Of a stretch of 64,000 nt of DNA, positions 1-64,000 are shown one piece after another; within the stretch, counting starts at the first letter, position 1; every line of letters begins with the position of its first letter. Origin of the DNA: Thermosynechococcus sp. HN-54 (GTDB lineage: Bacteria > Cyanobacteriota > Cyanobacteriia > Thermosynechococcales > Thermosynechococcaceae); the NCBI RefSeq assembly GCF_023650955.1, contig NZ_CP098039.1, forward strand, positions 2,356,001-2,420,000, read 5' to 3'. The notes beneath the pieces are model-generated. The model had not been told where the DNA came from. It saw only the letters and a program-made list of their open reading frames with translations, and ran no database searches. The position numbers and the translations under genes were made by a program.

Positions 1-1
1 C

Positions 2-1573
2 AGTCGCTCCTTTGGTACGTTTCACCACGCCTACCCCCTCATGGGCACTGTCCGGGCGTTTATGCCCCCCCAAGGGATTCTTCTCGTGGCTGCCTACCTA
101 CCGCAATCTTGGGACGTGCACTTTATTGATGAAAATGTCCAGCCGGCAACCGAGGAGGACTACGCTTGGGCGGATATTGTGATCACCAGTGGCATGCACA
201 TTCAGCGGCCACAAATTTTAGAAATTAACGAAATTGCCCATCGTCACGGTAAACTCACTGCCCTTGGCGGACCTTCTGTATCGAGTTGTCCAGAATATTA
301 CCCTGATGTGGATATTCTCCACCTAGGAGAATTGGGGGATGCCACCGACAAGATGATTGCCTACTTTGATGAATATGGCAGCCAGCGTCCACCCCAGCAA
401 CTCATCTTTGAAACCACTGCCCGCTTGCCCCTGAGTGAATTTCCGGTGCCCGCCTATCAGCATGTGCGCATGGAAAACTATTTCCTCGGCAGTGTTCAAT
501 TTTCCAGTGGTTGTCCCTTTCGCTGTGAGTTTTGCGATATTCCTGAACTCTATGGCCGCAATCCCCGCCTGAAAACGCCGCAGCAGATTCTCAAGGAATT
601 GGACACCATGCTAGCCTCAGGCAATCCGGGGGCGGTCTACTTTGTGGATGACAACTTCATTGGCAATCGTCGCGCCGTCATGGAACTGCTGCCCCACCTC
701 ATTGACTGGCAAAAAGCCAATGGCTACCCGCTGCAATTTGCCTGTGAAGCCACACTGAACATTGCCCAAAGCCCAAAACTTTTGGAAATGATGCGGGAAG
801 CCTATTTCTGCACGATTTTCTGTGGCATTGAAACCCCAGAACCCGAAGCCCTCCATGCCATTCACAAGGATCAAAACCTAAGTATGCCGATTTTAGAGGC
901 CGTGCAAACCCTCAATAGTTACGGCATGGAAGTGGTCTCTGGCATCATTATTGGTTTTGATACGGATACCCCAGAAACGGGCGATCGCATCCTTGAGTTT
1001 ATTCGCGCCTCCCACATCCCCACCTTGACGATTAACCTGCTGCACGCCCTACCCCGTACACCTCTCTGGCGCCGCCTTGAAGCAGAAGGTCGCCTCAACC
1101 ATGATGAAAATCGCGAGTCCAATGTCGAGTTCCTCATGCCCTACGAAGAGGTAGTGGAAATGTGGCGCCGCACCATCACAACCGCCTATGAACCGGAGTT
1201 TCTCTACGAGCGGTTTGCCTATCAAATGGAACACACCTATCCCAACCGCATTGCGGTGCCCAATAGCCCAGCTCGCCTCAGCCGCGAAAATATCCTGCGG
1301 GGACTGCGGATCATGAAAAATCTGCTCTGGCACGTGGGGCTTTGGGGCAGCTACCGCAAGACCTTCTGGAAACTAGCATGGCCCGCCTTGAAAAAAGGCC
1401 AAATTGAACAGGTGATCCACGTGGGTGTGGTCGGGCATCATCTGATTAACTTTGCCCAAGAATGTGCACGAGGGGATGAAGCGGCCTCCTTCTATGCCCA
1501 ACGCCTGCGGCAAAAAAACACAACGGCCACCTCGCCCAAATCTGCCATCAAGTTACCAGTGAAACTGCGCTAA
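2..1573 (+). CDS. B12-binding-domain radical SAM protein with DUF4070-like C-terminus (5' end outside window)
   Basis: Likely radical SAM enzyme with an N-terminal cobalamin-binding fold, as in cyanobacterial and hopanoid-type methylases; the substrate is unknown. The frame is open back to base 2 and reads SRSFGTFHHAYPLMG before the first ATG at 41. That upstream text matches the usual N-terminus of the family, so the true start lies left of the window. The radical SAM cluster motif CPFRCEFC (CxxxCxxC) is encoded near 515-540. A Gly-rich strand, SGIIIGFD, follows near 940-960. The C-terminal third (about residues 370-500) resembles DUF4070. Family assignment is firm; the reaction is not known. 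Confidence 0.85.
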   Translation, partial: SRSFGTFHHAYPLMGTVRAFMPPQGILLVAAYLPQSWDVHFIDENVQPATEEDYAWADIVITSGMHIQRPQILEINEIAHRHGKLTALGGPSVSSCPEYYPDVDILHLGELGDATDKMIAYFDEYGSQRPPQQLIFETTARLPLSEFPVPAYQHVRMENYFLGSVQFSSGCPFRCEFCDIPELYGRNPRLKTPQQILKELDTMLASGNPGAVYFVDDNFIGNRRAVMELLPHLIDWQKANGYPLQFACEATLNIAQSPKLLEMMREAYFCTIFCGIETPEPEALHAIHKDQNLSMPILEAVQTLNSYGMEVVSGIIIGFDTDTPETGDRILEFIRASHIPTLTINLLHALPRTPLWRRLEAEGRLNHDENRESNVEFLMPYEEVVEMWRRTITTAYEPEFLYERFAYQMEHTYPNRIAVPNSPARLSRENILRGLRIMKNLLWHVGLWGSYRKTFWKLAWPALKKGQIEQVIHVGVVGHHLINFAQECARGDEAASFYAQRLRQKNTTATSPKSAIKLPVKLR

Positions 1574-1589
1574 CGCTCCTCACGGCATT

Positions 1590-1605
1590 CACCCTCCCTA
1601 GGGTG
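1590..1605 (+). terminator. Short hairpin after the radical SAM gene
   Basis: CACCCT and AGGGTG form a perfect 6-bp stem with a CCCT loop, 17 bp after the stop codon. The downstream sequence is AT-rich (ATTTATTTAC) but has no clean T-run, so this is at best a weak terminator. Confidence 0.3.
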
Positions 1606-1690
1606 GGGTGATTTATTTACTTTACAGTCATATAATAGAATTACTAAGTTAAGTTATCTTGATCTGTGTCTCTAGTGTGCGATACCCCCT

Positions 1691-2035
1691 ATGGTTGACC
1701 TCCCCTCCCCTGACTTGCTCACCCACGTTGCCGAGTATTTCAAAGTGCTGTCGGAACCGAGTCGCCTGCAAGTGCTCTGTGCCTTAAAACAGGGACGACG
1801 CAATGTCTCGGAGATTATTCAAGAGACGGGGTTGGGGCAGGCCAATGTCTCAAAGCACTTGAAAACTCTTGCTCAGGCTGGTCTGGTGCGGCGACAACCC
1901 CAAGGGGTTACCGTCTATTATGAAATTGCTGACCCGACGATCTTTCCGCTGTGTGATCTGGTGTGCCAGCGGCTGAGGCAGCGCATTGAGGAGCAATCCC
2001 AAGTCGTTAAGGAATTGGTGAATAATTTCTCCTAG
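1691..2035 (+). CDS. ArsR-family winged-helix transcriptional regulator
   Basis: 114-residue ArsR/SmtB-type repressor. The winged helix runs from about residue 15 to 90: the segment LSEPSRLQVLCAL is followed by a recognition helix region GQANVSKHLKTLAQAGLV and a wing, RRQPQGVTVYYEI. The ELCVCDL-type alpha3 metal site is absent, and the few cysteines (CDLVCQ) sit near the C-terminus, so the inducer cannot be read from the sequence. It lies 80 bp before pyrG on the same strand. A TATAAT -10-like hexamer is at 1631-1636, without a good -35. Target genes are unknown. Confidence 0.85.
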   Translation: MVDLPSPDLLTHVAEYFKVLSEPSRLQVLCALKQGRRNVSEIIQETGLGQANVSKHLKTLAQAGLVRRQPQGVTVYYEIADPTIFPLCDLVCQRLRQRIEEQSQVVKELVNNFS

Positions 2036-2106
2036 GCGCCATGCCCCAATATGCGAGAATAGTTGCGTAGGTTTTGATGAGTATGCCCTCTGCGGCTTAG
2101 CACTAG

Positions 2107-3995
<1,889 letters not shown>

Positions 3996-3999
<4 letters not shown>

Positions 4000-6173
4000 G
4001 AAACAGAGGCAGCAGGAGTTCCTAAGCGTCGCATGTCCTGAAGGGCTTCCTTGGCAGAGGGATAGCGATCGCTAAAGTTAAATTTCACCATTTTATTCAG
4101 CACTGCCGCTAGAGCCTCACTGACTGTAACACACTGTTGCCAATCCACTTCACCCGTGCGCGGATCTCGTGGTAGATCACGAGGTTTAATGCCCGTCAAG
4201 GCTTGCAGCACAATCATGCCCACCGCGTAAATATCGCTGCTGAGGGTGGGCTGTCCAGAGAGTTGTTCGGGGGGAGCGTAGCCCATTGTGCCAATAACCA
4301 CGGTGCTGCCTTGGGTTTTCTCCACTTCTTGGGGTTGAATTTGTTTCACCGCTCCAAAGTCAATCAGCACCAGCTTGCGATCGCTAGCACGGCGAATAAT
4401 ATTATCGGGCTTAATATCGCGGTGAATGACATAGTGACTGTGGACAAAACTCAGCACCTCCAAGATTTCCCGTAGGAGTTGAATGGCCTCAGCTTCCGTG
4501 TGTTTGCGTTTCAGTTCCTCACTTAGGGAAGCACCCTCAATAAACTCCTGTACGAGGTAGAATTCCTGATTTTCCTCAACGTAGGCGAGCAAGAGGGGAA
4601 TTTGATCGTGGCGTCCTAGCTTCTCAAGAATTTCTGCCTCAGTATTAAACAGCCGCCGCGCCACCTGCATAAAGCGCTCGTCGGTGCGTCCCGGTCGCAA
4701 ATGCTTGACCACACAGAGGGGATTTCCGGGTCGTTGGGTATCCTGAGCCAGATAGGTGCGACCAAAGCCCCCCGACCCCAATACTTTTTGGATTTTGTAG
4801 CGACCGCTGAGGAGAGAGCGGGGTTTGCCTGTAATTTCTGTGGGTTGCTGGAGCGCGGCATTGAGGGCTGCCGTGTCTTCGGCCATCAGCGATCGCAACA
4901 GCGCAAGGGCTTTTTCCTGCTCCTGCACTTTTTCTTTGAAGGATTTTTGCTCCTGCTGGGCTTGATAACTCACATAGCCAACCATGCCCACACTGCTGAG
5001 CACCAGAGCGATCGCCGGCGGCACCACTGGAATCCAGCCACTCCCCATCACAAAAATGCCAAACCCACCGCCAAAGAGGACAATGAGTCCCCCACCTACG
5101 GCTACACCCAACCACAGCGGTTGCCGCAACCACCAGCCAAGGACACTCCCCACCCCCGCCCACAGCAGGATCCACCCCAGCACCAGCGGCAGCGGCCAGT
5201 ACCAAATGGGGTCTTCTCCGTCTAGCGCCGCACTCAAAAATTGACTCACCATTTGCCCATGGACAACCACCCCCGGCATTTGCTGGGTCACCGCATCACT
5301 GCCACTATAGGGAGTGAGAAAAATATCCTTGATACTCGGGGCAGACACACCAATCAAAACCACGCGATCGCGAATGAGGTCTTCGCTCACCCGCCCGGTC
5401 AGTACATCCGTCAGGGAAACCGTTGGTCCCACCGCTGTCCGCGAGCGGTACTTGAGCAGGGTTTGCATGCCGCGATCGTCGACCCCCACATAGCCACCGG
5501 CATCACTGGTGAGCAGGGGAAAATGGACATCATTGAGGGTCAAACCATTGTCATCCAGTTTGATGGTGTGTGTTGGATCCTGATCGAGGTAGCGCAGTGC
5601 CAGCATCAGGGCAAATGAAAAGGGCGTTGTACACCGCTGTGCCTTGGGATTGCTGATCACAAACAGATTGCGGCGAATAACGCCATCATTATCGAGGGGA
5701 ATATCGGCAAAGCCCACCCGTTCCGGCACCTGTGCTGTGGCAATACTCGGTGGCGGTGGCACTTCCGGTTGCTCGGCGGTTTCACCCGTTGATTTGCACA
5801 CCGGGATAATACGGGGATTGATGCGAATCATGTTTTGCAGCGCCTCGTGGCCAGGAGGATGGGGCAAATCGCGGAAAATATCAAGGCCAATGGCACGAGG
5901 GCTAGCCGCATTGAGACGGGTGAGTAGATCGGCCACCGTGGCATCCGGCAGCGGCCACGTTTTTTGCGCTTGAATATCCTGCTCAGTGATCAGCACGGTC
6001 AGGATGCGTGGATCAGGATCGCGGGCGGGTTGCGATCGCACATAAAAATCATAAAGACCGAGTTCTGATGGCTGTAGCAGTCCCAGTTGGCGAACGCCAA
6101 TTACCACAGCAGCCACTCCCAGCGTGGTTGCAACTATAGGCATCGGCAGCCACTTTGGCCAGACGTAGGGCAC
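3996..6173 (-). CDS. CHASE2-domain transmembrane serine/threonine protein kinase
   Basis: 725-residue sensor kinase of the Hanks type. A short N-terminal hydrophobic segment (about 10-30) is followed by an extracytoplasmic CHASE2 domain (about 35-315), three transmembrane helices (about 324-348, 352-375, 380-402), a short coiled-coil linker and a kinase domain (about 458-715). Kinase motifs are complete: glycine loop GSGGFGRTY (466-474), VVK lysine at 490, HRDIKPDN with Asp586, DFG at 605-607 and APPEQ near 633. It should therefore be active and respond to an unknown periplasmic signal. It is coupled to the downstream FeoA-like gene through an ATGA overlap. Confidence 0.93.
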
Positions 6174-6587
6174 GATTTCAACTCCTCGGGCAAGGGGGCA
6201 GCAGCGCTCTTAGCGCATCGCTAGACCGATTTTAGCGAAGGCAAATCCGCCTTGTTCCCAGCTATTGCGGCTCCGTAACAATGCGTGGGTTTATCCTAGG
6301 GCTGGACGATGAACGACTGGGCAGGCGTCTGGCGAACAGCGAATCCAACGGTGTGGCTTCAGGGGTTGGCAGGGGCTGGCATAGTGCAATAATGTAATAA
6401 ATTGCAACAAAATTCAGCGATCGTGAGGAGGAAACCCAACCCTTACAATGAGGTTTAGATGTGCTGTTTTAGTTCACTGGCACACCAAACTCAACTTTCT
6501 TTTGCGGGGATAGATATCAATTTGGGCATGATTCCTGATAAGTTCAGAAAAACGCCTCTTAGTGGCACGCCTACGGCCTCAATGCCT
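6174..6587. other. Divergent intergenic region between the CHASE2 kinase and rbcR
   Basis: About 410 bp that must hold the promoters of both divergent genes. It contains a 22-bp dyad at 6385-6406 and a strong purine-rich AGGAGG stretch near 6426, which precedes only short open frames. The rbcR frame is open upstream to an ATG at 6459, but that extension (residues [12 protein letters not shown] and on) does not look like family sequence. No clear -35/-10 pair could be fixed. Confidence 0.4.
6385..6406. promoter_or_regulatory. Candidate LysR-type operator upstream of rbcR
   Basis: TGCAAT and ATTGCA form a perfect 6-bp inverted repeat separated by 10 AT-rich bases. LysR-type regulators bind dyads of this general layout and often control themselves. 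The site is about 180 bp upstream of the chosen rbcR start. Binding is inference. Confidence 0.35.
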
Positions 6588-7628
6588 ATGTCCGAACTGC
6601 CCTTTTCCCTTGATCAATTGCGCATCCTAAAGGCGATCGCCCTCGAAGGAAGCTTTAAGCGAGCCGCTGACAGCCTCTACGTCTCCCAACCCGCAGTCAG
6701 TTTACAGGTGCAAAACCTTGAGCGCCAACTGGATGTTCCCCTCTTTGATCGCGGGGGACGCCGCGCCCAACTCACCGAAGCCGGACAACTCCTACTGGCC
6801 TACGGCGATCAAATTCTCTCCCTCTGTCATGAAGCCTGCCGTGCCATCGAAGACCTGCAAAAATTGCAGGGAGGGACATTGATCATTGGGGCAAGCCAAA
6901 CCACCGGCACCTACCTGATGCCTCGCATGATTGGTCTGTTTCGCAGCAAATATCCCGAAGTTGCTGTTCAACTTCATGTGCATTCCACCCGCCGCACCTG
7001 CTGGAGCTTGGTCAACGGCCAAATTGATCTGGCGATTATTGGTGGTGAAGTCCCCTCAGAACTCAGCGAGCAAATTACCGTCACCCCCTATGCCGAGGAT
7101 GAACTGGCACTAGTATTGCCGGTGGATCATCCCCTAGCGGCCGCGGAAACCCTCACCAAAGAGGATCTGTACAAACTGAGTTTTATTGCCCTAGATGCCC
7201 AATCCACCATTCGCAAGGTCATTGATCAGGTGCTCCAGCGAGCCAACATTGACCCCCGCCGCCTCAAGGTGGAGATGGAGTTGAATTCCATTGAGGCGAT
7301 TAAAAACGCCGTGCAGTCAGGCTTGGGAGCTGCCTTTGTCTCCATTTCTGCCATTGATAAGGAGTTACAACTGGGTAGCCTGCGGCGGATGCCGATCGAA
7401 AATGTCGTGGTGAAGCGCACCCTGTCGCTGATTACCAATCCCAACCGTTACCGATCGCGAGCGGCGGAGGTCTTTTGCCGTGAAATTCTCACCCAATTTG
7501 CCACCTTTAACATTGATACCGAACTGACAACGGCCAAAGCTCCCGTCTCCGATAGCGAAAAACCCCTTAAGGAACTGCTGACGATCGCCCCCATTGAGGA
7601 AAACAGCACTAATGTCAGTAATTCTTAG
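6588..7628 (+). CDS. rbcR: LysR-family transcriptional regulator RbcR
   Basis: LysR-type activator of the RbcR/Ycf30 group, which controls RuBisCO and carbon-assimilation genes in cyanobacteria and plastids. The N-terminal HTH reads [20 protein letters not shown], followed by [15 protein letters not shown]. The effector domain contains the well-conserved [16 protein letters not shown] segment. The chosen start at 6588 (MSELPFSL) gives 346 residues and matches the usual family N-terminus; ATG at 6582 and at 6459 are alternatives. A low-complexity tail of about 30 residues follows the effector domain. The target genes are not in this window. Confidence 0.9.
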
Positions 7629-7734
7629 GACGGTGCAGTGGCAGCCAACGGGCAGAATGGTTGCGCTCAAAGGAGTTTATTATTTCAAAAGATCGGAGTA
7701 TGATAATAGATCGCGCTGTTCATAACTGATGACC

Positions 7735-8004
7735 ATGGCCCTGCAACACGACGTCAAACAAGAAATCATCAACACCTACCAGATCCACGGTACCGATACT
7801 GGCTCTGCGGATGTCCAAGTTGCCATCCTCACAGAGCGAATCAAGCAGCTTTCCGAGCATCTCAAGGCAAATAAAAAAGATCATGCCTCTCGCCGAGGGC
7901 TGCTGAAAATTATTGGCCGTCGCAAGCGGCTATTGGCCTATATCCATCGCCACGATGCCCAACGCTATCGCCAACTCATTGAACGTCTAGGAATTCGGGG
8001 TTAA
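7735..8004 (+). CDS. rpsO: 30S ribosomal protein S15
   Basis: Primary 16S rRNA-binding protein of the small-subunit platform. The start at 7735 ([11 protein letters not shown]) gives 89 residues, the standard S15 length, while the in-frame ATG at 7729 would add only MT. Signature segments include [33 protein letters not shown] and the C-terminal [15 protein letters not shown]68 follows after 5 bp, so the two are probably cotranscribed. Confidence 0.97.
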
Positions 8005-8009
8005 AGACA

Positions 8010-8471
8010 ATGGCAAAACGGTCGGATCTGCCTTTTGAGCCTAAAAAGAAAAAAGGAGCAACCAAGTCTGCCAAAGCTCTTGCCGCCGCAGCCGTCCGTT
8101 CTAATACCTCAAAATCCCCAGCCAAGCCAGCCAAAAGTACAGGCATTCCAGAAATTGTCAGCCAACGGATGGTTACCCGGATGGCCATCTTCTGCGGTAC
8201 CCCCACTCTTTTGGGATTGATGACGTTTCCCCTCAGCTATTTCATTGTCCATGAGGGCTGGTTTAAGTTGCCCAATGTGGCCGTTGTCATCGCTAGTCTC
8301 GGTCTCTTTGGCCTTGGTGCGCTGGGTCTGAGCTATGGGATTCTTTCTGCCTCCTGGGATGAGCACGAGCAGGGAAGTTGGCTCGGTTGGCGAGAATTCC
8401 GTACCAATTTTGGTCGCGTTGTCGAGAGTTGGCAAGTCTATCAAGCCCAGCGATCGCAAAACGCCGAATAA
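8010..8471 (+). CDS. PAM68 family photosystem II assembly protein
   Basis: 153-residue thylakoid membrane protein of the PAM68/DUF3464 family, which helps early photosystem II assembly. The N-terminus (1-45) is Lys/Ala-rich and probably disordered, with the conserved LPFEPKKKK segment. Two transmembrane helices lie at about 60-82 (TRMAIFCGTPTLLGLMTF) and 90-112. The C-terminal SASWDEHEQGSWLGWREF segment is typical of the family. It follows rpsO by 5 bp. Confidence 0.9.
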   Translation: MAKRSDLPFEPKKKKGATKSAKALAAAAVRSNTSKSPAKPAKSTGIPEIVSQRMVTRMAIFCGTPTLLGLMTFPLSYFIVHEGWFKLPNVAVVIASLGLFGLGALGLSYGILSASWDEHEQGSWLGWREFRTNFGRVVESWQVYQAQRSQNAE

Positions 8472-8513
8472 GCGTGATCGTTGACTCGCGCATGCTCCTC
8501 TAATCAAGAAGAT

Positions 8514-8529
8514 GTAAAGAATTCTTTAC
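8514..8529. repeat. Perfect 16-bp palindrome
   Basis: GTAAAGAATTCTTTAC is fully self-complementary and lies 43 bp after the PAM68 stop and 184 bp before the next gene. It could be a regulator site for the downstream sensor gene or part of a transcript end. It is not an NtcA box, because its GTA and TAC arms are 10 rather than 8 bases apart. Confidence 0.5.
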
Positions 8530-8712
8530 GGATTCTTATCATTCCCCGTGGCTTATTTACCATAGATTCATATAGTTACACCCTTTCGGTAACAACTGAG
8601 CACGGTTAGCAACACCTCAAAAGGGCTTCATGGCAACATCAAGTGCTCTAGGCATGACCAACGGAAAAGAGTGCTAAAGTCGCTTAAACCCTGTTCCCTT
8701 AGGACAACTCCT

Positions 8713-9270
8713 ATGACAGCAACGGAAATGTTCCCAGTTGAGGCTCACATAAATGTGGGAAATCTGCCCATTGGCCTACAGTCCGCTAGCTTTCTGCAAA
8801 ATTTGCTAGGATTAGTGGCAGAAACCCTTGAAGATGTTGTCGGGCTAGATGATGCCTCTGGGTTTATCGCCCTCGTGGGGCAGCAAATGGGCAATCAAAT
8901 CAACGCTCTCTACACTCAAGCCCTTGGCGATCGCCCCCTTGATGCCAAGACGGTTGCTCAAATTCTTATTGACCTCAAAAATCGCATTGAAGGGGGATTT
9001 TTCCTGATTGAGCAGGATGAGGAACGCATTATTTTAGGGAATCAGCGTTGCCCCCTAGGCAGTGGTGTCGTTGGTCACCCCTCCCTGTGCATGATGACCT
9101 CGAATGTGTTTGGCGTGATTGTGGCGCACCATTTGGGCTATGCCAAGGTCTGTATTGAAGAGGCGATCGCTAATGGGGATCAAGGGTGCCGCGTGGTGAT
9201 CTATACCCAACCTACTGCCGCTGCCTCAGCCGCCAAGGGGCGAGAATACTATCGCATTGAGCCAGTCTAA
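8713..9270 (+). CDS. Methanogen output domain 1-like protein
   Basis: 185-residue cytosolic protein that resembles the stand-alone MetOD1 domain found in signalling proteins of archaea and cyanobacteria. Two Cys-containing segments, GNQRCPLG and GHPSLCMM, are separated by only a few residues, as in redox or ligand-sensing folds. It ends in a Gly/Ala-rich stretch followed by KGREYYRI. The ATG at 8713 (MTATEMFPVE) is preferred over the ATG at 8671, whose extension is basic and not conserved-looking. The diguanylate cyclase starts 33 bp downstream, suggesting a shared transcript and function. The activity is unknown. Confidence 0.6.
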   Translation: MTATEMFPVEAHINVGNLPIGLQSASFLQNLLGLVAETLEDVVGLDDASGFIALVGQQMGNQINALYTQALGDRPLDAKTVAQILIDLKNRIEGGFFLIEQDEERIILGNQRCPLGSGVVGHPSLCMMTSNVFGVIVAHHLGYAKVCIEEAIANGDQGCRVVIYTQPTAAASAAKGREYYRIEPV

Positions 9271-9303
9271 GCCAGTCAAGTACTTCATTCCAGCGGGGTC
9301 AAG

Positions 9304-10326
9304 ATGAGCGACTTTACACTCGATATTGGCGCATGGATTGATCTGTTGCCAGAGCCAACGCTGGTCATGAATGCCCAGGGCAACATTGTGGCCATTAACC
9401 GAAGTGGCCGTGAATTTTTTGGTGGCAGTGTGCTCGATCGCAACCTCAGGGAACTTGTGGCCACTCCCCCAGAGAAACTGAATAAATGGCTGCCCCTCTG
9501 GCAACAGGCGACGCAAATGGTGCCCGGCACTCTCCGAGGCCAGCAAGGCCAAAAAATTGAAGTGGAAGCCGTGGGTATCCACCGTTGCCAGCCCCCCTTG
9601 ATTCTGCTGCGCCTCTTTCGCCAACCTCGGTTTCTAAGGCAGTTTATCGTCCAACGGGAACAGTTTCAGCAGTTGCAACAGCAGATGGCGCGGCAAACAG
9701 CTTTGATTGTGGAGCTACAGCAGCGGCAAAAACAACTAGAGGCGGAAAATCGCCACCTACAGGGGGTCTCACAGCAAGACAGCCTGACCAAACTAGCGAA
9801 TCGGCGTGCCTTTGAGGCCTGTCTGCGGTCGGCTTGGCGAGAATCGGCCATCACCCATACCCCCTTTGCCATTGCCCTGCTGGATATTGATCACTTCAAG
9901 CGCTACAACGACACCTATGGCCATCTGGCGGGCGATCGCGCCCTGCAACGGGTTGCCCATGCCATTAAGTCCCAAGTGCGGGAAGCAGATCTAGTGGCTC
10001 GCTATGGCGGTGAAGAGTTTATTCTCTTGCTGCGCCAGACTCACCATGATGTTGCTATTTGCGTTTTAGAGCGGATTTTTAACTACATTCGCAGCCTTGA
10101 GATTCCCCATGCTAGTTCCCCAGTGCAACCCTACCTCACCGTCAGTGCCGGCATTTGCATTGTGACCGCAACCCTTAGAGACTGTCCAATGGCGGAACTG
10201 GTGGCCACTGCGGATGCAGCTTTGTATGAGGCCAAACGCTCAGGGCGCGATCGCTATGTGTTGCAAACCTATGCTTGGATAAGTGAGCCAGTGTATTCCA
10301 GCCAAGAAATTCAGCCCTACCCCTAG
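9304..10326 (+). CDS. PAS-GGDEF diguanylate cyclase
   Basis: 340-residue cytosolic enzyme predicted to make cyclic di-GMP from GTP. A PAS domain (about 8-115) begins IDLLPEPTLVMNAQGNIVA. A Gln-rich coiled coil (about 120-155) leads into the GGDEF domain (about 158-325). The active-site motif is GGEEF, and the product-inhibition I-site RxxD (READ) lies exactly five residues before it, so the enzyme should be active and feedback-inhibited. Metal- and substrate-binding residues DIDHFKRYND are present. No EAL domain is fused. It follows the MetOD1-like gene by 33 bp. Confidence 0.93.
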   Translation: MSDFTLDIGAWIDLLPEPTLVMNAQGNIVAINRSGREFFGGSVLDRNLRELVATPPEKLNKWLPLWQQATQMVPGTLRGQQGQKIEVEAVGIHRCQPPLILLRLFRQPRFLRQFIVQREQFQQLQQQMARQTALIVELQQRQKQLEAENRHLQGVSQQDSLTKLANRRAFEACLRSAWRESAITHTPFAIALLDIDHFKRYNDTYGHLAGDRALQRVAHAIKSQVREADLVARYGGEEFILLLRQTHHDVAICVLERIFNYIRSLEIPHASSPVQPYLTVSAGICIVTATLRDCPMAELVATADAALYEAKRSGRDRYVLQTYAWISEPVYSSQEIQPYP

Positions 10327-10356
10327 GGAAATCCCCCTTTTGCTATCCCTGCTAGA

Positions 10357-10362
10357 TATAAT
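10357..10362 (+). promoter_or_regulatory. Candidate -10 element of petH
   Basis: A perfect TATAAT sits 113 bp upstream of the petH start, giving a leader of about 105 nt. No convincing -35 hexamer is 16-18 bp upstream, so the promoter may be activator-dependent. The assignment rests on the hexamer and its position only. Confidence 0.4.
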
Positions 10363-10471
10363 GTGGGTGGCCAAAGCACGGCAATCCCGTAGCCAAAACG
10401 TGACAGTTGATCGCGGTTGGGACGTTGTGTTGCAGAATGTAAAGCTGAGTTAATTTTTGGAGATTGTGTAG

Positions 10472-11635
<1,164 letters not shown>

Positions 11636-11645
11636 GAGATCATTT

Positions 11646-11667
11646 GGGGGCGATCGCCCCCTTTTTT
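11646..11667 (+). terminator. Rho-independent terminator of petH built on a HIP1 palindrome
   Basis: GGGGGCGATCGCCCCC (11646-11661) is a perfect 16-bp palindrome followed at once by six T residues (11662-11667), 11 bp after the petH stop. The centre is the HIP1 octamer GCGATCGC. As RNA it would fold into a G/C stem with a small loop over the GAUC centre. Confidence 0.75.
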
Positions 11668-11840
11668 CCTCAATGCCAATTGACCTTTGGATCTGTCAGG
11701 ATAGAAGTAAGTCGCTTGATGGAATTGTTACTGAGAGATAAATGTTTTGTTTGGCGTACGGTCGCTAAAATGTAACCTATTTAACGCCAAGTCGTGAGCA
11801 TTCTCGTATTCTTCTAATGGTGAGTACCCAGCGATCGCCT

Positions 11841-12125
11841 ATGATTTATCCTCGCTTTCTGCGCAGAGCTTACCGCAAAGAACCCATCTCCGCCTTCCTC
11901 CTGCTGATGGGAGGGGTGGATTCGACCATTGGCGGCTTAGGTGGCTACAATGGATTGCTCTTGTTGGGTTTAGGTCTGATGGGGAGTGCCCTACTGTACC
12001 GCCTGCTCCAGCGATCGCCCGAACGTTCTCTCCCTGAGAAAGTTCCCCAATATGCGTTGCCGCCGCAATCGTCCCAACCCTTGCCCATGTTGACGATGAG
12101 CAAAAAGCAGCCCCCCCTGCGCTAA
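11841..12125 (+). CDS. Small conserved membrane protein of unknown function
   Basis: 94-residue protein starting MIYPRFLRRAYRKEPIS. A basic amphipathic N-terminus is followed by a Gly-rich segment and two hydrophobic stretches (about 18-35 and 38-55), then a Pro-rich cytosolic tail. An upstream in-frame ATG at 11817 adds eight residues across a HIP1 site and is less likely. I recognise the sequence as a type common in cyanobacteria but know no function. Its stop overlaps the convergent menF stop by 4 bp. Confidence 0.6.
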   Translation: MIYPRFLRRAYRKEPISAFLLLMGGVDSTIGGLGGYNGLLLLGLGLMGSALLYRLLQRSPERSLPEKVPQYALPPQSSQPLPMLTMSKKQPPLR

Positions 12126-13498
12126 GCCAAAGCAGAGATCATCGTCTGAAATTTCCAGAGGATTTCCTGCCATTCCCGTTCAGGATGGGAGCCTTTAACA
12201 ATCCCTGCGCCAGCAAAGAGATGGGCATGGTTGCCCTGAAGGTGGGCAGAGCGAATACCAACAATGAATTCTCCTTCACCGCTGGGTGTGATCCAGCCAA
12301 GGGGCGCGGCATAGCCCTTGCGATCGAAGGGTTCCAGTTGCCGAAGCCAGTGTTGTGCCCGTGAAGCAGGATACCCCGCCACTGCTGGCGTAGGATGTAA
12401 GGCCGCCACCACTTGGAGAATATGAATTGGTTGAGGCAGCGGTGCCTGAATCAGCGTTTGCAGATGTTGGATATGACTTAGCTCAAGGATGCGCGGTTTG
12501 GCAGGCACCTCACAGGTCATGCCCAACTGTTGGAGGGTTTGGCAGAGAAATTCAACAATGACCTGATGCTCGTAGCGTTCCTTGGGGCTGTGGTAAAGGC
12601 CATTGCGCAGGCTTTGATCCTCCTGTTGGGTTTGCCCCCGGGGACGGGAACCCGCCAAGGCATCGGCACAGAGGACGCCATTGGCAATCTTGACCAAGCG
12701 TTCGGGACTGGCTCCCAAAAAGACCTGCTGCCGCTCTTGGCCAACACTGAAGAGGTAGCAATTGGCGTACTGCTGGCGTAGGTTTTGCAACGTTCCCAAC
12801 CAGTTAAACCCCTGAGGCTGCTTTAGGGTGAGGGCGGCGGCCAAAACCAATTTTTCGAGGTCTCCCTCCTCTAGGAGCTTGAGCGCACGCTTGACACTGG
12901 TAATAAATTGGTCATATTGCTCAGGCAGGGGGGGTAGGGCGATCGCCAGCGGCGGTGGACAGGGGGACGGATCAGCGAGAATGTGTGCCAGTGCCCGCTG
13001 CACTAGTTGCCAGTCTTGCCAAAGGCGATGGGGTGTACTGGTCTCTAAGGGACAACTGAGGGTGAGCCAAACATGATCCAGACGCTGAATCACCTGCCAG
13101 CGGGGTAAGACCCCCCGGTTAGAGCCTGTGTGATCCCAAAAACTAAATTGACAGAATATACGCGGTTCGGCTGGAGCGATCGCCCACACTCGGCTGAGGG
13201 TTTGTTCACTAAAATGCTGGAGTTCCACAAACCGTTGATGTCCCTGAACACTGCTGGTCGCCACTGCACCACAGGCAGCAACGATCTCCCCCGCTTGCTC
13301 AAGGTAAAAATGCTCACTTTCGCCACTGACCTGCATCAGGCCAGCCAACAGCATTAGGGGATCAACTGTTGGTAAGGAGATGCCTAAACTGAAGAACTGA
13401 CAATTGGCCTGCTGTGCTGCCTGAATTCCAGCGCTGACCTGAGTATAAAACTCGGACTCAGAGGACAAATCAAAAGTAAGGGGCAGCGAAACCGGCAT
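12122..13498 (-). CDS. menF: Isochorismate synthase
   Basis: Converts chorismate to isochorismate, the first committed step to phylloquinone, the secondary electron acceptor of photosystem I. At 458 residues it fits the MenF/EntC/anthranilate synthase I fold. The C-terminal chorismate-binding domain carries ALAGSRPRGQTQQED, HLQTLIQAPL, LHPTPAVAGYP and GAGIVKGSHPEREW. The start is ATG at 13498 (MPVSLPLTF); an in-frame TTG at 13504 is possible. menE of the same pathway lies separately at about 22-23 kb. Confidence 0.93.
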   Translation of the reverse strand: MPVSLPLTFDLSSESEFYTQVSAGIQAAQQANCQFFSLGISLPTVDPLMLLAGLMQVSGESEHFYLEQAGEIVAACGAVATSSVQGHQRFVELQHFSEQTLSRVWAIAPAEPRIFCQFSFWDHTGSNRGVLPRWQVIQRLDHVWLTLSCPLETSTPHRLWQDWQLVQRALAHILADPSPCPPPLAIALPPLPEQYDQFITSVKRALKLLEEGDLEKLVLAAALTLKQPQGFNWLGTLQNLRQQYANCYLFSVGQERQQVFLGASPERLVKIANGVLCADALAGSRPRGQTQQEDQSLRNGLYHSPKERYEHQVIVEFLCQTLQQLGMTCEVPAKPRILELSHIQHLQTLIQAPLPQPIHILQVVAALHPTPAVAGYPASRAQHWLRQLEPFDRKGYAAPLGWITPSGEGEFIVGIRSAHLQGNHAHLFAGAGIVKGSHPEREWQEILWKFQTMISALA

Positions 13499-13626
13499 AA
13501 CCAAACAAGGTCAAGATTGCCCTTACATTTTCCCCTTGGCAGGGAACCTTTGGCAAAAAGACTGGAACTTCCCGATGTCCCTGATTATGCTGAGGAGTAG
13601 GATGACTGTCTATTTCTGAGGCAAGC

Positions 13627-14034
13627 ATGGCTAAGGTTGTGAAAACAGATGCGGAATGGCAAGCTCAACTTACCCCTGAGCAGTACTATGTCACCCGCAA
13701 GAAGGGAACGGAGCGCGCCTTCACGGGCTGCTACTGGAATAACAAAAAGCCCGGACTCTATCGCTGTGTCTGCTGTGGCACGCCGCTCTTTCGCTCCGAG
13801 ACAAAGTATGACTCTGGCAGTGGCTGGCCGAGTTTTTGGCAACCCCTTGACCCCAAAAATATCCGCATGGAGCGGGATCTTTCCCATGGCATGGTGCGCA
13901 CGGAGGTTCTCTGTGATGTCTGTGATGCCCACCTAGGCCATGTCTTTGAGGATGGCCCGCCACCCACAGGACTACGTTACTGCATTAACTCAGCGGCACT
14001 GGAATTTATCCCTGAATCTGCCGCCTCTTCATGA
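13627..14034 (+). CDS. msrB: Peptide-methionine (R)-S-oxide reductase
   Basis: Repairs the R-epimer of methionine sulfoxide in proteins using thioredoxin. 135 residues, full length for MsrB. Two zinc-binding CxxC pairs are present (YRCVCCGT and LCDVCDAH), along with the GSGWPSFW signature. The catalytic Cys is in RYCINSAAL near the C-terminus. Its stop overlaps the start of the histidine kinase gene in an ATGA, so the pair is translationally coupled. Confidence 0.96.
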
Positions 14035-16214
14035 CCCCCGTGATTGAACAACTGCAAAGTCTCAACCGCATTTTGGTAGAACTGGCGCGGCGGCAGCCGT
14101 TCCACGGGGCAAACTTTGAGGAGATTTTGCAGGACATTCTCTGTACGAGTGCCCGCAGTCTCAATGTGGCACGGGTAAGTCTTTGGTTTTATTCGGGCGA
14201 TCGCCAGCACATTGAATGTGTGCACTTGTTTCAACACTCGCCGCAAGAGTTTACGGCAGGGATGAGGCTGACGGCCAGCGACTATCCTCGCTATTTTGCG
14301 GCTTTGCAAGAGGAGCGGACGATTACCGCCCATGACGCTTGGGTTGATCCACGTACCCAAGAGTTTCGCCAAAGTTACCTCGAACCTCTTGGCATTACCT
14401 CACTGCTGGATGTACCCATTTGGGTCGAAGGGGTGATGATTGGCATCCTCTGCTACGAGCACGTGGGGCCGCCTCGCCAGTGGACCATTGCCGAAGAGCA
14501 GTTTGCTGCTTCCCTAGCGGATCTGGTGTCCCTTGCGGTGGAGAGTCGCGATCGCCACCGCGCCCTCAAAGCTCTAGAGGAAAGCGAAGACCGCTTAGCC
14601 ACCTTCTTTCAAGCCACCTCTGAGGCAGTGATTATCCATGAGCAAGGGCAAATTCTCGATGTGAATGCCGCCGCCGAACGCCTCTTTGGCTACACTGCTT
14701 CAGAGCTAGTGGGTCAGTCGGTGTTGTTGCTGACACATCCAGAGTCGCGATCGCTGATTTTAGAGCGGATTGAGCAGCCCCTTGATGTCCCCTTTGAAGC
14801 CCTTGCCCGCACCAAAAGGGGTGAAACACTGATTGTCGAAGTCCAAGGAAAATCGATTCTTTATCGGGGGCGCTGGGCGCGGGTGTTGGGAGTTCGCGAT
14901 ATTACGCAGCGCAAAGCAGCAGAACAAAATGCCCAATTGGCTGCTCAACGCCAGCAGTTGTTAGCGGAGATTGCCCTGCGAATCCGTCAAACACTTGAAC
15001 TGCCAGACATCCTCAGTACGACAGTCGTAGAAGTCCGCCGCTACCTTCTTAGCGATCGCGTGTTTATTGTCTCGTTTGAACCTAGGACAGAGGAAATTCA
15101 AATCGTCGCCGCCGATATGGCTCCGCAGTGGCACACTAACCTAGAGGCTCTGCTGCACAATGTGCATTATCGTTCACGATTGCTCACCACCCCAGCCACC
15201 CTCTCCTGTGATCAGTCTGAAATTGCTGATCCCCAACTGCAAGAGGTGTACGAAGCTTACCACATTCAATCTTGCCTATTGATTCCTATCCAACATCAGC
15301 CTGACGGCAAATGCTTTTTATTGGGAGTCCACCAATGTGACAGGAAACGGGAGTGGCAACCCTACGAGCGAGCCTTTTTGGAGCAGTTGGCCATTCAGGT
15401 GGCGATCGCCCTCCAGCAAGCGGCGCTATACCAACAACTGGCTGCCTTAAATGCCAATTTGGAACACCAAGTAGCAGAGCGCACCGAGCAGTTGCAGCAA
15501 AAAATGCGGGAACTGGAGGAATTAAACCACCTCAAGGATGTCTTTTTGCACGCCGTCTCCCACGATCTGCGCACCCCCGTCTTGGGGACGCTGATGGTCA
15601 TTAACCATCTCTTGCAAACCCACAGCAGTGAGACAATTCCTGTCCCTCGCAGTACACTCACCTGCATTCAACAGAGTCAGCAGCGTCAACTGCATTTGAT
15701 TGAAACACTCCTGCACATCCACGTTGATCAGCAGTCTCTACCGTCGTTGGCGATCGCCCCCACTGCCTTAGCTGCCCTTGTGAATGAAACTTTGACGGAT
15801 CTGCAACCGCTGCTCCAGAAAAATAAGGCCACCGTGAAACTCGACATCCCCCCCACCTTGCCCCTTGTGCCTGTTGATCCCATGCAACTGCGGCGAGTCT
15901 ATGAGAATTTGATCACCAACGCCCTAAAACACAATCGCCCCGGCCTGAGGATCACCCTCACAGCGGAGGCTCAGGGGGACATGGTTTACTGCACCGTTCA
16001 GGATAATGGGGTCGGTATCCGCTCTGACCAGCGATCGCGCCTCTTTGATCTGTATTACCGTGGCAGTGAAAGTCACCATCGCACCGGTATTGGTTTAGGG
16101 CTATACCTATGTCGGCAAATTATTACGGCCCATGGTGGTGAGATCGGCATTGAAGACAACCACCCACGGGGGGCGATCTTTTGGTTTCGCATTCCCATAG
16201 CCAGACCAACATAG
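14031..16214 (+). CDS. GAF-PAS-GAF sensor histidine kinase
   Basis: 727-residue soluble sensor kinase. GAF1 (about 25-175), PAS (about 183-298), GAF2 (about 305-465), a coiled coil (465-500), HisKA with [11 protein letters not shown] and phosphoacceptor His511, and HATPase_c with N-box [17 protein letters not shown] (658-663) and GIGLGL (686-691). GAF2 has cyanobacteriochrome-like features ([19 protein letters not shown]) but no Cys-His at the usual bilin attachment point. It is coupled to msrB, which hints at oxidative or light signalling. No response regulator is adjacent. Confidence 0.92.
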
Positions 16215-16499
16215 GGCATCGTTACCCTTGACAAACCCAAGGCAAAAGCGAGACACTTAAGGCCAACTTCATCTTTTTCTCTCAGTTTCCTGTAAAATGG
16301 CCAGTTGAACCCTCCTGTTTTAACTCAACTCTCGTGGACGTTTGTGCATAGGTTCCCTTTTAGCCACGAAACTAGGATTGTTAAGACATGAAACATATCA
16401 TCTGGCTTTTATCCCTCTGACCTGTCGCGGTGACTCAGCTACGGCATGTCAGAAAATTCCTACAACTCATACATTTATTAGGAGCAATAGTGAGTCGTT

Positions 16500-17069
16500 A
16501 TGTTGGGCAAACTCCGTGACCTCATGGGTCTAACCCCAGAGACTGACATCTACGATGAGGAATACCCTCAAGGAACGGCACGAACACTAACCACGGAATC
16601 TGACGTGGAACCGCTGCCCGCATCGCGGCCAACCCTCAGCCATGAGTTTGACACCAATTCACAGCCCTCAGTTACTCCTAGCTCAGTACCTCCAGGATCC
16701 TCTCCTTCTAATGTGATTGGCATGCCCAATGCCGGCCGTTGGTGGGGTGCGGTGGCGGAAGTGCTGGTGATGCAACCCCGCAGTTTTAGTGAAATGCCTG
16801 AGGTGATCAAAGCCCTCAAGGAACGCAAGTCAGTGGTGCTGAATCTCACCTTGATGGAGCCAGAGCAAGCCCAACGCTCAGTGGATTTTGTTGCCGGTGC
16901 CACCTTCACCATTGATGGTCACCAAGAACGCATTGGTGAGAGCATTTTTCTATTTACCCCTAGCTGTGTGCAAGTGAGTACGCAAGTGGGTGGAGTTCGT
17001 CCAGCTACCACACCGGTTGCCCCACCGCCCGCTTGGGGGATGGATGCCCAGAAACAGCGTAGTGCCTAG
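16500..17069 (+). CDS. sepF: Cell division protein SepF
   Basis: 189-residue FtsZ-associated protein that shapes and anchors the division ring. The N-terminus [11 protein letters not shown] can form the membrane-targeting amphipathic helix. A disordered Ser/Pro-rich linker (about 30-75) precedes the SepF domain (about 83-170) with [42 protein letters not shown] and a final FLFTPS. GGAG at 16481-16484 is rather far from the ATG. proC begins inside the 3' end of this gene. Confidence 0.95.
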
Positions 17070-17865
17070 GGTGCCGACCTTTGGGATCATTGGCTGTGGC
17101 CGTATGGCGGAAGCCATGCTTGCGCGCTTGCTGGCGGATGGTCTCTTGCCAGAGCAGGTGTGGGTTTCGGCGCGATCGCCCCAGCGGCAGCAGTATCTAG
17201 CCCACACCTACGGCGTGAGGGTAACGACCAACCTAGAGGTGGCCACAGCCGAAACGCTGCTACTGGCGGTCAAGCCCCAAGTCTTTGCTGATATTGAGTC
17301 AGAGCTGGCGGATTCTCCAGTCGCTCAGGGCACGGGGATTGCCCTCTCAATTATGGCAGGGATCAATAGTGGGCGGCTGCGGCGGCTGTTTCCCCAGCGG
17401 TTGATCTTCCGAGCGATGCCAAATACACCGGCACAGGTAGGGGCAGGCATGATTGCCCTCGCTAGCGATAGCGCGGCCACTGAACCAGAGATTACAAAAA
17501 TTAAGAATTTGCTAGGTGTGCTAGGCCAAGTGGTGGCCGTCAGTGAAGGGCAAATGGACGCGGTCACAGCGCTTTCTGGCTCAGGGCCTGCCTTTGTTGC
17601 CCTGATTGTGGAGGCTCTGTGCGATGCGGGGGTGGCGGTGGGCTTGTCGCGATCGCTGACACAGGAACTCGTTTATGGCACAATAGCAGGCACAGTACAA
17701 TTACTTAATGAGCGCGGTATGCATCCAGCGCAACTCAAGGATGCCGTCACCAGTCCTGCGGGGACAACCATTGCGGGTCTTGAAGTACTGGAAGCTGCCG
17801 GTGTGCGTGGAACCCTCCTGCAAACGATAAAAGCGGCCTACGAGCGTGCTCAAGCCCTCAACTAA
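17044..17865 (+). CDS. proC: Pyrroline-5-carboxylate reductase
   Basis: Final step of proline synthesis: reduces pyrroline-5-carboxylate with NADPH. The Rossmann motif is [13 protein letters not shown] at the N-terminus, and the C-terminal domain holds [17 protein letters not shown] and [17 protein letters not shown] at 17044 gives 273 residues, the normal size, but overlaps sepF by 26 bp. GTG at 17062 or 17071 would shorten the overlap and still keep the Rossmann fold intact. The sepF-proC order is common in cyanobacteria. Confidence 0.95.
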
Positions 17866-17871
17866 GTGCCT

Positions 17872-18312
17872 ATGCCCAACCCTCCGACAACTGCCGACCC
17901 CCCCGCCATCGAAGGCTTAGATGTAAAGGTGGTCTTCATTTACTACTTTGCCTGTGTCACCGCCATCACTGCCTTGAGTTTGAGCCAAATTTGCCATTGG
18001 AGTCTGTTGTCTCCCCTGCCCTATCGTTGGGGGTTAGTTATAGGCGGGGTAGTGGGGGCGATCGCCGCCTATTTGAATCACACGAAAGTTCTTGCTGTCG
18101 CACTCCCTCAGGTTCCCCAATTACAGGCATGGCTCAAGGAGAATGCCTATCAAGCTGTTGAGACCAATGCTAATTTAACGATTTACCGATCGCCCCAAAG
18201 CTGGCGACGCGGCGCCATTATTCTAGAAACCTTGGGCGATCGCCGGCGGGTGTATAGCCGCGCGGTCACCATTCGGCAACTACAACGGGACTTGGCTGAG
18301 GGTGGACTGTGA
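17872..18312 (+). CDS. Cyanobacterial membrane protein of unknown function
   Basis: 146-residue protein with a Pro-rich N-terminus and two hydrophobic helices (about 17-40, [17 protein letters not shown], and 52-70, [16 protein letters not shown]). A soluble C-terminal domain contains [14 protein letters not shown] and [16 protein letters not shown]. It starts 6 bp after the proC stop (GTG at 17866 is an alternative) and ends in a GTGA overlap with dapA, so it sits inside the proC-dapA operon. I recognise no functional domain. Confidence 0.7.
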
Positions 18313-19199
18313 CTGACTTTGGACGTGTGATTACCGCCATGATTACGCCATTTACAGCCGATGGCGCGATCGCCTACGAGGTAGCGGCGGATTTAGCACA
18401 GTACCTTGTGGCCAATGGCTCCGATGGCATTGTGGTTTGTGGCACCACCGGCGAATCGCCCACCCTAACTTGGGAAGAAGAATTCCAACTCTTTCAAACC
18501 GTACAGCAGGCTGTTGCAGGCAAAGCCAAGGTGATTGCCGGTACGGGTTCCAACTCCACCCGTGAAGCCATTCATGCCACTGCCAAAGCCGCAGAATTGG
18601 GACTCGATGGTGCCCTTTTGGTTGTCCCCTACTACAACAAACCCCCTCAAGAAGGACTCTACGCCCATTTTCAGGCGATCGCCAAGGCCGTTCCTGACTT
18701 TCCGCTGATGCTTTACAATATCCCCGGCCGCACGGGGCAAAACCTGCTCCCTGAAACCGTCATCCGTCTTGCTGAATACCCCAACATTATTGCCATCAAA
18801 GAGGCCAGCGGCAGCCTTGATCAAGCCAGTGACCTACGTGCTGCCCTACCGCCGACCTTTCGCATTTACTCCGGCGATGATTCCCTAACGTTGCCATTAC
18901 TGGCCGTTGGTGGTTATGGTGTAGTCAGTGTGGCCAGTCACCTTGTTGGCTCGCGCATTCAAGAGATGATCCAAGCCTTTGTCCAAGGAGAGACGGCCAC
19001 AGCCACTGCTATTCATTGTCAACTGCTGCCACTGTTCAAGGTTTTATTTGTGACGACGAATCCGATTCCAATTAAAGCTGCCCTCCGTCTCCAAGGTTGG
19101 GCGGTGGGTGAACCCCGACTGCCCCTCACGTCTGCGAGTGACGCTGTGATTAGCCAATTGAAGCCTGTTTTAGATCACCTTGGCCTACTGAAGTCTTAA
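18309..19199 (+). CDS. dapA: 4-hydroxy-tetrahydrodipicolinate synthase
   Basis: Condenses pyruvate with aspartate semialdehyde in the lysine and diaminopimelate pathway. 296-residue TIM barrel. The Schiff-base lysine is in IIAIKEASG, the catalytic tyrosine in [10 protein letters not shown], and the substrate-binding GTTGESPTL motif is near residue 45. The start is GTG at 18309, overlapping the upstream stop by 4 bp. Ends 61 bp before rnj. Confidence 0.97.
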
Positions 19200-19260
19200 G
19201 ACAACGCTGGGCATTTCCCAAGCTGCACTTTGTTTTGCTCGTTTCATCGTAAGGAGACCT

Positions 19261-21006
19261 ATGAGTCAATCCGCTGCAACTGCTGCCCTAAAAATTATTC
19301 CCCTCGGTGGGCTGCACGAAATTGGCAAGAACACCTGCGTTTTTGAATTTCAAGATGAAATTATTTTGCTGGATGCGGGGCTGGCCTTTCCCACCGATGG
19401 CATGCATGGGGTCAATATCGTCCTGCCCGATATGACGTACCTGCGGCAAAACCGCGAGAAAATCAAGGGGATGATTGTCACCCACGGCCACGAGGATCAC
19501 ATTGGTGGCATTGCCTTTCATCTCAAGCAGTTTGATATTCCCGTCATCTATGGCCCTCGCCTTGCTATGGCGTTGCTCCAAGGCAAACTTGAAGAGGCCG
19601 GTGTTGCCGATCGCACGGAAATCCGCACGGTGCAGCCTCGGGAGATGGTGCGCTTGGGCAAAAACTTCCTTGTGGAGTATATTCGCAATACCCACTCCAT
19701 TGCCGATAGCTTCTCAGTGGCGATTCATACCCCCATTGGCGTGATTATCCACACGGGGGATTTCAAGTTTGACTTTACACCCGTGGATGGTGAGTGCTTT
19801 GACATTCAGCGGCTAGCGGAACATGGTGAAAAGGGCGTTCTTTGCCTGATTAGCGATTCCACCAACTCGGAAGTGCTTGGCTACACCCCCTCAGAGCGAT
19901 CGGTCTTCCCCAACTTAGATCGGGCTTTTAGCCAAGCGGAGGGGCGAATTATCTTTACCACGTTTGCCTCCTCAGTCCATCGTCTGAGCATGGCCTTGGA
20001 ACTGGCTCAAAAATACGGCCGCGTCGTCTCCGTCTTGGGTCGCTCGATGCTCAATGTCATTGCCCATGCACGGCAGTTGGGCTACATTCGCTGCCCCGAT
20101 GATCTCTTTGTGCCGCTGCACATGATGCACAAGTACCCGGATCATCAGGTGATGTACCTAACCACTGGCTCCCAAGGAGAACCCCTGTCTGCCCTGACGC
20201 GGATTGCCAAGGGAGAACACAACAAAATTAAAATCCGCCTAGGGGATACTGTCATCCTCTCTGCCCACCCCATTCCGGGGAACACGATTGCGGTGGTGAA
20301 CATGATTGATCGCCTGATGATGCAGGGAGCAAAAGTCATCTATGGCCGCGAACAGGGCATCCACGTCTCTGGCCATGCCTGCCAAGAGGATCAAAAACTG
20401 ATGCTGGCGTTGACGAAGCCCAAGTTCTTTTTACCCGTGCATGGCGAGCACCGCATGTTGGTAAAACACGCCCAAACAGCGCAGAGCATGGGCATTCCCC
20501 CTGAGAATATGGTGATTATTGACAATGGCGATGTTGTAGAACTCACCCGTGACTCGATTCGTGTTGTAGATAAGGTGCCTGCTGGCATTGAGCTACTGGA
20601 TCGCGGGGGTATTGTCAAGGCCCATGTGCTGCAAGAGCGGCAACAACTGGCTGAGGAAGGGATTATCACCGTGGCAGTGGCGGTGGGCAGTGATGGGACA
20701 CTCAAAGCGACTCCTGAAGTTCACCTGCGAGGTGTGGTCACCGCTATTGAGGCACAGGCCTGGCAGGCTTGGGTGCATGCCACCGTTGAAACGGCCTTGA
20801 GCGATCGCTGGAGTGAATATGCCCGCAATGGCGATATAGATTGGCCAGGGGTCAAAGCTCACCTTGAGCGCGAACTGGTACGACTGGTGCGCCGTGAACT
20901 TCAGGGCAATGCGTCCGTGCTATTGCTCCTGCAACCGATTGACGTTACCCCCACTGCTACGACAGGTATTCGGCGACGCCGTAGCACTGCTTCTGTAGTT
21001 GGCTAG
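19261..21006 (+). CDS. rnj: Ribonuclease J
   Basis: 581-residue 5' exonuclease and endonuclease of the metallo-beta-lactamase/beta-CASP family, used in mRNA decay and rRNA maturation. The zinc motif HGHEDHIGG is near residue 76, and later metal ligands are in NTHSIADS and IHTGDFKFD. beta-CASP motifs STNSE and SGHACQED are present, followed by PVHGEHRML and a C-terminal RNase J domain. A good Shine-Dalgarno (AAGGAGA) precedes ATG. A hairpin follows the stop. Confidence 0.96.
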   Translation: MSQSAATAALKIIPLGGLHEIGKNTCVFEFQDEIILLDAGLAFPTDGMHGVNIVLPDMTYLRQNREKIKGMIVTHGHEDHIGGIAFHLKQFDIPVIYGPRLAMALLQGKLEEAGVADRTEIRTVQPREMVRLGKNFLVEYIRNTHSIADSFSVAIHTPIGVIIHTGDFKFDFTPVDGECFDIQRLAEHGEKGVLCLISDSTNSEVLGYTPSERSVFPNLDRAFSQAEGRIIFTTFASSVHRLSMALELAQKYGRVVSVLGRSMLNVIAHARQLGYIRCPDDLFVPLHMMHKYPDHQVMYLTTGSQGEPLSALTRIAKGEHNKIKIRLGDTVILSAHPIPGNTIAVVNMIDRLMMQGAKVIYGREQGIHVSGHACQEDQKLMLALTKPKFFLPVHGEHRMLVKHAQTAQSMGIPPENMVIIDNGDVVELTRDSIRVVDKVPAGIELLDRGGIVKAHVLQERQQLAEEGIITVAVAVGSDGTLKATPEVHLRGVVTAIEAQAWQAWVHATVETALSDRWSEYARNGDIDWPGVKAHLERELVRLVRRELQGNASVLLLLQPIDVTPTATTGIRRRRSTASVVG

Positions 21007-21019
21007 CCTCAAGCTTCTT

Positions 21020-21059
21020 GGGCAGGAGATTATGCCTATTTTATAGGGGATTCCTGCCC
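21020..21059 (+). terminator. Hairpin terminator after rnj
   Basis: GGGCAGGA (21020-21027) pairs perfectly with TCCTGCCC (21052-21059), giving an 8-bp stem with a 24-nt loop. ATTTATTTTT follows. It lies 13 bp after the rnj stop and fits an intrinsic terminator with a long loop. Confidence 0.5.
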
Positions 21060-21129
21060 ATTTATTTTTGCTGCCGCTGACTTTGTGCTAGGCAATAGCC
21101 CTTCAACTCGATGAAAGCTTGAATTCGAG

Positions 21130-21793
21130 TTAAGGTGTTTCATCAGTAAGAGCGATTACAGCCTGAGTGACTCGCTTTTCAAAGTCGTTGTCCATTGTCT
21201 CCAAAAGGAATTTGCAAACAAGCTTACAAATGTCGATTTTTCGACATGACAATTCCGAAGAATGGGCTGCAATTTTGCCATGGGCAAAGACATGGCGTAT
21301 ATTTTTGGCAATATAAGTTACATTGATTTGTTGACCCTTTTGCAACCATCTAACTGCTGTCGCAGCTCTGAAGTTTTGATTAGGATAGCAGATAGTCAAT
21401 TAGCTTGTTCTTAGGGTTGATTTCTCTGATCTTGCTGATGACTTGCTGCTGCTCGATCCTATCCAGTAATAAGTCAATTTGTGATTCATGACTTGCTTTC
21501 AATCCAAACGCTGCGCAATAGACTTCAAAAGCTGTGTAGGCAAAAAATACCCGGCTAAGGGATGAATAGATTTGTGTGGTCTCTTGCCCGTAGCTATCAC
21601 CGAGATTTAATCCTTGAAAACTCTTAGCAAGGCGAAAGCGTGAGTGCCACTTAGCTAAATGTTGGTCATCTCCCACTAAGTTTCTGTAGTTTCCTCTGGA
21701 GATACGATTCGCTTTAATAAATGCTGCCCATGCGCGGGGAGAGGTTTGATGAGTTGAATTCTGTAGCTCTTGGGGCAGGGTGGTTAGGTAAGG
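21130..21793 (-). pseudogene. Frameshifted gene of unknown function
   Basis: Two minus-strand frames overlap by 20 bp near 21380-21399 and read as one protein broken by a frameshift. The upstream part (21380-21676) includes AKWHSRFRLAKSFQGLNL and SRVFFAYTAFEVYC. The downstream part (21130-21399) includes ATAVRWLQKGQQINVTY and a HEPN-like spacing, IRHVFAHGKI. The upstream frame stays open to 21793 (PQELQNSTHQTSPRAW) but has no ATG; only a GTG at 21676 is available. The lower GC content than its neighbours suggests acquired DNA. Function unknown. Confidence 0.55.
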
Positions 21794-21856
21794 CTAGAAA
21801 TGTTGATTTTTGCGTATTTTGTCAGCTAGTTACAGCCAATTACTCTCAGGAAAACC

Positions 21857-23188
21857 TCAAAGCGCCTCTTTGATTGAAGACAATCGCACTTTTCCTTGGG
21901 GGGTACGGGGAATTTGGGGCACAGAAATCCATTGCTTAGGGCATTTGTAGGCGCTGCACTGCTGTTTGAGCCATCGGCTGAGTTCCTCAGGGGAGGAGTC
22001 TCCCACATAGAGGGCAACGACTTGTTCGCCCCAAAGGGGGTGGAGGGCACCGTAAACATAGATGTCTTGAACAAGGCCACTGTTCAGTAGTAAGGCTTCG
22101 AGTTCTTCGGGGTAGATATTCTCGCCGCCACTGATGATTTTGCGGCTGCTGCGTCCCAAAATGTAGAGGCGATCGCCCCGCCATTGAGCGCGATCGTCCG
22201 TTTGGAATATCGTTTCATGGAATAACTGAGGGTAATAGCCAAGGGCAAGGGAGGCCGCTTGGATCTGAATCTCGCCCGTAGCGGTTAAATCCATCTGGGC
22301 ATGGGGTAAGACTTGACCACAGGAGCGATCGCCCGCCAAAAATTCACCGCGCCGTTGGGCACAGATCATGCCTGCGGTTTCTGTCATGCCATAACTCAAA
22401 CACAGGGGGAGCTTCTCGGCTGCTGCTTGCTCTAACAGTTGCGACCAAGTGGGGCCACCGCCAACAAAAATGCCCCTTAAATCGGCTAGCCACGGTAGGG
22501 GGTCTGTGAGCACCTGTTGCAGTTGCCGCGGCACCAGCGATAACCACAGATCTACACTGGCAGGAGGTGCTGTTTGCCGTAAGTCCCGTAGATGGGTACC
22601 GAGATAGAGTTGTCCACCTGTCCAGAGCGATCGCACCACGGGCATCAGGCCACTGACATGGTACAAGGGCAAAATACTGAGACAGTGAATCGCCCCTTGT
22701 TGTAAATGGCTTTGCAGCCCCATTACTGCCGCCTGAAGGGTCGCCACTGTGTGAATCGCCCAACGCAACCGCCCTTGAGTGCCGCCAGTGGGAATCAGAA
22801 TCCAGCCCTGGGGCAATGGTTCTCCAGAGCCTTGGGGGTCGAGGGGGGGCACCGTTCCCCAAGCCATAAAATTCTGGGGTAGGATTGCTGCCACCTGCTG
22901 CCACTCTTGGGACTGCCATTGGGGATTGGCCAGCAATAGGGGCGTCCCTGTGGAGAGCGCTGCGAGAAAACCACTGAGAAAGGAGAGGGGATCGGGTTCT
23001 GCCAATACGAGGAGAGTGGGCTGCTGCTGTTGGAGTTGCTCTTGATAGTTGGCTAATTGCTGGAGGAGTCTAGCGGTAGCAGTGTACCATTGTCCGTTGC
23101 GGGGATACCACAGCCAGTGGGGGACAACGCTTGTAAGGTTTTGTAACAAATTTGTCCTGCGCCTCCCTAAACCAATAGGTAAAATCAA
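21857..23188 (-). CDS. menE: o-Succinylbenzoate-CoA ligase (AMP-binding enzyme)
   Basis: Activates o-succinylbenzoate with ATP and CoA in phylloquinone synthesis. The adenylate-forming fold is complete but compact (443 residues). P-loop-like ILIPTGGTQGRLRWA, core LSYGMTETAGM, and the C-terminal hinge with GRSSRKIISGGENIYPEELE and the catalytic lysine region PQGKVRLS. Assignment to MenE rests on size and on menF in the same window; the substrate is not proven. The start is TTG at 23188; no ATG lies near the N-terminus. Divergent from rsfS, with starts 11 bp apart. Confidence 0.82.
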   Translation of the reverse strand: MILPIGLGRRRTNLLQNLTSVVPHWLWYPRNGQWYTATARLLQQLANYQEQLQQQQPTLLVLAEPDPLSFLSGFLAALSTGTPLLLANPQWQSQEWQQVAAILPQNFMAWGTVPPLDPQGSGEPLPQGWILIPTGGTQGRLRWAIHTVATLQAAVMGLQSHLQQGAIHCLSILPLYHVSGLMPVVRSLWTGGQLYLGTHLRDLRQTAPPASVDLWLSLVPRQLQQVLTDPLPWLADLRGIFVGGGPTWSQLLEQAAAEKLPLCLSYGMTETAGMICAQRRGEFLAGDRSCGQVLPHAQMDLTATGEIQIQAASLALGYYPQLFHETIFQTDDRAQWRGDRLYILGRSSRKIISGGENIYPEELEALLLNSGLVQDIYVYGALHPLWGEQVVALYVGDSSPEELSRWLKQQCSAYKCPKQWISVPQIPRTPQGKVRLSSIKEAL

Positions 23189-23199
23189 AGGATAAAGGA

Positions 23200-23619
23200 G
23201 TGCGTTTAGGAGAGAGCAGCCTGACTATTCAACAGATGCAACGGGTGGCCGCAATTACTGACCCTAGCCTTAAACTAGCATGGACCGCAGCCTATGCCGC
23301 CGACGATCGCAAGGGCGTGGATATCTGCCTTTTGGATGTAAGTGGCGTGTCCTACTTAACCGATTACTTTGTGATCATTACGGGACTCTCAAAAACCCAA
23401 GTGCGCGCCATTTACCAAGGAATTGAGGAGGCGGCTCTCGAACATTGCCAACGCCAACCCCAACATATTGAAGGCCAAGCGGAATGTTCGTGGGTGCTGA
23501 TGGACTACGGCGATGTCATTGTCCACGTGCAGTTGCCCAAGGAACGTCAATACTATAACCTTGAGGCCTTTTGGGGGCACGCCCAGCGCATTGCTTTTGA
23601 GTCACTGGTGACCACCTAG
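23200..23619 (+). CDS. rsfS: Ribosomal silencing factor RsfS
   Basis: Binds L14 on the 50S subunit and blocks subunit joining when nutrients are short. The domain covers about residues 22-135, with AADDRKGVDICLLDV, TDYFVIITGLS, GDVIVHVQL and YYNLEAFWG. The start is GTG at 23200, supported by AAGGA at 23189-23193 six bases upstream; ATG at 23236 would also keep the whole domain. The GTPase gene follows after 3 bp. Confidence 0.93.
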   Translation: MRLGESSLTIQQMQRVAAITDPSLKLAWTAAYAADDRKGVDICLLDVSGVSYLTDYFVIITGLSKTQVRAIYQGIEEAALEHCQRQPQHIEGQAECSWVLMDYGDVIVHVQLPKERQYYNLEAFWGHAQRIAFESLVTT

Positions 23620-23622
23620 TCC

Positions 23623-25500
23623 ATGGGACTCTCTGGGTGGCAGTGGATTCTTTTTGTCCTACCCCTAGGGGCGATCGCCACCTTTATCCTCACCGCCGCC
23701 TCAATCCAAATTCATAATTGGGGACTGAGTTGGGTCTGGGCAGTAGTCGTGGTGATTCTGCTGCTGTGGCGGTGGGGAGTTGCCCATTGGCTCAAGGGTC
23801 AGCCGACAGAGATTGACCCCCGTCCCTTTGATCTGCCGAGGAGCAGTGATTCAGAAACGGATCAACGCGCCCTCAAGATTCTCCAACACACCCTTGAGCA
23901 GAGCCGCCAAGACCCACCCCCTTGGGAAAATTGGCCGCTCTTTTGGCAGCGGGCACAAACCCTCGTCAGTGAGATTGCCAAGGTCTATTATCCCAATGCC
24001 CAACGTCCACTGTTGCAAATCTATGTGCCCCAAGCCTATCGCCTGCTGCGGGACACGATTGATGATGTGGATCGCTGGCTCGAAACCCTCAACCCGATTT
24101 TGTCGCGGGTGACCGTGGGGCAGGCAGTGCGCGCCTATGAACTCTCGCGGCAGGTGGCTCCCGTTGCCCGCTGGGGCTTTACCGCTTGGAACTGGGCACA
24201 GTGGCTCCTCAATCCCAGTGTGGCGATCGCCAAAACGTTTACTCAAGAGCAGCAGCAGAAGGCGAATCAAGCCCTGATTGCTAACTTGGGATTGACGCTG
24301 CGGGAGCAGGTGCTCAAGGCCTTGGGACTGCGGGCGATCGCCCTCTATAGCGGTAGCCTCACCCAACTGGAATTGCCCACTCCCACCTCGCACACAGATA
24401 CAGGGACATTACAGGACATTTTAGAGCAGAGTCTGCCCCTTGCCCGTGCCGAAACGGAGCCAGTTAACGTTGTTCTGGTGGGTCGCACTGGCGCAGGCAA
24501 AAGCAGCCTGATCAATAGTTTATTTGCAGCACCCACCACCGCGGTTTCCCCTCTGCCCAACACCAACGACATCCAGCACTACCGTTGGCAAGAGGATTTA
24601 ACGCTCTGGGATACCCCCGGCTACGAGGATATTCGCGGTGCTGATATTCAAGCTCGCCTGCGGGAATTACTGCCGCGCATGGATCTGGTGCTGTTGCTCA
24701 CTCCTGCCCTCGATCCGGCCCTTGCCCCCGACCTTACCGCTCTGGAACTGATTCGCCAACAGGTGAGGGACTTGCCGATTGTGGTTGCGGTGACCCAAGT
24801 GGATCGCCTACGCCCCCTGCGGGAATGGCAGCCCCCCTATGATTGGCAACGGGGCACCCGTCCCAAAGAAGTGAGTATTCGCGAGGCCGTGGCCTATCGT
24901 CAAGAACAGTTGGCGGTCTATACGCCCCATCTTCTGCCCATTGTCAATGCCACGGAAGGACGAGCCGCTTGGGGACTCGATGCCCTGAGTGAAACCCTTG
25001 TGAAGTTCATTGCCCCCGCCAAGCAGATCCGCATGGCTCGCTGGTTGAGCGATCGCCAGACCCGGCTCCAAACTGCTGCCCGGCTCATTGACACCTATTG
25101 CCACCGCATCACCACCAGTCAGGGTATTACCGATTTGCTCAAGCGACCAGTACTCCAGTTTCTTTCGACAATGCTCACGGGGTCTCCCGCCGCCGCATGG
25201 CTCCTCGCTGAACAACTGCCCCTAGAACACCTGCCGGTGATTCTTTGTAAATTGCAACTGGCCTATGAACTCTACACGCTGTTGCAAAATGCCAGCGATC
25301 GCATAGAGGTACCAACGCGCCCCTTTGATCTGAAAACCTTGGCACCCTTGCTGCTACAACGTCGTAGCCCTTTAGATCAAGATACTTGGGCAACGGGACA
25401 CACCCTCGTAGAGTTTTGGACACAGCCTGAGCCACCTCTGACGCTGATGGCGCGCTATGAGGACTATTGGCAGCGGTTTGGTATGGTTCCAGCAAAATAG
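23623..25500 (+). CDS. Membrane-anchored GTPase (DUF697/YcjX-like)
   Basis: 625-residue P-loop GTPase common in cyanobacteria, function unknown. Two N-terminal transmembrane helices (about 8-28 and 33-52) anchor it. A helical region (about 80-260) precedes the G domain: G1 GRTGAGKSS (about 287), G3 DTPGYED (about 329) and G4 TQVDR (about 391). The C-terminal part, about 490-570, has a hydrophobic AAAWLLAEQLPLEHLPV segment. It starts 3 bp after rsfS, so cotranscription is likely. The G motifs look intact. Confidence 0.85.
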   Translation: MGLSGWQWILFVLPLGAIATFILTAASIQIHNWGLSWVWAVVVVILLLWRWGVAHWLKGQPTEIDPRPFDLPRSSDSETDQRALKILQHTLEQSRQDPPPWENWPLFWQRAQTLVSEIAKVYYPNAQRPLLQIYVPQAYRLLRDTIDDVDRWLETLNPILSRVTVGQAVRAYELSRQVAPVARWGFTAWNWAQWLLNPSVAIAKTFTQEQQQKANQALIANLGLTLREQVLKALGLRAIALYSGSLTQLELPTPTSHTDTGTLQDILEQSLPLARAETEPVNVVLVGRTGAGKSSLINSLFAAPTTAVSPLPNTNDIQHYRWQEDLTLWDTPGYEDIRGADIQARLRELLPRMDLVLLLTPALDPALAPDLTALELIRQQVRDLPIVVAVTQVDRLRPLREWQPPYDWQRGTRPKEVSIREAVAYRQEQLAVYTPHLLPIVNATEGRAAWGLDALSETLVKFIAPAKQIRMARWLSDRQTRLQTAARLIDTYCHRITTSQGITDLLKRPVLQFLSTMLTGSPAAAWLLAEQLPLEHLPVILCKLQLAYELYTLLQNASDRIEVPTRPFDLKTLAPLLLQRRSPLDQDTWATGHTLVEFWTQPEPPLTLMARYEDYWQRFGMVPAK

Positions 25501-25545
25501 ACGAAGATAAAGAAAGGATAAAAACAGTTCATTTCCTCACCTGCC

Positions 25546-28359
25546 ATGACCCCCGCCAACATTGAGCCTGAATTCCTGTGGCACGCTCTCAGTGCTGATG
25601 AAGTCATTGACCGCCTTGGTAGCGATCGCCAACAAGGGCTGAGCCTTACCGACGTCCAACGGCGACAGGCAACGTATGGTCGCAATGAACTGATTGACAA
25701 TGGCCGCCGACCCCGCTGGCAAATTTTCATCGATCAGTTTCGCAATGTGATGCTGATCATGCTGCTGGTGGTGGCCTTTGTCTCAGGTACGTTGGACATC
25801 CTTGAGGCAATTGGCGAGAATTCAGTTCCTTTTCCCAAGGACGCCATTGCCATCCTGCTGGTGGTGATTCTGAATGCCATTTTAGGCTACGTTCAAGAAG
25901 CCCGTGCGGAAGAAGCCCTCGCTGCCCTAAAAAGCATGGCGGCGCCCAAGGTGCGCGTCCTGCGCGAGGGGAAAGTCATGGAAATTGATTCCCCGGAACT
26001 GGTGGTTGGCGACATTTTCTTTTTAGAAGCAGGGGTCAAAGTGGCAGCCGATGGTCGCCTTCTAGAAGCGGTCAATCTGCAAATCCGCGAAGCGGCACTC
26101 ACGGGTGAAGCCGAAGCGGCCAGTAAAAATGCCGAGAAAATTTTGCCAAATGATACAGAAGTAGGCGATCGCGTCAATCTGGTGTTTGCGGGGACAGAGG
26201 TCAACCAAGGCCGAGGCGTGGCGGTGGTGACAGCAATCGGCATGGATACGGAACTCGGAAAAATAGCTGTTGCTCTCCAAGGGGTTGAGCAAGAACCCAC
26301 TCCTCTGCAAAAACGGATGACCGAACTGGGAAATCACCTAGTCGCGATTGCCTTAGTGCTTGTGGGCATTGTGGTCATTGCCGGTGGTCTTTATGATCCT
26401 TCCCTGTTGGGGCATCTGATTGAAGTTGCTCTCAGTATGGCCGTAGCAGTGGTGCCCGAAGGCTTGCCCGCCGTGATTACCGTCACCCTTGCATTGGGAA
26501 CGCAACGGATGGTGAAACGCCATGCCCTGATTCGTCGGCTGCCGGCAGTGGAGACCCTTGGGAGTGTTACGACCATTTGCTCGGATAAAACAGGTACCCT
26601 CACCCAAAACAAAATGGTGGTGCAGGCAGTGGCTACCACCTCCTATCAGGCCAAGGTGAGCGGCACTGGCTATGAACCGAGGGGGGAATTTTACGACGCG
26701 AATACCAATGACCCCTCAGCCCTGTACGAACGGCAACTGCTCCTTTTGGCAGGCGCGCTGTGCAATGATGCCCTTCTCAAACAACACGCAGCAGAGTGGG
26801 TGATTCTGGGGGATCCAACAGAAGGCTCCCTCTTGCCCTTGGCCGCTAAAGGCGGGATTGACCTCAAAGCATTGCAGGAAAAGGCTGAGCGGGTGGCGGA
26901 GTTTCCCTTTGATGCCGATCGCAAGCGGATGAGTACGTTCTACCGCAGCGAGTCCATTCCTGACATTCCACTACGGGAACCCTACTGGATGGTGACCAAG
27001 GGATCACCGGAACTGACCTTGGAATGCTGTCAATGGCGCCAAGTGGGGCAGGAGATTCAACCCCTGACGCTGGAGGATCGCCAAGCGATTCTGGCTGCAA
27101 ACGATCGCTTTGCCGCTCAGGGTCTGCGGGTCTTGGGCATTGCCCATCGCTACTGGTCAGAGCTGCCACCAGCCGAGAGTGTGGATACTAGTGAGCGGGA
27201 GTTAATCTGGTTGGGGCTAGTGGGCATTCTTGATCCACCCCGCCCGGAGGTGCTGGAGGCCGTCGCCACTTGTCGCACTGCGGGGATTCGCCCGATTATG
27301 ATTACGGGAGATCATCAACTGACTGCACAGGCGATCGCCAGTCAAATTGGCATTTGTCAGTGGGGCGATCGCGCCCTTACAGGTCAAGACATCGAAAAAC
27401 TAAGCCGCGAAGAATTGGATGCAGCGACGCTAACCGTGAATGTCTATGCACGGGTGTCCCCAGAGCACAAACTGCGGATTGTGAAATCCTTGCAACGCCA
27501 CGGTGAAATTGTGGCCATGACCGGTGATGGCGTCAATGATGCCCCGGCCCTCAAACAAGCAGATATTGGCGTGGCCATGGGAATCACAGGCACCGATGTC
27601 ACCAAAGAAGCCAGCGATATGGTGCTTTTGGATGATAACTTTGCCACCATCGTTGCTGCCACCGAGGAAGGGCGCGTCATTTATAGCAACATTCGTCGCT
27701 TTATTAAATACATTCTTGGCTCCAATATCGGTGAAGTGATTACGATCGCCTGTTCACCCTTGCTGGGACTAGGAGGCGTGCCCCTGACTCCGCTACAAAT
27801 CCTGTGGATGAACCTAGTCACTGACGGCTTACCAGCCCTAGCACTTGCTGTGGAACCCGGCGACCCAGATGTGATGAAGCGCCCGCCGATTCAACCCAAT
27901 GAAAGCATTTTTGGCCGCGGCCTCGGTTCCTATATGATCCGTGTGGGCTTGATCTTGGCCATGACTGGCATTGCCCTGATGGTATGGGCCTATGGCTACA
28001 CCGCCGAGCACTTAGAGGAGGGTCTCGATCCGCGCCGTTGGACAACGATGGTCTTTACAACCCTCTGCTTAGCGCAAATGGGTCATGCCCTTGCCGCCCG
28101 CTCCAGTAGTCGGCTGACCATTGAAATGAATCTCAGCTCCAACCTCTATGTTTGGGGATCGGTCATCCTAACAACAATCTTGCAACTGCTTCTAATTTAT
28201 GCGGCACCCCTGCGGCGGTTCTTTGGCACCTATTTGCTTTCTAGTACTGAGCTAGCGGTGTGCATCGGCTTTAGCACGCTGGTATTTGTGTGGGTGGAGT
28301 TAGAGAAACTGGTGTTGCGGCTATTCAACAAAGGCCAAGAACTGAAGTTATTGGAGTAA
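25546..28359 (+). CDS. Cation-transporting P-type ATPase, Ca2+ (PacL/SERCA-like)
   Basis: 937-residue P2A-type pump. The actuator motif TGEAE is at 186-190, the PEGLP of M4 at 304-308, and the phosphorylated Asp347 is in [28 protein letters not shown] is the hinge motif. Residues equivalent to both Ca2+ sites of SERCA can be seen: SNIGEV in M5 and [10 protein letters not shown] in M6. That favours Ca2+ export from the cytoplasm as in cyanobacterial PacL, with Mn2+ as an alternative. Ten transmembrane helices are expected. Confidence 0.92.
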
Positions 28360-28399
28360 TTTTCTTTTTTCTTGAAGCGACTGAGGTACGGTTGGTTCC

Positions 28400-29074
28400 A
28401 TGCGTATCTTATTCGTGGAAGATGATCCAGAGCAATTAGAGCCACTGAGTGTTGCCCTTTCTCACGTGGGGCATCTGGTGGATGCGGTTCAGGAGGGAGA
28501 AACAGCCCAATGGCTGATGCAGGAAAAAACCTATGACCTGCTGATCTTGGACTGGATGTTACCGCAAGTCAGTGGCCTCGAACTCTGTACCCAGTACCGC
28601 CAACTGGGAAAGAGCACGCCAATTTTGCTGCTCACCGCCAAGGATACCACTGCCGACAAAGTAATGGGGCTAGATGCCGGTGCCGATGATTATTTGATCA
28701 AGCCAGTCGATGTGATGGAACTGTTGGCACGGGTGCGTGCCCTTGGCCGGCGATCGCCCCAATGGCTAGGCGATCAATTACATCTGCAAAATTTAGTCTT
28801 AGATTTGCCCTCAATGACACTCCAACGGGGCGATCGCGCGATCGTGCTCTCCACACGGGAATACCAGTTTTTGGAGTTTTTTCTGCGCCATCCGGGGCAA
28901 GTGATTAGTCGCGAACAACTGGAACTGAACCTTTGGGAGTGGGACAACCAACCAGAAAGTAACGCCGTCAGTACCCAAATTCGCCGCTTGCGCCTGCGCC
29001 TAGGGGAGCTGGGGTGTGCTGACTGGCTAGAGACCATCTACGGCATGGGCTACCGCCTACAAGCCAGTTCCTAA
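28400..29074 (+). CDS. OmpR-family response regulator
   Basis: 224-residue DNA-binding response regulator. Receiver domain with acidic pair EDD (7-9), phosphoacceptor Asp51 in LLILDWMLP, the switch Thr in LLTAKD and Lys in LIKPVD. The C-terminal winged helix (about 125-222) includes LSTREYQFLEFFLRHPGQ and STQIRRLRLRLGE. The kinase gene begins 4 bp downstream, so they form a cognate pair. The target may be the secreted-protein gene beyond the kinase (see the direct repeat at 30483-30506). Confidence 0.95.
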   Translation: MRILFVEDDPEQLEPLSVALSHVGHLVDAVQEGETAQWLMQEKTYDLLILDWMLPQVSGLELCTQYRQLGKSTPILLLTAKDTTADKVMGLDAGADDYLIKPVDVMELLARVRALGRRSPQWLGDQLHLQNLVLDLPSMTLQRGDRAIVLSTREYQFLEFFLRHPGQVISREQLELNLWEWDNQPESNAVSTQIRRLRLRLGELGCADWLETIYGMGYRLQASS

Positions 29075-29078
29075 AGCG

Positions 29079-30473
29079 ATGCTGAAGGGATTATGTCTAA
29101 AGGTTCAAGCATGGCAGCGACTGCCCCCCACCCAGCGGGGCATTGTCATCATTGCCCTACCTGTGTGCTGTCTCTTGAGTACTGTGGGGGTGTTGATTTG
29201 GCTCAGTGCTAGCATTGCGGACTACGAAGGCTGGGTGCGCCATACGCAACGGGTGCAGCTTGAGGGACGGGAGCTATTGAATCACCTCATTGATGCTGAA
29301 ACAGGTGTGCGCGGCTATCATCTCACGCAACAGGTGGGCTTTCTTGAGCCTTACTACACTGCCGCCGCCCAATTGCCCTTAACCCTTGAGAATTTAGAGG
29401 TACTGATCAGCGATAACCCACACCAGTTAGATCACTTTCGGCACCTCAAATCCTTAGTAGAAGAGACCTTTCACTTGTTAGCACAGCAACTGGAGGACGC
29501 CCCCAACCTTTCTCTGGCAGAGACGGAGCAACGACTCTACTTTTATCGGCAATTGGAGCAAGCAAAACAGGCAATGGATCGTTCCCGTGCTGCCATTAAC
29601 GCCTTCATGAGCGAAGAAGATCGCCTTTTGGCCGATCGCCAACAACATTTAGAGGCGCTGCGGCAGATCAATACCGTTGTGCTCCTATTGGCCGTGGTGG
29701 TGGGGTTGGGCAGTAGTGGCTTAGCGATTCATTGGTTTCGCCAACTCTATCAGGAAGTGGATCTGCGAGGACAGCGTCTTGAGGCCGCCTGCGATCGCTT
29801 GGCTCGATTTACCGCCAATGCTTCCCACGAACTGCGAGCACCCATTGCAGCGATTCTCAGCCATGCCCAAGTGGGACTCCTGCTGGCTCGACAAGCCCCT
29901 GAGCAATCCTTACCCCGGCTAGAAAAAGTGGCCGCACTGGCGAGGGCCATGGGACAACTGGTGAATGATTTGCTCTTTCTGGCTCGCTATGAGGGGGTGT
30001 CTCCCCCAGACTTTGCCACATCCTTTGATTTAGTGCCCTTTCTCGAGCAAGTCGCCCAAGAATGGCAGGAAACAAGCACAGCCAGTCATCCCTTTCATCT
30101 CGAAGTGCCATCGGTTCCTCTACTCATTCAGGGCGATCGCGAGATGCTCAAGCAAGTAGTGCTCAATTTGCTCACCAATGCCGATCGCTATACGCCCAAG
30201 GGAGGCACGATTACTCTTCAGTTAGAATCGCAGGGAAGCTCAGCAGTGATTCACGTCAGCGATACAGGCATGGGAATTAGTGAGGCGGCTCTGCCCCATA
30301 TTTTTGATTATTTCTATCGTGACGAGCGGGTGCGGCAACAGGGCATTAGCGGTTCAGGGCTAGGACTAGCGATTGTGCGCCAAATCGTCCATCTCCACCG
30401 GGGCAGCATCACAGTTCACAGCCAAGAGAATCAAGGTTCTACCTTTACCGTCAGATTGCCCCTTGCTCCTTAG
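29079..30473 (+). CDS. CHASE3-domain sensor histidine kinase
   Basis: 464-residue membrane kinase. The first transmembrane helix (about 22-44) is followed by a periplasmic CHASE3 domain (about 47-190; DAETGVRGYHLTQQ is diagnostic), a second helix (about 197-217), HisKA with phosphoacceptor His250 in NASHELRAPIAAIL, and HATPase_c with LNLLTNADRYTPKGG, DTGMGI and GSGLGLAIV. There is no HAMP domain, so the signal passes directly by the helix. Partner of the response regulator 4 bp upstream. Confidence 0.93.
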   Translation: MLKGLCLKVQAWQRLPPTQRGIVIIALPVCCLLSTVGVLIWLSASIADYEGWVRHTQRVQLEGRELLNHLIDAETGVRGYHLTQQVGFLEPYYTAAAQLPLTLENLEVLISDNPHQLDHFRHLKSLVEETFHLLAQQLEDAPNLSLAETEQRLYFYRQLEQAKQAMDRSRAAINAFMSEEDRLLADRQQHLEALRQINTVVLLLAVVVGLGSSGLAIHWFRQLYQEVDLRGQRLEAACDRLARFTANASHELRAPIAAILSHAQVGLLLARQAPEQSLPRLEKVAALARAMGQLVNDLLFLARYEGVSPPDFATSFDLVPFLEQVAQEWQETSTASHPFHLEVPSVPLLIQGDREMLKQVVLNLLTNADRYTPKGGTITLQLESQGSSAVIHVSDTGMGISEAALPHIFDYFYRDERVRQQGISGSGLGLAIVRQIVHLHRGSITVHSQENQGSTFTVRLPLAP

Positions 30474-30482
30474 GATCGGCTG

Positions 30483-30506
30483 TCACTTTTACGTCACTTT
30501 CACTTG
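30483..30506 (+). promoter_or_regulatory. Direct repeat, candidate OmpR-type regulator site
   Basis: TCACTTT occurs at 30483-30489 and 30494-30500, exactly 11 bp apart, with a third partial copy TCACTTG at 30500-30506. Tandem heptamers at one helical turn are typical of OmpR/PhoB-type regulators. The site lies 10 bp after the kinase stop and about 80 bp before the secreted-protein start. Confidence 0.4.
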
Positions 30507-30586
30507 ATATTCTCAACCTATATCTGGCACAGACCACTGCTCCAAGCGCCAGATCTGCTTACTCAAGTTGAATTGGAGGATAGGAT

Positions 30587-31198
30587 ATGACTCTACGATG
30601 GCAACCTCTTTTGGCAACCACTGTTGCAGCGATTCTCCTACCGCTGGCGATCGTGCCAGCGGCAATGGCCCGTCCCGGCTCTCCTTCACCTAGCTCTGTG
30701 GAACAGGAGGCGCGGAGTACGTTTCGAGACCTCGCCAAGGCGCAATATGAGGGGATGCGGGCAAAGTCCATGAGTGGGGTAGATGCCAGTCTCTTGAGCT
30801 TGGGCGATCGCCTACTGGCCTCAGCCCAGCAACTTCAGCAAAGCGGCAACTATTTCCAAGCGAAGGAAACTGCCAAAGCCGCCACCCGTATTTATGAAGC
30901 CGCTCGCAACCTCGGTGAGGCTCGCATGGGTCAAGCGGATCTCTCCCGCAGTTACTTTGATGCGCCTTTTGAAGTGAGTCGTGAGTTGACCCGCACTGAA
31001 GCAGAAATGGCCTACTTTCGTGGGGGCAACCCCACCGTGCGCGATCTGTTTAGCCGTGCTCAGCAGTTAGCCCAACCTGCCAGCTTGACAGCACCGGCAC
31101 CCACCACCGCCAATGTTGCCAACTTAGCCACCAATCGAGCGGCAGTACAACTCTTGAAGGCGAGTCGCCACCTGATGCGAGCGGAGCGCGGCTTCTAA
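30587..31198 (+). CDS. Exported protein of unknown function
   Basis: 203-residue protein with a clear signal peptide: basic MTLRWQ, hydrophobic core [18 protein letters not shown], and probable cleavage after AMA near residue 27. The mature part is largely helical and Ala/Gln-rich ([19 protein letters not shown]), so it may be a coiled-coil or tetratricopeptide-like periplasmic protein. The position after a two-component pair and the 11-bp direct repeat upstream suggest regulation by that pair. The stop overlaps the convergent thrC stop by 4 bp. Confidence 0.75.
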
Positions 31199-32283
31199 AA
31201 GCCCATTACCTTGGCCACAGTTTGCTCAGTGGGTTCGATGTGGCGGTGGAAGCGATCGCTCTCCTGCTTGAGCGCCGTTTCTGGATCCTTGAGACCATTG
31301 CCCGTCAGCACACAAACCACCGTGGCACCACTGGGCACCTGATCGGCCAATCTCAAGAGGCCCGCCACAGAAGCCGCACTAGCCGGTTCGCAGAAGATAC
31401 CTTCCTCAGAGGCCAGCAGACAGTAGGCGTTGAGAATTTCCTCATCGGTAACGGCATTAAAGGCACCTTGGCTGGCTTCTTTGACGGCGATCGCCCGTTG
31501 CCAGTTGGCAGGATTGCCAATACGAATGGCCGTCGCAATCGTTTCCGGATGCGTGACAACCTCACCCTTGACAAGGGGAGCAGAACCCGCTGCTTGAAAG
31601 CCCATCATGCGTGGTAGGCGATCGCAACGATTTTGCTCACGATACTGGCAAAAGCCCATCCAATAGGCAGTAATGTTTCCCGCATTACCCATGGGGATAC
31701 ACAGCCAATCGGGGGCATTACCCAAGCTATCCACCACCTCAAAGGCGGCTGTTTTCTGTCCTTCCAACCGATAGGGATTGACGGAATTGACCAGCGTCAC
31801 GGGGTAGGTTTCCGCCATTAGGCGCACAATCTCTAGGGCTTTATCAAAGTTGCCCTCAATGGCAATGACTTCGGCGCCGTAGAGGAGGGCTTGGGCGAGT
31901 TTCCCTTGGGCAACATAACCTTCGGGCACCAAGACATAGGCGCGCAGTCCAGCTCGTCGGGCATAGGCGGCAGCAGCGGCTGAGGTATTGCCTGTGCTGG
32001 CACAGATCACGGCTTCGGCTCCCGCTTCCTTCGCCTTGGAAATGGCCATCGTCATGCCGCGATCTTTGAAGCTCCCCGTCGGGTTGAGGCCATCGTACTT
32101 GACATAAACCGAGACATTGCGGCCAATCCGTGCAGCAATTTGAGGCACGGGAATCAGTGGTGTATTGCCTTCATAGAGCGTGACCACCGGAGTGCGATCG
32201 CTCACGGGCAAAAAGTCGCCGTAGGCGTGAATCAGGCCATGCCAAGCAGGACGGATGGGGGGAGCAGAGAGTGTTACAGGCAC
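31195..32283 (-). CDS. thrC: Threonine synthase
   Basis: PLP enzyme that turns O-phosphohomoserine into threonine. 362 residues from GTG at 32283 ([16 protein letters not shown]). The PLP lysine is in [14 protein letters not shown], the phosphate loop is close to [14 protein letters not shown], and [15 protein letters not shown] is near the C-terminus. An in-frame ATG at 32373 would add a non-conserved hydrophobic stretch and overlap the divergent neighbour's leader, so it is rejected. Confidence 0.95.
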
Positions 32284-32406
32284 AGGTACGCAGTCAAGAA
32301 ATATGAATAAATTTGAGGCTGAGGATAGAGTGCAGCCACACAGTACGATAATTTTAGCGATCAGGGGTTGCACTTGCCAATTGCCGCCCTAGGAGAGAGC
32401 TACACA

Positions 32407-33021
32407 ATGCGCTTAATTTTGATCCGCCACGGTGAGGCTGTGGGTAATGCCTCAGGTGTCATGTTAGGACGGCAAGATGTGCCCCTCACAGAACGGGGAC
32501 GGCAACAAGCCCTTGCCCTGCGAGAAAAACTCCCGCCGCCGAATGCCATTTACACAAGTCCACTGCAACGCTGCCACGATACGGCTACGCTCATCAATCC
32601 CTGTCCCGACTTAAAGATTCAAGAGCTAGCGGAGTTGATTGAAATTGATCAGGGGATTTTCACAGGACTGACATGGGCGCAGGCACAGGCGCAACATCCC
32701 GAGCTTTGTGAAGAGCTAGAAGAAAGTGACTACCTGATTCCAGTCCCCGAAGCAGAGTCAATGGCCATGGCTTGGCAGCGGGCAAAACAGGCTTGGAAAC
32801 AACTCCGACGCCACAGCGATGAGGACTGCGTTTGGTGTATTAGTCATGGCGGCTTTTTGCAGTGCCTGATTAGCGTTGTTCTGGGGAGCGATCGCCTGTG
32901 GGGGATGGAAATTCCGCCGGCTGCTTGGTTTGACTTCTCAGTACGAGTGGATTTGGATGGCCGCTTTGAAGCAGAAAATATCCGCTGGTGGCGCATCAAT
33001 GTCTTCAATCAGAACCTCTAG
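32407..33021 (+). CDS. Histidine phosphatase (phosphoglycerate mutase-like)
   Basis: 204-residue member of the histidine phosphatase superfamily. The phosphohistidine motif LIRHGEAVGN is at the N-terminus, the second catalytic His is in CISHGGFLQCL near residue 150, and the acid residue region is ELIEIDQGIFTGLTW. Probable small-molecule phosphatase of the GpmB/CobC type; the substrate cannot be told. Start MRLILIRHGE at 32407 rather than ATG 32368, because it puts the motif at the usual distance. Divergent from thrC. Confidence 0.9.
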   Translation: MRLILIRHGEAVGNASGVMLGRQDVPLTERGRQQALALREKLPPPNAIYTSPLQRCHDTATLINPCPDLKIQELAELIEIDQGIFTGLTWAQAQAQHPELCEELEESDYLIPVPEAESMAMAWQRAKQAWKQLRRHSDEDCVWCISHGGFLQCLISVVLGSDRLWGMEIPPAAWFDFSVRVDLDGRFEAENIRWWRINVFNQNL

Positions 33022-33139
33022 GCTGAAAACGCCACTGTCCGTTTGCAAACCAACCCGACCTTTGGGAGGGAAGTCATCGTGGTCACCGCGATCGCTCAGG
33101 CAATCATCAGCTTCCGAGATTTATCCTTCTTTAGTCACT

Positions 33140-34040
33140 TTAGGCAAATGAAAAGATACGTTGCTGGTTCCATTGATGCAAAAGTGGACAAATAAAGGCA
33201 TTCATCTGATGAATGAGTTGGGCAAAGCCAAACTGTAACGATGGAATCGGAAAGACCCCTAACCAGCGCTTCAGCCCATTGAAGCAAATCAGGGGTTGGA
33301 TAATCAGTCGCAGGTTGTTTAATAAGTTCTTCCACCTCCGTTGGTTATTCCACCTAAGATGCTGCGCAAACTGCTGCTGGGTGAGCGGACACGACTCGTT
33401 GAAATTGCTCAGCAAATAAACTGGCCATCAGAAACGCCCTCATGACTAACTCCCACCATTGCTCGATTTGCCCATAACGGGTCATGCGAAAGTCCGCCAA
33501 GGCATCTTTGGCTTACTTGAGGCCATACTCAATCCATGTTCTAAAGCCATAAGGGTTGCCACGCTCTGGCAGTTTGACCGCAGGAGCACACACCTTCACA
33601 AAGACGGTGGTGAGTAACCAGTACTGTTGGCCACGGCGCTGGCCATAAATGACTTCTGCCCTGTAACGCACTTCGGTGGTGCCATTGCTAAAAGTGTGCT
33701 GAAACGGTTGCCACGGGGTTTGGGACACTGGTTGGTTTTGAGGTAGCCACAGGCCATGGTTACTGCGGATAGCCAAGATGTAGGGCAGGTGTAACGCCTC
33801 CAAGACCGACACAAAGTTCCCTTGACTTTCGCCATATAAGCTATCAGCGAGCACCAATCCAAAAACAAAGCCTAGCTCTTGGAGTTCACGAATCATCCTT
33901 GCCCGCTTTCATCCGTTCTCTCGGTTTATACACCTCAAAGCTTCAGGGAAGAATCATCCCCGCAACTCATCCATAGGCTGTGACTGCCACGATCCCATTT
34001 TCTTTTGTGCCCACATTGCCGATGTACTGACGCTTAACGT
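33140..34040 (-). mobile_element. Decayed IS701-family transposase
   Basis: Minus-strand remnant of a DDE transposase of the IS701 type. From its N-terminal side: KRQYIGNVGTKENGIVAV (near 33980-34035), SFEVYKPRERMKAG interrupted by stops, then an internal deletion, then IRELQELGFVFGLVLADSLY in an open frame at 33513-33896. A TAA follows EYGLK, the same frame continues DALADFRMTRYGQIEQWW, and a frameshift leads to the C-terminal part (33140-33415, CPLTQQQFAQHLRWNN). The first third and both ends are missing. It cannot move by itself. Confidence 0.8.
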
Positions 34041-34041
34041 A

Positions 34042-34383
34042 AAGGGATATCGTCTTGAAAAGATGTGCTTTGCCCAAAAAGGGCAGCAAGTGGATAAGAC
34101 CACGATTATCTACAACCGCCATGTCACCCTAACGGGGATTCCCCTTGAGGCCTATGACTATGGGGTAAACGGCAAGCCTGCCCCTGAGTGGGTGATGAAT
34201 CGCTATCAAGTCACTGTGGACAAAGACAGTCAAATTCGCAATGACCCCAACGACTGGTCAAATGGCCCGCGCTACATCATTGATTTGCTGAAGTGAGTGG
34301 TGCGGCTGAGCGTCGAAACGGCTCAGATTGTCAAACGGCTTCCAAAGTTCAAGCTCCTCAGCAAAAAGGCAACTGCCCCCTAA
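34042..34383 (+). pseudogene. C-terminal remnant of a restriction-type (type ISP-like) helicase
   Basis: The frame reads YRLEKMCFAQKGQQVDKTT, then LTGIPLEAYDYGVNGKPAPE and WVMNRYQVTVDKDSQIRND, a pattern I recognise from the C-terminal end of large predicted helicase/restriction proteins. An in-frame TGA at 34294-34296 breaks it, after which VVRLSVETAQIVKRLP continues in the same frame to TAA at 34381. The left border abuts the IS701 remnant at about 34038-34048, which probably removed or separated the rest. Confidence 0.6.
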
Positions 34384-34390
34384 TTAGCCC

Positions 34391-35266
34391 CTAGGCAAAC
34401 ACTGCCGTGCGATTGTCATACACCAGAATCCGATTTTGCAAATGCAGCCGCACCGCCCGTGCCAAGACCACCCGTTCTAAATCTTTGCCCTTACGAATCA
34501 AATCCGCCACTGTATCCCGATGGCTCACGTGCACAACTGCCTGCTCAATAATCGGCCCTTCGTCTAAATCCGCTGTGGCATAGTGAGCCGTAGCACCAAT
34601 GATTTTCACCCCCCGCTCATAGGCACGGTGGTAGGGATTGGCACCCGCAAAGGCAGGCAAAAAGGAATGGTGAATGTTGATCACTTGGGGAAAGGCCTCA
34701 ATAAATTCAGGACTAAGCACCTGCATATACTTGGCCAGTATCACCAGATCAATGTTGTAGTCCTTGAGCAGTTGCAGTTGCTTGGCTTCAGCAAGGGGCT
34801 TGGTCTCTGGCGTCACAGGGATATAGTGAAAGTCAATGCCAAACTGTTCAGCAATCGGGCGTAAATGCTCATGGTTACTGATGATCAGGGGAATTTCCGC
34901 AAAGAGATCTCCCGCCCGCTGCCGCAGCAGCAAATCCCACAGGCAATGATCTTGGCGGCTCACCCAAATGGCCAAGCGATAGGGAATATCTGATGCCCGC
35001 AGTTGCCAGCGCACCCCCTCCCAACTGGCAAAGACTTTTTCCTGATGCGCATAGTTAATAAATGTGGCGGCAATCTGATTGCGAGGAATCTCAAAGCCAT
35101 CCAGTTCCCACTCTAGGCGAGAGAGAAAAATGCCCGCGACGGCATCGGTGTGGTGGTCGGCATGGACAATGTTTCCGTTGTAGCGATAGACAAACTGCGC
35201 CAACTTAGCCACTAACCCCCGCTGATCGGGACAGGAAATGCAGAGGGTCATGGTGAGCATGGGCAT
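34391..35266 (-). CDS. purU: Formyltetrahydrofolate deformylase
   Basis: Hydrolyses 10-formyl-THF to formate and THF, balancing the one-carbon pool. An N-terminal ACT domain (CISCPDQRGLVAKLAQFV) is followed by a formyltransferase domain with NIHHSFLPAF, GANPYHRAYERGVKIIGATA and DLDEGPIIEQ, which carry the Asn-His-Asp catalytic set. The start is one of three clustered ATGs (35266, 35260, 35251); 35266 gives 291 residues. A longer frame to 35341 would run into uvrA. Confidence 0.93.
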   Translation of the reverse strand: MPMLTMTLCISCPDQRGLVAKLAQFVYRYNGNIVHADHHTDAVAGIFLSRLEWELDGFEIPRNQIAATFINYAHQEKVFASWEGVRWQLRASDIPYRLAIWVSRQDHCLWDLLLRQRAGDLFAEIPLIISNHEHLRPIAEQFGIDFHYIPVTPETKPLAEAKQLQLLKDYNIDLVILAKYMQVLSPEFIEAFPQVINIHHSFLPAFAGANPYHRAYERGVKIIGATAHYATADLDEGPIIEQAVVHVSHRDTVADLIRKGKDLERVVLARAVRLHLQNRILVYDNRTAVFA

Positions 35267-35300
35267 AGGCACAAAGCAACGCAGAGCAACCTGTATTCTA

Positions 35301-38162
35301 CTACTGCGGATGGCTAGCGGCGCGATTGAACACCTTGGCAAGGTACTGCCCTGTGTAGGATTGGGGCATCAGTGCCACCGCTTCAGGAGTACCGACAGCA
35401 ACCACTTCTCCCCCGCGATCGCCCCCCTCTGGTCCAAGGTCAATAATCCAATCGGCACAGCGAATCACATCCAAATTGTGCTCAATCACCAGAATCGAGT
35501 TGCCTTTGTCCACGAGGCGCTGCAATACATCGAGGAGTTTATGCACATCGTAAAAGGACAGACCCGTGGTGGGTTCATCAATCAGATAGAGGGTTTTGCC
35601 CGTGGCACGCCGCGACAGTTCAGCCGCCAATTTGAGGCGTTGGGCTTCGCCCCCAGAGAGGGTGGGGGCAGTTTGCCCCAGTTTCAGATAGCCCAAGCCC
35701 ACATCTACCAACGTTTGCAGCTTGCTCACCGCCTTGGGGATATTTTCAAAAAAGGCCAGTGCCGTCTCGGCGGTCATATCCAAAACATCGGCGATCGAGC
35801 AGCCCTTGTACTTTACTTGCAGCGTATCGCGGTTGTAGCGTGCCCCCTTGCAGACCTCACACTGCACATAGACATCGGGCAAAAAGTTCATCTCAATCAC
35901 ATTCACCCCTTGGCCACCGCAGGCTTCACAGCGTCCGCCCTTGATATTGAAGGAAAACTGCCCTGGCTTATAGCCCCGTGCCTTGGCCTCAACGGTTTGG
36001 CTAAAGACCTCACGGATGACATCAAAAACGCCAATGTAGGTGGCAGGGTTCGAGCGGGGCGTCCGGCCAATGGGGGACTGGTCAATGACAATTACTTTGT
36101 CAATGGCGTCTAAGCCTTCGATCTGACCGAGTTCCTTGGGCAGTGGTACATTGTGACCGAGATGGTGCTGCAGGGCAGGATAGAGGACTTCGTGCATGAG
36201 GGTTGACTTGCCTGACCCCGATACCCCCGTTAGACACACCAGCTTGCCAAGGGGAATTTCTACGGTGATGTCCTTGAGGTTGTTGCGAGACACCTTTTTG
36301 AGAATCAGGGATTGGCCATTTCCCGGCCGGCGATCGCTGGGGGTTTCAATGCGCTTGCGCCCCGACAAATAAGCCCCCGTTAGCGAGTCGGGATGGTTGA
36401 GGATCGCCTCTAGGCTGCCTTGAGCCACAATCTGGCCGCCGTGGATTCCCGCTCCTGGGCCAATATCGACAATGTGATCGGCAGCGCGGATCGTGTCTTC
36501 ATCGTGCTCCACCACAATTAGGGTGTTCCCCAAGTCCCGCAGGTGAAACAGCGTTTGCAGCAGGCGATCGTTATCCCGTTGATGCAGGCCAATACTGGGT
36601 TCATCGAGGACATAGAGCACCCCCGTTAGACCAGAGCCAATTTGAGTCGCCAAGCGAATGCGTTGGGCTTCGCCTCCAGAAAGAGTTGCCGCACTGCGAT
36701 CCAGCGTCAGGTAATCTAGCCCCACATCCATGAGAAACTGTAACCGTGCTGTCACTTCCCGCAAGGCCAGTTCGGCAATCTGCTGTTGGCGGGAACTCAG
36801 TTGCAGGGATTGAATCCGTGCCAAACACTCACGAATCGAGACACTGGTGAGATCCGTAAGGCGGTATTGCCCCAAGCGCACAGCCAAAGCAGCCGGTTTA
36901 AGGCGTTGCCCCTGACAGGCAGGGCAGGTTTGATTGACTTGGTACTCTTCCAGTTTTTGTTTGTAGGCATCGGAGGTGGCCTCGCGGTACTGCCGCTCGA
37001 GAATTGGAATCACTCCTTGAAATTGGCGGTAGTAATCCCGTTTGCGGTAGCGAGAATCAGCGGGGATAAGAATTGGTGTGTCGGTGCCGTAGAGAATTAC
37101 CTCCCGCTGCAACTCCGTTAGGCGGTACCACGGTGTATTGATGTCAAAGCCAAAGGCCTCAGCAATGCCACAGAGGAGAGCCAAGTAGTAGTCGTGCTCT
37201 TTCTCCGCCCAGGGCGCGATCGCCAGATAGACGGGTAGTTCAGGATTGGGGACAATCAACTCTGGGCTAAATTTGCGCAAATAGCCCAAGCCATGACACT
37301 CTGGACAGGCACCATAGGGGGAGTTAAAGGAAAAAAGCCGAGGAGATAGCTCATCCATTACCGCCCCATGCTCAGGACAAGCAAAGTTCTCCGAAAACAG
37401 CAGGGGTTGCTCCAATTCCCCAGACTCACGGGGTACCACACTGACCATTACTGTGCCCTTGGCATGGTGCAACGCAGTTCGCAGTGAATCGGCTAAGCGT
37501 TCTTCAATGCCGGCTTTGAGCACAAGGCGATCCACAACAATTTCAATCGTGTGGACATGGTTTTTATCTAGTTCGATAGCATCACTGAGTTCCCGTACCT
37601 CGCCATTAATACGAACCCGCACAAAACCTTCACTGGCGAGACTTGACAGCAGTTTCTTATGCGTCCCCTTTTTCCCCTTGACAATGGGAGCAAGGACTTG
37701 AAAGCGCGTCTGAGGCGGCAACTGCATCACCTGATCCACCATTTCATCAATGGTTTGGGGGCGAATCGAGCGATCGCAGTGAGGGCAATGGGGTTCACCG
37801 GCTCGGCCATAGAGCAGCCGCAGATAGTCATAGATTTCTGTGACCGTGCCTACCGTTGAACGGGGATTGTGGGAGGTGGACTTCTGATCAATGGAAATCG
37901 CTGGACTCAGCCCCTCAATGGCATCCACATCGGGCTTATCCAACTGACCAAGGAATTGCCGCGCATAGGCACTCAGGGACTCCACATAGCGGCGTTGGCC
38001 TTCAGCAAAAATTGTGTCAAAGGCAAGCGAGGATTTGCCTGAACCGGAGACCCCCGTCATCACAATCAGGCGATCGCGGGGCAGATCGAGGTCAATGTTT
38101 TTCAGATTATGCTGCCGTGCACCCCGAACCCGAATTTCACCCGTAGGCACTGGATCGCCCAT
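35301..38162 (-). CDS. uvrA: Excinuclease ABC subunit UvrA
   Basis: DNA damage sensor of nucleotide excision repair. 953 residues, full length. Two ABC ATPase halves with Walker A motifs [13 protein letters not shown] near residue 40 and [13 protein letters not shown] near 645. ABC signature LSGGEAQR appears twice. Zinc modules use [21 protein letters not shown] and CEACGGQGV...CEVCKGARY. purU begins 35 bp downstream of its stop. Confidence 0.98.
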
Positions 38163-38243
38163 GCTGCAAACTGCGAATGTTAAAAAACGTTACGTTGAGG
38201 GCTATTATAGCAACGCTGCCAGACCCGTTTGGCGCCACGCAAT

Positions 38244-38270
38244 AAAAAAGCGGGGTGTGGTTTCCCCGCT
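38244..38270 (-). terminator. Rho-independent terminator of groES-groEL
   Basis: On the minus strand AGCGGGG (38270-38264) and CCCCGCT (38255-38249) form a 7-bp stem with an 8-nt loop, followed by TTTTTTATT. It lies about 67 bp after the groEL stop and before the uvrA start. Confidence 0.8.
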
Positions 38271-38336
38271 CTGAGTGTGACTTAGGTTACTTGTGGTGAA
38301 CCCAGTGAGTTTGAGGGATTCACCGATGAGTTGGGC

Positions 38337-39983
<1,647 letters not shown>

Positions 39984-40042
39984 CTACCTCAATCGTTCAA
40001 CAGTGATGAAAAATCGCACAGAGATGAAGGAGTGTCAGCGAC

Positions 40043-40354
40043 TTAGCCAACAATGGCCAAGATGTCTTTTTCTGAGAGGAGAACGTAGTCTTCACCCGCC
40101 AGTTTCACTTCGGTACCGGCATATTTGGAGTACAGCACTTTGTCCCCCACTTTCACATCCATGGGCTGACGCTTGCCGTCTTCAGTGAGTTTGCCGGGAC
40201 CGACGGCGGTCACTTCGCCCACTTGGGGTTTTTCACGGGCGTTGTCGGGCAGGAGGATGCCCCCTGCGGTACGTTCTTCACTTTCGCTGACTTTGACAAA
40301 AATGCGATCGCCCAAAGGCTTCACAGTTGAAACGCTTAGAGATATGGCTGCCAT
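40043..40354 (-). CDS. groS: Co-chaperonin GroES
   Basis: Heptameric lid of GroEL. 103 residues from [17 protein letters not shown]; an ATG 18 bp further up (40372) is less likely. The mobile loop region [16 protein letters not shown] and the roof segment [15 protein letters not shown] are typical, as is the end [14 protein letters not shown]. First gene of the groESL operon, behind CIRCE. Confidence 0.97.
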
Positions 40355-40453
40355 AGCGTACTGTTCTCCCAATTGTAAGAGTATGGATTGATAGCACTCA
40401 CTGCACGGCTCATCGCGCAGTTTCTGAGGGGCAAGAGCATCACTTGCAATTGT

Positions 40454-40480
40454 TTAGCACTCTCACCCTTCGAGTGCTAA
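40454..40480. promoter_or_regulatory. CIRCE operator (HrcA binding site)
   Basis: TTAGCACTC, nine bases, then GAGTGCTAA: a perfect match to the CIRCE inverted repeat. It lies 100 bp upstream of the groES start and is expected to be bound by the heat-shock repressor HrcA, whose gene is not in this window. Confidence 0.97.
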
Positions 40481-40508
40481 TGTAGCGACAGACAGTTAGC
40501 GATCGCAA
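40479..40508 (-). promoter_or_regulatory. Candidate groESL promoter
   Basis: On the minus strand TTGCGA (40508-40503) and TACATT (40484-40479) are spaced by 18 bp and lie just upstream of CIRCE. Transcription would start inside the operator, which suits repression by HrcA. The hexamers match consensus only moderately. Confidence 0.5.
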
Positions 40509-40542
40509 CTCGTGTTGCAGTACGGTTTTCCGAACGGAACAG

Positions 40543-41352
40543 TTAGTTTTTTAACCCTGTGGTGGCAATCCCGCGAATCAATTGCCGTTGCCCAAACACA
40601 AACACCACCATCACCGGTACAGTGGCAATCACCGCCGCCGCCATCATCAACGGCCAATCATTGGTGAACTGCTCCTGAAAGTTGGCCAAGGACAGCTGCA
40701 CCGTGATCAGTTCTGGCTTAGTGGTAAAGACCAAGGGCTTAAAGAGATCATTCCACTCCCCAATGAAGGTGAAGATAAAGAGCGTGACCAAGGCCGGTCG
40801 GCTCAGGGGCAAGAGAATATGCCAGAGCACTTGCCAGCGATTTGCCCCATCCAAGAGAGCTGCCTCCTCAAGCGCAACAGGCAATGTGAGAAAAAACTGC
40901 CGCATCAAAAAGACGCCAAAGCCATTGGCCGCCGTCGGCAAGATCAAGGCGCCATAGGTATTGATCAGATGACCCGCCTTCAGAATCAAGAACACCGGGA
41001 TCACTAGGAGTTGAAACGGGATCACCAGCGTCGCCAGCATCAGCAGCAAAATTGTCTGCTGCCCCGGAAAGGAAAGCCGCGCCAACGCATAACCTGCCAA
41101 GGCGGAGGTCACCAACTGGAGCGCCGTCACCGCTAAGGCCACAACAGTTGAGTTCGCAAAAGCCAAGATAAAGTTTCCCTGCTGCCACGCTGCTTGGTAG
41201 CTTTGCCATGTCCAACCTTGGGGCGGCAGCAATTGAGTCGGTAAGGTTCCCGGTGGCCAGCCGGAGGTGCAGAGCACCACCAGGAGGGGGCTAAGAACCA
41301 GCAACGCCCCCAGTGTCAATAGGAGCGTTAAGCCTACCCTAGGAGCGACCAC
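40543..41352 (-). CDS. Carbohydrate ABC transporter permease (MalG/UgpE type)
   Basis: 269-residue inner-membrane subunit of a binding-protein-dependent sugar or glycerol-phosphate importer. About six transmembrane helices. The ATPase-contact EAA loop is [20 protein letters not shown] near residue 165. The start is GTG at 41352, inside the last codons of amt (14-bp overlap). No ATPase, partner permease or binding protein lies nearby, so it must work with subunits encoded elsewhere. The substrate is unknown. Confidence 0.88.
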
Positions 41353-42862
41353 TGCCGGACATCCGCTTTAGGAGATCCACAAATCCTTTGACTTCCTCAC
41401 GGAAGAGGAAGCCCGCATAGGCCTCCATACCATGCTCGCCAATATCCAATCCCTCGATTTCCTCTTCTGGCGAAACGCGGATGCCAATGGTGGCATTGAG
41501 GAGTAGCCACACTGCGGTACTAAAGGCAACGGTAAACCCGCCCACCGCCATCACCCCCACTAATTGGTGCCCCAACTGGGTAAAGTCACCACTCCAGAGC
41601 AATCCCTTGAGAGGCCCTGCCCCAGCTTCGTAAAAGCGCCCCGGTCCATCGGCAAAAAGACCCACAGCCAAAGTCCCCCAGATGCCATTGACCAAGTGTA
41701 CGGAAATGGCACCCACTGGATCATCAATTTTCAGGCGGTCAATTGTCACCACCGAAAAGACAATAATGATCCCGGCAATAATGCCGATTAACGTCGCACT
41801 CTCAATGGTGACAAAGGCACAGGGGGCTGTGATGGCCACTAGTCCCGCCAGAATCCCGTTGATGATCATCGAAAGGTCGGGCTTACCAAAGTAAAGCGTG
41901 GAAACCACTGTTGCGGTGACGCCCCCAAAAGCTGCCGCCATATTCGTGGTCACAACAATGTGGGCGATCGCCCCCGGATCTGCGGCCATCGTTGACCCCG
42001 GATTAAAGCCAAACCAACCCAGCCAGAGGATCAGACAACCCAAGGTGGCAATGGCAAAATTGTGCCCCGGAATCGCCATCACTGAGCCATCCGGTAAAAA
42101 ACGTCCCAGCCGCGGTCCCAAGAGGGCTGCTCCTATCAACGCTGCCCATCCACCTACGGAGTGCACGACTGTCGAACCGGCAAAATCCCACATGCCCAAC
42201 TTTTGCAGCCAACCGCCACCCCAGATCCAGTGGCCAGTGATTGGATAGGCGATGCCCACCAAGAGCAAACTGAAAATAAAGAAGGCATAGAACTTGATCC
42301 GCTCCGCCACAGCACCAGAAACAATGGTTGCGGATGTTCCGGCAAACACCAGTTGGAAAAAGAACTTGGCATAGAGAGGAACAGCTGCCCAACTCAGGGA
42401 GTCATACACGCCTTGATAGGCGTCACCTGTTGCCGGGCTATTATCAGCCCCTAGTAAAAAAAAGCCACTGCCGCCAACAATGCCGTTGCCATCGCCAAAC
42501 ATGAGAGCAAAACCAATTGCCCAGAAGGAAATCGTAGAGAGGGCAAAAACAATCAAGTTCTTTGAAAGCAGATTCACCGCATTCTTGGCACGACAAAATC
42601 CAGTCTCCAACATGCCAAAGCCGGCATTCATGAAAAACACCAACACGCCGGCAAAAATCACCCAGAGCGTATTGAGTGCCACCTGCACCTTTTCGGGAAC
42701 TTCTGGGGAGGCGGCGGTGTCTTGCCCCAATGCTGCCGTCGCACTCAGCAAGCCAATCATCAGCGCAAAGGTGAATAGCGTACGGCGAGTGGGCAGGTAG
42801 AGAATTCGAGTCAGAGGATGCTGAAGACGAAGCCCCCGTCGCAAGACAGAACGCAGTTTCAT
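41339..42862 (-). CDS. amt: Ammonium transporter (Amt family)
   Basis: 507-residue membrane protein that takes up ammonium. The N-terminal hydrophobic segment ending ATAALGQDT looks like a signal peptide, as in other cyanobacterial Amt proteins. Eleven transmembrane helices follow. Family signatures: [37 protein letters not shown] (first pore His) and the second pore His in [17 protein letters not shown] at 42862 is chosen; an ATG at 42964 adds a non-family stretch. An NtcA-type box is 140 bp upstream, as expected for a nitrogen-controlled gene. Confidence 0.96.
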
Positions 42863-43001
42863 AGGTGCAGATGTCCAATCCACAAAGAAAACAGTTGAAA
42901 CTTGCGAAACCCTCGCCAAGATTTCCAAGAAAGTCTTAGGGCTGGGTTCCAAAGTCTGGCACAAATACGATCATCATCTCTGAAGCAGTCACTAGCTAAA
43001 T

Positions 43002-43015
43002 GTATTCCACAATAC
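43002..43015. promoter_or_regulatory. NtcA-type box between amt and the MORN gene
   Basis: GTA-N8-TAC palindrome (GTATTCCACAATAC), the core consensus of the nitrogen regulator NtcA. It is 140 bp upstream of amt and 93 bp upstream of the MORN gene. A TAN3T -10 box at the standard 22-bp distance was not clear on the amt strand. Confidence 0.55.
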
Positions 43016-43107
43016 AAAAATCTTGGGTCTCCGCCTCAATTCTGCATAGGAGCCAAGCTGTGCCAGTTAGAGAAGTTGCTATTGTCCACCCTTGTGGAGT
43101 GTCCAGT

Positions 43108-43740
43108 ATGACTCATCCGCATCACTCCAATCCTGCTGTTGTCCACCGCCGGGTGACCTATTCTTTGCTGGTTGGATTGGGACTTGTCATTTTAGAAGTG
43201 GCACCGGTTACTGCTCAAATTGCCGTCTATGAAGGGCGGCGGGTCACTGGGGACGTCACCATGACACTTCCCGACGGCAGCACCTACAAAGGGGAATTGC
43301 TGAATGGTCGCTTTAATGGCCAAGGGATTCTCACAATGGCCAACGGCAACCGCTACGAAGGGGAATTTCGCAATGGCCGCTACTACGGTCAGGGGGTGCT
43401 CACCTATGCTGATGGCGGACGCTACGAAGGGGGCTTTGTGGATGGCATCTTCAATGGCAAGGGCACTCTCCAACTGGCCAACGGTCAACGCTACGAGGGC
43501 ACGTTTCTCAATGGTCAATACCATGGGGAGGGGGTGCTCACCTTTCCCGACGGTACCCGCTATGAGGGGCAGTTTCTGGCGGGCAAGTATCATGGAACAG
43601 GAACACTCTCCTTTGGGGATGGCACGAGCTATGCTGGACAGTTTCGCAATGGCTTATTTGAAGGACAGGGGGTCTTTACGCTGCCGGATGGCTCCCGCAT
43701 TGTGGCCACATGGCGCAATGGTCGTCGCGAACCCCGCTAA
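43108..43740 (+). CDS. Exported MORN-repeat protein
   Basis: 210 residues. A signal peptide or N-terminal anchor (VTYSLLVGLGLVILEVAPVT) is followed by six full MORN units of 23 residues, for example YEGEFRNGRYYGQGVLTYAD, and a partial seventh. MORN beta-hairpins often bind lipids or proteins at membranes. The start MTHPHHSNPAV at 43108 is preferred; an in-frame ATG at 43000 would place the NtcA box inside the coding region. folC begins 18 bp downstream. Role unknown. Confidence 0.85.
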   Translation: MTHPHHSNPAVVHRRVTYSLLVGLGLVILEVAPVTAQIAVYEGRRVTGDVTMTLPDGSTYKGELLNGRFNGQGILTMANGNRYEGEFRNGRYYGQGVLTYADGGRYEGGFVDGIFNGKGTLQLANGQRYEGTFLNGQYHGEGVLTFPDGTRYEGQFLAGKYHGTGTLSFGDGTSYAGQFRNGLFEGQGVFTLPDGSRIVATWRNGRREPR

Positions 43741-43757
43741 TCCGCTTCAATCAGGCT

Positions 43758-45020
43758 GTGAGTGATCCGCTGACGGCGGCGCTAAGTCCCTATGCCCGCT
43801 TTGGGGTGCGCCTTGGGCTTGAACCCATTCAAGCGCTGCTGAGTGTTTTGGGATCTCCCCAGTTACAGGTGCCCTTGATCCACGTTGCGGGGACCAATGG
43901 CAAAGGCTCGGTGTGTGCCTACTTGGATAGTGTTTTGCGGGCGGCGGGCTATCGAACGGGGCGTTATACGTCGCCCCATCTGTTGAGTTGGTGTGAGCGC
44001 ATCTGTGTGCAGGGCGAACCCATTGCTCCTGAAACGTTCTTGGCGCTGATCCAGAAAATTGAGTCGGTCTTGCCACAGCTTGCCTATCCTCCCAGTCAGT
44101 TTGAGGTGGTGACGGCGGCAGCATGGCTGTATTTTGCCCAGCAGCAGGTGGAGGTGGCGGTAATCGAAGTGGGCTTAGGCGGACGCTTGGATGCCACGAA
44201 TGTGTGTCAGCCCCCTTTGGTGAGTGTGATTACCTCTATTGGTTGGGATCATTGGCAGCGGTTGGGCAATACCTTGGGGGCGATCGCGGGCGAAAAAGCG
44301 GGTATTCTCAAGCCGGGAGTGCCAGCCGTCATTGGCCCTGTTCCCGCGGAGGCAAAGGGAGTGATTGCCCAGCGTCTAGAAGCCTTGGCGTGCCCAGCGA
44401 TCTGGCCAGAACCGGCACAGTGGTCTGCTGATCGGTCTGGGTGGGCGACTTGGGGTGGCATCGAGTACCCCTTGCCTTTGGCGGGAGAGATGCAGTTAAC
44501 CAATTCAGCGATCGCGATCGCCACGCTACAACAGTTACAATCTCAAGGCTGGCAGATTTCCCGAGAAGCGATTCAACAGGGAATGGCACAAACCCGCTGG
44601 CCGGGACGACTGCAATGGTTACAGTGGCAAGGGCGCAAACTGCTCATTGATGGTGCCCACAATGCTCCTGCGGCCGCCTACCTACGGCAATACGTGGATC
44701 AACTGGGCTGGACAGAGGTGACTTGGGTAGTGGGGATGCTAGCCAATAAGGATCATGAAGGGATTCTCAAACATCTCCTGCGAGGGGGCGATCGCCTGTG
44801 GTTGGTGCCTGTACCGGATCACGCTAGCGCTGACTTAGAGGAATTGAAGGCACTTGCCTACACCTGTTGCCCTGAGTTAGGGGAATGCCGCTTTTTTAAG
44901 GATGTGACTGAGGCACTCGATAGGGCGGGCGATCGCTGTGTGGTCTGTGGCTCCCTTTACTTAATTGCTCGCGTTTTGGGGGCGATTGCAAGTAAAGATT
45001 CGCAAGCAACTAGACTGTAG
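43758..45020 (+). CDS. folC: Folylpolyglutamate synthase / dihydrofolate synthase
   Basis: Adds glutamate to folates. 420 residues of the Mur ligase fold, with P-loop HVAGTNGKGSVCAYL, the ATP/Mg segment VEVGLGGRLDATNV (seen as VIEVGLGGRLDATN), SVITSIGWDHWQRLG, KAGILKPG and DGAHNAPA. The start is GTG at 43758, just after the MORN stop; an earlier ATG at 43710 lies inside the MORN gene. Confidence 0.95.
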   Translation: MSDPLTAALSPYARFGVRLGLEPIQALLSVLGSPQLQVPLIHVAGTNGKGSVCAYLDSVLRAAGYRTGRYTSPHLLSWCERICVQGEPIAPETFLALIQKIESVLPQLAYPPSQFEVVTAAAWLYFAQQQVEVAVIEVGLGGRLDATNVCQPPLVSVITSIGWDHWQRLGNTLGAIAGEKAGILKPGVPAVIGPVPAEAKGVIAQRLEALACPAIWPEPAQWSADRSGWATWGGIEYPLPLAGEMQLTNSAIAIATLQQLQSQGWQISREAIQQGMAQTRWPGRLQWLQWQGRKLLIDGAHNAPAAAYLRQYVDQLGWTEVTWVVGMLANKDHEGILKHLLRGGDRLWLVPVPDHASADLEELKALAYTCCPELGECRFFKDVTEALDRAGDRCVVCGSLYLIARVLGAIASKDSQATRL

Positions 45021-45037
45021 AAAACTGGAGGTGCTCA

Positions 45038-45088
45038 GTGAGACAAGTCATCATCTATATGAACTACTCGGATAGCGAATTCCGCTAG
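45038..45088 (+). CDS. Possible 16-codon micro-ORF
   Basis: A strong Shine-Dalgarno GGAGGTG (45027-45033) precedes GTG at 45038, which opens VRQVIIYMNYSDSEFR and a TAG. The first seven residues look like the start of HicB-type antitoxins (MRQVIIY), so it may be a decayed antitoxin or a leader peptide. Evidence is thin. Confidence 0.2.
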   Translation: MRQVIIYMNYSDSEFR

Positions 45089-45125
45089 GTTGGTTAAGGA
45101 CAACCTTACAAAGAACTCATAATTT

Positions 45126-45728
45126 ATGTGGGACACTCGCTTTCAAGGAGACACTTATTTCTACGGCACGGAGCCAAACGACTTCCTCAAAGCCCATGCC
45201 CATGACTTTGTACCCCAAGGGCAAATTCTCTCCCTCGCTGAAGGAGAAGGCCGCAATGCCGTCTATCTTGCTCAACAGGGCTATGTCGTCACGGCTGTGG
45301 ATGCCTCCCAAGTGGGACTGGCCAAAGCCCAGCGCCTTGCTCAAGAACGGGGAGTTACCATTACTACCCATCACTGCAATCTGCGGGATTTTGACCTTGG
45401 TGAAAATGCTTGGGATGGGATTATTGCTATTTTTTGCCATCTGCCGCCAGAGCTGCGCACATTAGTCAACCAGCGCATTGTCAAAGCCCTCAAGCCCCAA
45501 GGCCTCTATCTGAGCGAAACCTACAGCAAGAAACAACTAGGGATGGGCACAGGGGGACCCCCCACCCTAGAACTGCTGCACGATTTAGAGGAAATGAAGA
45601 GAGAACTGACGGGTCTAGAGTGGCTCCACGCTATTGAAATCCAGCGGGACATCCATGAGGGTCAAGGCCATCGTGGGCGAGGCTGGGTGATCCAACTGAT
45701 TGGCCGCCAGTTCCCATCTTTCACCTAA
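45126..45728 (+). CDS. Class I SAM-dependent methyltransferase (TehB-like)
   Basis: 200-residue cytosolic methyltransferase. Motif I is ILSLAEGEGRNAVYLA, the acidic end of strand 2 is VTAVDAS, and motif post-I/IV is WDGIIAIFCHLP. A typical cyanobacterial start MWDTRFQ is preceded by only a weak ribosome site. The family includes tellurite- and thiol-methylating enzymes; no substrate can be assigned. Confidence 0.85.
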   Translation: MWDTRFQGDTYFYGTEPNDFLKAHAHDFVPQGQILSLAEGEGRNAVYLAQQGYVVTAVDASQVGLAKAQRLAQERGVTITTHHCNLRDFDLGENAWDGIIAIFCHLPPELRTLVNQRIVKALKPQGLYLSETYSKKQLGMGTGGPPTLELLHDLEEMKRELTGLEWLHAIEIQRDIHEGQGHRGRGWVIQLIGRQFPSFT

Positions 45729-45778
45729 TTGCAGCTGCAAGCGGAACGGTAAAATCAAGGTAATGTTGTCCTATTGCT

Positions 45779-46171
45779 ATGCCGCCGCGACGCACCCGTA
45801 GCCAAGTCATTATTCTCGATGCCCTTAGAGCCAGTGGCCGATCGCTCTCGGCACAAGAGCTTTTTTTAGAACTGCGGCAACGGCAAACGCCCCTAGGTCT
45901 GGCAACAGTTTATCGCACCCTAGATCATCTACGCATCAATGGTGAGGTGCAAGCCCGCCCCTTGCCGAGCGGCGAACTGGTCTATAGCTTGGTGCAGCAA
46001 GATCAGCACTATCTCACCTGTTTGCAGTGTGGCACGTCAGTGACCATTGATCACTGTCCAGTACAGCATTTAGAAACTGAGCTACGGCAGTCCCATCACT
46101 TTGAGATTTTCTACCATACCCTTGAGTTTTTTGGCCTCTGTGCTAAGTGCCAAGTGATGGCGCAGCGCTGA
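45779..46171 (+). CDS. zur: Fur-family zinc regulator (Zur/FurB type)
   Basis: 130-residue metal-dependent repressor. Winged helix at about 5-80 (LATVYRTLDHLRINGEV) and a dimer domain with two structural-zinc pairs, CLQCG and CAKC. The sequence LEFFGLCAKCQ and the pattern of His/Cys fit cyanobacterial Zur (FurB), which represses zinc uptake, better than Fur or PerR. No Zur target was found next to it. It overlaps the GH116 gene by 25 bp. Confidence 0.78.
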   Translation: MPPRRTRSQVIILDALRASGRSLSAQELFLELRQRQTPLGLATVYRTLDHLRINGEVQARPLPSGELVYSLVQQDQHYLTCLQCGTSVTIDHCPVQHLETELRQSHHFEIFYHTLEFFGLCAKCQVMAQR

Positions 46172-48567
46172 AGCGGTATTCTGGATTAGGCGCATCTTCG
46201 GAAAGTGGTGTGATTGAATTTGCCAACTGTGCCTGGACACGGGCGATCGCCCAAGGCTGGGAGAATCCCTACCGCGTTCGCTATGCCAGCAATTTAGATG
46301 ATGGCCCTTGGCATGGCATGCCTCTTGGCGGCTTTGGGGCGGGTTGCATTGGCCGTTCGTCTGCTGGGGATTTTAATCTCTGGCATATTGACGGGGGAGA
46401 GCACATTTTTCGTACCCTACCGGCCTGTCAATTTAGTCTCTTTGAGCAGGGAGCGCAGACCCAAGCCTACGCCCTAGGGAGTGCACCCAAGGATGGCAGC
46501 CTCAGCAGTTGGCAATGGTATCCTGCCGGCAAAGGAACCTATGCAGCTCGCTATCCGCGCAGCTGGTTTGTTTATGAGGGGGTCTTTAGTGCCCAGATGA
46601 CCTGCGAACAGTTTTCCCCGATTCTGCCCCACAATTACCAAGAAACCAGTTATCCTGTGGCGGTGTTTCTATGGACGTTCCGCAATCCCACGGATCAGTC
46701 CCTCACCCTAAGCTTGATGTTCTCGTGGCAAAATACCGTCGGTTGGTTTCGCAACAGCACACCCTCCTCGGCCATTGAAATCCGTGACGATGGTAGCCCT
46801 GTCTATACCTACACTCCCCCTTGGCGTCAAAGTGAAGGCAATTTTAATGAACTGATTCAAACGGAGTCCTATCAAGGTTGGCGACTGCGCCGTACGCCCC
46901 ACCCGAACCCACCCCAAGAAGGCGATGGTGAATGGGCAGCACTGATCCCCGCCGGCCTCGGTGAATTCTTTGGTTGCAGCCGTTGGCATCCAGAGGGAGA
47001 TGGTGCAGAGCTGTGGCAGCAGTTTGCTGTGGAGGGTTCCCTACCGGTCGTCAATGATCCAACCCCAGCGGCAGCGGGAGAACAGGTGGCCGCCGCCTTT
47101 GCTGTGCGCTTTTCCTTAGCACCTAGGGAAACAAAACAAATTCCCGTGGTCTTGGCGTGGGACTTCCCGGTGACTGAGTTTGGCAAGGGTGTGATCGATT
47201 ACCGCCGCTACACGGATTTTTGCGATCGCAGTGGCACAAATGCTATCCCCCTTGCCGCCCGTGGCCTAGACCATTACCAAGAATGGCAACAGCAAATTCG
47301 CACTTGGCAAGAGCCAATCCTCACCCACCCCGACTGGCCCGACTGGTTCAAGATGGCACTGTGCAATGAGCTTTATGTCCTCAGTAGTGGTGGAACCCTT
47401 TGGAGTACCGCGAGCGATCGCGCCCCTGTGGGACAGTTTGCTGTTCTAGAATGCCTTGACTACCGCTGGTATGAAAGCCTCGATGTGCGGCTCTATGGCT
47501 CCTTTGCCCTGCTGCAACTGTGGCCAGAACTGGAAAAATCTGTCATGCGTGCCTTTGCGCGGGCTATTCCCACCGCTGATCCCACGTTGAGAATTATTGG
47601 CTACTTTTATCGCGGTGACCCCGAAACCGCCTACAAAGCACCTCGGAAGCTGGCCAATGCCGTGCCCCACGATCTTGGTGCGCCCAATGAGCACCCTTGG
47701 GAAAAGACCAACTACACGGCCTACCAAGACTGTAATCTCTGGAAAGACTTGGCCTCGGACTTTGTGCTCTTGGTCTATCGCGACTTTTTGTTCACTGGGG
47801 GCACGGATCTCGATTTTGCGCGCGAGTGCTGGCCGGCGGTGGTGGCAGCCTTGGACTACTTGAAACAATTTGATCGCGATGGCGATGGCCTGCCAGAAAA
47901 TGGCGGTGCCCCAGATCAAACCTACGATGACTGGAAACTCCAAGGGGTGAGTGCCTACTGTGGTGGCTTGTGGTTGGCAGCCCTAGAGGCAGCGATCGCC
48001 CTCGGTACCCGCCTCCAACAACCGCAGGTGACCACCTACCGTCAGTGGCTCCAGCAAGCTCGCCCCCGCTACCATCAACTGCTGTGGAATGGCGAGTACT
48101 ACCGTCTTGATACGGGCAGTGGTTCTGACGTGATCATGGCGGATCAGCTCTGTGGCCAGTTCTACGCCCAGTTGTTAGGGCTGGGGGATATTGTGCCTCC
48201 TGACTGTTGCGATCGCGCCCTACGGAAGATCTACGACATCTGTTTCCTCGAATTTCACAACGGCCAGTTGGGTGCCGCCAACGGTTTATTGCCCAACGGT
48301 CAGCCAGAAAATCCCCATGCCACCCATCCCCTCGAAGTATGGATTGGAATTAACTTTGGCTTGGCCGCCTTTTTGTGGCTGCGGGGAATGAAGCGGGAGG
48401 CTTGGCACTTAGCCGAAGTTGTTGTCCGCCAAATCTACGAAAATGGTCTGCAATTTCGTACGCCGGAGGCCATTACGGCCAAGGGTACCTTTCGTGCCTG
48501 CATGTATTTGCGACCCATGGCCATCTGGGCACTGGCGCTTGTGAGTCGGGGATCACGATTAAACTAA
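46147..48567 (+). CDS. GH116 family glycoside hydrolase (GBA2-like beta-glucosidase)
   Basis: 806-residue enzyme related to bile acid beta-glucosidase GBA2 and bacterial GH116 beta-glucosidases. The N-terminal beta-sandwich (about 40-340) opens with MPLGGFGAGCIGRSSAGDFN. The (alpha/alpha)6 domain (about 395-800) holds the probable nucleophile Glu435 in VLECLDYRWYESLDV and the acid/base Asp in the APDQTYDDW segment (588-596). No signal peptide, so it acts in the cytosol. Start GTG at 46147 overlaps zur; GTG 46210 is an alternative. The substrate is a beta-glucoside or glucolipid by family. Confidence 0.88.
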   Translation: MPSDGAALKRYSGLGASSESGVIEFANCAWTRAIAQGWENPYRVRYASNLDDGPWHGMPLGGFGAGCIGRSSAGDFNLWHIDGGEHIFRTLPACQFSLFEQGAQTQAYALGSAPKDGSLSSWQWYPAGKGTYAARYPRSWFVYEGVFSAQMTCEQFSPILPHNYQETSYPVAVFLWTFRNPTDQSLTLSLMFSWQNTVGWFRNSTPSSAIEIRDDGSPVYTYTPPWRQSEGNFNELIQTESYQGWRLRRTPHPNPPQEGDGEWAALIPAGLGEFFGCSRWHPEGDGAELWQQFAVEGSLPVVNDPTPAAAGEQVAAAFAVRFSLAPRETKQIPVVLAWDFPVTEFGKGVIDYRRYTDFCDRSGTNAIPLAARGLDHYQEWQQQIRTWQEPILTHPDWPDWFKMALCNELYVLSSGGTLWSTASDRAPVGQFAVLECLDYRWYESLDVRLYGSFALLQLWPELEKSVMRAFARAIPTADPTLRIIGYFYRGDPETAYKAPRKLANAVPHDLGAPNEHPWEKTNYTAYQDCNLWKDLASDFVLLVYRDFLFTGGTDLDFARECWPAVVAALDYLKQFDRDGDGLPENGGAPDQTYDDWKLQGVSAYCGGLWLAALEAAIALGTRLQQPQVTTYRQWLQQARPRYHQLLWNGEYYRLDTGSGSDVIMADQLCGQFYAQLLGLGDIVPPDCCDRALRKIYDICFLEFHNGQLGAANGLLPNGQPENPHATHPLEVWIGINFGLAAFLWLRGMKREAWHLAEVVVRQIYENGLQFRTPEAITAKGTFRACMYLRPMAIWALALVSRGSRLN

Positions 48568-48686
48568 AATTTTTGTAACTTACTTTACATTGCCGTAATT
48601 TGTTCAGCCGCCACAATGGTGAGCAATGGGTTGCCCGTCTATGATAGAGGGTAGCTTGTCAACAGCTAAACTTTTAGATCTCACCT

Positions 48687-49136
48687 ATGAATAACCTCAG
48701 CCAACGTTACCTACGTCTGTGCCAAGCCTATAGCCAACTGGCAGAACGCTATACCAAACTCGATATTGACCACATGACGCTGCGGGAAAAGCTCGTCCCC
48801 TTTCTGATGGCGTTCAAATATTACAAGCAGATGAGTGAGCAACTCGTTGCTGAAAAAGAAGCGCTGCAGCGAGAACTCAATGACCTGCGCGATCGCTACC
48901 AATTGCTCGTGAGTCAAAATGGCGGTGCCCCTGTCAATGAGGAACTCCTCAATGCCCTTGCGGAAGCAGAGGAGCAAATGGGACTGATCGAAGAAACCCT
49001 CAAGGAACAGGAGACTGACCCGGATCCCAACCTGCTTCCCATTGAAAAGCAATTGCTGGAAGAATATACAAAGGGGAGTGGTGATTTTCAGGCGCTGCTT
49101 CCCCAATCGTTGAGTCACTCCGGGATTACTGCCTAG
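48687..49136 (+). CDS. Coiled-coil protein of unknown function
   Basis: 149 residues, starting MNNLSQRYLRLCQAYSQLAE. Heptad-rich helices run from about 5 to 110, followed by an acidic tail. No catalytic motif. The stop codon is directly followed by the ATG of the sensor kinase (no gap), so the two are cotranscribed. It may be a scaffold for that kinase. Confidence 0.7.
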   Translation: MNNLSQRYLRLCQAYSQLAERYTKLDIDHMTLREKLVPFLMAFKYYKQMSEQLVAEKEALQRELNDLRDRYQLLVSQNGGAPVNEELLNALAEAEEQMGLIEETLKEQETDPDPNLLPIEKQLLEEYTKGSGDFQALLPQSLSHSGITA

Positions 49137-50297
49137 ATGCTCTGGCCAGCCAGTGAAGAATTTGCTGCCCTCTGTCGTACACAATTAGAACTTGTTGTCA
49201 ACAACTTGGGTGCCTCTTCACTGGCGGTCTATCTTAGTGAAACCCTCAATGACTCCCCCTCATGGTCTCCCGTTGCTGTCTATCCAGAGGCGGCACCCCC
49301 CCTGAGCTTACCGCTTCCCCCGACACTACCACCGCCAACACAAGCAGCAGAGACGCCTTTAAGCCATTACCCTCAACAGGTCGTCTCGTCCTTGGCCAAT
49401 CAACTGATCCTGCCCCTAATGTACCAAAATTGGGTGCTGGGGGTACTGGTGGCACAGCGGCAACACCGTCCTTGGTTGGCAGCAGAGCAGGCGCAGTTGC
49501 AACAGGTGGCACAAACGCTGGCGATCGCCTGCGTCCTTGATCAACGGCAACAGTGGCTCAGCCATGCCTCCTCTGCCCAGACCCTAGAGCAACAGCAGCA
49601 ACGCTTTGATGATCTGCTCCACCAACTGCGCAATCCCGTGGCCGCCATTCGCACCTTTGTCAAGCTCTTGCTCAAACGGTTGGAACCTGATCACCAGGGG
49701 CGCCCCCTCGCGGAGGGTATTGCCAAGGAAACAGAACGGCTCATGGCATTGTTGGAGGACTATCGCCAACAGCGCAATGATATTCCCGCCCTCACGGGCA
49801 GCCAGCCCCTATCCCTTGTGGGTAAACCCCTCGATCTAGCTGAAACCCTCTCCCCCTTGATCACCGCCGCCAAAGCTCGTGCGGAAATGGAGGACAAAAC
49901 CTTTGTGGTCGAAATGTCACCTCAACTCCCCCCGATCTGGCTAGAGGAACGGATGCTTCAGGAAGTGGTGGGGAATCTGTTAGACAATGCCTTCAAGTAC
50001 ACCCCCAAAGGCGGCACAATTGGTTTACGCTTGACCCTCATGCCCGCAGTCTTAGAATTAACCGTTTGGGATACCGGCTGTGGCATTCCTCTGGACGTGC
50101 AGTCACGGCTCTTTGAACGGGGCTACCGCGGGATTCAAGCCGACAGTGGGATTGAGGGCAGTGGTCTAGGCTTGGCGATCGCTCAGGATCTGCTGCGTCC
50201 CTATGGGTTGAGTTTACAGGTCACCAGTCCCTATGCGGGCGATCGCGGTACGGCTTTTACCTTGGCGATTCCCTTACCAATGAAGGTGGAACGATGA
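49137..50297 (+). CDS. GAF-domain sensor histidine kinase, Hik2/CSK-like
   Basis: 386-residue soluble kinase. A GAF-like domain (about 5-135, with a Pro-rich insertion near 52-70) is followed by a dimerisation helix with HQLRNPVAAIRTFVKLLLKR, phosphoacceptor His162. HATPase_c has VVGNLLDNAFKYTPKGG, DTGCGI and GSGLGLAIA. The HQLRNP variant of the H-box and the compact GAF-HK layout resemble cyanobacterial Hik2, related to the chloroplast sensor kinase, which senses photosynthetic redox state; that identity is inference. Coupled by ATGA to the next gene. Confidence 0.85.
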   Translation: MLWPASEEFAALCRTQLELVVNNLGASSLAVYLSETLNDSPSWSPVAVYPEAAPPLSLPLPPTLPPPTQAAETPLSHYPQQVVSSLANQLILPLMYQNWVLGVLVAQRQHRPWLAAEQAQLQQVAQTLAIACVLDQRQQWLSHASSAQTLEQQQQRFDDLLHQLRNPVAAIRTFVKLLLKRLEPDHQGRPLAEGIAKETERLMALLEDYRQQRNDIPALTGSQPLSLVGKPLDLAETLSPLITAAKARAEMEDKTFVVEMSPQLPPIWLEERMLQEVVGNLLDNAFKYTPKGGTIGLRLTLMPAVLELTVWDTGCGIPLDVQSRLFERGYRGIQADSGIEGSGLGLAIAQDLLRPYGLSLQVTSPYAGDRGTAFTLAIPLPMKVER

Positions 50298-50884
50298 GTG
50301 CTCTGAAACAGCGTCTTACCAAGATCATCAGTCAGGGGCATCAATTCCTTGTCCTAGTCTTTGCCCTACCCCTATTGATCTCGGCCACAACGGGAATCGC
50401 CCATCGTCTTGGGCGCAGTTGGTTTGGGCTATCTAAAGACTTTGGGCGGGCGATGATGACCCTCCATGAAGGCCGCTATCTGGGGGAATGGGGCGTACCC
50501 CTATACGTTTTAGTCCTTGGTCTGGGATTGCTGGGCATTATTGCCACGGGTCTGGGTCTATTGTGGGGGCGATCGCTCCCTGCGAAGTGGTCGGCACGGC
50601 GGGTGCATCATCTCTTGGCGGCTATTGCCGCGTTGCCCTTGCTGGTAAGCGCCACCACAGGAATTGCCTATCGCCTTGGGCGCAATTGGTTTGGCCTCTC
50701 CAAGGAACAAGCGGCAATTTTTCTGCGCCTACATCAGGGAACCTATTGGGGGGAGGCGGGGCGTCCCTTTTATGTTCTCCTGGTGGGGCTGAGTGTGCTG
50801 ACACTGCTAGCTACTGGGCTTTCAATGCTGACAATCCTGCGACAGTTGCCTCTCTGGCGTCCTAGGGTGACCCCGGAGACCTAG
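50294..50884 (+). CDS. Internally duplicated PepSY-TM-like membrane protein
   Basis: 196 residues with four transmembrane helices built from two similar halves. Half one (16-93) has LPLLISATTGIAHRLGRSWF; half two (105-182) has LPLLVSATTGIAYRLGRNWF. Over 24 aligned residues only three differ. His16/His105 and His58/His147 fall at equal distances in each half, as expected for a heme-binding helical bundle. It resembles PepSY-TM proteins. The start overlaps the kinase stop in an ATGA. Function unknown; a redox or membrane sensor partner is possible. Confidence 0.7.
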   Translation: MSALKQRLTKIISQGHQFLVLVFALPLLISATTGIAHRLGRSWFGLSKDFGRAMMTLHEGRYLGEWGVPLYVLVLGLGLLGIIATGLGLLWGRSLPAKWSARRVHHLLAAIAALPLLVSATTGIAYRLGRNWFGLSKEQAAIFLRLHQGTYWGEAGRPFYVLLVGLSVLTLLATGLSMLTILRQLPLWRPRVTPET

Positions 50885-50990
50885 CTGCGAAATGTTACAA
50901 ACTATGAGCAAGCGTTGCCAAAGGTAAGCGCCTATGGAGTAATAAATACAGCACTTGATCGCGACTGTTATCCCATAAAAGGAGTTGTTC

Positions 50991-51086
50991 ATGGCGCTGA
51001 CCGATACCCAAGTTTATGTTGCCCTTGTGATTGCTCTACTGCCTGCGGTGTTGGCATTTCGGCTCTCGACGGAGTTGTACAAGTAG
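50991..51086 (+). CDS. psaM: Photosystem I reaction centre subunit XII (PsaM)
   Basis: 31-residue single-helix thylakoid protein at the monomer interface of trimeric photosystem I. MALTDTQVYVALVIALL is followed by PAVLAFRLSTELYK and TAG; this matches PsaM as I know it from Thermosynechococcus. Shine-Dalgarno AAAAGGAG lies 6-7 bases before ATG. The gene is too short for ordinary length filters. A hairpin terminator follows. Confidence 0.97.
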   Translation: MALTDTQVYVALVIALLPAVLAFRLSTELYK

Positions 51087-51146
51087 TCACAGCTGTTTTT
51101 CCCAACTGGCTGCATAACTTCATTTCTCCAAACTAAAATTTATCAG

Positions 51147-51189
51147 GCGGTTCCCGATGTTGTTCCTAAGAGAGGGGAGCTGCTTTTTT
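51147..51189 (+). terminator. Terminator of psaM
   Basis: GCGGTTCCC (51147-51155) pairs with GGGAGCTGC (51175-51183), including two G-U pairs, followed by TTTTTT. It lies 60 bp after the psaM stop. Confidence 0.6.
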
Positions 51190-51230
51190 CTTTTTATACT
51201 GATAGACACATCACCGCTCACAGTTTAGCC

Positions 51231-51557
51231 ATGGTTCATCCTGCTCGAAAAATTCCTGCGATCGCGTGGGAAGCCAGTGCCAAAATTGCAGTGAATCTAT
51301 TGCTGCTCGCCTTTGCCCTTGGGGCGATCGCCAAGCTAGTGCCCTATCAACTCAGTCAACTGCAAAAGCTCCATGCCCTTGAGGCGGAAGTAACCAAGCT
51401 AGAGGAGCGGGTCAAGGCATTGCAACGGGAACAGGAGCGCGATCGCCAACCCCAAGCACGGCAGCGTATTGCCCAAGAGGAAGCCAATTTAATTGCCGCC
51501 AATCAACGGCGGATCATCTGGGTACAACCTCAAAACCCGAAGCAAGAACCGGACTAA
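51231..51557 (+). CDS. Single-pass membrane protein with coiled coil
   Basis: 108 residues. A transmembrane helix (about 18-37, IAVNLLLLAFALGAIAKLV) is followed by a coiled coil (about 42-90, LHALEAEVTKLEERVKALQ) and a short polar tail. The type is common in cyanobacteria and resembles small septum- or envelope-associated proteins, but no function is known. It ends 7 bp before a convergent gene. Confidence 0.7.
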   Translation: MVHPARKIPAIAWEASAKIAVNLLLLAFALGAIAKLVPYQLSQLQKLHALEAEVTKLEERVKALQREQERDRQPQARQRIAQEEANLIAANQRRIIWVQPQNPKQEPD

Positions 51558-51564
51558 GCCCCGC

Positions 51565-52332
51565 CTAAAACAAGGCAAAGACTAAACCACAGACACCACA
51601 GAGGGCGGCACTCAGGGAAGCATAGGTCATTTTCCGTTTTTGCCGCTTGTACTCTTGGCTAAGCTGATCTTCAACACTCAGGGAAATAATAAATTTTTGT
51701 CCTCGGTTTTGTGGCTTTTGCAGGCGGAGAACACCCCCCTGATCCGAGACCATGCCCACCACCGAAACAGGTTGCCCCAAGGGCAGCACCCACTCCTGAT
51801 AGCGATAACCCAGCGTCGTCGTGCTACCAAAGCGCCAATTCAATGACAGAAACCCCAAGGAGAAGGCAAAGGAATGGGGTTTATCCGCTGGTCGCAGTTC
51901 GTCTAAGACCTGCATTGCTTCAATCTCAGCACCGAGGGGGTTCACCTCAATTTCCCCCTGATGATCTTGCAGAACAAATAGGGTTGATTGCTCATGGCGG
52001 CCAATGACTTCCGACTGGCATTCTCGACGATTGCGGCGATCTCTCCCATCTTTTTCATACTCGCGGCTGATAATCGTTTTGTAATAGACACAGGGAATGC
52101 GCTTCACTTCCGAGAGCAAGGGTTGAGATGTGGTGACTTGGCCAACCACCTGCACGTACTCGCGCCAACTGCCGCTACCGATTTCCTGAGCCACCTGTTG
52201 CTGGCATTGCTGTAACTCACGAATAGAGCTAGGGTTGGCCACCTTCATTCCCTTTAACTTCAGCCGATAATAGCCCTCAAGGGCAAAGAGAAAGGCCGAA
52301 CTCGTTAAGCAAAGGTGAGCAAAAAGCCCCAT
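51565..52332 (-). CDS. GIDE-domain membrane protein
   Basis: 255 residues. N-terminal helix (1-22), a soluble central domain similar to the GIDE domain of MULAN-type proteins (VQVVGQVTTSQPLLSEV, PCVYYKTIISREYEK), and a C-terminal transmembrane helix (about 232-252). Bacterial copies lack the RING finger and are not ubiquitin ligases. Function unknown. Four minus-strand genes upstream run in the same direction. Confidence 0.7.
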   Translation of the reverse strand: MGLFAHLCLTSSAFLFALEGYYRLKLKGMKVANPSSIRELQQCQQQVAQEIGSGSWREYVQVVGQVTTSQPLLSEVKRIPCVYYKTIISREYEKDGRDRRNRRECQSEVIGRHEQSTLFVLQDHQGEIEVNPLGAEIEAMQVLDELRPADKPHSFAFSLGFLSLNWRFGSTTTLGYRYQEWVLPLGQPVSVVGMVSDQGGVLRLQKPQNRGQKFIISLSVEDQLSQEYKRQKRKMTYASLSAALCGVCGLVFALF

Positions 52333-52393
52333 AGCTGCCGTTAAATCCCTCTGTGCTGATTTTAGTCATTTGCGCTGACAGAGGTTAACTCTT

Positions 52394-53116
52394 TTAACTC
52401 ATTGATATTAGGCCAATAGTGAGGCCAAAGAGACCATCAACAACGAGTGTACTCAAGACAGCGCCCATAAATCCCCACACGGGCAAAACAGCAGTATAGC
52501 CACGACGAATCTGGGATTGAAAGAGGGGAAGTAGGCCAATGAGCAGTAAGCTGAGGCTGAGGAGCACTCCCCATAGTTGGCCACCAAAGGTCTGGGCTTG
52601 GGCGATCGCCTGACCTAGTATTTCCTGAACGGAGATCACATCCCCTTCGAGGTACATGATGGCGCGCCAATGGGGAATCACATCAATGAGGTAAAAGTAG
52701 GCATCAGTGATGGCAGTGCCCAGAAAGGATCCCCAAAAAAAGAACACCCCCACCAGTTGCTGCCGCTGTCGTAGGTGCCATACCATCAGGGGGATTGGCA
52801 GTGCCTCAACAGGCAAATGCCACAGGGGTTCCCAGCGCAACCACCCCCAGTACAGAGAGCCAGCTCCCCAGCACCAGCTAAATCCGTAGAGCATCTCGCC
52901 CCAATAACGGTAGCGGGGTTGGCGTTGGAGGTAAAGACTGAGACCCAGCAGCAGCGGCATCAGAGCCAAACTCAGCCAAGGCTGTGTCCGCACGAGGGGC
53001 GCCTCAATAAAGACGGGAACCGACACCAAGAAGGCAGCAAAGCCAAAGAGAAACCAAGCCAGCCGTGAGCCAAGGCGCAGCGCAGGAAAAACCGAGGGGG
53101 ACGTAAGAGCAGTCAA
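52394..53116 (-). CDS. DUF3120 family integral membrane protein
   Basis: 240-residue polytopic protein with about six transmembrane helices (LAWFLFGFAAFLVSVPVF, LALMPLLLGLSLYL, GVFFFWGSFLGTAITDAYF and others). I recognise it as the cyanobacterial DUF3120 type. A conserved central segment, YLIDVIPHWRAIMYLEGD, is probably lumenal. No function known. Confidence 0.7.
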   Translation of the reverse strand: MTALTSPSVFPALRLGSRLAWFLFGFAAFLVSVPVFIEAPLVRTQPWLSLALMPLLLGLSLYLQRQPRYRYWGEMLYGFSWCWGAGSLYWGWLRWEPLWHLPVEALPIPLMVWHLRQRQQLVGVFFFWGSFLGTAITDAYFYLIDVIPHWRAIMYLEGDVISVQEILGQAIAQAQTFGGQLWGVLLSLSLLLIGLLPLFQSQIRRGYTAVLPVWGFMGAVLSTLVVDGLFGLTIGLISMS

Positions 53117-53161
53117 AGGAATATCGAAGATTGTTAACTTTTATTTCTTTCCTTTAAGGTA

Positions 53162-53848
53162 TCACAGGCTGGAACGTCGTGGTTGGGGCGATCGCCGCGG
53201 GGTTTTAGAACGCGCCTTGCGCCGCAGCGTTTCCGATAGATCGATAAAGGCATCCCGCTGCAAGATCGGGTAGGTGCCAATCCAAAGGCGATGGCGGGGC
53301 AGGAAGACTTCAGAAATCAGTTCAATCTCTGCAAGATCAGGACGACGGGAGAGAACCAGCATTTCCGCTACATCACCGGGGCGAATCCCGCGGTGTTGGC
53401 GCAACAACTTGGCCCGTACTCTGGTTTCAAAGCCGGTTTTATCACCAATCTCTAGATTCAAACACCGTTCACGGTTTTCAATAATCACCAATTGCCCTTT
53501 GTCGTCAACGGTTTCCTCTTTGCCAATTAACTCTTCCGTAACATAGACATCCAAGACGCGCCCGCGCCAAAAGCCCCCATAGGGAAACCGCCGGTGGCGA
53601 CGATTGCGCAATGTAGCCAAGACAGCCGGTGCCCAGAGCCAATAGAGACCGGCAATGAGTCCCAAGACAAGCTGTGTGCTATCCCCCAGAAAATTCAAAC
53701 CAAAGGCGACAATCGCCACCGCCACCACGGAGAAAGTGAGGCGTCGCAGAAAGTCCTGAAGTTTGCCCCAGACGTAGCGATACTGGGAACCCGTGGCCAC
53801 CAGCGGCACCAATTGACGGACTTTTTCTTGGGTGAGGGGAATCAGCAC
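53162..53848 (-). CDS. Cyanobacterial membrane protein (often mislabelled phosphate ABC permease)
   Basis: 228 residues. Two adjacent transmembrane helices (about 35-55 and 60-78) follow the conserved start MLIPLTQEKVRQLVPLVATG. A soluble beta-rich domain (about 85-200) and a basic tail (RRKARSKTPRRSPQPRRSS) complete it. It has none of the features of an ABC permease. It begins 6 bp after secF, so it is the fourth gene of the pdhB-secD-secF run. Confidence 0.72.
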   Translation of the reverse strand: MLIPLTQEKVRQLVPLVATGSQYRYVWGKLQDFLRRLTFSVVAVAIVAFGLNFLGDSTQLVLGLIAGLYWLWAPAVLATLRNRRHRRFPYGGFWRGRVLDVYVTEELIGKEETVDDKGQLVIIENRERCLNLEIGDKTGFETRVRAKLLRQHRGIRPGDVAEMLVLSRRPDLAEIELISEVFLPRHRLWIGTYPILQRDAFIDLSETLRRKARSKTPRRSPQPRRSSL

Positions 53849-53854
53849 AACCAG

Positions 53855-54808
53855 CTAGGGCGTAGGCGTTGTCTCCAGTGTATTCGCAGCGGGACGGGGC
53901 GGCTGGCGATCGCGCCACCACGCAAGGAGGGTACTGGCAATGAAAATACTGGAGTAAGCTCCCGTCGTGAAACCAATGATCAACGCTAGGGCAAAGTAGC
54001 GCAACGTATCACCGCCAAAGATGAAGATCGTAATCAGGGGCAGTAGGGTCGTTAAGGTGGTATTAATCGAGCGACCAAGGGTTTGCACCACCGCCTGATC
54101 TACCACCTCTTTAATGCCGAGATTTGGGTTAAGCTTCAGGGTTTCCCGCACGCGATCGTAGATGACCACCGTATCGTTCACCGAAAAGCCAATGATGGTG
54201 AGCAGCGCGACAATGAAGAGGCTATCAATTTCCACCCCTGCCCCTAGCCCCAAAATGGCAAACACTCCCGTGGTCACCAACACATCGTGAACCAGCGCCA
54301 CTAAAGCAAAACAGGCATAGTCAAACTGAAAACGCAGGGTTAGGTAAATCGTAATGCCAATAAACGACACCAAGAGCGCCAGCAGCCCCGATCGCAGGAT
54401 TTCTTCGCCAAGGGTAGGGCCTACAGTCTCAATTTGGGTTTTCTGGGGGTCAAAGTCCCCTATTTTTTGGCTAAGGGCAGCACTGAGGCGCGTGCGCTGA
54501 TCAACATCGAGGGGCACTGTCCGAATGCTCACCCCATACTGATCCACAATTTGCAGGCTACTGTTGCCCAATCCCTCTTGGTTGAGGACTTGACGCACCG
54601 CATCAATATCAATGGGCTGGGAACAATTGGCGGTGGCGCTACAGGCTAGTTCAAATTGCAATCGCGTGCCACCAATAAAATCCAAGCCCAACCGCAGGGG
54701 ACTGCCAAGGGATATCCAAGAGAGGGCCATGGCCACCAAGCCACTGAGAATAACGACAAGGGACAACCCCCACCAGAGCGATCGCTGGCGATTGACACTA
54801 AAGCTCAT
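53855..54808 (-). CDS. secF: Protein translocase subunit SecF
   Basis: 317-residue partner of SecD in the proton-driven step of Sec export. Six transmembrane helices. A periplasmic P1 domain begins after [22 protein letters not shown]. The SecD/F helix 4 motif [16 protein letters not shown] and [18 protein letters not shown] are present. Start ATG at 54808 overlaps the secD stop in an ATGA. Confidence 0.96.
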
Positions 54809-56235
54809 CGGAAGCTCTCCAGTTTGGGACAGAACCAGTTGGGCTTACGCAGACTGGGAATGCTAATGGCGTAGAACAGGAACGTGCGACTACAGGTGAG
54901 AGCCGTAAACATACTAATGCCAATACCGATGGCCAAGGTCACGGCAAAACCGCGCACAAACCCTGTTCCCAAGGCAAAGAGAGCAGCACAGGCAATCAAG
55001 GTGGTAACATTGCTATCGAGAATACTGGCAAAGGCGCGATCAAACCCTGCCTCAACGGCACGGTACAGCGTTTTCCCCGCCCGCAACTCCTCACGGGTGC
55101 GCTCAAAAATCAGCACGTTGGCATCTACGGCCATACCAATACTGAGAATAAAACCGGCAATCCCTGGTAGGGTTAGGGTGACGCCGAAAAGCAGAAACGC
55201 GGCGTAGGTCAAAATGGCGTAGAGAATCAGGGCAATGTCGGCAATCAGTCCCGGCAGGCGGTAGTAGGCCACCATAAAGATCAGCACTAACACCAAGCCC
55301 GCTAAACCGGCATAGAGGCTATCGCGAATGCTATCTTGACCCAGCGAAGCGCCCACAGTGCGGTTTTCCACCACCTCGAGGGGAACGGGCAGTGCCCCCC
55401 CTTGCAACTGAATTGCTAAATCATTAGCCGTTTGGGCAGTAAAGCCACCGGAAATCTCTGCACTTCCTCCGACAATCCCCGTTTCTGCATATTCCACCGC
55501 CACCGTTGGCGCACTAATCAGGCGATCGTCAAGAAAAATCCCCAGACTTCGACCTGTACCCGCAATTTCCTTCGTGAGCTTGGCAAATAACTCCGCCCCT
55601 TCACTGTCAAAGCGGACAATCACACTCCAGTTGGGGGAGCCGGGAGCCACGGGACTGGCAAAGGCTTCCCTGAGCATCGCTCCCGTTAAATCTGAGGGCG
55701 TAAAGAGGCTAGCGATCGCCTGCTGGCTTTTTTCAAGGGATTTACGATTTTTTTCTAGCTTCGCCGCAATCTCCTTGAGAGCTTCGGGATTGTTGGCATT
55801 TTCGGCCTGCTGCGCCAAGAGTTGGGCTTGCTCCAAGAGCAATTGCGACTGAAGTTGCCGCTCAATTTGCAGTTGAGCTTCTGTGCCCGGTTTCTGCGCA
55901 GCAAAGAGCAGTTGCGCTGTCCCCTTGAGGATTCGCTCCGCCTGCTGCGGATCCGTCACCCCCGGCAATTGCACCAAGAGCTTATCATCTCCTGCGGTTT
56001 GCACCACGGCTTCGGCAACACCCAAGCCATCAATCCGCCGTTGCACCACCCCTTGAACTGCCGTCAACACTTGGGGGGTAATTTGCGACACCTTGTCCGT
56101 TGTTTGCACCTGCAACGTCAGTTGGGCGCCCCCCCGCAGATCTAAGCCCAGTCGAGCCGGTGTGCGCACAATCACCCACGTGGCGGCCATCAGCAACACC
56201 AAAATAGCAATTAGCCAGCCGCGATATTTCCCCAT
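54805..56235 (-). CDS. secD: Protein translocase subunit SecD
   Basis: 476 residues. The first transmembrane helix leads to [16 protein letters not shown], then a large periplasmic domain containing a Gln/Leu-rich helical insertion (about 120-175), and five C-terminal helices with [21 protein letters not shown] and the RTREELRAG loop. It begins 2 bp after pdhB and is coupled to secF. Confidence 0.96.
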
Positions 56236-56237
56236 GG

Positions 56238-57221
56238 TTAGACCTGTCCCTGCACCAGCTTCTGCACAGCCGCTACAATTTGGGGCGGTTGCACAATTGT
56301 GAGATTCTCTAGCGTGCCGTTGTAGGGCGTCGGGATGTCTTGGGAGGAAAGGCGGATCACTGGCGCATCCAGTTCGTCAAAGTAGCGTTCCATAATCAAG
56401 GCTGAGAGTTCAGCGCCAATTCCCCCCGTCTTCATGCACTCTTCGACAATCACCACCCGATGGGTTTTGCGAATCGAAGCACCAATGGTTTCAAAGTCCA
56501 AGGGCTTGAGGGAGATGAGGTCAATCACTTCGGGGTCGTAGCCCTCTTTTTCAAGGGTTTTGACCGCTTGCAGCACATGGTGGCGCATCCGCGAGTAGGT
56601 TAAAATCGTTACGTCTTCACCAGTGCGGACAATTTCGGCTTTATTCAGGGGCAGCAGGTATTCCTCCTCCGGGATATCCTCCTTGAGGTTGTAGAGGAGC
56701 ACATGCTCAAAGAACATCACTGGATTCGGGTCACGGATGGCAGACTTGAGCAAGCCTTTGGCATTGTAGGGTGTTGAGCAGGCAACAATTTTTAAGCCCG
56801 GCACCGCTTGAAAGTAGGCTTCGAGCCGTTGGGAGTGCTCTGCCCCCAGTTGACGCCCCACACCACCAGGACCACGAATGACAATCGGAATTTTGAAGTT
56901 GCCGCCAGAGGTGTAGCGCAGCATGCCCGCATTGTTGGCAATTTGATTGAAGGCCAAGAGCAAAAAGCCCATATTCATGCCCTCGACAATGGGACGCAAG
57001 CCCGTCATCGCTGCGCCAATGGCCATGCCGGTAAAGCTGTTTTCGGCAATGGGGGTATCTAATAGGCGCAATTCACCGTACTTTTTGTAGAGGTCTTTGG
57101 TGACTTTATAGGAGCCGCCATAATGTCCCACGTCTTCCCCCAGCACAAATACCGTGGGGTCACGCTCCATCTCTTCATCAATGGCAGCACGAAGGGCATT
57201 AAACATTAAGGTTTCGGCCAT
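56238..57221 (-). CDS. pdhB: Pyruvate dehydrogenase E1 component, beta subunit
   Basis: 327 residues. With the alpha subunit it decarboxylates pyruvate to acetyl-CoA. [53 protein letters not shown] and [16 protein letters not shown] are typical of E1 beta. The alpha, E2 and E3 genes are not in this window. The pdhB-secD-secF order is a known cyanobacterial arrangement. Confidence 0.96.
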
Positions 57222-57404
57222 GGTTGCGCGGCATACATTTCATTAAGGACTATTTCCTAGGGTAGTTGAAACTGCACCGCTTGCGATCATGCTTATCAGA
57301 CTCATCATTAAACGCAATCTATTCTCAATTCTCCCTAAAACCTATTGACTATAGGCTAGAGATCAAGGACAAATTTACCTTCTACTATTTTCGGAGTATC
57401 CAAC

Positions 57405-58046
57405 ATGACCACCTTGGCGCGATCGCTACCCGCTGATACCCGCAGCTTTCAAGTGATTCAAACCCACTTGCAGCAGGATCAGGTCATTATTCTGCCGATG
57501 GCCACGGTCTATAGCTTTGTCGCCAATGGCACGAGTCCAAAGGCGATTGCGCGTCTGCGCCGTCTCAAGCACTTTAGTACAGAACAGCCCTTAGCCATTC
57601 TCACTTGGGGCGATCGCGCGGCTGAAGTGGCAGACCTCTCCCAAGAGGCAAAAACAATGCTGGCTCACTTCCCCTACCCCGTCACTATGATTGTCAAGGG
57701 CAAGCCCCACCTAGACCCACAAATTATGCAGGGTTTTGATTGTGTCTATCTAGCTTGTCCCGATCGCTTTATCTACGATCTCGTGGCTGCCTTGCCCTTC
57801 TTTTTGGTGGCAGCAACGGTGAAAGTGGGGACGGAACTCATTGTCAGTTTTGAGGATGCCCAAAAATACTATGGTGAGCAGGTGCCGTTAATTGTGGATG
57901 GGGGGCGCTGTTCCTATGGACGGCGGGGAACCCTCGTGGACTTCACCCTTGAATATCCAACGATTATGAACTTTGGCCCTGTCTCTGTGGATGATTTGCG
58001 ACCGATATTGCCGAACATTATTTTGCCGTCACATTTAATGAAATAG
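57405..58046 (+). CDS. Sua5/YciO/YrdC-domain protein
   Basis: 213 residues of the YrdC fold. The substrate-binding segment reads ILPMATVYSFVANG instead of the usual PTDTVYGL, and the KxR region is FSTEQPLAILTW. The canonical TDT is replaced by MAT. The family makes threonylcarbamoyl-AMP for tRNA t6A, but the divergence fits a YciO-type paralogue rather than the essential TsaC. Confidence 0.8.
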   Translation: MTTLARSLPADTRSFQVIQTHLQQDQVIILPMATVYSFVANGTSPKAIARLRRLKHFSTEQPLAILTWGDRAAEVADLSQEAKTMLAHFPYPVTMIVKGKPHLDPQIMQGFDCVYLACPDRFIYDLVAALPFFLVAATVKVGTELIVSFEDAQKYYGEQVPLIVDGGRCSYGRRGTLVDFTLEYPTIMNFGPVSVDDLRPILPNIILPSHLMK

Positions 58047-58087
58047 ATATAATATATTGAGCATTTTCACGTTAGGGGAGAGTCACT

Positions 58088-58792
58088 ATTTCTCAGCATT
58101 GCCAGTCCCTACTGATTACGGGGGTGGATACTGGTGTGGGCAAGACAATGATCACACGGGCACTGTGGTTCTATGCCCATCAATATCGTCCCCAACAACG
58201 GTGGGGCATTCTCAAGCCGATGCAAAGTGGGACTGCGGTCGAAATCGGAGACGGGGACTACTACTGTCAAACGCTGCCCCTCGACCAAACGGCCAGTGAA
58301 GTCTGTCCTCTGAGTTTTGCGGCACCCCTAGCGCCTCCGATCGCTGCCGAATTGGAAAATCGCACGATTGATTTAGCCCCTGTGTGGCAGACCTATCAGC
58401 AGCTTCAACAGCGATTTGATTACCTTTTGGTCGAAGGGATTGGGGGTCTAGGGTCGCCCATTACTTGGGAGTGGACGGTGGCGGATTTGGCAGCCGCTTG
58501 GAAGTTGCCCCTTGTCTTGGTGGCAACGGTGCGCTTGGGGGCGATCGCCCAAATTGTTGCCAATGTTGCCCTTGCACGGCAGTATCAGCTGGACATTCGC
58601 GGTCTGATTCTCAACTGTGTCACCCCCTGTAGCGACACGGAGATTGAACAGTGGACACCTCCAGAATTTCTCAGCCGCTTCACCCAAGTGCCGGTGCTGG
58701 GAGTACTGCCTTGGGGTCAATACACCAATGCGCAGTTAGCCACCCTGGTTGCTGAATGGCCTCTAGAACTGCTGTTTAGAAAAGGGCGGTAG
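58088..58792 (+). CDS. bioD: Dethiobiotin synthetase, apparent ATT start
   Basis: Converts 7,8-diaminopelargonate to dethiobiotin in biotin synthesis. The P-loop GVDTGVGKT begins before the first GTG (58124), so translation must start upstream. Between an in-frame TAG at 58073-58075 and 58124 there is no ATG, GTG or TTG. ATT at 58088 sits seven bases after GGGGAG and yields ISQHCQSLLITGVDTGVGKT, a normal BioD N-terminus. Later motifs KPMQSG and LLVEGIGGLGSP are intact; 234 residues. Confidence 0.9.
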   Translation: MSQHCQSLLITGVDTGVGKTMITRALWFYAHQYRPQQRWGILKPMQSGTAVEIGDGDYYCQTLPLDQTASEVCPLSFAAPLAPPIAAELENRTIDLAPVWQTYQQLQQRFDYLLVEGIGGLGSPITWEWTVADLAAAWKLPLVLVATVRLGAIAQIVANVALARQYQLDIRGLILNCVTPCSDTEIEQWTPPEFLSRFTQVPVLGVLPWGQYTNAQLATLVAEWPLELLFRKGR

Positions 58793-58883
58793 AGACGGCT
58801 TCCTTGAGAAATCAAATTGAGACTGATCAGGGAGCATAATTGATTTAGATTTAACTGACGTAATTCATTGCTGCAACTGACCT

Positions 58884-59444
58884 ATGCTAAAGCTCTATGG
58901 CGGTGCCAAATCCCGCGCCAGTATTGTCCGTTGGTATTTAGAGGAATTGGGAATTCCCTATGAATTTGTGCTGATGGATCTACAGGCTGGGGAACAACAT
59001 CAGCCTGAATTTCTCAAACTCAACCCTATGGGTAAGGTGCCTGTGATTGTTGATGGGGACGTTGTCCTGTGGGAATCAGGGGCGATTCTGCTCTATTTGG
59101 CGCAAGTGCATGATGAATTACCGAAGGACGCGGCTGCTGCTGCCCAAGTCTATCAGTGGGTGCTGTTTGCCAACTCTACCCTGACACAGGCGATGTTTCC
59201 CCCCGAAACGCGCGATCGCCAGCTGCCACGCCTTCTCAAGGGCATTGAGACAGCCCTCATGGGGCAACCCTACATCCTTGGCAATGACTTTTCGGTGGCT
59301 GATGTTGCCCTCGGATCAGTACTCGCCTATCTCCAGATGCTCTTTCAGGTGGACTTAAGTCCCTATCCTGCTGTGGCAGATTATGTGGCACGCCTCCAGC
59401 AACGACCTGCATTCCAGAAGGGTTTAATGGGAGTTGGCGCATGA
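58884..59444 (+). CDS. Glutathione S-transferase
   Basis: 186 residues. The N-terminal thioredoxin fold starts MLKLYGGAKSRASIVRW, where the Ser in GGAKSRAS is at the usual catalytic site and NPMGKVPVIVDGD is the cis-Pro loop. The helical C-terminal domain includes DFSVADVALGSVLAYL. Member of a cyanobacterial GST class that may use other thiols. The stop overlaps the next start in an ATGA. Confidence 0.93.
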   Translation: MLKLYGGAKSRASIVRWYLEELGIPYEFVLMDLQAGEQHQPEFLKLNPMGKVPVIVDGDVVLWESGAILLYLAQVHDELPKDAAAAAQVYQWVLFANSTLTQAMFPPETRDRQLPRLLKGIETALMGQPYILGNDFSVADVALGSVLAYLQMLFQVDLSPYPAVADYVARLQQRPAFQKGLMGVGA

Positions 59445-59899
59445 ATGTGATCTTTCGCGAAGTCGATCCCTTTGATTTGTGGATTTGGGTGGAATTTGCC
59501 GCACCACCCTCTTCTATTGAGCAACAGTACCTTGAGGAAGTCTTTAACTCGTGGTTTTTCTTGGGGAAACTGGGGGGCTTTAATGCCGAAAACCTTCAAG
59601 TCCAAGAAACTGGCTTAGATCTCAGTCACTTGGAGTACGATCACGCCCAAGCCGACAGTTCTATGATGGCGGTGATGCACAATATGGGCGAGTTTGAATA
59701 CAACGACTGCTGGGCACGCTGCTGGTTTGATCTTGGCACCAGTGATGCTTTGGCCTTGGATGTTCTCATTAATGCCCTCAATCAGTTTAGTGAGGACTAT
59801 GTGCCCTTAAAAACGCTCGTGATTGGCGGTGACAACCCCGAATGGCCGATCGCCACCAGTGAACAGCGGGAAATGATTGAACAATCGGCGTGGAACTAA
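59441..59899 (+). CDS. DUF3531 family protein
   Basis: 152-residue acidic cytosolic protein, starting MNVIFREVDPFDLWIWVEF. FNSWFFLGKLGGFNAENLQ and NMGEFEYNDCWARCWFD are conserved features of the cyanobacterial and plastid DUF3531 type. No known activity. It lies between the GST gene (ATGA overlap) and rsmB (10-bp overlap), so all three are likely in one operon. Confidence 0.85.
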   Translation: MNVIFREVDPFDLWIWVEFAAPPSSIEQQYLEEVFNSWFFLGKLGGFNAENLQVQETGLDLSHLEYDHAQADSSMMAVMHNMGEFEYNDCWARCWFDLGTSDALALDVLINALNQFSEDYVPLKTLVIGGDNPEWPIATSEQREMIEQSAWN

Positions 59900-61218
59900 G
59901 TGCGCGGCGTCTTGCCCTTGATGCCCTAGAACGGGTGGCCAAAGGTGCCTATGCCGATGTGGCGCTCCATCAGGTCTTGCAGCAGCGATCTCTCAAGGAG
60001 GGCGATCGCGCCCTCGTGACTGAACTGGTCTATGGGACTATCCGCCAACAGCGCACCTTAGATACCCTGATTCAGGGGTTTTGTCAGCAACTGCCGCCCT
60101 TGAAAGTACAGTTAGTGCTGCGTTTAGGTCTTTACCAACTGCGCTATCTGGATCGCATCCCTCCCCATGCCGCCGTGGACACCAGTGTTGAACTCGTCAA
60201 AGAGACTGGCTTAGGTGGCTTTGCCAAACTAGTCAATGGGGTGTTGCGCCGTTACACCCGCTCCACGACCGATCCGCTTGAGGCTCTCATTGCTCACCTA
60301 CCCTTGGTCTCCCAGCTGGGATGCCGCTATAGCTTTCCCGATGAACTAATGGCATCTTGGTTGGAGCGTTTGGACATCAAGGAATGCATTGCCCTCTGTG
60401 AGTGGTTCAATCAGCCCCCCCGCCTCGATCTCCGCCTCAATCCGCTGCGGACAACCGCTAGCCAGCTGATTGCCGACTTTGAGGCAGCCGGTTATACTCT
60501 GCAACCGATTCCCGACTTGCCCCAAGGACTCCTCCTCCCCCACTGTGGCCAACCCATGCAGGAACTCCCCGGCTATCGCGCAGGTTACTGGTCGGTTCAG
60601 GATCGGGCGGCGCAATGGGTGAGTCATCTGTTGGCTCCCCAACCGGGTGAGGTTGTCATTGATGCCTGTGCGGCACCGGGGGGCAAAACCACTCATATTG
60701 CTGAGCTGATGGCAGATCAAGGCCGTGTCATTGCCTGCGATCGCACCCCCAGTCGCCTGCGGAAATTAGAGCAAAATCGCGATCGCCTCGGCCTTAAGAG
60801 CATTGAAATTCACCCCCTTGATAGTGCCACCGCCCAAGATTTTGCAGCAACTGGCGATCGCGTGCTTTTAGATGTACCCTGCTCTGGAACGGGAACGCTG
60901 CACCGCCATGCCGACGCCCGTTGGCAACCCCTACAGACACGGTTGGCCGAACTCTTGCCCCTGCAAGCTCAACTCTTGGCCAATGTTTGCCAGTGGGTGA
61001 AACCCCACGGTTTACTTGTCTATGCCACCTGTAGCCTAGAACCTGCCGAAAATGAAGCCCAGATTCAACACTTTCTGGCTCACCATCCGCAGTGGCACAT
61101 TGAACCGCCGCCCCCAGACTTTCCCCTCAAAGCAACTGCGGAAGGCTGGATCACCGTTTGGCCACAACGGGAGGATATGGATGGCTTTTTTATGGTGCGG
61201 TTGCGACGCGGTAGCTAA
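59890..61218 (+). CDS. rsmB: 16S rRNA m5C967 methyltransferase
   Basis: 442 residues. An N-terminal NusB-like RNA-binding domain (about 5-130, VTELVYGTIRQQRTLDTLI) is followed by the SAM domain: DACAAPGGKTTHIAELM (motif I), LLDVPCSGTGTLHRH and YATCSLEPAENE with the two catalytic cysteines. The GTG start at 59890 lies inside the DUF3531 gene. The 3' end overlaps the convergent CPBP gene by 29 bp. Confidence 0.95.
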   Translation: MELSARRLALDALERVAKGAYADVALHQVLQQRSLKEGDRALVTELVYGTIRQQRTLDTLIQGFCQQLPPLKVQLVLRLGLYQLRYLDRIPPHAAVDTSVELVKETGLGGFAKLVNGVLRRYTRSTTDPLEALIAHLPLVSQLGCRYSFPDELMASWLERLDIKECIALCEWFNQPPRLDLRLNPLRTTASQLIADFEAAGYTLQPIPDLPQGLLLPHCGQPMQELPGYRAGYWSVQDRAAQWVSHLLAPQPGEVVIDACAAPGGKTTHIAELMADQGRVIACDRTPSRLRKLEQNRDRLGLKSIEIHPLDSATAQDFAATGDRVLLDVPCSGTGTLHRHADARWQPLQTRLAELLPLQAQLLANVCQWVKPHGLLVYATCSLEPAENEAQIQHFLAHHPQWHIEPPPPDFPLKATAEGWITVWPQREDMDGFFMVRLRRGS

Positions 61219-61996
61219 GTCCTAAGGCCACTACGATTAAAATACCAACCCCCATTAGGCCAGCGATCGGGTTGCCATTGATGCCCGTCAGCCACTCTGG
61301 CGCTGTTCCTGTATAGCTGATTAACTTGCCCACATTCACACCAAAATAGGCCCAGACCAAGCCACCGTGGAGTCCCATGGGAAAGCCCAATCGCCCGCCA
61401 AAGACCCACTTGCCCAACCCCAAAATCCAACCCAGCAGTGCCAAACCAAAAAACTGCGGCCATGTGGCCAAAATCACTTCCAAGGGATGCAGATAGTGCA
61501 GCGCCGCAAAAATCAGCCCATTGAGCACTAGGGCAAACCATGGTTGGTACTCTAGCTCTAGCTCCTGCAATAGCCAGCCGCGAAACAGCAATTCCTCAGC
61601 AAAGCCCACCGCCACACCGGTTAGGACGCCATCCAACAGCAGCAGACCAAAGCGATCGGGTAGTCCCTGCCACGTTACCCAGCCAAGGAGAGCCTCGATG
61701 GCAAACAAGAGGGCAACCAAAAATACCCCCCCTAGCCATCCCAGCAAGGCATCGCGACCAAATTTCCAGCCGCCCTTCAGTCCGTAAAACACGAGGGGCG
61801 ATCGCTGCTGGTGTACCCGCCGTCCCCAGACTCGCAGCAAGAGAATAAAGATGAGATATAACAGCCCCATATTGACAAAGCTGGCAGCTCCCCCCTTCCC
61901 CCAGAGAAAATAGATACTCAAGCCAAAGGGGAGCCACAGCAGTACCAGCGTCAGGGCAAAACTAAAGATGCGAAGCCAAAAGGGGCGGCGGATCAT
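61190..61996 (-). CDS. CPBP-family intramembrane metalloprotease
   Basis: 268 residues from ATG 61996; TTG 62041 or GTG 62008 would extend it toward clpS. About seven helices. The two signature motifs are EELLFRGWL (Glu-Glu and Arg) and FAALHYLHP, with a third His in MGLHGGLVW, as in Rce1/Abi-type proteases. Substrate unknown. It lies just downstream of clpS on the same strand. Confidence 0.85.
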   Translation of the reverse strand: MIRRPFWLRIFSFALTLVLLWLPFGLSIYFLWGKGGAASFVNMGLLYLIFILLLRVWGRRVHQQRSPLVFYGLKGGWKFGRDALLGWLGGVFLVALLFAIEALLGWVTWQGLPDRFGLLLLDGVLTGVAVGFAEELLFRGWLLQELELEYQPWFALVLNGLIFAALHYLHPLEVILATWPQFFGLALLGWILGLGKWVFGGRLGFPMGLHGGLVWAYFGVNVGKLISYTGTAPEWLTGINGNPIAGLMGVGILIVVALGLSYRVATAP

Positions 61997-62024
61997 CTGC
62001 CGCCACACCTGGGACAAAAACGGC

Positions 62025-62306
62025 TTATTCAGTGGGTTCAATGGTACTTGTCAGTCCTGCCATTTTCAGGCCTTCACAGTAAAACTCGGCGTGCTCAAGG
62101 GCACAGGTAATCACCAAGGCCACCCCCGTTAGGTGCGCCTCCATCATAATATCCACGGCTTGGGGCTGGGTGAGGCTCGGCACAGTCTTCAGCAATACCT
62201 CCACCACATACTCCATGGAGTTGACATTGTCATTGTGAAGGAGCACCCGATAGCGGGGAGCCAACTTGCGAACGGTTGCTGGTTTTTCAATGGTTTGCAC
62301 TGACAT
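62025..62306 (-). CDS. clpS: ATP-dependent Clp protease adaptor ClpS
   Basis: Delivers N-degron substrates to ClpC/ClpP. 93 residues from MSVQTIEKPATV. The binding-loop motif LLHNDNVNSMEYVVEVL carries the acidic and Asn residues that contact the substrate N-terminus. ALEHAEFYCEGLKMAGLTS closes the domain. ATG at 62324 is an alternative. Confidence 0.95.
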   Translation of the reverse strand: MSVQTIEKPATVRKLAPRYRVLLHNDNVNSMEYVVEVLLKTVPSLTQPQAVDIMMEAHLTGVALVITCALEHAEFYCEGLKMAGLTSTIEPTE

Positions 62307-62417
62307 TGTTGGCCATGCCTCCATTCAGCGTAAGTCATTTAGCAAAAGCAAATCAGTCATTCGGCAAATTATGCTTAAGATTTTAGCAAACAGCTCAAAG
62401 TTGACCACCCCAATCGC

Positions 62418-63920
62418 TTATTCGGGACGCAACAGTGGAAAAGCAATCACATCGCGAATACTAGGCGAATCGGTTAGTAACATGACCAAGCGATCAATGC
62501 CAATGCCTAAGCCGCCGGTCGGTGGCATTCCGTATTCGAGGGCTGTGAGAAAATCTTCATCGACACTATGGGCTTCCAAATCCCCAGCCGCTTTGCGCCG
62601 TGCCTGTTCTTCCAAACGCTGCCGTTGATCCAGCGGATCCGTTAACTCCGAAAAACTATTGGCATGTTCGCGACCAACAATAAATAATTCAAATCGCTCC
62701 ACCAGTCCGGGTTGGCTGCGGTGGGGCTTAGCCAAGGGCGAAATTTCCACAGGGTAGTCGAGCACAAATGTGGGTTGAATCAATGTGGGTTCAACGGTTT
62801 GCTCAAAGACTTCGTTGAGCACGCGGCCAATCGTATCACAGGTGTCTAAGTCTTTTACCCCTGCTTTTTGGGCTGCTTTCTTCGCCGCTGCTAGATCGCT
62901 CAATTGGCGAAAATCAATCCCAGTGGCTTGCAACACTGCATCGTGCATGGTCACCCGTCGCCACGGGGGCGTCAGATCAATCGTTTCCCCCTGGTAGGTG
63001 ATCTTGAGCGTGCCCAACACCTCCATTGCCGCTGTGGTGATGATTGCCTCCGTCAGCGTCATCATATCGTTGTAGTCGGCGTAGGCCTGATAGACCTCAA
63101 TGGAGGTAAATTCAGGGTTGTGCTTGGTTGAGATGCCCTCATTACGAAAGATGCGCCCCAGTTCATAGACCTTCTCAAAACCACCGACAATCAGGCGCTT
63201 CAGGTGCAGTTCTGTGGCAATGCGCAAGTAAAGCTGCATTTCCAAGGTGTTGTGGTAGGTGATGAAAGGACGCGCCTCCGCCCCCCCAGCTTCCGCCTGC
63301 AACACCGGCGTTTCAATTTCAATAAAGCCCTGCTCATTGAGGTAGCGACGAATGGCGGCAGTAATCAGCGCCCGTTTGCGGAAGGTATCGCGGACTTGGG
63401 GGTTGACGATGAGATCCACGTAGCGCTGGCGATAACGTTTTTCCACATCGGTGAGGCCATGCCATTTATCCGGCAGGGGCAGCAATGATTTCGTCAGCAG
63501 GCTGTAGGTTTCGACCACGACGGAGAGTTCACCCTTTTCCGTGCGTTTGAGGGTGCCCACAGCGCCAAGGATATCGCCGACATCGGTGAGGTGCTTCAAA
63601 TCGGCAAAGGCAGCTTCTCCCATCGCTTGGGTAATGGTTTGCTTATCGAGGTAAAGCTGAATCGTGCCACTCTCATCTTGAAGCATAAAAAAGGCGAGCT
63701 TGCCAAAGACGCGCCGCGCCATAATGCGACCAGCAACACTCACGCGATCGCCCACCGCTTCGCCCGCAGCTAAGTGGGCATATTTCTCTTGCAAAACAGC
63801 AGCCGTATGCGTCCGTTCCCAGCGATAGGCATAGGGAGTCATGCCCCGCTCTTGCAGGGTTTTGGCTTTCTCAATGCGTGTTGCCCGAATCTCAGCGCCC
63901 GTCGCCCCCACGTCGGCCAT
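62418..63920 (-). CDS. lysS: Lysyl-tRNA synthetase, class II
   Basis: 500 residues. N-terminal OB-fold anticodon domain (about 55-155) with [20 protein letters not shown]. The class II core includes motif 1 [10 protein letters not shown], motif 2 [15 protein letters not shown] and motif 3 [17 protein letters not shown]. Charges tRNA-Lys. The start [12 protein letters not shown] is 80 bp from the window edge. Confidence 0.98.
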
Positions 63921-64000
63921 ATTCGCAAAACATCTCCACGATTAGCAAACGTTAACCTTCTCATTGTACGCTCTGGAATCGGTACCAACGCTGCTAAAGG

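Follow-up and report, generated by a model that had tools for sequence, protein, structure and literature searches.

Three forward-strand genes lie head to tail within the window, the 64,000-nucleotide stretch of Thermosynechococcus sp. HN-54 DNA that we analysed. The first (48687–49136) encodes a 149-residue coiled-coil protein that matches no Pfam or NCBIfam family above its curated cut-off. Its TAG stop is followed, without a gap, by the ATG of hik2 (49137–50297), which encodes a soluble 386-residue sensor kinase of GAF-HisKA-HATPase architecture, and the stop of hik2 overlaps the start of the third gene (50294–50884), encoding a 196-residue membrane protein, in an ATGA at 50294–50297. A sequence-only reading of this stretch had described the coiled-coil gene as immediately preceding the kinase, and the kinase and membrane protein as translationally coupled; both descriptions hold. 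The next gene 3' on the same strand (50991–51086), which we take from its sequence to be psaM (photosystem I subunit XII), follows the membrane-protein gene in 11/11 genus genomes. A terminator-like site is present in the window 3' of psaM (51162–51180) and none is present between the membrane-protein gene and psaM, which may share the transcript of the hik2 operon. A promoter scan of the locus was uninformative (three found against 2.1 expected), and no RNA family reached its gathering score between positions 45000 and 55000. The membrane-protein gene is under strong purifying selection, with dN/dS values of 0.06–0.10 in all six comparisons with genus relatives, and hik2 gives similar values (0.09–0.12).

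The Pfam GAF, HisKA and HATPase_c domains of the kinase all score above cut-off. In T. elongatus BP-1, Hik2 is tlr0195, for which a primer table has been published and whose product has been purified (PMC5904244). All four tlr0195 primer annealing sequences in that table are found where expected in the G028 orthologue, and because they map to this counterpart of the window kinase, the latter is, on sequence grounds, a Hik2 orthologue, where the earlier wording had been Hik2-like. Hydropathy analysis of the genus orthologues (L175–L177) finds no hydrophobic transmembrane segment. Replacement of Cys19 in Synechocystis Hik2 lowers Fe-S binding (PMC6949291), and from its position we infer that Cys13 of the window kinase (codon at 49173–49175) is the equivalent of this Fe-S ligand. 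Cys13 is kept in 27/28 aligned Hik2 rows, made up of the window gene and the 27 of 30 loci with a usable open reading frame, one of which (L043) is the window gene again and is thus counted twice. This Fe-S-linked cysteine is missing from the orthologues seen in family f24 (L069/L162 and L158), which speaks against its having a universal role. An Fe-S cluster and a response to plastoquinone have been demonstrated for Synechocystis and plant Hik2/CSK proteins; these are water-soluble, their contact with plastoquinone in the membrane has been raised as a question, and they have been proposed to associate with a membrane protein (PMC6949291).

The 196-residue protein is an internal duplication, as the sequence-only reading had proposed. 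Its halves give an ungapped 74-residue alignment with a BLOSUM62 score of 224, against a mean of 28.9 (sd 5.2) and a maximum of 52 among 500 shuffled pairs, and the two units recognized by a unit HMM (residues 16–89, at 50339–50560, and residues 104–178, at 50603–50827) are 52% identical. His16 and His105 occupy equal unit positions, as do His58 and His147, and the other two histidines (37 and 106) are not conserved. When 37 doubled proteins are aligned, 16 columns are invariant, including those of H16, H58, H105 and H147, while most of the sequence drifts. Across 80 distinct proteins, all 44 N-units and all 44 C-units keep both unit histidines, as do 34/36 single units; each histidine taken alone is present in 35/36 single units, where one deviating row is truncated and another has Asp. 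The histidines are thus conserved in orthologues and at matched positions. Since hydrophobic segments may resemble each other, we considered whether two hydrophobic hairpins could by chance give the appearance of duplication and pairing. This candidate was rejected, and we give it next to no credence: the real score is far from the best shuffled one, and a 104-unit tree groups the C-units from the 37 doubled proteins as a single clade (99/96), with N-units and single units requiring two changes each.

An AlphaFold2 model of the protein is a four-helix structure (pLDDT 94.7, pTM 0.87) in which His58 lies in a short helix, 48–59, and His147 in another, 137–148, each immediately ahead of its unit's second long helix. 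The description of the unit as two helices therefore stands for its transmembrane part and has to be extended by an interfacial helix that carries His58 or His147. Loop charges of +3, +4 and +3/-1 on one side and +5/-3 and +4/-2 on the other weakly favour a cytoplasmic location of both termini, and H16 and H105 would then face Hik2. A Foldseek search with the model gave no match at E <= 0.001. With the window protein as query, phmmer found no solved relative up to E 1, and a profile search for solved relatives gave matches at E >= 0.39 alone, which we took as chance. The protein was likewise unmatched in a defence-system library and in the plasmids searched.

The family of the small protein, left unnamed by the sequence-only reading, is the PepSY_TM core. 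The Pfam model PF03929 matches the window protein with 25.2 bits (E 1.8e-5), short of the gathering cut-off of 28.8, and a PF03929 search of genome G000 gave no match at E <= 0.001. Three of the 11 first-copy genus genes pass the cut-off (G019, G023 and G026; 30.3–30.8 with stretches summed), two fall below it (G022 and G024) and the remaining six are not among the matches listed; the five intact second copies in the genus pass, as does a single-unit relative (L150, at 29.3). In 19 canonical cyanobacterial PepSY_TM proteins the four histidine columns are occupied by histidine in 18, 18, 17 and 17 members. With realigned profiles, H58 and H105 fall on the second and third canonical histidines in a single match (probability 95.8), and H58 is one residue out of register if realignment is omitted. 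The profile alignment also places H147 on the fourth canonical histidine, and the placement of H16 on the first is weak (probability 7.6 and, by the unit profile, 10.6). A canonical PepSY_TM protein in turn aligns with FoxB (7abw) with four histidines on four histidines, at E 4e-10 overall and E 0.12 for the stretch with the fourth histidine alone. The connection to FoxB was made solely through this canonical cyanobacterial protein, and FoxB is absent among the Foldseek and VIA structure-search matches listed for the window protein. FoxB holds two hemes, each through two conserved histidines (PMC13038864). The periplasmic PepSY domains are absent from the window protein, and the short helices 48–59 and 137–148 stand in their place. 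From the family match and the model together, we conclude that the window protein is the four-helix core of the PepSY_TM family of FoxB-like diheme ferrireductases minus its PepSY domains, the two domains being replaced by 12-residue helices. We refer to it as mini-PepSY_TM.

Because its histidines match those of a family with solved hemes, we think it quite probable that mini-PepSY_TM carries electrons across the membrane by means of two hemes, and the heme-ligating bundle first suspected from the histidine pattern is now likely a diheme one. Heme binding, histidine pairing and electron transfer are all predicted here from what is known of the family. A heme close to the cytoplasmic side, assigned from the loop charges, would be bound by His16 (50339–50341) and His105 (50606–50608), and a second heme, close to the outer (periplasmic or lumenal) side, by His58 (50465–50467) and His147 (50732–50734); together the two could let electrons cross the membrane. 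Alternatively, mini-PepSY_TM could tether Hik2 or the coiled-coil protein to the membrane, or offer it a docking site there, and transfer no electrons, its histidines being structural or metal-binding. Such a role would suit a kinase that has no hydrophobic transmembrane segment and for which a membrane-protein partner has been proposed. The histidine pattern, however, tracks the heme-ligand histidines of the family and is invariant amid sequence drift, and we consider a pure anchor improbable.

Relatives of mini-PepSY_TM were found in 216/388 cyanobacterial genomes searched, in a doubled form of about 190 residues and a single-unit form of about 100 residues. Since the C-units of doubled proteins form one clade, the doubling appears to be an old trait that cyanobacteria share, and a recent duplication within the genus was rejected on the same grounds. 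In a second tree that includes the halves of canonical proteins, 46 mini units (15 N, 15 C and 16 single) form one clade (99/96), and the C-units are not one clade (three changes). The halves of mini proteins are also more alike, with 33–56% identity in 44 proteins vs 24–37% in 16 canonical cores cut around their histidines. Together these observations argue that the mini form doubled independently and is not a trimmed canonical protein; an origin by mere loss of the PepSY domains is disfavoured by the separation of mini units from canonical halves. Both inferences about the history of the repeat are limited by few columns and by long branches that meet. In family f24, the single-unit genes (L134, L138, L141 and L124) group with units of doubled forms in the trees and are perhaps halves left after loss of one unit; three of the four lie directly 3' of a response regulator/kinase pair. 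In L150, the one such locus whose surroundings were scanned, the single-unit gene lies among rplS, map and gltX, and its flanking clusters recur in 10–11 similar loci.

The triplet of coiled-coil gene, hik2 and mini-PepSY_TM gene is intact in 11/11 genus genomes. The coiled-coil gene abuts hik2 with no gap in every one of them, and hik2 overlaps the mini-PepSY_TM gene by 4 nt in nine (ATGA in eight, GTGA in one); the other two have a gap of 2 nt if the aligned start is used. Conservation of the triplet across cyanobacteria, which the sequence-only reading had proposed as a check, holds within the genus, and the triplet was not found outside it. The coiled-coil and hik2 pair is kept in two sister genera, with the coiled-coil gene 14 nt (G016) or 1 nt (G018) upstream of hik2, and the third gene is different: in G016 it encodes a 406-residue protein and overlaps hik2, and in G018 it encodes a 264-residue protein, starts 5 nt after hik2 and is possibly SurE-like, judging by the start of its product. 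The PepSY relative of G018 is on a separate contig from the pair. Because other genes follow the pair in these genera, Hik2 does not generally need mini-PepSY_TM. Nor are the genes neighbours elsewhere: none of 66 other PepSY loci has a Hik2 orthologue within 5 kb, in flanks of which about 620 of 660 kb were covered because some contigs end early. G155 (L172; 4897–6309 and 12807–14210) has a doubled gene, accompanied by a PKHD gene, and about 6.5 kb away, in the opposite orientation, a Hik2 orthologue; by a rough estimate this proximity is within chance. Relatives of the coiled-coil protein occur in 64/376 cyanobacterial genomes, and in G167 and G255 the gene is away from hik2. No second PepSY gene was found in genome G000, and the second copy in G027 (L026) looks degraded, being a fragment with an in-frame stop beside which a PKHD gene was not found.

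Other sensor kinases are frequent beside the doubled relatives. A same-strand histidine kinase lies within 5 kb at 16/33 doubled loci vs 3/33 single-unit loci (5 on either strand; Fisher p 0.0008), where the doubled set excludes first genus copies and the single-unit loci were picked, non-randomly, from the listed matches. Kinase-like match counts in 25 of these genomes give a rough expectation of about 7%. The loci are not independent, since L164, L167, L169 and L173 represent a single second locus in different members of the genus, and 17/33 doubled relatives have no kinase nearby; the immediate neighbours at seven such loci (eight proteins) share no theme. Thirteen of the 16 neighbouring kinases have two hydrophobic segments, two have one and one has none. 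These kinases are not Hik2. Four response regulators and five kinases, drawn from five loci of which one is single-unit, come closest to RppA and RppB, respectively, in NCBIfam, with all nine below the curated cut-offs (208–243 of 250; 230–303 of 400). Because Hik2 phosphorylates RppA, as it does Rre1 (PMC5904244, PMC13421787), the Hik2 and RppB-like settings touch the same regulator family, a parallel that is suggestive only.

A PKHD-type Fe2+-dependent dioxygenase is encoded in 12/36 doubled loci, a small lipoprotein-like protein with GEEGG/GERGE repeats in 9/36 and an RTX protein in 5/36. In five genus genomes the PKHD gene stands beside a kept second copy, and none was found in G000. These genes recur as a module that consists of an OmpR-type regulator, a two-TM kinase (RppA/RppB-like where tested), an RTX protein with GESGESGE repeats, the lipoprotein-like repeat protein, the PKHD dioxygenase and the doubled mini-PepSY_TM. 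All five partners are present at L104, L106, L107 and L109, and the module is partial at L113, L114, L125, L164, L167, L169 and L173. At L114 (G026; about 3234–4700) the module kinase is split into two reading frames of 360 and 101 residues, perhaps by a frameshift. The repeat protein may, as a guess, be a substrate of the dioxygenase.

How mini-PepSY_TM might serve the cell can be read in two ways, which we hold to be about level. Tentatively, it is a compact diheme b-type cytochrome that is made together with Hik2 and may be its membrane electron contact, a tie drawn from gene order. The two proteins would be produced together, probably from one transcript with translational coupling, and mini-PepSY_TM would carry electrons to or from the [3Fe-4S] centre of Hik2, with the quinone pool or an outer-side partner at the other end. 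The coiled-coil protein, Hik2 and mini-PepSY_TM may in this way form one membrane redox-sensing unit. The triplet in 11/11 genus genomes, the 4-nt overlap in nine of them, the conservation of Cys13, the frequent sensor kinases beside doubled relatives elsewhere and the published proposal of a membrane-protein partner for the water-soluble Hik2/CSK speak for such a contact; against it, the hik2 link was found in one genus, the kinases beside relatives elsewhere are other kinases, 17/33 doubled loci are without one, the f24 Hik2 is without the cysteine and the PKHD genes suggest metal handling.

With comparable and equally tentative weight, the same diheme carrier could have a job of its own, such as reduction of iron or copper on the outer side, and be co-transcribed with hik2 while its product does not touch the kinase. 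Confinement of the triplet to one genus and a third gene that varies beyond it speak for a passenger, and the PKHD Fe(II) dioxygenase neighbours, taken with the known functions of PepSY_TM proteins, favour metal chemistry: the characterised members named in the cited papers are described as periplasmic iron-siderophore or iron reductases, and for CrpH a possible copper reductase activity has been speculated (PMC13038864, PMC8238504). A separate job sits less well with the tight coupling kept throughout the genus, with the sensor-kinase neighbourhood that recurs among doubled relatives, and with the lack of the PepSY domains, which in FoxB shape the cavity for the substrate. A plain electron relay is favoured instead by the coupling to Hik2 and by the absent substrate domains. 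A wider form of the Hik2-contact reading, in which mini-PepSY_TM is the missing membrane relay from the plastoquinone pool, or an outer-side partner, to the Hik2 Fe-S cluster and plays the same role beside the RppA/RppB-like systems, seems to us rather unlikely; it would turn a compact transmembrane heme wire into an accessory that recurs with redox or metal sensors of cyanobacteria.

The Hik2-contact reading makes mini-PepSY_TM a testable candidate for how a soluble Hik2 could contact the membrane. Hik2, which is retained in chloroplasts as CSK, is reported to sense the redox state of plastoquinone while being water-soluble (PMC6949291), and Hik2 from the genus of this candidate has been obtained in purified form (PMC5904244). 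More broadly, a PepSY_TM core minus its PepSY domains, occurring singly and in tandem across cyanobacteria, is a predicted minimal transmembrane heme unit. Among the titles and abstract openings of the papers listed by our searches we found no description of the mini-PepSY_TM protein or of its coupling to hik2, and the word PepSY is absent from a 2026 review of cyanobacterial redox signalling (PMC13421787).

Diheme cytochrome b subunits are membrane helix bundles carrying hemes. Fumarate reductase FrdC, hydrogenase cytochrome b and FdnI are among the top VIA rows for the model, at identities of 5–9%. The Z scores of these cytochrome b rows (7.0–8.9, with unrelated rows among them at 7.1–7.3) are below the helical-bundle level of about 13, as is that of the best VIA row (Z 8.9, rmsd 4.3, 158 aligned), and are too low for a claim of common fold. 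The RppA/RppB two-component system, the best NCBIfam match of the tested neighbours elsewhere, is absent beside the window gene. The window kinase shares with Hik2/CSK (slr1147; tlr0195) the GAF-HisKA-HATPase architecture, the conserved cysteine and the tlr0195 primer matches; we found no difference in the kinase itself, and what is unusual is its coupling to a membrane-protein gene. With the PepSY_TM proteins, represented by FoxB of Pseudomonas aeruginosa (7abw) and CrpH, mini-PepSY_TM shares four TM helices, four conserved histidines and an internal two-fold repeat. It differs in having no PepSY domain between helices 1 and 2 or between helices 3 and 4, and in its length of 196 residues, compared with 358–512 residues in the 19 canonical proteins.
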